Of a stretch of 20,172 nt of DNA, positions 1 to 20,172 are shown one piece after another. Origin of the DNA: Candidatus Hydrogenedentes bacterium CG07_land_8_20_14_0_80_42_17 (lineage in GTDB: Bacteria; UBA8481); the NCBI GenBank assembly GCA_002780065.1, contig PEWQ01000013.1, positions 1 to 20,172 on the forward strand. The letters are read 5' to 3'. Position numbers and translations under genes: made by a program. The notes beneath the pieces are model-generated. The model was not told where the DNA came from, ran no database searches, and saw nothing but the letters and a program-made list of their open reading frames with translations. Position 1 is the first letter of the stretch; the number at the start of each line of letters is the position of its first letter.

Positions 1-1
1 C

Positions 2-3000
2 CTGACGATTGACGGAACTCCAACCGCACTTATCGGCATCATAGCGGCTGATACGACTCAATACAGTGGAAGCACAATTTATCTGGATAAGATAAAATTG
101 AGGCTCGATGATCCTACTTCGCCCGGAGGATTTCCTTCGGCAATTTTGAACCCGCTCGTCTTAAACGATTCTTCGAGCGGAATAACGGTATGGAAAGATG
201 CAAATGGAGACAGACAGTTTTCTCAAACTAACGATGTTCCGTTGCGACTTGACAAATATCAGTGGCAGACTGCAAACATTATTGAGTTGGATATCTACAA
301 TGATTCCGCGCCTGTGCCGGATACAGATCCGTATAATCTTCGTTCCGAGACTGCAAGCGTCTTTTTTGTCGTGTTCCGAGCCTCATCGCTGGGGCTGGAT
401 CATCAGGTCAAGATTACAATTGAGGGGGAGAACGAACCGGCCGATCCATGGGTAAAGTTTACCGCTCCAACGGATCCTAGTATAACTCTGTCGCCAAACG
501 TTGTGACTATTGCTCCGCCCGGAGTATCCGGCAATTTCTGGCCGCTTGTATTTTCTCCGAACGGCGACAACGTGACCGAGACGATAACAGTTCAACTCTC
601 GATAATACCGGGTAATACTGATTCGACGTGGTCATTGAATGCGACAAGTGTCTCTTCAGGTAATTCTGCTCTGATTGGTTCCGGAAAGTTCGACAGCACC
701 GTATATGTCGGAAAGACCGCTTCAACGGGCAATCCGCCGACATTTGCGTGGCCGAGCGGATTTACCGGAGGTGGGGCATTTCAACTTTCGTTCACTTACG
801 ACCGCGCAGGAACTTCAAAATCTTATGACTTCGGGGATACCTTGCTCGTCGATCTTTATTGCACCGCTCCGATTTTGATCTCTACATTACCGTCCGTTTT
901 GACCGGAGGAAGTACTGTTGCAGTCTCGATTGCGGCGGATTCTGATCGAAGCAATGTTGACGCGTATGCGCTTACTGAAGGTGAATCCGCGGCAATGTAT
1001 TACATTTACCGATTGGATGGATTAACTGCGGCTTTATTGACTTCGGATAGCATGATTGATTACGAAGCAAATAACATATCTGTGCCTCTTCAGCCCGGCA
1101 ACAACACGCTCGCCGCAGTATTGCGCGATACTTACGGAAACTGGTCGGAGACAACGATATTGGGCTCCGTAAATCTTTCAGTAGGTTCGAACGAAATAAT
1201 GGTTCAGGACTTGCTGACAGATATTTCGAAGCATTGGATAAGCATCGCGGACACTCTGCCGGTATTTGGAATAAATGTGACTCAAGCTGATCCGAACGAA
1301 GCAATAACTGCGATAACTTTGAGATTCTACGATTCAGGCGCATTTGCGTTCGGAAACAATATTGCGGACGTTCCTGTGACAGGGACATATCCTGAGACTT
1401 CCGGAATACTTATCTTCAAGGACAATCCTACTGACGGCATCAAGGGCACGTTCGATACGTATGACATATTGGTTCCGCTTCATCCTGCTCAAAGAAATAT
1501 GAGTTTTTCGAGCGGAGACACAGTTCGATTAATTCCGCAGTCGCCGCTATCTGTCCCTGAAGACGACACAACGGCTTCAAATCAGGGCTTTGATTATTAT
1601 GTCGTTCTTGTCGGCGGCGGTGGCGCTTATTACAAAGACAGTTTTTCGATTGCTATGCCGGCGAATTCTGCGTTCGAGTTTGCAACGACTTCGGGTGTAA
1701 GGTCGAATCTCGCATCTGATGTGACTACGGCTCCAATCTACAGCCGTATTCCAAGAAGCTGGATTGATATGACTGTGACCTACGATTCATTTGCAGTCGG
1801 CTCGAATTACGCGCCGCTATTCGGATTAAACATTTACGACACAACGAGAGTTGGTGACGGCGGAGCATCTCTCGTGACGATTCAGTTGAATTTCGATATT
1901 GCGGCCGGAGACACATTCAACCCTGTGATTCTTTCGTATCAAGTTTTTGCTGATTCAGGAACTTCGGACTCAGGCACATTCTCAGCAACGAACGATTCAG
2001 CAGTCACAACTGCTGTCACGATACTCTCTTCGACTTCGGTGAAGCTGACTTTTGCCGGAGCAAACGCCGGAATTCCATCGACGAATTCCGGAGTCGATTC
2101 AGGTCCTGATTTTTGGATTGCAATTCGGCCGTCAGTCATTGCAGTTTCGATTGACAACAAATTTACTCCATGGATTTCAGAAGGCGGAGCAGTGACCGAC
2201 GGAGATTCTCCGGGCGGACCTGGAATTCGAGCATCAAAGAAAGTGACGATACCTCAGGGTGGAATAACGACTCAGTTCAGTCCGAATCCGTTCCGACCCA
2301 CGACTGCAAAATATTCGAATGCATATTCGTATTACGAAACTACAGGCTATACAATAAACTTCTCTGACACTCGTGGATTCACGGTTTATCTCTACAGAGT
2401 CTCGACCGGCGATACATTTGCAATAAGAACAGGATATGCGAAAGACACAGTAGTTGTCTTTGCATTGAGCGATACGACAGGTTGGAAGATGGACGAATAC
2501 AGATTGACTCTTGTCGATACCTTGACGAATGTACCGACAACTGATGCGAACCTGCTTTACGCTGACTCGCAGGCGTTGACTCCAACACTTCCATCGACTC
2601 CTGCTACTTCTACGACGAGTTCGTCGTTGTCTGTGACGATTCGAGTGAGCGAGGTGACGGAGAATTCGGTTCAACGCGCAAGGTCTAAGGCAGAACGCGA
2701 TTCCTTCATGCTTGTATTCCACGTCAGCTGTTCTTGCGGAGGCGACACGACGGATACTGCGTATGGAGCTTTAACTTCTTCGAGCGTCGATGTCACGAAG
2801 ACTATTACACTCGGTTCGGGATTGAATACAGTTAATGTCATTCTAGTCGATAAGCTAGGCAATTATGATTCGACATTAACATTCACTGTGACGAGCGGCT
2901 CGGCGATTACAGGCAATATTGGTTTCGAGAACAATTCACCGCTATTCAAATATTCTCCATCAAATACGGAATTTACTTTTACATTCCCGACAACAGTTGC

Positions 3001-3208
3001 AAGCGGCGCGACGATGGAGTTTTACAATATAAGCGGCGACCGCATGAGATTGCTAAAAATACCTGAGAACTCACCGTTAGTAACTTGGGACGCGAAAAAT
3101 GAAAACGGGCAGTTGCTAAGAAACGGTGTTTATTTGATTAAGTTCAAGGTTCCTCTTTCGAATGGTCAAACTATCGAAGAGACCAGAACTATATTTTTGC
3201 TGAAGTAA
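2..3208 (+). CDS. Large secreted surface protein with Ig/FlgD-like domains (5' truncated)
   Basis: The reading frame is open from base 2 with no stop, so the true start lies upstream; 1068 residues are visible and a TTG at 98 is not needed as a start. The protein is rich in Ser, Thr, Gly and Asp with beta-sandwich-like composition and no membrane helix. A PLVFSPNGD segment near visible residue 184 and a FSPNPFRP segment near 759 are the entry motifs of FlgD/CHU_C-like Ig domains. The last ~95 residues (about 973-1068) match the FlgD-like C-terminal domain pattern: a structural-coordinate strand, FYNISGDRM, TWDAKNENGQ and LRNGVYLIKF. In FCB bacteria such domains often act as type-IX-secretion sorting tails, so I infer export to the cell surface. 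A SCSCGG cluster lies near base 2725. The next gene begins within 9 bases, suggesting an operon. Enzymatic activity, if any, is not visible; it may be structural or adhesive. Confidence 0.8.
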   Translation: MTIDGTPTALIGIIAADTTQYSGSTIYLDKIKLRLDDPTSPGGFPSAILNPLVLNDSSSGITVWKDANGDRQFSQTNDVPLRLDKYQWQTANIIELDIYNDSAPVPDTDPYNLRSETASVFFVVFRASSLGLDHQVKITIEGENEPADPWVKFTAPTDPSITLSPNVVTIAPPGVSGNFWPLVFSPNGDNVTETITVQLSIIPGNTDSTWSLNATSVSSGNSALIGSGKFDSTVYVGKTASTGNPPTFAWPSGFTGGGAFQLSFTYDRAGTSKSYDFGDTLLVDLYCTAPILISTLPSVLTGGSTVAVSIAADSDRSNVDAYALTEGESAAMYYIYRLDGLTAALLTSDSMIDYEANNISVPLQPGNNTLAAVLRDTYGNWSETTILGSVNLSVGSNEIMVQDLLTDISKHWISIADTLPVFGINVTQADPNEAITAITLRFYDSGAFAFGNNIADVPVTGTYPETSGILIFKDNPTDGIKGTFDTYDILVPLHPAQRNMSFSSGDTVRLIPQSPLSVPEDDTTASNQGFDYYVVLVGGGGAYYKDSFSIAMPANSAFEFATTSGVRSNLASDVTTAPIYSRIPRSWIDMTVTYDSFAVGSNYAPLFGLNIYDTTRVGDGGASLVTIQLNFDIAAGDTFNPVILSYQVFADSGTSDSGTFSATNDSAVTTAVTILSSTSVKLTFAGANAGIPSTNSGVDSGPDFWIAIRPSVIAVSIDNKFTPWISEGGAVTDGDSPGGPGIRASKKVTIPQGGITTQFSPNPFRPTTAKYSNAYSYYETTGYTINFSDTRGFTVYLYRVSTGDTFAIRTGYAKDTVVVFALSDTTGWKMDEYRLTLVDTLTNVPTTDANLLYADSQALTPTLPSTPATSTTSSSLSVTIRVSEVTENSVQRARSKAERDSFMLVFHVSCSCGGDTTDTAYGALTSSSVDVTKTITLGSGLNTVNVILVDKLGNYDSTLTFTVTSGSAITGNIGFENNSPLFKYSPSNTEFTFTFPTTVASGATMEFYNISGDRMRLLKIPENSPLVTWDAKNENGQLLRNGVYLIKFKVPLSNGQTIEETRTIFLLK

Positions 3209-3216
3209 AGTTGAAA

Positions 3217-4698
3217 ATGCATAATTATTTTACAAACGAAAGATTGTTTAATCAAAAAATACTTATTGTCGTAACAGCGTTCATTTTGCTGCTTTCAGGG
3301 AATTCAAATGCGGGAAATGTTTCAGGTTCATTTGCTGAAACGGGAATTGGAGCGCGAACTCTGGGGCTAGGCAACGCTTACGTCGGCATAGCCGATGACG
3401 TATATTCATTGACCGCAAATCCTGCAGGGCTCGCTTTGATGAAACATATCTCCGGAACTTTCGACTATGCAAATCTTTACGGGTTGGGATTGCTGAAGCA
3501 ATCATTTTTTGGACTTGCAGTGCCGACTCAGTGGGGAACTCATGGATTTTATTATCAAGGATTGAATGTTGAGTTCTCGCCGTTTCCTCAGAAATTATCA
3601 GAGTCGACGCTTGGCTATGCGTATGCAAAAGCGTTCGGACCATTGGCAATCGGAACTGCGATTAAGTATATGGACTTGAGTTCAGATTTTGCTGAGGGAA
3701 CCGCGACAGGATTCGGAATTGATTTAGGAATAAGGTATCAGTTGACCGAACGGATTTCGCTTGGCGGAATGATTCGCGACTTATACGCGACAACGAGCTG
3801 GGGCACCGGCACAAGAGAGACTATTCCTGCTTCGTGGCGGTTTGGCGCGGGATATAGAATTTCGGATAGATGGCTTGCGTCAGCCGAGTGGGGCGGAGTG
3901 AGCGGAGATTATTTTTCGAGATTCAGAGCCGGAACAGAGTATTGGATAATGCGGCCGAGCTATCTTGCTCAGACATTGGGAGGAGGCTCGGAAAAAGCAA
4001 ATTCGATATTCAAGCCGTCGCGTGAGACATATTATCCGATAGCTTTGGCAGTGCGTACCGGATTTGAAAAACAGTTTACCGGCGACAAACATATATTTCC
4101 CGCAATAGGAACGACACTTGGATTCGGCTCAGTGCGGTTGGACTACGCTTATATTTATGCGAGACAAGGCCTAGGAGAAACGAATCGATTCAGTTTGACT
4201 TATGATTTTACTCCGTGGGAAGTTGAGCAAAAAACCGAAGAGCGCGAGAAGCCGAGTGAAGAAAAACCTGCGGAGACTCAGAGACCCGCAACTATTTCGA
4301 CTTTGGAAAATGGGATAGCAGTTCTTGACTTTGCGAATGCAACAGGAAATCCGGAATTAGGTTGGCTGGAACTTGGGCTAGCCGACATTGTATCAAAGGA
4401 GGTTGCTAATGTCGGACTTCCGGTTATCTCGAGATCTGCGACCTCAGGAACAGCCGGATTGACAGGCCCGGAGATATTAACTTTGGCTCAACAAGTTCGG
4501 GCGAGATATGTTGTTCGAGGATTATTTGTAAAAAATTCCAGGGGAAATATGGTTTTGACCGCCCGCTTTATCGATGCTCAAACCGGAAGAACTTTGGATT
4601 TCATCGAGTCTGAAGCTGGAGAATCAGAGATATTTGTTTTAGGCAAGGCCATAGGCCAGGGGGTTGCCGCGAAGGCAGGAGCATGGTTTGGCCGGTGA
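3217..4698 (+). CDS. PorV/PorQ-like outer-membrane barrel fused to a TolB_N/FlgO-like domain
   Basis: The ATG at 3217 is preferred; a TTG at 3211 is in frame. The N-terminus has a signal peptide (charged start, hydrophobic ILIVVTAFILLLSG, small residues NSNA). The mature start carries the PorV/PorQ/UPF0164 signature GARTLGLGNAYVGIADD followed by NPAGLA, then repeated amphipathic strands typical of a FadL-like barrel to about residue 335. A charged Glu/Lys/Pro linker (EKPSEEKPAETQ) follows, then a ~120-residue C-terminal domain beginning IAVLDFANATGN with LGLADIVSKEVA, YVVRGLF and TARFIDAQTGRTL. This is the pattern of the TolB N-terminal/FlgO/CsgG-like fold. PorV-type barrels shuttle type-IX cargo; the extra domain would sit in the periplasm. 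A paralogue with the same architecture lies at 6119. No Shine-Dalgarno is evident, so coupling to the upstream gene is likely. The barrel assignment is firm, the cargo-shuttle role inferred. Confidence 0.78.
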   Translation: MHNYFTNERLFNQKILIVVTAFILLLSGNSNAGNVSGSFAETGIGARTLGLGNAYVGIADDVYSLTANPAGLALMKHISGTFDYANLYGLGLLKQSFFGLAVPTQWGTHGFYYQGLNVEFSPFPQKLSESTLGYAYAKAFGPLAIGTAIKYMDLSSDFAEGTATGFGIDLGIRYQLTERISLGGMIRDLYATTSWGTGTRETIPASWRFGAGYRISDRWLASAEWGGVSGDYFSRFRAGTEYWIMRPSYLAQTLGGGSEKANSIFKPSRETYYPIALAVRTGFEKQFTGDKHIFPAIGTTLGFGSVRLDYAYIYARQGLGETNRFSLTYDFTPWEVEQKTEEREKPSEEKPAETQRPATISTLENGIAVLDFANATGNPELGWLELGLADIVSKEVANVGLPVISRSATSGTAGLTGPEILTLAQQVRARYVVRGLFVKNSRGNMVLTARFIDAQTGRTLDFIESEAGESEIFVLGKAIGQGVAAKAGAWFGR

Positions 4699-6122
4699 AA
4701 TTATTAAATTACATGAAGCCTCAAATGCGGCGATTGCTCATCCTTTGCTTGTTTGCAGGCATTGCAATGGTAAATCCGGCGAAAGTATTTGCGGATCAAA
4801 TAGAAGTTTATTTTTCACCGGGCGAGGATCATACGGGCGGAGCAACTTCGACGATGAAAGAAGCTCTGATAAATTTTCTGAAGTCAGCAACGAAGTCGAT
4901 CGATATAGCAGTTTACAATTTTCAGGACAAAGAGATCATCGAGACTTTGAATACGATTTCAGCGGCAGGTCAGGTCACGATTCGGGTGATTGTGGACGAC
5001 TTGAATTATCCGGTCAGGACTTCGGACGGAACGCTGTCGCTTTCTTCTTCAATAGAGTCGAAAAAAGATGACAAACCTGAATACGAGATGCATAACAAAT
5101 TTGCGATTGTGGATCGCGGAGAATCCGGCGCCGCGGTATGGACTGGCTCGCCGAATTTCAACAGGCCGAATATGACTACGATGAACAACAACGCGGTGCT
5201 TATTCGGAATTCGGATGTGGCGGCGGCGTTCGGGGAAGAGTTCGATGTGATGTGGAGCGGAAAGTTTCATCACAACAAAACGACTCCATCTACAAAAACG
5301 ACTTTTACAGTTGGAGGAATTCCGGTTGAGGTTAGATTTTCTCCTAAAGATTTGCCGTTAGATAAATTGATAAGCTCGGTAAGTTCTCTGACAACTTCGC
5401 TCTATTATGCGATATACACGTATCAGAGCCCTGATTTGGAGAATGCAATGATTTCCAAGAAGAGCACAGTTGGCTCATCTAACCTTGGAGATTTTGATGA
5501 ATTCATGACAGCGTTTACGGTGAGCTACGATCATCTCAATTCTGCAGGAATGAATGTAATGAAGGATTTAAATGCAGATGTATTGCACCACAAGTTTGCG
5601 GTTTTGGATGGATACACTGTATTCACGGGCTCGATGAATTTCACTGTTTCAGGGAATGACGATAACGACGAGAACTCGGTGATAATTCAGGATGCGGCGG
5701 TGGCTAAGGCGTATCTTGCCGAGCTTGCCAGAATTTCTAATCATTCAATTGGAACGATCACAGCGGCTGATTGGAAAGATTCGATTGTTGTAGGTTCGGG
5801 AACGACAACTCCGGTTTCTACTTCTTTAATCGAACCTGAGATTGGCAAGACCAAAGCGATTTCTTATCCAAATCCTTTTATAGCGGCTAATGGCGGCACG
5901 TTGACATTGCGCACTGATCCGGAAGCTACATTGACTTCCGTCAGAATTTATACGATAGACGGCAGGCTGATTTATACCATGACGCCTACGACTTCTACTT
6001 CGCAGATTACATGGGATGGAAGAAATATTCGCGGAGAATTTCTTGCAAGCGGATCTTACATACTTGAGATGGAGACAAAATCTTCTGGAATATCCAGAGG
6101 CATAATTACGTTGATAAAATGA
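4695..6122 (+). CDS. Secreted phospholipase D-family protein (two HKD motifs) with C-terminal sorting domain
   Basis: Two HxKxxxxD motifs are present, HNKFAIVD (cat codon at 5091) and HHKFAVLD (5586), each followed by the usual TGSPNF or TGSMNF, so both halves of a PLD active site appear intact. A signal peptide precedes them (MRRLLILCLFAG, then NPAKVFA). The last ~85 residues start with ISYPNPF and contain VRIYTIDGRLIY, TWDGRN and LASGSYILEM, a FlgD-like type-IX-style sorting tail. PLD-family members act on phosphodiesters in lipids or nucleic acids; this length and layout resemble secreted PLD-type nucleases, but the substrate is not readable. The start is uncertain: GTG 4695 makes a GTGA overlap with the upstream stop, as elsewhere in this window; ATG 4683 and ATG 4713 are in frame, and AGGAG lies at 4677-4681. 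It sits between two PorV-like barrels, which suggests it is their exported cargo. Confidence 0.85.
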   Translation: MKLLNYMKPQMRRLLILCLFAGIAMVNPAKVFADQIEVYFSPGEDHTGGATSTMKEALINFLKSATKSIDIAVYNFQDKEIIETLNTISAAGQVTIRVIVDDLNYPVRTSDGTLSLSSSIESKKDDKPEYEMHNKFAIVDRGESGAAVWTGSPNFNRPNMTTMNNNAVLIRNSDVAAAFGEEFDVMWSGKFHHNKTTPSTKTTFTVGGIPVEVRFSPKDLPLDKLISSVSSLTTSLYYAIYTYQSPDLENAMISKKSTVGSSNLGDFDEFMTAFTVSYDHLNSAGMNVMKDLNADVLHHKFAVLDGYTVFTGSMNFTVSGNDDNDENSVIIQDAAVAKAYLAELARISNHSIGTITAADWKDSIVVGSGTTTPVSTSLIEPEIGKTKAISYPNPFIAANGGTLTLRTDPEATLTSVRIYTIDGRLIYTMTPTTSTSQITWDGRNIRGEFLASGSYILEMETKSSGISRGIITLIK

Positions 6123-7423
6123 ATACTAAATTCAGGGTATTAACAATATCAGTGCTGCTTCTGCTTTTGGTTTCTTATGCCGGCGCAGGCAGTGTTGGAA
6201 CTTCAGGCGCCACTTTTTTGAGAATTCATCCGATGGCGCGTTCAGTAGGAATGGGCAATGCTTACACAGGACTTGCTACGGGAATTGAAGCGCTTACATA
6301 CAATCCTGCCGGAATTACTACGGTAGATAAATGGGATATTGGTTTGTCTCAAATTGTTTACGCCATGGATATCGGATATTCTTATGCGGCTGTTGCTCGG
6401 CGTTTGAGCGACAAAACAGTTATTGCTCTGCATATGACTTATCTCGGAACTGATGATGTTCAGCGCGATGGAAACGGAGCTGTCATTGGGAATTTTTCGA
6501 GTTACGATTTTGCTCCGGCTTTTACGATCGGCTATCAGATTGCTCCGGAGGTTGCGGCCGGCGGAACGATAAGATACATTCGAAGCGAGATTTTTAATTA
6601 CAATGCAAATGCAATTGGACTCGATATAGGGTTGACTTATAGACCAATAAATTGGCCCGGAGTTTCAATCGGAGCTGCAATACAAAATATTGGAACCGGA
6701 ATCGAATTCATCTCTACTAGCTCGCCTCAGCCTCTAACGGCTCGAATAGGAATTGCTTATTCTCCTCCGAGAAGCAATTATACGTTGGCAGGAGACCTTT
6801 CAATGGATAGAGAAGACCAGCCGCGGGCGAATTTCGGAGCTGAATATCGAGTGCTGAACTATCTTGCATTGAGAGGCGGTTTTGACGTCGGATACGATGC
6901 GTCTTTCGAACGCGCATTGAAGCTTGGTGTCGGTTTCTTCTCGAAGGTAGGTTCTTTTGATTACGCGTATGAGTCCATGGGACCCTCGGGAACGAATCAC
7001 AGGTTCAGTTACAGTTATCTCGGAGGACAGCCGCATCTTTATGACCGCACCGACACAAGAGGATTTTTTGCAGGCGGCATCAGCTTGACAAAAGAAAGAG
7101 TTCTTACCGCAATTGTTCCTTTCACGAATCTTTCTCCTTCATCAGAATACGATTGGATGTCTGAAGGCTTGAAAGAAATTTTTATCGACCGCATAAAACG
7201 AAATTCGGATATTGTGCTCTCTCCGTATCAAGATGCGAATATTATTATTGAAGGAAAATATAGCGCGCTTGCCGGTAAAGAGATTTGGGTTGGAGTGAGA
7301 ATCGTATCGGTTCGCAATAATACGGTTATAGGATTCAAAGAAGCTACGATATCAGAAGACCGCTTGATTGACGGAGCTACTACGTTGGCTGGAGCTGTAA
7401 TCTCTGCAATTCCGGGCAGATAA
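6119..7423 (+). CDS. Second PorV/PorQ-like barrel with TolB_N-like C-terminal domain
   Basis: The start ATG overlaps the previous stop as ATGA. A signal peptide (VLTISVLLLLLVSYAGA) precedes SGATFLRIHPMARSVGMGNAYTG and YNPAGIT, the PorV/PorQ signature. Beta-strand repeats typical of an outer-membrane barrel run to about residue 310. The C-terminal ~110 residues start AIVPFTNLSPSSEYDWMSEG and contain IIIEGKYSALAG and VGVRIVSV, corresponding to the same TolB_N/FlgO-like fold as in the gene at 3217, but more divergent and without the charged linker. The two proteins share architecture rather than close sequence, so they are old paralogues. I infer that both serve the outer-membrane delivery of the proteins encoded beside them. 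A plain structural barrel or transporter remains possible. Confidence 0.78.
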   Translation: MNTKFRVLTISVLLLLLVSYAGAGSVGTSGATFLRIHPMARSVGMGNAYTGLATGIEALTYNPAGITTVDKWDIGLSQIVYAMDIGYSYAAVARRLSDKTVIALHMTYLGTDDVQRDGNGAVIGNFSSYDFAPAFTIGYQIAPEVAAGGTIRYIRSEIFNYNANAIGLDIGLTYRPINWPGVSIGAAIQNIGTGIEFISTSSPQPLTARIGIAYSPPRSNYTLAGDLSMDREDQPRANFGAEYRVLNYLALRGGFDVGYDASFERALKLGVGFFSKVGSFDYAYESMGPSGTNHRFSYSYLGGQPHLYDRTDTRGFFAGGISLTKERVLTAIVPFTNLSPSSEYDWMSEGLKEIFIDRIKRNSDIVLSPYQDANIIIEGKYSALAGKEIWVGVRIVSVRNNTVIGFKEATISEDRLIDGATTLAGAVISAIPGR

Positions 7424-7426
7424 ATC

Positions 7427-7609
7427 ATGAACAATGTTTTGGATAAATCGAAACGGATAGAAGAAAAACCGGTTAATATTTTTTTACCTTTCACATTCAG
7501 AGAAGTTATTGGAATTTTATTATTATCGGCGATCGCGATTTTATGCGGATTAGTTTTCACATCAACTTTAACCGGAGCAGAAAGTAATTTATTTGTGAGG
7601 CTAATGTGA
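7427..7609 (+). CDS. Small single-span membrane protein, function unknown
   Basis: This 60-residue frame starts 4 bases after the upstream stop and ends inside a GTGA overlap with the next gene, so it fits the operon exactly. Residues 1-20 are charged, followed by FLPFTFREV and one strongly hydrophobic helix (about 28-46, IGILLLSAIAILCGLVF). There is no signal-peptidase or lipobox motif. Length, single C-terminal helix and a Pro-x-x-x-x-Glu-Val segment before it faintly recall SecE, but the conserved Lys-Val-x-Trp-Pro core is absent, so I do not assign it. Function unknown. Confidence 0.55.
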   Translation: MNNVLDKSKRIEEKPVNIFLPFTFREVIGILLLSAIAILCGLVFTSTLTGAESNLFVRLM

Positions 7610-7782
7610 AGATTGAGGCATACTGCGTGAAGTGTAAGACTTTGCGGGAAATTGCCGAACCCAATCTCGTAACTATGAAGAATGGCAGATGCGCCGCAAA
7701 AGGGAAATGCGTCGAATGCGGGACAACTCTATACAAGATACTTTCCGAGGAGTGCAGAGAACAGCTTGAAAAAAAGGAATGA
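7606..7782 (+). CDS. DUF5679-like zinc-ribbon protein (58 aa)
   Basis: A short gene starting with GTG in a GTGA overlap with the upstream stop. Translation begins MKIEAYCVKCKTLREI and contains VTMKNGR, then KGKCVECGTTLYKI. The two CxxC pairs (Cys7/Cys10 and Cys35/Cys38) should bind one zinc ion. The arrangement, including the T-M-K-N-G-R segment between the pairs, is that of the small DUF5679 family, whose function is not established. An in-frame stop just upstream makes GTG 7606 the only nearby start. Its end overlaps the likely start of the RNA methyltransferase by 17 bases, which argues against the longer methyltransferase start at 7682. Confidence 0.78.
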   Translation: MKIEAYCVKCKTLREIAEPNLVTMKNGRCAAKGKCVECGTTLYKILSEECREQLEKKE

Positions 7783-8488
7783 CGGCAATTTTACTATTGA
7801 AGGATTTCGAGCTGTCAGAAGCGTTCTGAAGTCTAATTTAAAAATTGTGACTTTGATTTTAATTGAGAGTGCAGACGGAACGATACAGGATAAATTTTTA
7901 ACTTTGGAGCAAGATGCCCGAAACAGAGGAATAGAGGTCAGGCATATTTCAGAGCGGCATTCCAAAAATTATTTTGATTCGAAAAATCCTCAAGGAATCT
8001 GCGCGGTTATCGAACAACCGAAAGATATGTCGCTTGAAGATTTTTTTAAAACCTCAAAAAGAATACTTATTTTAGACGGATTGAATGATCCTGGCAATGT
8101 AGGGACTCTTGTAAGAACAGCTTCATTGTTGGCATGGGACGGCATTATTATTCTGCCGAACACAGTTTCGCCGTATCAACCTAAGGCGGCGCGAGCGTCT
8201 GCAGGCGCGATAGGTTTTATTAAAGTGATGAGAGCGAGTGCAAAAGAAATTCAGCGAGCGGTGCACAAGAACGGCTTTACAACTTTGAGAGCTTCTATAA
8301 GCAAGAGAAGCAAAGAATTCGAGATGACGGAAGATTCGAAGATTGCTCTTATTTTAGGAGGCGAGGCGCGCGGAACAGAGGCCGATTGGAAAGACAGCGT
8401 TGATGTCAATATCTCGATGAAGAATCTACCTATTGATTCTCTGGGAGTAGTTGCAAGTGGATCAATTTTGTTGGAACGATATAAATAA
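7766..8488 (+). CDS. SpoU/TrmH-family RNA 2'-O-methyltransferase
   Basis: The protein transfers methyl from S-adenosylmethionine to a ribose 2'-hydroxyl in rRNA or tRNA. All three SpoU motifs are visible: LNDPGNVGTLVRTA (motif 1), ALILGGEARG (motif 2) and SLGVVASGSILLERY (motif 3), which build the trefoil-knot cofactor site. The N-terminal IEGFRAVRSVL is the substrate-binding domain start seen in RlmB-like members. I choose TTG 7766 (241 residues, starting LKKRNDGNFTIEG) because an ATG at 7682 would run through the zinc-ribbon gene in another frame and its first 28 residues look like a frame shadow. GAGGAG at 7747-7752 is somewhat distant. Exact target nucleotide is unknown. It is the last gene of the plus-strand run and converges on rpiB. 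Confidence 0.88.
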   Translation: MKKRNDGNFTIEGFRAVRSVLKSNLKIVTLILIESADGTIQDKFLTLEQDARNRGIEVRHISERHSKNYFDSKNPQGICAVIEQPKDMSLEDFFKTSKRILILDGLNDPGNVGTLVRTASLLAWDGIIILPNTVSPYQPKAARASAGAIGFIKVMRASAKEIQRAVHKNGFTTLRASISKRSKEFEMTEDSKIALILGGEARGTEADWKDSVDVNISMKNLPIDSLGVVASGSILLERYK

Positions 8489-8520
8489 AGGGTGCCTGTG
8501 CCTTCATGACGAGTTATTAA

Positions 8521-8543
8521 ATTTGAAATTGCAAATTGGAAAG
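8521..8543 (-). repeat. Inverted fragment of the AT-rich tail repeat
   Basis: These 23 bases are the exact reverse complement of 20128-20150, the right end of the tail repeat copy at 20072. The fragment sits in the 59-bp gap between two convergent genes, 4 bases beyond the rpiB stop codon. Confidence 0.7.
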
Positions 8544-8547
8544 CTGA

Positions 8548-8988
8548 TTACGGTTCGATTAATACATCCAGCTTTTTAATTCTTGGGATATGCCTTCCAC
8601 CTTCGAATTCGGTATTCAGCCATGTTTCAACTATTGATAGAGCATCTTCCATCGAGACCATTCTTTGTCCAATCGAGATCATGTTAGCATCGTTGTGAAG
8701 TCTTGCTAAGCGGGCGGATTCCGTATTCCAACATAATGCGCAACGAATCCCTTTCACTTTATTCGCAGACATTGCTTCTCCATTACCGGAACCTCCAAAC
8801 ACAATTCCGCGTTCGCATATTCCTGATGCGACAGCTTTAGCGGCAGGAATAATATAATCAGGATAATCGCAGAAAGTTTCGGAATAAGTGCCGAAATCTG
8901 TCACAACATGTTCTAATTTTTCTAGATATGTTCGGATAGCATTTTTATATTTGTATCCGGCGTGATCTGATGCGATTGCAATTTTCAT
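8548..8988 (-). CDS. rpiB: Ribose-5-phosphate isomerase B (RpiB/LacAB family)
   Basis: RpiB interconverts ribose 5-phosphate and ribulose 5-phosphate in the pentose phosphate pathway. The 146-residue length is typical. It opens with IAIASDHAGYKYK (substrate-binding Asp8-His9) and carries DYPDY, GIVFGGSGNGEAMSANKV, RCALCW and RLHNDANMISIG. In E. coli the catalytic base is a Cys; here the loop reads GGSGNGE, as in the mycobacterial/actinobacterial subtype, where the Glu (Glu71 here) is the base. His98 in the HNDAN motif is the ring-opening/phosphate-site histidine. The gene lies downstream of tRNA-Leu in the same direction. Its weak ribosome site may be AAGG about 10 bases before the ATG. Confidence 0.95.
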   Translation of the reverse strand: MKIAIASDHAGYKYKNAIRTYLEKLEHVVTDFGTYSETFCDYPDYIIPAAKAVASGICERGIVFGGSGNGEAMSANKVKGIRCALCWNTESARLARLHNDANMISIGQRMVSMEDALSIVETWLNTEFEGGRHIPRIKKLDVLIEP

Positions 8989-9014
8989 TTGATTAGACCT
9001 TAAACTCTTTTTTT

Positions 9015-9037
9015 ATAAAAATTGCAGCGGAGTGGAT
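9015..9037 (-). repeat. Duplicate of the tRNA-Leu 3' end (attachment-site-like)
   Basis: These 23 bases are identical to 9124-9146. They hold the last 15 bases of tRNA-Leu (end of the T-loop, 3' strand of the T-stem, acceptor strand, discriminator) plus 8 bases of 3' flank including the T-run. Partial tRNA 3'-end copies of this kind are what site-specific integration into a tRNA gene leaves at the distal end of an element. Confidence 0.7.
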
Positions 9038-9045
9038 GAAGAAAC

Positions 9046-9097
9046 TGTATCCTACCGTTTCTTGAATCCATAGGATACATCGCATCATGCGATGTAT
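9046..9097. repeat. Two overlapping, mutually exclusive palindromes
   Basis: Arm TGTATCCTA (9046-9054) pairs with TAGGATACA (9071-9079). ATACATCGCAT (9075-9085) pairs with ATGCGATGTAT (9087-9097) across a single base. Bases 9075-9079 belong to both, so only one hairpin can form at a time. The segment fills most of the 86 bp between the two tRNA 3'-end copies. It resembles a small mobile palindrome; no T-run follows it in the rpiB direction. Confidence 0.6.
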
Positions 9098-9131
9098 TTA
9101 ATTATCGCTACAAATTTTATTTCATAAAAAT

Positions 9132-9215
9132 TGCAGCGGAGTGGATTTGAACCACCACACCCTTGCGGGCGCCAGCCCCTCAAGCTGGTGCGTCTGCCAG
9201 TTCCGCCACCGCTGC
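9132..9215 (-). tRNA. tRNA-Leu (anticodon GAG)
   Basis: Read on the minus strand, the 84-base gene has acceptor GCAGCGG pairing with CCGCTGC plus discriminator A, a D-arm with GCG/CGC stem, an anticodon stem CCAGC/GCTGG around loop TTGAGGG (anticodon GAG, decoding CUC/CUU), a long class-II variable arm CGCCC-GCAA-GGGTG, and T-arm GGTGG-TTCAAAT-CCACT. The long variable arm and GAG anticodon agree on leucine. CCA is not encoded. A run of five T follows as a possible terminator. The last 15 bases are duplicated downstream at 9015-9037. Confidence 0.97.
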
Positions 9216-9228
9216 ATTATTTTTAATC

Positions 9229-9256
9229 ATATTAACTTTTTACATATAAATATCAA
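9229..9256 (-). promoter_or_regulatory. Putative sigma70-like promoter of tRNA-Leu
   Basis: On the minus strand TTGATA (9256-9251) and TAATAT (9234-9229) are separated by 16 bases, and the -10 box ends 13 bases before the tRNA 5' end. The -35 box overlaps the stop codon of the upstream oxidoreductase gene. Inferred by eye only. Confidence 0.4.
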
Positions 9257-10542
9257 GTGGAAATAGAGTTCGAAAGCTTAATGCCGATTTCTCTTCCTTC
9301 AAGTAATGCTTCTCCCATAGATGTGTATGTCCATCTTCCAAATCGCCCTATTGGAATGATATCCTTTGACTTTAGAAAAGGTAATATTGTATCGAGCGCC
9401 TGCTTTCTTATGGAATTATGAATTGCATACGCGTTGTCTATCCAGAGCTTTTGACGCACTTCAACTTTTTTTTCGTCTTTGATTATTCCGGCAGAAACAA
9501 GTTTTTCTATTGCTTGCTCGACAATCTCTTTCGGCAAGTCCGTTCGTTTCTTGTAAGAAATTTCCACATATAGCGACGACTTACCGGGCGGCGCAGAATA
9601 AGGAGCTATATTGTGATAAAAACCAACACGGTAAAATGGAAATTCTTGCTCAGGGAAATATATCCAGTGCGCAGAAGAAGTTTTACCTTCTATACCTAAA
9701 TTCAAACATAAGACACCGACAGCTTCAAGCGAGCTTGCGGCTGAGGATATTTCAGAAGGAGCATCGGCAATACTTTTTATTAGTTCCGGCAGAGGAATAG
9801 TTGAGACGAGAGAGGAATAGGAAAACCATTCTTTTCCCACACTTATTTTTTTCTCATCTGCAATTATTTTTTCAATCTTTGCTGATGTGATAATTTTAAT
9901 TTCTCTGCTCAATGCTTGAGGCAGAACTCCAATTCCGCCTTCTGCCGGATATCTGAACTCGGCATTGTATCCGACATGAGTCATTCGTTTGCCTAAAGCG
10001 CCTTGCCGCACTTCTTCAAGATTAGGTCTTGGAATGTATTGAACTGCATCTGCCGAAAGTTCTTCCAACTTTGTTCTGAACAATTTTTCGTTGTAAGGCC
10101 TCATAAAATATTTTGTTATTCCTTTGCCGAAAGTTGTTTTACTCCAAGTTGCAAAATTCGTGATGTCAATTTTTGAGTCTTGAATCTCTTCAAATCCGCA
10201 AAGGCATTCATCTCTGACTCCATTCGGGAGCTGACCGAAATGCAACTGAAATGGATAATCGATCATTCGCCCGTGAGAAAAAACATAAGCTCGGCGCTTC
10301 TGGACAATTAGATTGTTCGGCATAAGTTTTTCGACCCATTCGAGCATTTCGCCTTTTAGATGCAGGAGGTGTCCTGTGTAATCGAAAGTGTAACCCTCAT
10401 GTCGAATAGATCTGCATAATCCGCCCGGCTCTGCTTCCGATTCGAACAACATAAAGCTATTCTGCGGCAGAACAGAAGCTGTTGCCAGCCCGCTGAGCCC
10501 CGCTCCGGCAATTATGATTTTATTTTTTGCATCAAGATTCAT
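9253..10542 (-). CDS. FAD-dependent amine-oxidase-family / UDP-galactopyranose-mutase-like oxidoreductase
   Basis: The N-terminus has the dinucleotide-binding fold IIIAGAGLSGLATA (Gly13-x-Gly15-x-x-Gly18), an acidic strand end FESEAEPGG that binds the FAD ribose, then CRSIRHEGYTFDYTGHLLH. Further in, FGKGITKYFMRPYNEKLF resembles the segment conserved in UDP-galactopyranose mutases and related sugar-cluster oxidoreductases; PAEGGIGVLPQAL follows. A C-terminal FAD-contact segment PIGRFGRWTYTSMGEALLEG closes the fold. Length (429) is normal. Such proteins are annotated as protoporphyrinogen oxidase-like but sit often in polysaccharide loci; the divergent GT2 gene and the DUF2079, SGNH and GT39-like genes beyond it support a glycan role here. 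The exact reaction cannot be read. No strong ribosome site is seen. Confidence 0.82.
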   Translation of the reverse strand: MNLDAKNKIIIAGAGLSGLATASVLPQNSFMLFESEAEPGGLCRSIRHEGYTFDYTGHLLHLKGEMLEWVEKLMPNNLIVQKRRAYVFSHGRMIDYPFQLHFGQLPNGVRDECLCGFEEIQDSKIDITNFATWSKTTFGKGITKYFMRPYNEKLFRTKLEELSADAVQYIPRPNLEEVRQGALGKRMTHVGYNAEFRYPAEGGIGVLPQALSREIKIITSAKIEKIIADEKKISVGKEWFSYSSLVSTIPLPELIKSIADAPSEISSAASSLEAVGVLCLNLGIEGKTSSAHWIYFPEQEFPFYRVGFYHNIAPYSAPPGKSSLYVEISYKKRTDLPKEIVEQAIEKLVSAGIIKDEKKVEVRQKLWIDNAYAIHNSIRKQALDTILPFLKSKDIIPIGRFGRWTYTSMGEALLEGREIGIKLSNSIST

Positions 10543-10571
10543 TTGACCGCTTTCATTTATTTGTTTATATA
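10543..10571 (+). promoter_or_regulatory. Putative promoter for the GT2 gene
   Basis: TTGACC (10543-10548) and TATATA (10566-10571) are separated by 17 bases, giving a predicted start about 22 bases before the GTG. The -35 box abuts the start codon of the divergent oxidoreductase gene. Its -10 overlaps the -10 of the opposite promoter. Confidence 0.4.
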
Positions 10572-10592
10572 GAGTAATGAATAATATGGTAA
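10564..10592 (-). promoter_or_regulatory. Putative promoter for the FAD oxidoreductase
   Basis: On the minus strand TTACCA (10592-10587) and TATAAA (10569-10564) are 17 bases apart, about 21 bases upstream of the ATG. The two divergent -10 boxes share bases 10566-10569, so the promoters should exclude each other. Confidence 0.35.
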
Positions 10593-10599
10593 CGAAAAA

Positions 10600-11295
10600 G
10601 TGAAAAGATCAGTTTCAATCGTAATTCCTGTTCATAACGAGGAATTAATAATTGAAGATGCCGTCTTGAAGCTTGTGGCAGAATTTTCATCGATTGCTGA
10701 AGACTTTGAGATAATACCGGTAGAGAACGGTTCTTCGGATAGAACTTGGGAATTGATATTAAAGTTATCGGAGGCTGATAAAAGGATTAAGCCATTGCGC
10801 TCGGCAAAACCTGATTACGGATTTGCATTGAAGATGGGTATAAGCAATTCAAAAAACGAGTTAATAATTTCGGATGAAATAGACGTGCTGGATCATAACT
10901 TTCATAAAGATGCGATTCAGGCTTTAGACAAATTTGATATTGTTATTGCTTCAAAGAGACATCCATCTGCTAAAGATGATCGAGGATTTCTTCGGTTGAT
11001 TGGAACTGAAACTATTACGTTGCTTTTAAAACTTATCTGTGGAATGAAGGCATCGGATTCGCACGGTCCAAAGGGTTGGAGAAGAGAGACTGCTCAGGCA
11101 ATAGTCAAAGCGAGTTTGTTGGACGGAGACCTTTTTGCATCTGAGGCTGTGTTACGTGCTGAAAGAATGGGTTTAAAAATTAAAGAACTTCCTTTATCAA
11201 TCAAAGAAAAAAGGAAAACGCCTATCAGTCTCATAAAAAGAATTCCCAAAGTGATACGCGACATTTATTTTTTGAAGAAGGCGCTTAATAATTAG
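10600..11295 (+). CDS. Family 2 glycosyltransferase
   Basis: The 231-residue protein opens with SIVIPVHNEELIIEDAV, the nucleotide-sugar-binding start of GT-A fold GT2 enzymes, followed by IIPVENGSSDRTWEL (Glu replaces the usual Asp in the D-N-G-S-x-D motif) and ISDEIDVLD, where Asp92 and Asp95 stand at the metal-binding DxD position in a D-x-x-D form. No membrane helix is present, unlike dolichyl-phosphate-mannose synthases with C-terminal spans, so it is probably cytoplasmic or peripheral. GTG is the start; no Shine-Dalgarno precedes it. Its stop lies one base from the stop of the convergent DUF2079 gene. Donor and acceptor are unknown. A role in surface glycan or polyprenyl-sugar synthesis is inferred from neighbours. 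Confidence 0.85.
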   Translation: MKRSVSIVIPVHNEELIIEDAVLKLVAEFSSIAEDFEIIPVENGSSDRTWELILKLSEADKRIKPLRSAKPDYGFALKMGISNSKNELIISDEIDVLDHNFHKDAIQALDKFDIVIASKRHPSAKDDRGFLRLIGTETITLLLKLICGMKASDSHGPKGWRRETAQAIVKASLLDGDLFASEAVLRAERMGLKIKELPLSIKEKRKTPISLIKRIPKVIRDIYFLKKALNN

Positions 11296-11296
11296 A

Positions 11297-12610
11297 TCAA
11301 AGCGATTCCGCATTGGTTGGATAAATAACAGAGGATAGAACGGCGAGAAATAATATTACAGCTCGATACCATTCTTCATTCTCTTTTTCATTGAGTGATC
11401 CATCATTTTTTTTAGGAGCAAAGAACTCTGTTGCAGACAGCCATACGATAGTTCCGATTGTTGCGCTGTAATGTCCGACCAGCGATGTCCAAGGCCCTGG
11501 GCGAGTTGGATCGATTAAAGAAGGATTGTATCCTGCCATCGTATTGACAAGAAATTCCGGAAGCGCGGCTAAAATAATAGGCGAACCGAAAGGCAAAAGA
11601 AATAAAACAGGGTGGCAGAGCTTGAAGAGGTAGGCAAGATTATTGAGCCTGAAGAGAGCTTTAAAAACAGAAACAGGATCATTTGCAAATCCGACTAATA
11701 CTTGAGTAGCTGTTCTTCCCCAATAACCAAATTGAGACGCTATCGTAGAGGTCATTTGAGGAGTATGAGCAAACCATGGCAGGAGAAAATTATTTGTGAG
11801 AATGAAGAGCCCTGCTCCAATCAAGCTTGGAAATATAACCCAGCGGAAATTTCTGCGTTCGAACAGAGCAATTACTCCCATCATTATTACTGCTAAGAGC
11901 AATGTCTCTTTCACCATCCAGCAGAACGTAATCGACAAACAAAAAAGAAATATTCTTTTTTCTCGATAAGCAGTCAGCAACAATATTATTGCAAGCGGAG
12001 CGAATCTGACAGGCGAAAAGTCTCGATGAAGACTTAGGAGAGAGGGATAAAGAGCTATTCCGAATGCAAGAAGAGCGGCTGAAGAAGGGCTCCATTTGAT
12101 CTTCAAAAATCTCCATGCCGCAGGAATTGCTAGAGACATCATAAATGAGCCGACGGCAAATATGATTATTGGATGTGGAAAAAGCTTGAAGAAAGGAACG
12201 AGAAGAAATAAAACCGGCGAAAAGTGAATCGCAAATTCTGTGCGCAGTTCTGTAGGATGAGTAAAGAATCCGCCGTGCATTACGTCAATTAATTCATGAT
12301 GGAAATTGAAAGCCTCAGGAGCTTGCGCTCCGGGATTTAAAGCATATCCGAATTTAAGAGCAGCAATGAAAAAACATGCAGTGCCTATCACAATGATTAA
12401 ACGATTTTTTTGTTCAAAGAAATTTCTTGAGGAAGGCCTCATCAGAAACCATGTTGAAAAAGCCAGTAGGGGATAGATTACGACTAGATATGTCGGAAGA
12501 TATTGCGGCATCCCGCCTCGAATTGCAAAGATGAGATATGGCATTAGAAGCAATAGCGGAAGCCATAGAAAGGCAAAAGGTTTTTTTATGAAAGAACTGA
12601 TTCTCATCAT
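11297..12610 (-). CDS. DUF2079 family polytopic membrane protein
   Basis: The 437-residue protein is almost wholly hydrophobic with roughly ten predicted spans. The diagnostic stretch is FNFHHELIDVMHGGFFTHP followed by FAIHFSPVLFLLVPFFKLFPHP, matching the DUF2079 pattern in which a histidine-containing HFSP segment follows a soluble loop. DUF2079 proteins look like GT-C fold glycosyltransferases but their reaction is not established. The ATG follows directly on the stop (TAG) of the upstream SGNH gene, with AAGGA about 12 bases before it, so the two are co-translated. A second ATG follows at once. The protein ends one base from the GT2 stop, leaving no room for a conventional intergenic terminator. 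Confidence 0.8.
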   Translation of the reverse strand: MMRISSFIKKPFAFLWLPLLLLMPYLIFAIRGGMPQYLPTYLVVIYPLLAFSTWFLMRPSSRNFFEQKNRLIIVIGTACFFIAALKFGYALNPGAQAPEAFNFHHELIDVMHGGFFTHPTELRTEFAIHFSPVLFLLVPFFKLFPHPIIIFAVGSFMMSLAIPAAWRFLKIKWSPSSAALLAFGIALYPSLLSLHRDFSPVRFAPLAIILLLTAYREKRIFLFCLSITFCWMVKETLLLAVIMMGVIALFERRNFRWVIFPSLIGAGLFILTNNFLLPWFAHTPQMTSTIASQFGYWGRTATQVLVGFANDPVSVFKALFRLNNLAYLFKLCHPVLFLLPFGSPIILAALPEFLVNTMAGYNPSLIDPTRPGPWTSLVGHYSATIGTIVWLSATEFFAPKKNDGSLNEKENEEWYRAVILFLAVLSSVIYPTNAESL

Positions 12611-13513
12611 CTAATAAGTTATTCCTTTTAAAATTAAAAACTCAAATATTGTATCTGCGGCTAATCTATGCCCTTCGATGCCAAGATGATTGTAATCATA
12701 AATAACATCCATTTCACCTTCTCTGCCGGAAATTGCTGCTGGAAGATCAATGACATTTTCTTTCCCTATTTTTTTGATAATAAAATCGAACTCTTGATAC
12801 AGATTTTTGTAGCCGTTTTTTGAATATTTAAAAGCATCGTCGGAATATTTCTCAGGATGCCGTTCAATATCGAATGGAAGCCTGCAGAAGAAGACTTTAA
12901 TTTTTCTTTCATCGCACCAATTTTTTATCTCAGACATATTTCTTTCAAAATTGTTAAGGTATGCTTGATTCCATGTGTCTCTGCCGCTGTCACTTCTAAA
13001 TATCGAGTTTGACCAACCTCTAATTCTGGAACGTAGAGACCAGAAGAGCCTGGAGCGTTCAAATATCTGAAACATTTTTGAGATTGATTTGGGCTCGGGC
13101 TTCATTTTGCCGCCAAGCTGTAGAGCAGGAACGTAGAACGGCCACGTTGCTGATTCATATCCATTGCTTCTCAACATTTTCTCGAGCTGAAACGAAAAGA
13201 TCTCCGTATCTCTGCAACCAGCTCCAAATGCGCACGAATTGCCGAGAATGAGTATTCGTGGAAAACCGACGGATTTTGCGGTATGAACAGAATCTCCTCT
13301 GATGCCGTCAGAGTTTATGTAAGCCAGTCCGTCTGCAGAAAATGAATTGCGTTTGAGTCTATATCCTAGATATTCGTCAGGTTCTGTTAGGACAGTCAAC
13401 CCTCGATCGTTGACTTTTTTTGCATGCCGGTATTGCAGGTAAAACTCAGCGACTACTATGAGGAATGGAATGAACCCAAACGCCAGTATTCGGAATAAAA
13501 TTTTTTTACGCAT
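12611..13513 (-). CDS. Membrane-anchored SGNH/GDSL-like hydrolase
   Basis: An N-terminal hydrophobic segment (about residues 5-22) should anchor the protein. Block I is ILILGNSCAFGAG, with Ser93 as nucleophile and Asn92 in place of the usual Asp of GDS. Block V is DYNHLG, with Asp273 and His276 completing the triad. The spacing fits SGNH esterases/acetylhydrolases, such as those that edit O-acyl groups on surface polysaccharides. Upstream, LGYRLKRNSF and INSDGIRGD match a pattern seen before the catalytic domain in many membrane SGNH proteins. It is transcribed with the DUF2079 gene. A TATAAT box ends 6 bases before the ATG, so the transcript may have almost no leader. Substrate unknown. Confidence 0.75.
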   Translation of the reverse strand: MRKKILFRILAFGFIPFLIVVAEFYLQYRHAKKVNDRGLTVLTEPDEYLGYRLKRNSFSADGLAYINSDGIRGDSVHTAKSVGFPRILILGNSCAFGAGCRDTEIFSFQLEKMLRSNGYESATWPFYVPALQLGGKMKPEPKSISKMFQIFERSRLFWSLRSRIRGWSNSIFRSDSGRDTWNQAYLNNFERNMSEIKNWCDERKIKVFFCRLPFDIERHPEKYSDDAFKYSKNGYKNLYQEFDFIIKKIGKENVIDLPAAISGREGEMDVIYDYNHLGIEGHRLAADTIFEFLILKGITY

Positions 13514-13519
13514 AAATGA

Positions 13520-13525
13520 ATTATA
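13520..13525 (-). promoter_or_regulatory. Possible -10 box (TATAAT) for the SGNH gene
   Basis: A perfect TATAAT on the minus strand stands only 6 bases before the ATG, predicting a transcription start at or next to the start codon. No good -35 is seen 17 bases upstream. Confidence 0.3.
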
Positions 13526-13591
13526 CTTCGGACTTTGGCCGGTCGCTATTTTTTTTCGTAATGAGTGACTGTAGTTTCACTAAATCTTTTG

Positions 13592-13676
13592 CTACGACAC
13601 AATGGTGTCTACGACACAATGGTGTCTACGGCACAATGGTGTCTACGGCACAATGGTGTCTACGGCGATATGGAGG
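13592..13676 (+). repeat. 17-bp tandem repeat array (4 full units and 1 degenerate)
   Basis: The unit CTACGRCACAATGGTGT repeats head to tail at 13592, 13609, 13626 and 13643. The first two units have A and the next two G at position 6. A fifth unit at 13660 is degenerate (CTACGGCGATATGGAGG). Each unit contains a small inverted pair, ACAC-AATG-GTGT, so the array can fold into a row of short hairpins. Units abut without spacers. Confidence 0.9.
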
Positions 13677-13788
13677 CACAGACGCCTCGCGTCAATGGAC
13701 GCCTCGCCTGTGCATTCGAACGGTAGCCGCAGGCTTTAGCCTGCGTTGGCAATGCATGCGTGCACGCACGATGGCGTGCGTGCCTCCA
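13671..13788. repeat. Multi-hairpin element bounded by 9-bp inverted repeats
   Basis: TGGAGGCAC (13671-13679) and GTGCCTCCA (13780-13788) are perfect inverted ends. Inside lie GCACAG/CTGTGC arms (13676-13681 with 13708-13713), a GACGCCTCGC direct repeat (13681 and 13698, 17 bp apart), the palindrome CGCAGGCT-TT-AGCCTGCG (13728-13745) and GCACGCACG-ATGG-CGTGCGTGC (13762-13783). No protein-coding signal is seen. This resembles a non-autonomous palindromic (REPIN- or MITE-like) element. Confidence 0.65.
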
Positions 13789-13863
13789 GAACGTGTGAAA
13801 TAATTGAAAAAAGAAAATTGGAAAAATAAAATTTACAATTTCCAAGTTCCAATTTACAATTTC
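13789..13863 (+). repeat. 75-bp AT-rich tail repeat, copy 1
   Basis: This stretch matches 20072-20146 at 68 of 75 positions by my alignment, starting with GAACGTG and ending with CAATTTC. It contains arms AAATTGGAA and TTCCAATTT that can pair. In both places it follows directly after, or about 20 bp beyond, a palindromic element of unrelated sequence. Confidence 0.8.
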
Positions 13864-13883
13864 TTAGGTATTGGTGTAAAGAA

Positions 13884-14300
13884 ATGGCTCTGGATTTAAG
13901 TAATTTGCAAAAAGCAATTAATTCACTCGAAATTGCAATTAAAATTGCTTCTCTTAAAATTAAAGGCAATAACGACCCTGAGGAAAAAGTCATTATGGCT
14001 GGCGTCATACAGACTTTCGAGTTCACTTACGAATTATGCTGGAAGTTTATGAAAAGATGGCTCGAAGTTAATGGAGAAGGAGCGACCATTGATGGTGCAA
14101 CAAGAAAAGAGATTTTTCGTATTGCATTAGAAAAACAGTTAATAAAAGATGTAGAATTATGGTTTGAATATACACTAGCAAGAAATGAAACGTCACATAC
14201 TTATGATTCTGATACTGCACAAGAGGTTTATCAGAAAGCTATAAAATTTCTTGATGATGCAAAATTGTTATTATTAAAAATCGAAAGTAAGAATGATTAA
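13884..14300 (+). CDS. hepT: HepT-like HEPN ribonuclease toxin (HI0074 family)
   Basis: The 138-residue helical protein belongs to the nucleotidyltransferase-substrate-binding/HEPN family. It shows FEFTYELCWKFMKRWLE in the middle and the catalytic Rx4HxY motif Arg100-NETS-His105-T-Tyr107. In characterised pairs HepT is an RNase whose motif tyrosine is AMPylated by MntA, blocking activity. All catalytic residues and the target tyrosine are present, so it is probably functional. The next gene, mntA, overlaps it by 8 bases. The pair is much more AT-rich than its neighbours and follows a block of palindromic repeats, which suggests acquisition by transfer. The start is ATG after GTAAAGAA; no clear promoter is seen in the repeat block. 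Confidence 0.9.
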   Translation: MALDLSNLQKAINSLEIAIKIASLKIKGNNDPEEKVIMAGVIQTFEFTYELCWKFMKRWLEVNGEGATIDGATRKEIFRIALEKQLIKDVELWFEYTLARNETSHTYDSDTAQEVYQKAIKFLDDAKLLLLKIESKND

Positions 14301-14583
14301 TCTTTCTGAAAAGTATTATTCGATAATTAAAGATATTTTTCAAAGATATTTACCAGATGTTGAAGTAAGAGTTTATGGTTCTCGTATAAACGGAAAATCC
14401 AAAGCATATTCAGATCTGGACCTGGTTATCGTTGGAAAAACAAAAACAGAATCAAAACTATTAATAAAACTAAAAGAAGAGTTTGAAGAATCTGATATTC
14501 CTTTTCGCATTGATATTATCGATTGGCATAGAACATCTAAAGAGTTCAGGCAAATCATTAATAAACAATATGAAGTTATATAA
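14293..14583 (+). CDS. mntA: MntA-like minimal nucleotidyltransferase antitoxin
   Basis: This 96-residue protein is a minimal nucleotidyltransferase: YGSRINGKSKAYSDLDL gives Gly29-Ser30, then ten residues, then Asp41-x-Asp43, with a third acidic residue in FRIDIIDW (Asp74 or Asp77). This is the GSx10DxD active site used to transfer AMP from ATP to the tyrosine of HepT. Order (toxin first, 8-base overlap) and size match HepT-MntA type VII toxin-antitoxin modules. Two 60-base samples in the gene have about 25 and 33 percent G+C by my count, against 40 to 52 percent in samples from other genes here. Confidence 0.9.
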   Translation: MINLSEKYYSIIKDIFQRYLPDVEVRVYGSRINGKSKAYSDLDLVIVGKTKTESKLLIKLKEEFEESDIPFRIDIIDWHRTSKEFRQIINKQYEVI

Positions 14584-14680
14584 AGTGCGAGTTAGTCGAA
14601 GCAAGAAGGCGGGTATATGAAATTTACAGAAAATGAAGGAAAAATACCCTGCTTTTGACCGGATAAGGCATGAGTGATGC

Positions 14681-14709
14681 TTGTCTCAAGTCACTTGATC
14701 ATCTATACT
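14681..14709 (+). promoter_or_regulatory. Putative promoter for the glycosyltransferase-nuclease operon
   Basis: TTGTCT (14681-14686) and TATACT (14704-14709) are 17 bases apart. The -10 ends 11 bases before the ATG at 14721, predicting a leader of about 5 bases and no Shine-Dalgarno. Confidence 0.4.
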
Positions 14710-14720
14710 TTAAAAAATAA

Positions 14721-15953
14721 ATGTTCAAGCGCAATTTAATCCGATTATTATTTTTCGTTTCTTTGATAATTTTGGCAATTGCATTTCGATTGTGGTTGGC
14801 TCATTCCTATCCGCAAAAAATAGATTCGACCGATGCCGAACAATACATTACTCTCGCTTCAAATATGATTTCAGGTCGAGGCTATTCATTGTGGCATACC
14901 GCTCCTTTTTATCCGGATGTTTATCGCTCGCCCGGGTATCCGCTCTTTTTAGCGCTTCTAATGAAGTTTGGTATAAATCAGTTCGGACGTATTTTAGTTC
15001 AAATAGGTTTAGAACTTTTTTCGATTTGTTTAGGAGCATTTGCTATCTTCAAAGTGTCAAATGAAAGAGCAGGGTGGAGCGCTTTAATATTTGCACTCTT
15101 TTGTCCTTTTACTGCAAGCATTTCGACTCTATTCAATTCAGAAGCTCTTGCGATGCCGATTATCACCTTAATTTTTGCAATTCCATTTTTATTTTCAGGA
15201 TACATTTGTGCTGTTTCGATTGCGCTGTTGACTGGAATTCTAATTCTAACACGAGGCATTTTTCTGCCTGCTTTGCCTTTAGGCGCGCTGATCTTTTTTC
15301 TAGCAAGAAGAAACACATCTTTAGGATGCAGATTAAAAATGCCTGCAATATTTACGGCTGTTGTTCTGATTTCAATTCTACCATATGGATTATGGAATTA
15401 TGAAACTCATGGTAAATTCTCTTTTACCCCTCTTGCGGGGTTCGGAAGGGCACTTTGGGGCGGAGTTGCGATGATGCCCGGATTTAAACTTTCTCCGCCT
15501 GAAGATGCTTGGAAGATTCACGAATCGATTTGGAGAAAAGATCCAACTCATCCTGCTCCACAAAAATTAATTCAAGCGGATCATGAGCTGAAAGAAATAG
15601 CGAAAAAAGAGATATGCAGGCTTCCTTTGAGATATCTTTACGGCGTGGCAAGGCATGCAATTCATATGTGGTTTGGAGTTCGATTTCTTTTTCCGTTCAA
15701 TAATCCAACGCATATATCAACTGTTTTAAGAATTTTGGGCAGTCTTTATTTTCTTCTAGCTGTTTGGATGTGGATAAGACTTCAAATAGATTGGAAGATT
15801 AAATTATTGGGATTCATGCCGGCGATAGTGACTGCTGTGACTCTGCCGTGGCTTTATTTTACCATGCGCTATACTTCAGCAATTTACGGACCATTTTCTA
15901 TTTTAGCAGGTGCGGCTTTTTTTTCAGGAAAGAGCGAAAGGTTTTCTAAATGA
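14721..15953 (+). CDS. GT39/GT83-like membrane glycosyltransferase (ArnT/PMT type)
   Basis: The 410-residue protein has an N-terminal span (LLFFVSLIILAIAFRLWLA) followed by a periplasmic loop with IDSTDAEQYITLASNMISG, where Asp38 and Glu40 lie at the position of the acidic catalytic residues of GT-C lipid-phosphate-sugar transferases. YRSPGYPLFLALL follows, and eight or more further spans. Such enzymes transfer a sugar from a polyprenyl-phosphate carrier to lipids or proteins on the outer face of the inner membrane. It is rather short for ArnT, lacking a large C-terminal periplasmic domain. Its stop overlaps the next start as ATGA, which ties it oddly to a DNA-repair-type gene pair. Family is clear, substrate is not. 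Confidence 0.8.
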   Translation: MFKRNLIRLLFFVSLIILAIAFRLWLAHSYPQKIDSTDAEQYITLASNMISGRGYSLWHTAPFYPDVYRSPGYPLFLALLMKFGINQFGRILVQIGLELFSICLGAFAIFKVSNERAGWSALIFALFCPFTASISTLFNSEALAMPIITLIFAIPFLFSGYICAVSIALLTGILILTRGIFLPALPLGALIFFLARRNTSLGCRLKMPAIFTAVVLISILPYGLWNYETHGKFSFTPLAGFGRALWGGVAMMPGFKLSPPEDAWKIHESIWRKDPTHPAPQKLIQADHELKEIAKKEICRLPLRYLYGVARHAIHMWFGVRFLFPFNNPTHISTVLRILGSLYFLLAVWMWIRLQIDWKIKLLGFMPAIVTAVTLPWLYFTMRYTSAIYGPFSILAGAAFFSGKSERFSK

Positions 15954-17200
15954 AAATTCTTGCAACTGCTGATATTCATATCGGTAGACGTTCGGCTTCT
16001 TTTGAATCGCACTCTTCGCGTTCAGCGTGGGAGCGAATTGTCGAAAAAGCAATTTCGGAAAAGATAGACCTTCTTCTTCTGGCCGGCGATATTGTCGATG
16101 AAGAGAATAAGTTTTTTGAGGCAGTAGGACCGCTTGAACGAGGAGTTTCTAAACTTGCTGAAAATAGAATTCAGACTGTGGCTGTTGCCGGCAATCATGA
16201 TTTCGATGTGTTGAAACGGATTGCAAAGAAATTGCCGTCGGAGTTCAAATTATTTTCAAATGAGTGGTCGTACATAGATTTTCCTTTTGAGTCGCCGCAA
16301 GTTCGAATAATCGGCTGGTCATTTCCGGAAGCGCATTACAAAACAAGTCCGGTATCTGAGTTTAAAAAAGAATTTCTCAAAAATGATTTGCCGACATTCG
16401 GACTTCTTCATGCCGATCTTGACAATTCGTCAAGCATTTATGCTCCGGTGAAATCTTCGGAACTTCTCGATATTCCACTTGACCTCTGGATTCTCGGGCA
16501 TATTCACAAGCCGGGATTTTGTTGTGAATCAGGCGGCACAACAGTTTTGTATTGCGGTTCGCCTCAAGCTCTGGATTCCTCTGAAACCGGCATTCACGGT
16601 TCGTGGATATTAGAATTGAAAAATGGAAAATTGTCGAAACCAAGCCTTATTCCGATTTCGTCTGTAATGTATGACAAATACAGTATTTCAATTTCAGGCG
16701 CGGAAACTGAAGAGGAGCTGCAAACTTCGATTTATGACGGAATAAAAACTTATTGCGACAGGGAACTTTCTGAAACATGTTTGACTGAAATACAGATGAA
16801 TTTGACTATTGAGGGTGAAACATCACATCCGAGTTTAGTTCGTGAAATATCAGAAGAGTTTATGAATTCTGAAAAAGATTATTCAATCAAAAATACTTTT
16901 GGAAATGAGATACAACTGCAAATATCAGATTATTCTCTTTCATTGCGGCCGAAAATTTCAGTGGAAAAACTTTCTAAAGAGAGCGGCGTGCTCGGAGTAA
17001 TGGCGAAATTAATTCAAAAATTAGAAAGAGGAGATGAATCGGAGACAGTTGAAGCTCTTATGAAGAATACTGATGACATAATTCAGCGTTTCGGAGCAGA
17101 AATTCCGATCAAATCGAATGAAGATACAAGAAGACTTTTGATTCGGGCAGGGCGAGAAATTCTTGCTACTGCTGTTGAGTCGATGGAGAAGTCATCGTGA
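15950..17200 (+). CDS. SbcD/Mre11/YhaO-like metallophosphoesterase nuclease
   Basis: All five calcineurin-like phosphoesterase blocks can be found: ADIH (Asp8, His10), GDIVDE (46-51), GNHD (81-84), LLHADLD and GHIH (183-186). These bind two metals, Mn in the Mre11 family, and give exo/endonuclease activity on DNA ends. At 416 residues with a ~170-residue C-terminal region, it matches SbcD/YhaO-type subunits that pair with an ATPase. The partner ATPase follows with a GTGA overlap. Segment VRIIGWSFPEAHY and YCGSPQALDSSETG resemble YhaO-like proteins. Its start forms an ATGA overlap with the glycosyltransferase gene. Likely role: processing of blocked or broken DNA ends as a complex with the next gene product. 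Confidence 0.9.
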   Translation: MKILATADIHIGRRSASFESHSSRSAWERIVEKAISEKIDLLLLAGDIVDEENKFFEAVGPLERGVSKLAENRIQTVAVAGNHDFDVLKRIAKKLPSEFKLFSNEWSYIDFPFESPQVRIIGWSFPEAHYKTSPVSEFKKEFLKNDLPTFGLLHADLDNSSSIYAPVKSSELLDIPLDLWILGHIHKPGFCCESGGTTVLYCGSPQALDSSETGIHGSWILELKNGKLSKPSLIPISSVMYDKYSISISGAETEEELQTSIYDGIKTYCDRELSETCLTEIQMNLTIEGETSHPSLVREISEEFMNSEKDYSIKNTFGNEIQLQISDYSLSLRPKISVEKLSKESGVLGVMAKLIQKLERGDESETVEALMKNTDDIIQRFGAEIPIKSNEDTRRLLIRAGREILATAVESMEKSS

Positions 17201-20010
17201 GAACTGCGGTTTTAAATGAAATCAAGGTTGAGTCGGCGCCTGGAATTCCGCAGTTGTTTTCCATTTCTGATTTTTGCAGAGGAGTAAATGTTATTGTTGG
17301 GAAGAATGCGTCAGGCAAGACAACTACGATTAGAGCCATACAATCAACATTGTGGCCGGACAGAAAAAATGTCTTCCGGGCAACCTCTGTTTGGAAGATT
17401 GACAGCGATGAATGGAGACTAACTGTTCAAGGAAAGAACCGCTTCTGCTATTCAAATGAACAGCAGTGCGAACCCGACTGGATACCTTCAATAGAAAACA
17501 GCCAGATATATTTCATATCTCTTTTGGAATTGCTTTCCGAGAAAGAACGGGGCGAGAAGTTTGCTATAAAAATTCAACGAGAGTTATGCGGAGGTGTGGA
17601 CTTTTCGGAAATATCAGAGAAGTTTAATTTAGACACAAAAAAGCAATATAAGAATGAGAAGAACAATTTAAAATCTGCGAAAGATGAGCTGAAAAAATTA
17701 TGGGCGGATGCAAAGAATAAAGAAAAGCAAGAGAAAGAGCTTTCGAGATTGGAGAAAGAGACGGCTGAGCTTCAGATAAAGATTGATTCTGCGAAAAAGG
17801 TTCAAGCGGTGTTGGAATACATTGAGTCGAAGCAATTACTTGATTCCAAAGATAAACAGCTTCGAGCTTATCCGGAATTTTTGAGACGAATGAATAATGA
17901 AGATGCGGCGCGAATAATTGAATTGAGGAGACGAATCGACGAGCTTGAACGTGAAATTGATTCCGATTCGGAAAGCGAAATGATTTTACGAAAAGAATCG
18001 GAAATTTGCGGTTTAACTCATGAAGAGATAGAAAGAAATTTGGACGATACTCGGCGTCGGATTGCAAACTTGAAGATTTTGCAGAAAGAGTTAGATGAAC
18101 AAAAAAATAAGCTGAGTTCTATCAGAGGCGTCGAAAAAAAAGCTGTAGAAGATTTATCTGAAATGGGCGTAGATTCAGAACGGAGCAGAGACATATCTTA
18201 TTGCGGTAAACTGGAAAATCTGCTGGAAAGAATTGAAGCTTTTCGAACAAGAAAAAATGAAATATCAGCGAGAATAAACGAACTTGAACGGGAATCTACT
18301 TCTACGAGTCAGGAATCTGAAATGGAACGAACAGCAAGAGCAGTTATTATTTTGAGAGAATGGCTACGGAACTCAAAGAATGAAAATCCGTGGTATAAAT
18401 GGGTCCTCATCTTTTATGGATTGACAATAATTGATTATTTTAAAAGATCAGTTGCATTAACAGCAATAATTATTTTTGTTATTGCGGCATTAGTCTTCTG
18501 CGTGCTTGCAGTTGAACATTTATTGAGAATAAGTAGAAAAAAAACCTATTGTCAAATAAAGATGTCTGAATTCTCTGAATTGAAGTTAGAGCCTCTTACT
18601 GATTGGAGTTTTGAAAATGTGGAGTTGCGTTTGTCTGAGCTTGAAATGAAGCTGGATAATATTCGCTGGCAGGAAAAAATTATCGAGAAAAGAAAATCAT
18701 TATCAATTGACTTGGATTCACTTATCGAAGAGGAAATAAAATTAAAAAGTGAAATGCTCAAATTTAAAGATGCCGCCGGAATTAATAGTTCTGTTCCCGA
18801 AATCAATTTATTGTCGATCAGTAGGGCTTTGACAGCCTCACAAAGCTCGAGAATCGATATTGCCGGGATCGAGTCTCTCATGAATAAAATTGCAGTTTCG
18901 ATTGAATCGGAATTGAATTTGATAAACGAAGGTTTCAAATTAATCGGCGGAAGAGAAGTGAGCGATGCGATATCCGGCGAGACGGAATTCGAGTTTCTTT
19001 TTAGAAGATTCAGATCTGCCGGCGAATCATTGAATAAAGCAGAGAAGCTTTTGCAGAAGCTGAATATTTCGAGAAGAGAGCTGGCAGAAAAGAAAAATGA
19101 GCGAGCAGGAATAATTCAGAGGATAGTAGAAAACGTTTCTGGAATCGACGAGAACGCTATCTTACAAGCGGCGGAGAAACTTAAGGAATTTTCGAAAGTT
19201 GCGAAGGAACGGGATGAAGCAAAATTTTCAGCGGATTCAAAACGGGAAAAACCGGATTCACTGGAGCTGAATCGAATAGATAGAATGGAAAAGGATGAAT
19301 TGCAGAAATATGAAAAAGAACTTCAGGAAAGATGCGGATTATTGAAGGAATTGACAGAAGAAAGAGAAAAAAAGTTGGCGCAAATTTCGGGAATACAAGC
19401 ATTGATAGAAGATGCGAAGAACAAGGATACGATAGAATGCGCACTTGAAAAGAGGGATGAAGCTTTACGACAGGTGAGGCGCGCTGCGGATAAAGAGATG
19501 TGGAGAAGTGCGGCAAATATTTTTATTGAAAAAGTTAAACGGGATATTTCAGAAGTTTCATTACCGAGAGTGGCAAGAATGAGTAACGAAATTTTTGAGA
19601 CTGTAACTGCCGGCAGATTCAGTGCGGTTTTTCCAATTGGCATCAGCGAGGAGATTAGAGCGGCAGAAATATCTCAAGACAGAAATATTGAGAAAAAACT
19701 GGATGAACTTTCCAGTGCGACTCGATTACAACTTCTCTTATCAGTTCGAATGGCATTTCTTGAAGAGAGCGGTCAGAGTTATTCTCTGCCTGCTTTTTTT
19801 GACGAGACGCTTGCGAACAGTGATGAAGACAGAATCAAAAAGATTGCTGAATTAGTTGCAGTAATTTCAAAGAGAGGCCATCAGGTTTTTTATTTTACTG
19901 CGAGAGAAGAAGAAGAAAAAATATTGAGCGAAGAATGCATGAAAGTCGGAACTGATTATAGGCGTTTTGAACTTAATTACATCTGTCATCGCGACGAAGC
20001 AATCTCTTAA
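17197..20010 (+). CDS. SbcC/Rad50/YhaN-like coiled-coil AAA ATPase with central membrane segment
   Basis: The ABC-type head is split as in SMC/Rad50 proteins: Walker A GKNASGKTT at residues 35-43, then ~800 residues mostly coiled coil, then the signature-like SSATRLQLLLSVRMAF (about 838-853), Walker B LPAFFDETLANSDED with Asp869-Glu870, and H-loop His895 in KRGHQVFYFTA. Where Rad50/SbcC have a CxxC zinc hook, I see none; instead residues ~400-442 hold hydrophobic spans (WVLIFYGLTII and ALTAIIIFVIAALVFCVLAV). This is the layout of B. subtilis YhaN, which partners YhaO. The complex would be tethered to the inner membrane. The last eight residues (930-937, CHRDEAIS) and the stop are encoded by an inserted palindromic repeat, so the ancestral C-terminus has been altered. 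Confidence 0.88.
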   Translation: MRTAVLNEIKVESAPGIPQLFSISDFCRGVNVIVGKNASGKTTTIRAIQSTLWPDRKNVFRATSVWKIDSDEWRLTVQGKNRFCYSNEQQCEPDWIPSIENSQIYFISLLELLSEKERGEKFAIKIQRELCGGVDFSEISEKFNLDTKKQYKNEKNNLKSAKDELKKLWADAKNKEKQEKELSRLEKETAELQIKIDSAKKVQAVLEYIESKQLLDSKDKQLRAYPEFLRRMNNEDAARIIELRRRIDELEREIDSDSESEMILRKESEICGLTHEEIERNLDDTRRRIANLKILQKELDEQKNKLSSIRGVEKKAVEDLSEMGVDSERSRDISYCGKLENLLERIEAFRTRKNEISARINELERESTSTSQESEMERTARAVIILREWLRNSKNENPWYKWVLIFYGLTIIDYFKRSVALTAIIIFVIAALVFCVLAVEHLLRISRKKTYCQIKMSEFSELKLEPLTDWSFENVELRLSELEMKLDNIRWQEKIIEKRKSLSIDLDSLIEEEIKLKSEMLKFKDAAGINSSVPEINLLSISRALTASQSSRIDIAGIESLMNKIAVSIESELNLINEGFKLIGGREVSDAISGETEFEFLFRRFRSAGESLNKAEKLLQKLNISRRELAEKKNERAGIIQRIVENVSGIDENAILQAAEKLKEFSKVAKERDEAKFSADSKREKPDSLELNRIDRMEKDELQKYEKELQERCGLLKELTEEREKKLAQISGIQALIEDAKNKDTIECALEKRDEALRQVRRAADKEMWRSAANIFIEKVKRDISEVSLPRVARMSNEIFETVTAGRFSAVFPIGISEEIRAAEISQDRNIEKKLDELSSATRLQLLLSVRMAFLEESGQSYSLPAFFDETLANSDEDRIKKIAELVAVISKRGHQVFYFTAREEEEKILSEECMKVGTDYRRFELNYICHRDEAIS

Positions 20011-20052
20011 ACATTACAGATTGCTTCGCACCTTCGGTGCTCGCAATGACAG
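19983..20052. repeat. Three-hairpin palindromic repeat overlapping the ATPase 3' end
   Basis: Outer arms CTGTCATCGCGA (19983-19994) and TCGCAATGACAG (20041-20052) pair with one mismatch. Inside are CGAAGCAATCT (19995-20005) with AGATTGCTTCG (20018-20028), and GCACC-TTC-GGTGC (20028-20040). Together they can form a three-way cruciform. The text resembles a widespread class of bacterial palindromes that read CATTGCGAGC...GAAGCAATC. The ATPase stop TAA (20008-20010) lies in the loop of the second stem. Confidence 0.8.
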
Positions 20053-20071
20053 CAGGAAATTGCGTCTCAAA

Positions 20072-20146
20072 GAACGTGCGAAATAATTGAAAAATGAAAA
20101 TTGGAAAAATAAAATTTTCAATTTGCACTTTCCAATTTGCAATTTC
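20072..20146 (+). repeat. 75-bp AT-rich tail repeat, copy 2
   Basis: Second copy of the tail at 13789-13863 (68 of 75 identical). It starts 19 bases beyond the three-hairpin repeat. Arms AAATTGGAAA and TTTCCAATTT inside it pair over 10 bases. Its right end plus 4 flanking bases also appears inverted at 8521-8543. The remaining bases to the window end show no gene; an ATG at 20166 is too close to the edge to judge. Confidence 0.8.
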
Positions 20147-20172
20147 AAATATAATGAGAAACGTCATGGAGG

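What the first reader, a model, noticed from the sequence alone, without database searches (positions are those of the whole stretch)
3217..7423. PLD-family cargo sandwiched between two PorV barrels that each carry a TolB_N-like domain
Classical PorV/PorQ proteins are barrels alone. Here both copies end in a ~110-120-residue TolB_N/FlgO-like domain, and between them lies a two-HKD enzyme with signal peptide and YPNPF-type sorting tail; a giant protein with a similar tail lies just upstream. Overlaps suggest one transcript. I infer a dedicated outer-membrane delivery unit in which the extra periplasmic domains could couple the barrel to peptidoglycan, a Tol/Pal-like energiser or the type IX core. 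I know of no described system with this exact layout, but I cannot search.
Basis: partly seen in the sequence, partly recalled or inferred. Interest (0 to 1): 0.65.

Follow-up and report, generated by a model that had tools for sequence, protein, structure and literature searches.

The report
Secretion barrels with TolB-like periplasmic domains
A poorly known bacterium encodes a secreted DNA-cutting-type enzyme and a giant surface protein together with two outer-membrane 'shuttle' barrels that each carry an extra periplasmic domain folded like part of TolB; this looks like a little-described variant of type IX protein secretion in which many cargoes have their own shuttle.

Summary
Two PorV/PorQ-type barrels (3211-4698, 6119-7423) each end in a separate alpha/beta domain, and a secreted two-HKD PLD protein (4683-6122) with a type IX sorting tail lies between them, in a tightly packed four-gene cluster with a giant tail-bearing protein (2-3208). 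AlphaFold models give barrel, disordered linker and a confident C-terminal domain in both; the PorV1 domain matches the TolB N-terminal domain (Z 14.6). The only other genome held of this phylum (Hydrogenedentota J006, another family) keeps all four genes (28-51% identity), but there the PLD gene precedes both barrels, so the 'sandwich' is not conserved. None of the distant PLD loci examined has a PorV barrel beside it. The wider pattern is more interesting: this genome has 14 PorV-family barrels, 10 directly downstream of a tail-bearing cargo gene, and at least 5 carry the TolB_N-like domain; elsewhere such barrels are fused to TolB_N-like, TPR or OmpA domains. A divergent SprA is present; no PorU was found. 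Best reading: cargo-dedicated PorV shuttles, like the PorP/SprF shuttles of type B cargoes, with periplasmic handles fused on. New variant of a known kind.

The parts
2..3208 (+). Giant secreted protein, 5' end outside the window; C-terminal FlgD_ig/type IX-like tail ending ...TRTIFLLK; putative cargo
   Evidence: FlgD_ig 0.0012 below cut-off; homologous to the J006 giant, 28% over 731 aa, E 3e-46
3211..4698 (+). PorV1: signal peptide, FadL/PorV-type barrel (about residues 48-333), disordered linker (336-365), TolB domain-1-like C-terminal domain (366-492)
   Evidence: NF033709 3.3e-17; AF2 pLDDT about 90 in the C-domain; 8gl6_F Z 31.6 and TolB 6pnv Z 14.6 over model 364-492
4306..4695 (+). 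TolB_N/FlgO-like domain of PorV1
   Evidence: 54% identical to J006 against 26% in the linker
4683..6122 (+). Secreted two-HKD PLD-superfamily protein (Nuc/NucT-like) with YPNPF/FlgD_ig/T9SS type A-like tail; putative cargo
   Evidence: PLDc_2 2.3e-34, FlgD_ig 1.4e-8; TIGR04183 over cut-off; endonuclease 1byr 3.9e-11; both HKD motifs intact
6119..7423 (+). PorV2: signal peptide, PorV barrel (about 32-302), linker (303-325), shorter TolB_N-like C-domain (328-429)
   Evidence: NF033709 6.5e-46 over cut-off; AF2; 6h3i_F Z 32.2; C-domain homologous to PorV1's
7097..7408 (+). TolB_N-like domain of PorV2
   Evidence: 42% identical to J006 against 25% in the linker
7682..8488 (+). SpoU-family rRNA/tRNA methyltransferase, conserved downstream neighbour in J006 but probably not part of the unit
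   Evidence: SpoU_methylase 4e-21; similar neighbour in L022

Best explanation
This is one of a series of 'cargo plus dedicated shuttle' loci of a divergent type IX-like secretion system. Step 1 (inferred from the sequence): the giant protein and the PLD enzyme cross the inner membrane with Sec signal peptides. Step 2 (inferred from the type IX system): their C-terminal Ig-like tails dock in the large SprA-like outer-membrane pore encoded elsewhere in the genome, against the outer loops of a PorV-family barrel sitting at its side opening. Step 3 (inferred likewise): the barrel pulls the cargo out sideways and carries it to the surface. The barrel encoded next to the cargo is proposed to be its own shuttle, as shown for PorP/SprF shuttles of type B cargoes in Flavobacterium. 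Step 4 (the new part, inferred): the TolB_N-like domain fused behind the barrel hangs into the periplasm on a flexible linker and serves as a handle or docking module, taking the place of separate periplasmic partners (SkpA, SprE/PorW, PorE) that touch PorV or link the translocon to the motor and peptidoglycan. The PLD enzyme is most likely a surface or secreted nuclease that degrades external DNA. Shown here: domains, predicted folds, conservation, linkage. Not shown: secretion, pairing, force transfer, enzyme activity.
For: PorV-family count 14 in this genome and 16 in J006; 10 of 14 and 11 of 16 lie directly downstream of an ORF ending in the same kind of tail, all ending in R or K. SprA-like protein with a 2117-aa open frame, 6.1e-28, and J006 2.9e-21. 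Barrel folds match PorV of the SprA translocon best or tied best. PorV1's C-domain matches TolB domain 1; a profile of such domains matches a FlgO-domain structure, 5e-6. C-domain conserved as well as the barrel in PorV1 (54 vs 55%) and somewhat less in PorV2 (42 vs 53%), linkers about 25%. Four-gene cluster kept in J006 with overlapping junctions. Barrels elsewhere fused to TPR and OmpA, module types of PorW and PorE (PMC8754138, PMC5053529). Substrate-linked shuttles: PMC12618676. SkpA contacts the periplasmic face of PorV and power input removes PorV-cargo: PMC10994853.
Against: No PorU sortase found and no GldM or GldN, although the C25, GldM and GldN controls did not ring, so their absence is not shown. 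SprA matches are below the curated cut-off, and Pfam's SprA_N is found only weakly, in J006 alone. The giant's tail is below the FlgD_ig cut-off. Two barrels beside two cargoes, in an order that changes, means the one-cargo-one-shuttle pairing is not proved here. Only two genomes of the phylum are held.
Confidence: 0.6

Rival explanations
1. The TolB_N-like domains act as peptidoglycan-synthesis or ring-type modules (LpoB/FlgO/CsgG-like), so the barrels form static oligomeric rings or anchors rather than mobile shuttles.
For: The domain profile matches FlgO-domain structures deposited with many chains and, in single members, Pfam FlgO, CsgG and LpoB; OmpA fusions elsewhere suggest wall anchoring.
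Against: The closest fold match listed is TolB domain 1; barrels are strongly linked to tail-bearing cargoes. The fold alone does not tell function, so this is not excluded.
Confidence: 0.2
2. The barrels are FadL-like small-molecule channels or generic surface proteins, and the linkage to tail proteins reflects shared surface function rather than transport.
For: FadL/TodX structures also match strongly; PorV1 is below the PorV model cut-off.
Against: PorV of the SprA translocon is the best or tied-best structural match and PorV2 passes NF033709; cargo-barrel adjacency repeats in 21 of 30 cases; an SprA-like gene is present.
Confidence: 0.1
3. The PLD protein is a phospholipase or cardiolipin-type lipid enzyme, or a weapon against neighbouring cells, rather than a scavenging nuclease.
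For: MitoPLD matches almost as well as Nuc (6.1e-11 against 3.9e-11); PLD folds serve all these roles.
Against: NCBIfam's best match is NucT and the second HKD domain matches bacterial endonuclease Nuc first.
Confidence: 0.3
4. The PLD gene is a hitchhiker: the real unit is giant protein plus PorV1 and PorV2, and PLD moved in once in the ancestor of this phylum.
For: PLD position differs between the two genomes; giant-PorV1-TolB_N pairs without an adjacent PLD occur in four distant genomes; no PorV within about 1.5 kb of PLD homologues elsewhere.
Against: PLD has its own T9SS-type tail, stays in the cluster in both genomes, and its stop codon overlaps the start of the following barrel gene in both.
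Confidence: 0.35

Closest known systems
T9SS PorV shuttle (Flavobacterium johnsoniae, PDB 6H3I/8GL6)
   Same: FadL-like barrel fold (Z about 32), PorV/PorQ family model, linked to Ig-like CTD cargoes, SprA-like translocon in the genome
   Different: Extra C-terminal TolB_N-like domain; many paralogues each beside a cargo gene; PorU not found
PorP/SprF cognate shuttles of type B CTD cargoes (PMC12618676)
   Same: Shuttle gene directly downstream of its cargo gene
   Different: Those are PorP/SprF barrels with type B CTDs; here PorV-family barrels with FlgD_ig/type A-like tails
TolB N-terminal domain (PF04052; PDB 6PNV)
   Same: Same fold for the PorV1 C-domain, Z 14.6 over 122 residues
   Different: No beta-propeller, no evidence of Pal or TolA binding; attached to an outer-membrane barrel
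FlgO / CsgG / LpoB domain relatives
   Same: Profile match 5e-6 to FlgO-domain structures; individual members hit CsgG at 6e-5
   Different: Here the domain follows an outer-membrane barrel instead of standing alone
PorE and PorW, periplasmic T9SS linkers
   Same: OmpA and TPR modules of these proteins reappear fused to PorV-like barrels in distant genomes
   Different: They are separate OM lipoproteins, not barrel fusions; the TolB-like part of PorE is a propeller, not the TolB_N fold
NucT / Nuc PLD nucleases
   Same: HKD and GSxN motifs, secreted
   Different: Two HKD domains in one chain plus a sorting tail

Membership tests
PorV/PorQ family (NF033709) | PorV2 over the curated cut-off (90 bits) | tested here: met
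   PorV2 157 bits
PorV/PorQ family (NF033709) | PorV1 over the curated cut-off (90 bits) | tested here: not met
   PorV1 62-63 bits; its J006 orthologue passes with 105 bits
PorV/PorQ family (NF033709) | FadL-like barrel matching solved PorV | tested here: met
   6h3i_F/8gl6_F Z 31-32 for both; FadL close behind
PorV/PorQ family (NF033709) | Binds CTD cargo in SprA pore | not testable with these tools
   needs biochemistry
Type IX secretion system | SprA/Sov translocon | tested here: inconclusive
   TIGR04189 6.1e-28 on a 2117-aa frame but below the cut-off; Pfam SprA_N only weak, in J006
Type IX secretion system | PorU C25 sortase | tested here: inconclusive
   only tail matches to NF033707 in this genome; PF01364 none in six genomes, control silent; assembly 87% complete
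Type IX secretion system | GldM/GldN motor and ring | tested here: inconclusive
   no match, control silent
T9SS type A CTD (TIGR04183) | PLD tail over cut-off | tested here: met
   PLD 32.1 bits, cut-off 23
T9SS type A CTD (TIGR04183) | Giant protein's tail over cut-off | tested here: not met
   no TIGR04183 hit listed; FlgD_ig 19.2 bits, cut-off 27
TolB_N domain | Fold of TolB domain 1 | tested here: met
   PorV1 Z 14.6; PorV2 only by homology to PorV1, its own fold match untested
TolB_N domain | Pfam gathering score | tested here: not met
   no TolB_N hit for either window protein alone; among the 15 related domains the best E is 6e-4
TolB protein | C-terminal beta-propeller | tested here: not met
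   the chain ends at the domain
PLD superfamily | Two HKD motifs | tested here: met
   HNKFAIVD at 137, HHKFAVLD at 302; PLDc_2 2.3e-34
NucT equivalog | Curated cut-off | tested here: not met
   49 bits against 297

The most novel reading that the evidence does not exclude
A type IX-like system in little-studied phyla runs with a large set of cargo-specific PorV shuttles whose fused periplasmic handles (TolB_N, TPR, OmpA) replace the PorU/Gld machinery and couple each shuttle directly to a periplasmic energiser or the cell wall.
Probability: 0.2. Interest if true: 0.8.

Novelty: new variant of a known kind. Interest (0 to 1): 0.5.

Why it matters
Type IX secretion has been studied almost only in Bacteroidota. 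A lineage with 14-16 PorV-family barrels, most of them beside a tail-bearing cargo and often fused to periplasmic domains, would suggest that cargo-dedicated shuttling extends to the PorV family, and the natural fusions point to how a shuttle might be gripped from the periplasm.

Tried and rejected
C-terminal regions as barrel strands or linkers: rejected by both AF2 models. Sandwich as a conserved arrangement: rejected by J006. PLD-PorV linkage across phyla: 54 of 386 genomes have PLD relatives (two of them are this genome and J006), and none of the 28 fetched distant loci has a PorV barrel within about 1.5 kb; in G133 a PLD gene (1.3e-34) lies 1.1 kb downstream of the PorV barrel, not seen beside the barrel in its relative G270, so taken as chance. 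Full-length PorV2 relatives with the same C-domain gave no clear match outside the phylum in 386 genomes, partial overlaps only. FlgO/CsgG/LpoB chains are not among the rows listed by the structural comparison, which does not exclude them. Promoter/terminator scans at chance level. No paper found that describes PorV fused to TolB_N, TPR or OmpA, within the open-access library only.

Full report
WHAT WAS CHECKED. The window (G000:C3) comes from a 2.39 Mb, 87% complete assembly.

BARRELS. PorV2 passes the NCBIfam PorV/PorQ model (157 bits, cut-off 90); PorV1 reaches 63 bits, though its J006 orthologue passes with 105 bits. AlphaFold2 on nine-sequence alignments gave mean pLDDT 79.5 and 80.8. Foldseek ranks PorV of the SprA translocon (8gl6_F) first for both, and the second aligner gives Z 31.6 and 32.2 for PorV chains, with FadL-type channels close behind. 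So these are PorV/FadL-fold barrels, with PorV the best or tied-best match.

C-TERMINAL DOMAINS. After the barrel comes a stretch of pLDDT below 50 (PorV1 336-365, PorV2 303-325) and then a separate domain, mostly at pLDDT about 90, of strand-helix-(helix)-three strands-helix order. The PorV1 domain (364-492) aligns to TolB residues 34-160 with Z 14.6, rmsd 2.8, 122 residues. A 15-member profile of such domains matches FlgO-domain structures at 5e-6, and single members hit TolB_N, FlgO, CsgG and LpoB in Pfam, best E 6e-5. PorV1 and PorV2 domains align at 94.6% probability, against at most 2% for column-shuffled controls. Between the two genomes the domains are 54% and 42% identical while linkers are 25-26%, so they appear to be under selection.

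PLD PROTEIN. Two intact HKD motifs, PLDc_2 2.3e-34, a type A-like sorting tail over the TIGR04183 cut-off and a signal-peptide-like start. The closest solved structures are endonuclease Nuc and MitoPLD. A nuclease is favoured, not shown.

IS THE UNIT CONSERVED? In J006 the same four genes lie together with overlapping or near-touching junctions, next to a SpoU methyltransferase, at 28% (giant, partial), 51% (PorV1), 40% (PLD) and 49% (PorV2) identity. The order is giant-PLD-PorV1-PorV2, so the sandwich is not conserved, but the linkage is. Outside the phylum, four genomes of two families have full-length PorV1-TolB_N-like relatives next to giant tail-bearing proteins, without PLD directly beside them (a PLD gene lies 1.1 kb downstream in one, G133). 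PLD relatives in 28 distant loci have no PorV barrel within about 1.5 kb, though several carry their own tails.

THE WIDER PATTERN. This genome has 14 PorV-family barrels and J006 has 16. Directly upstream of 10 and 11 of them is an ORF ending in the same kind of Ig-like tail. The TolB_N-like domain occurs on five barrels here (one has two copies; the end of one further barrel reads N) and seven in J006; one barrel here has TPR-like repeats by eye. In distant genomes such barrels end in TPR (1e-18) or OmpA (5e-25) domains by Pfam and in other extensions by eye. OmpA and TPR are module types of the separate T9SS linkers PorE and PorW (PMC5053529, PMC8754138).

MECHANISM. In Flavobacterium PorV docks at the side opening of SprA, binds the cargo tail, and is pulled away with it by energy input; SkpA touches its periplasmic face (PMC10994853). 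Type B cargoes rely on PorP/SprF shuttles, often encoded directly downstream (PMC12618676). The layout here suggests the same rule for PorV-family barrels. A divergent SprA-like protein exists in both genomes. No PorU was found and no GldM or GldN, but controls were silent, so this is inconclusive. An even-stranded barrel of the FadL fold puts the C-terminus in the periplasm (established knowledge of that fold), so the extra domain is inferred to be a periplasmic handle or dock; what it grips is unknown.

VERDICT. Observation confirmed; the dedicated-unit idea is plausible as part of a repeated cargo-shuttle series, while the sandwich and the PLD partnership are not general. New variant of a known kind, interest 0.5.

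Noticed in passing
L141 6966-8852 (-) (G000:C204) and L072 8098-10107 (-) (J006): A PorV-family barrel with two tandem TolB_N-like domains sits in a type IV pilus/type II secretion-like gene run (PilB/PilT/PilC-like and pseudopilin-like ORFs, named by eye) in both genomes.
   Followed up: partly
L026 2635-3600 and L093 170-1411: A GDP-mannose-dehydratase-like ORF (named by eye) lies directly before the PorV barrel in both genomes; in L026 a tail-bearing protein precedes it.
   Followed up: no
window 7606-7782 and 7427-7609: A 58-aa zinc-ribbon-like ORF overlaps the called start of the SpoU methyltransferase (7682), so that start is probably too early; a 60-aa one-helix ORF precedes it.
   Followed up: partly
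window 13884-14583: HI0074/MntA-like HEPN-MNT pair (substrate-binding and nucleotidyltransferase genes).
   Followed up: no
window 15950-20010: SbcD/Mre11-like phosphoesterase followed by a Rad50/SMC-like ATPase whose start overlaps it.
   Followed up: no
L139 3510-9860 and L140 6455-12754: The SprA-like gene lies next to LptF/LptG-like permease genes (named by eye) in both genomes.
   Followed up: no
L024 2867-6031 (-): A large ORF with an amidase-like start (by eye) and two PLD domains at its end, without a sorting tail.
   Followed up: no
L049, L051, L065: PorV-like barrels with long C-terminal extensions that look like transglutaminase plus TPR by eye; L062 looks like fibronectin type III.
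   Followed up: no
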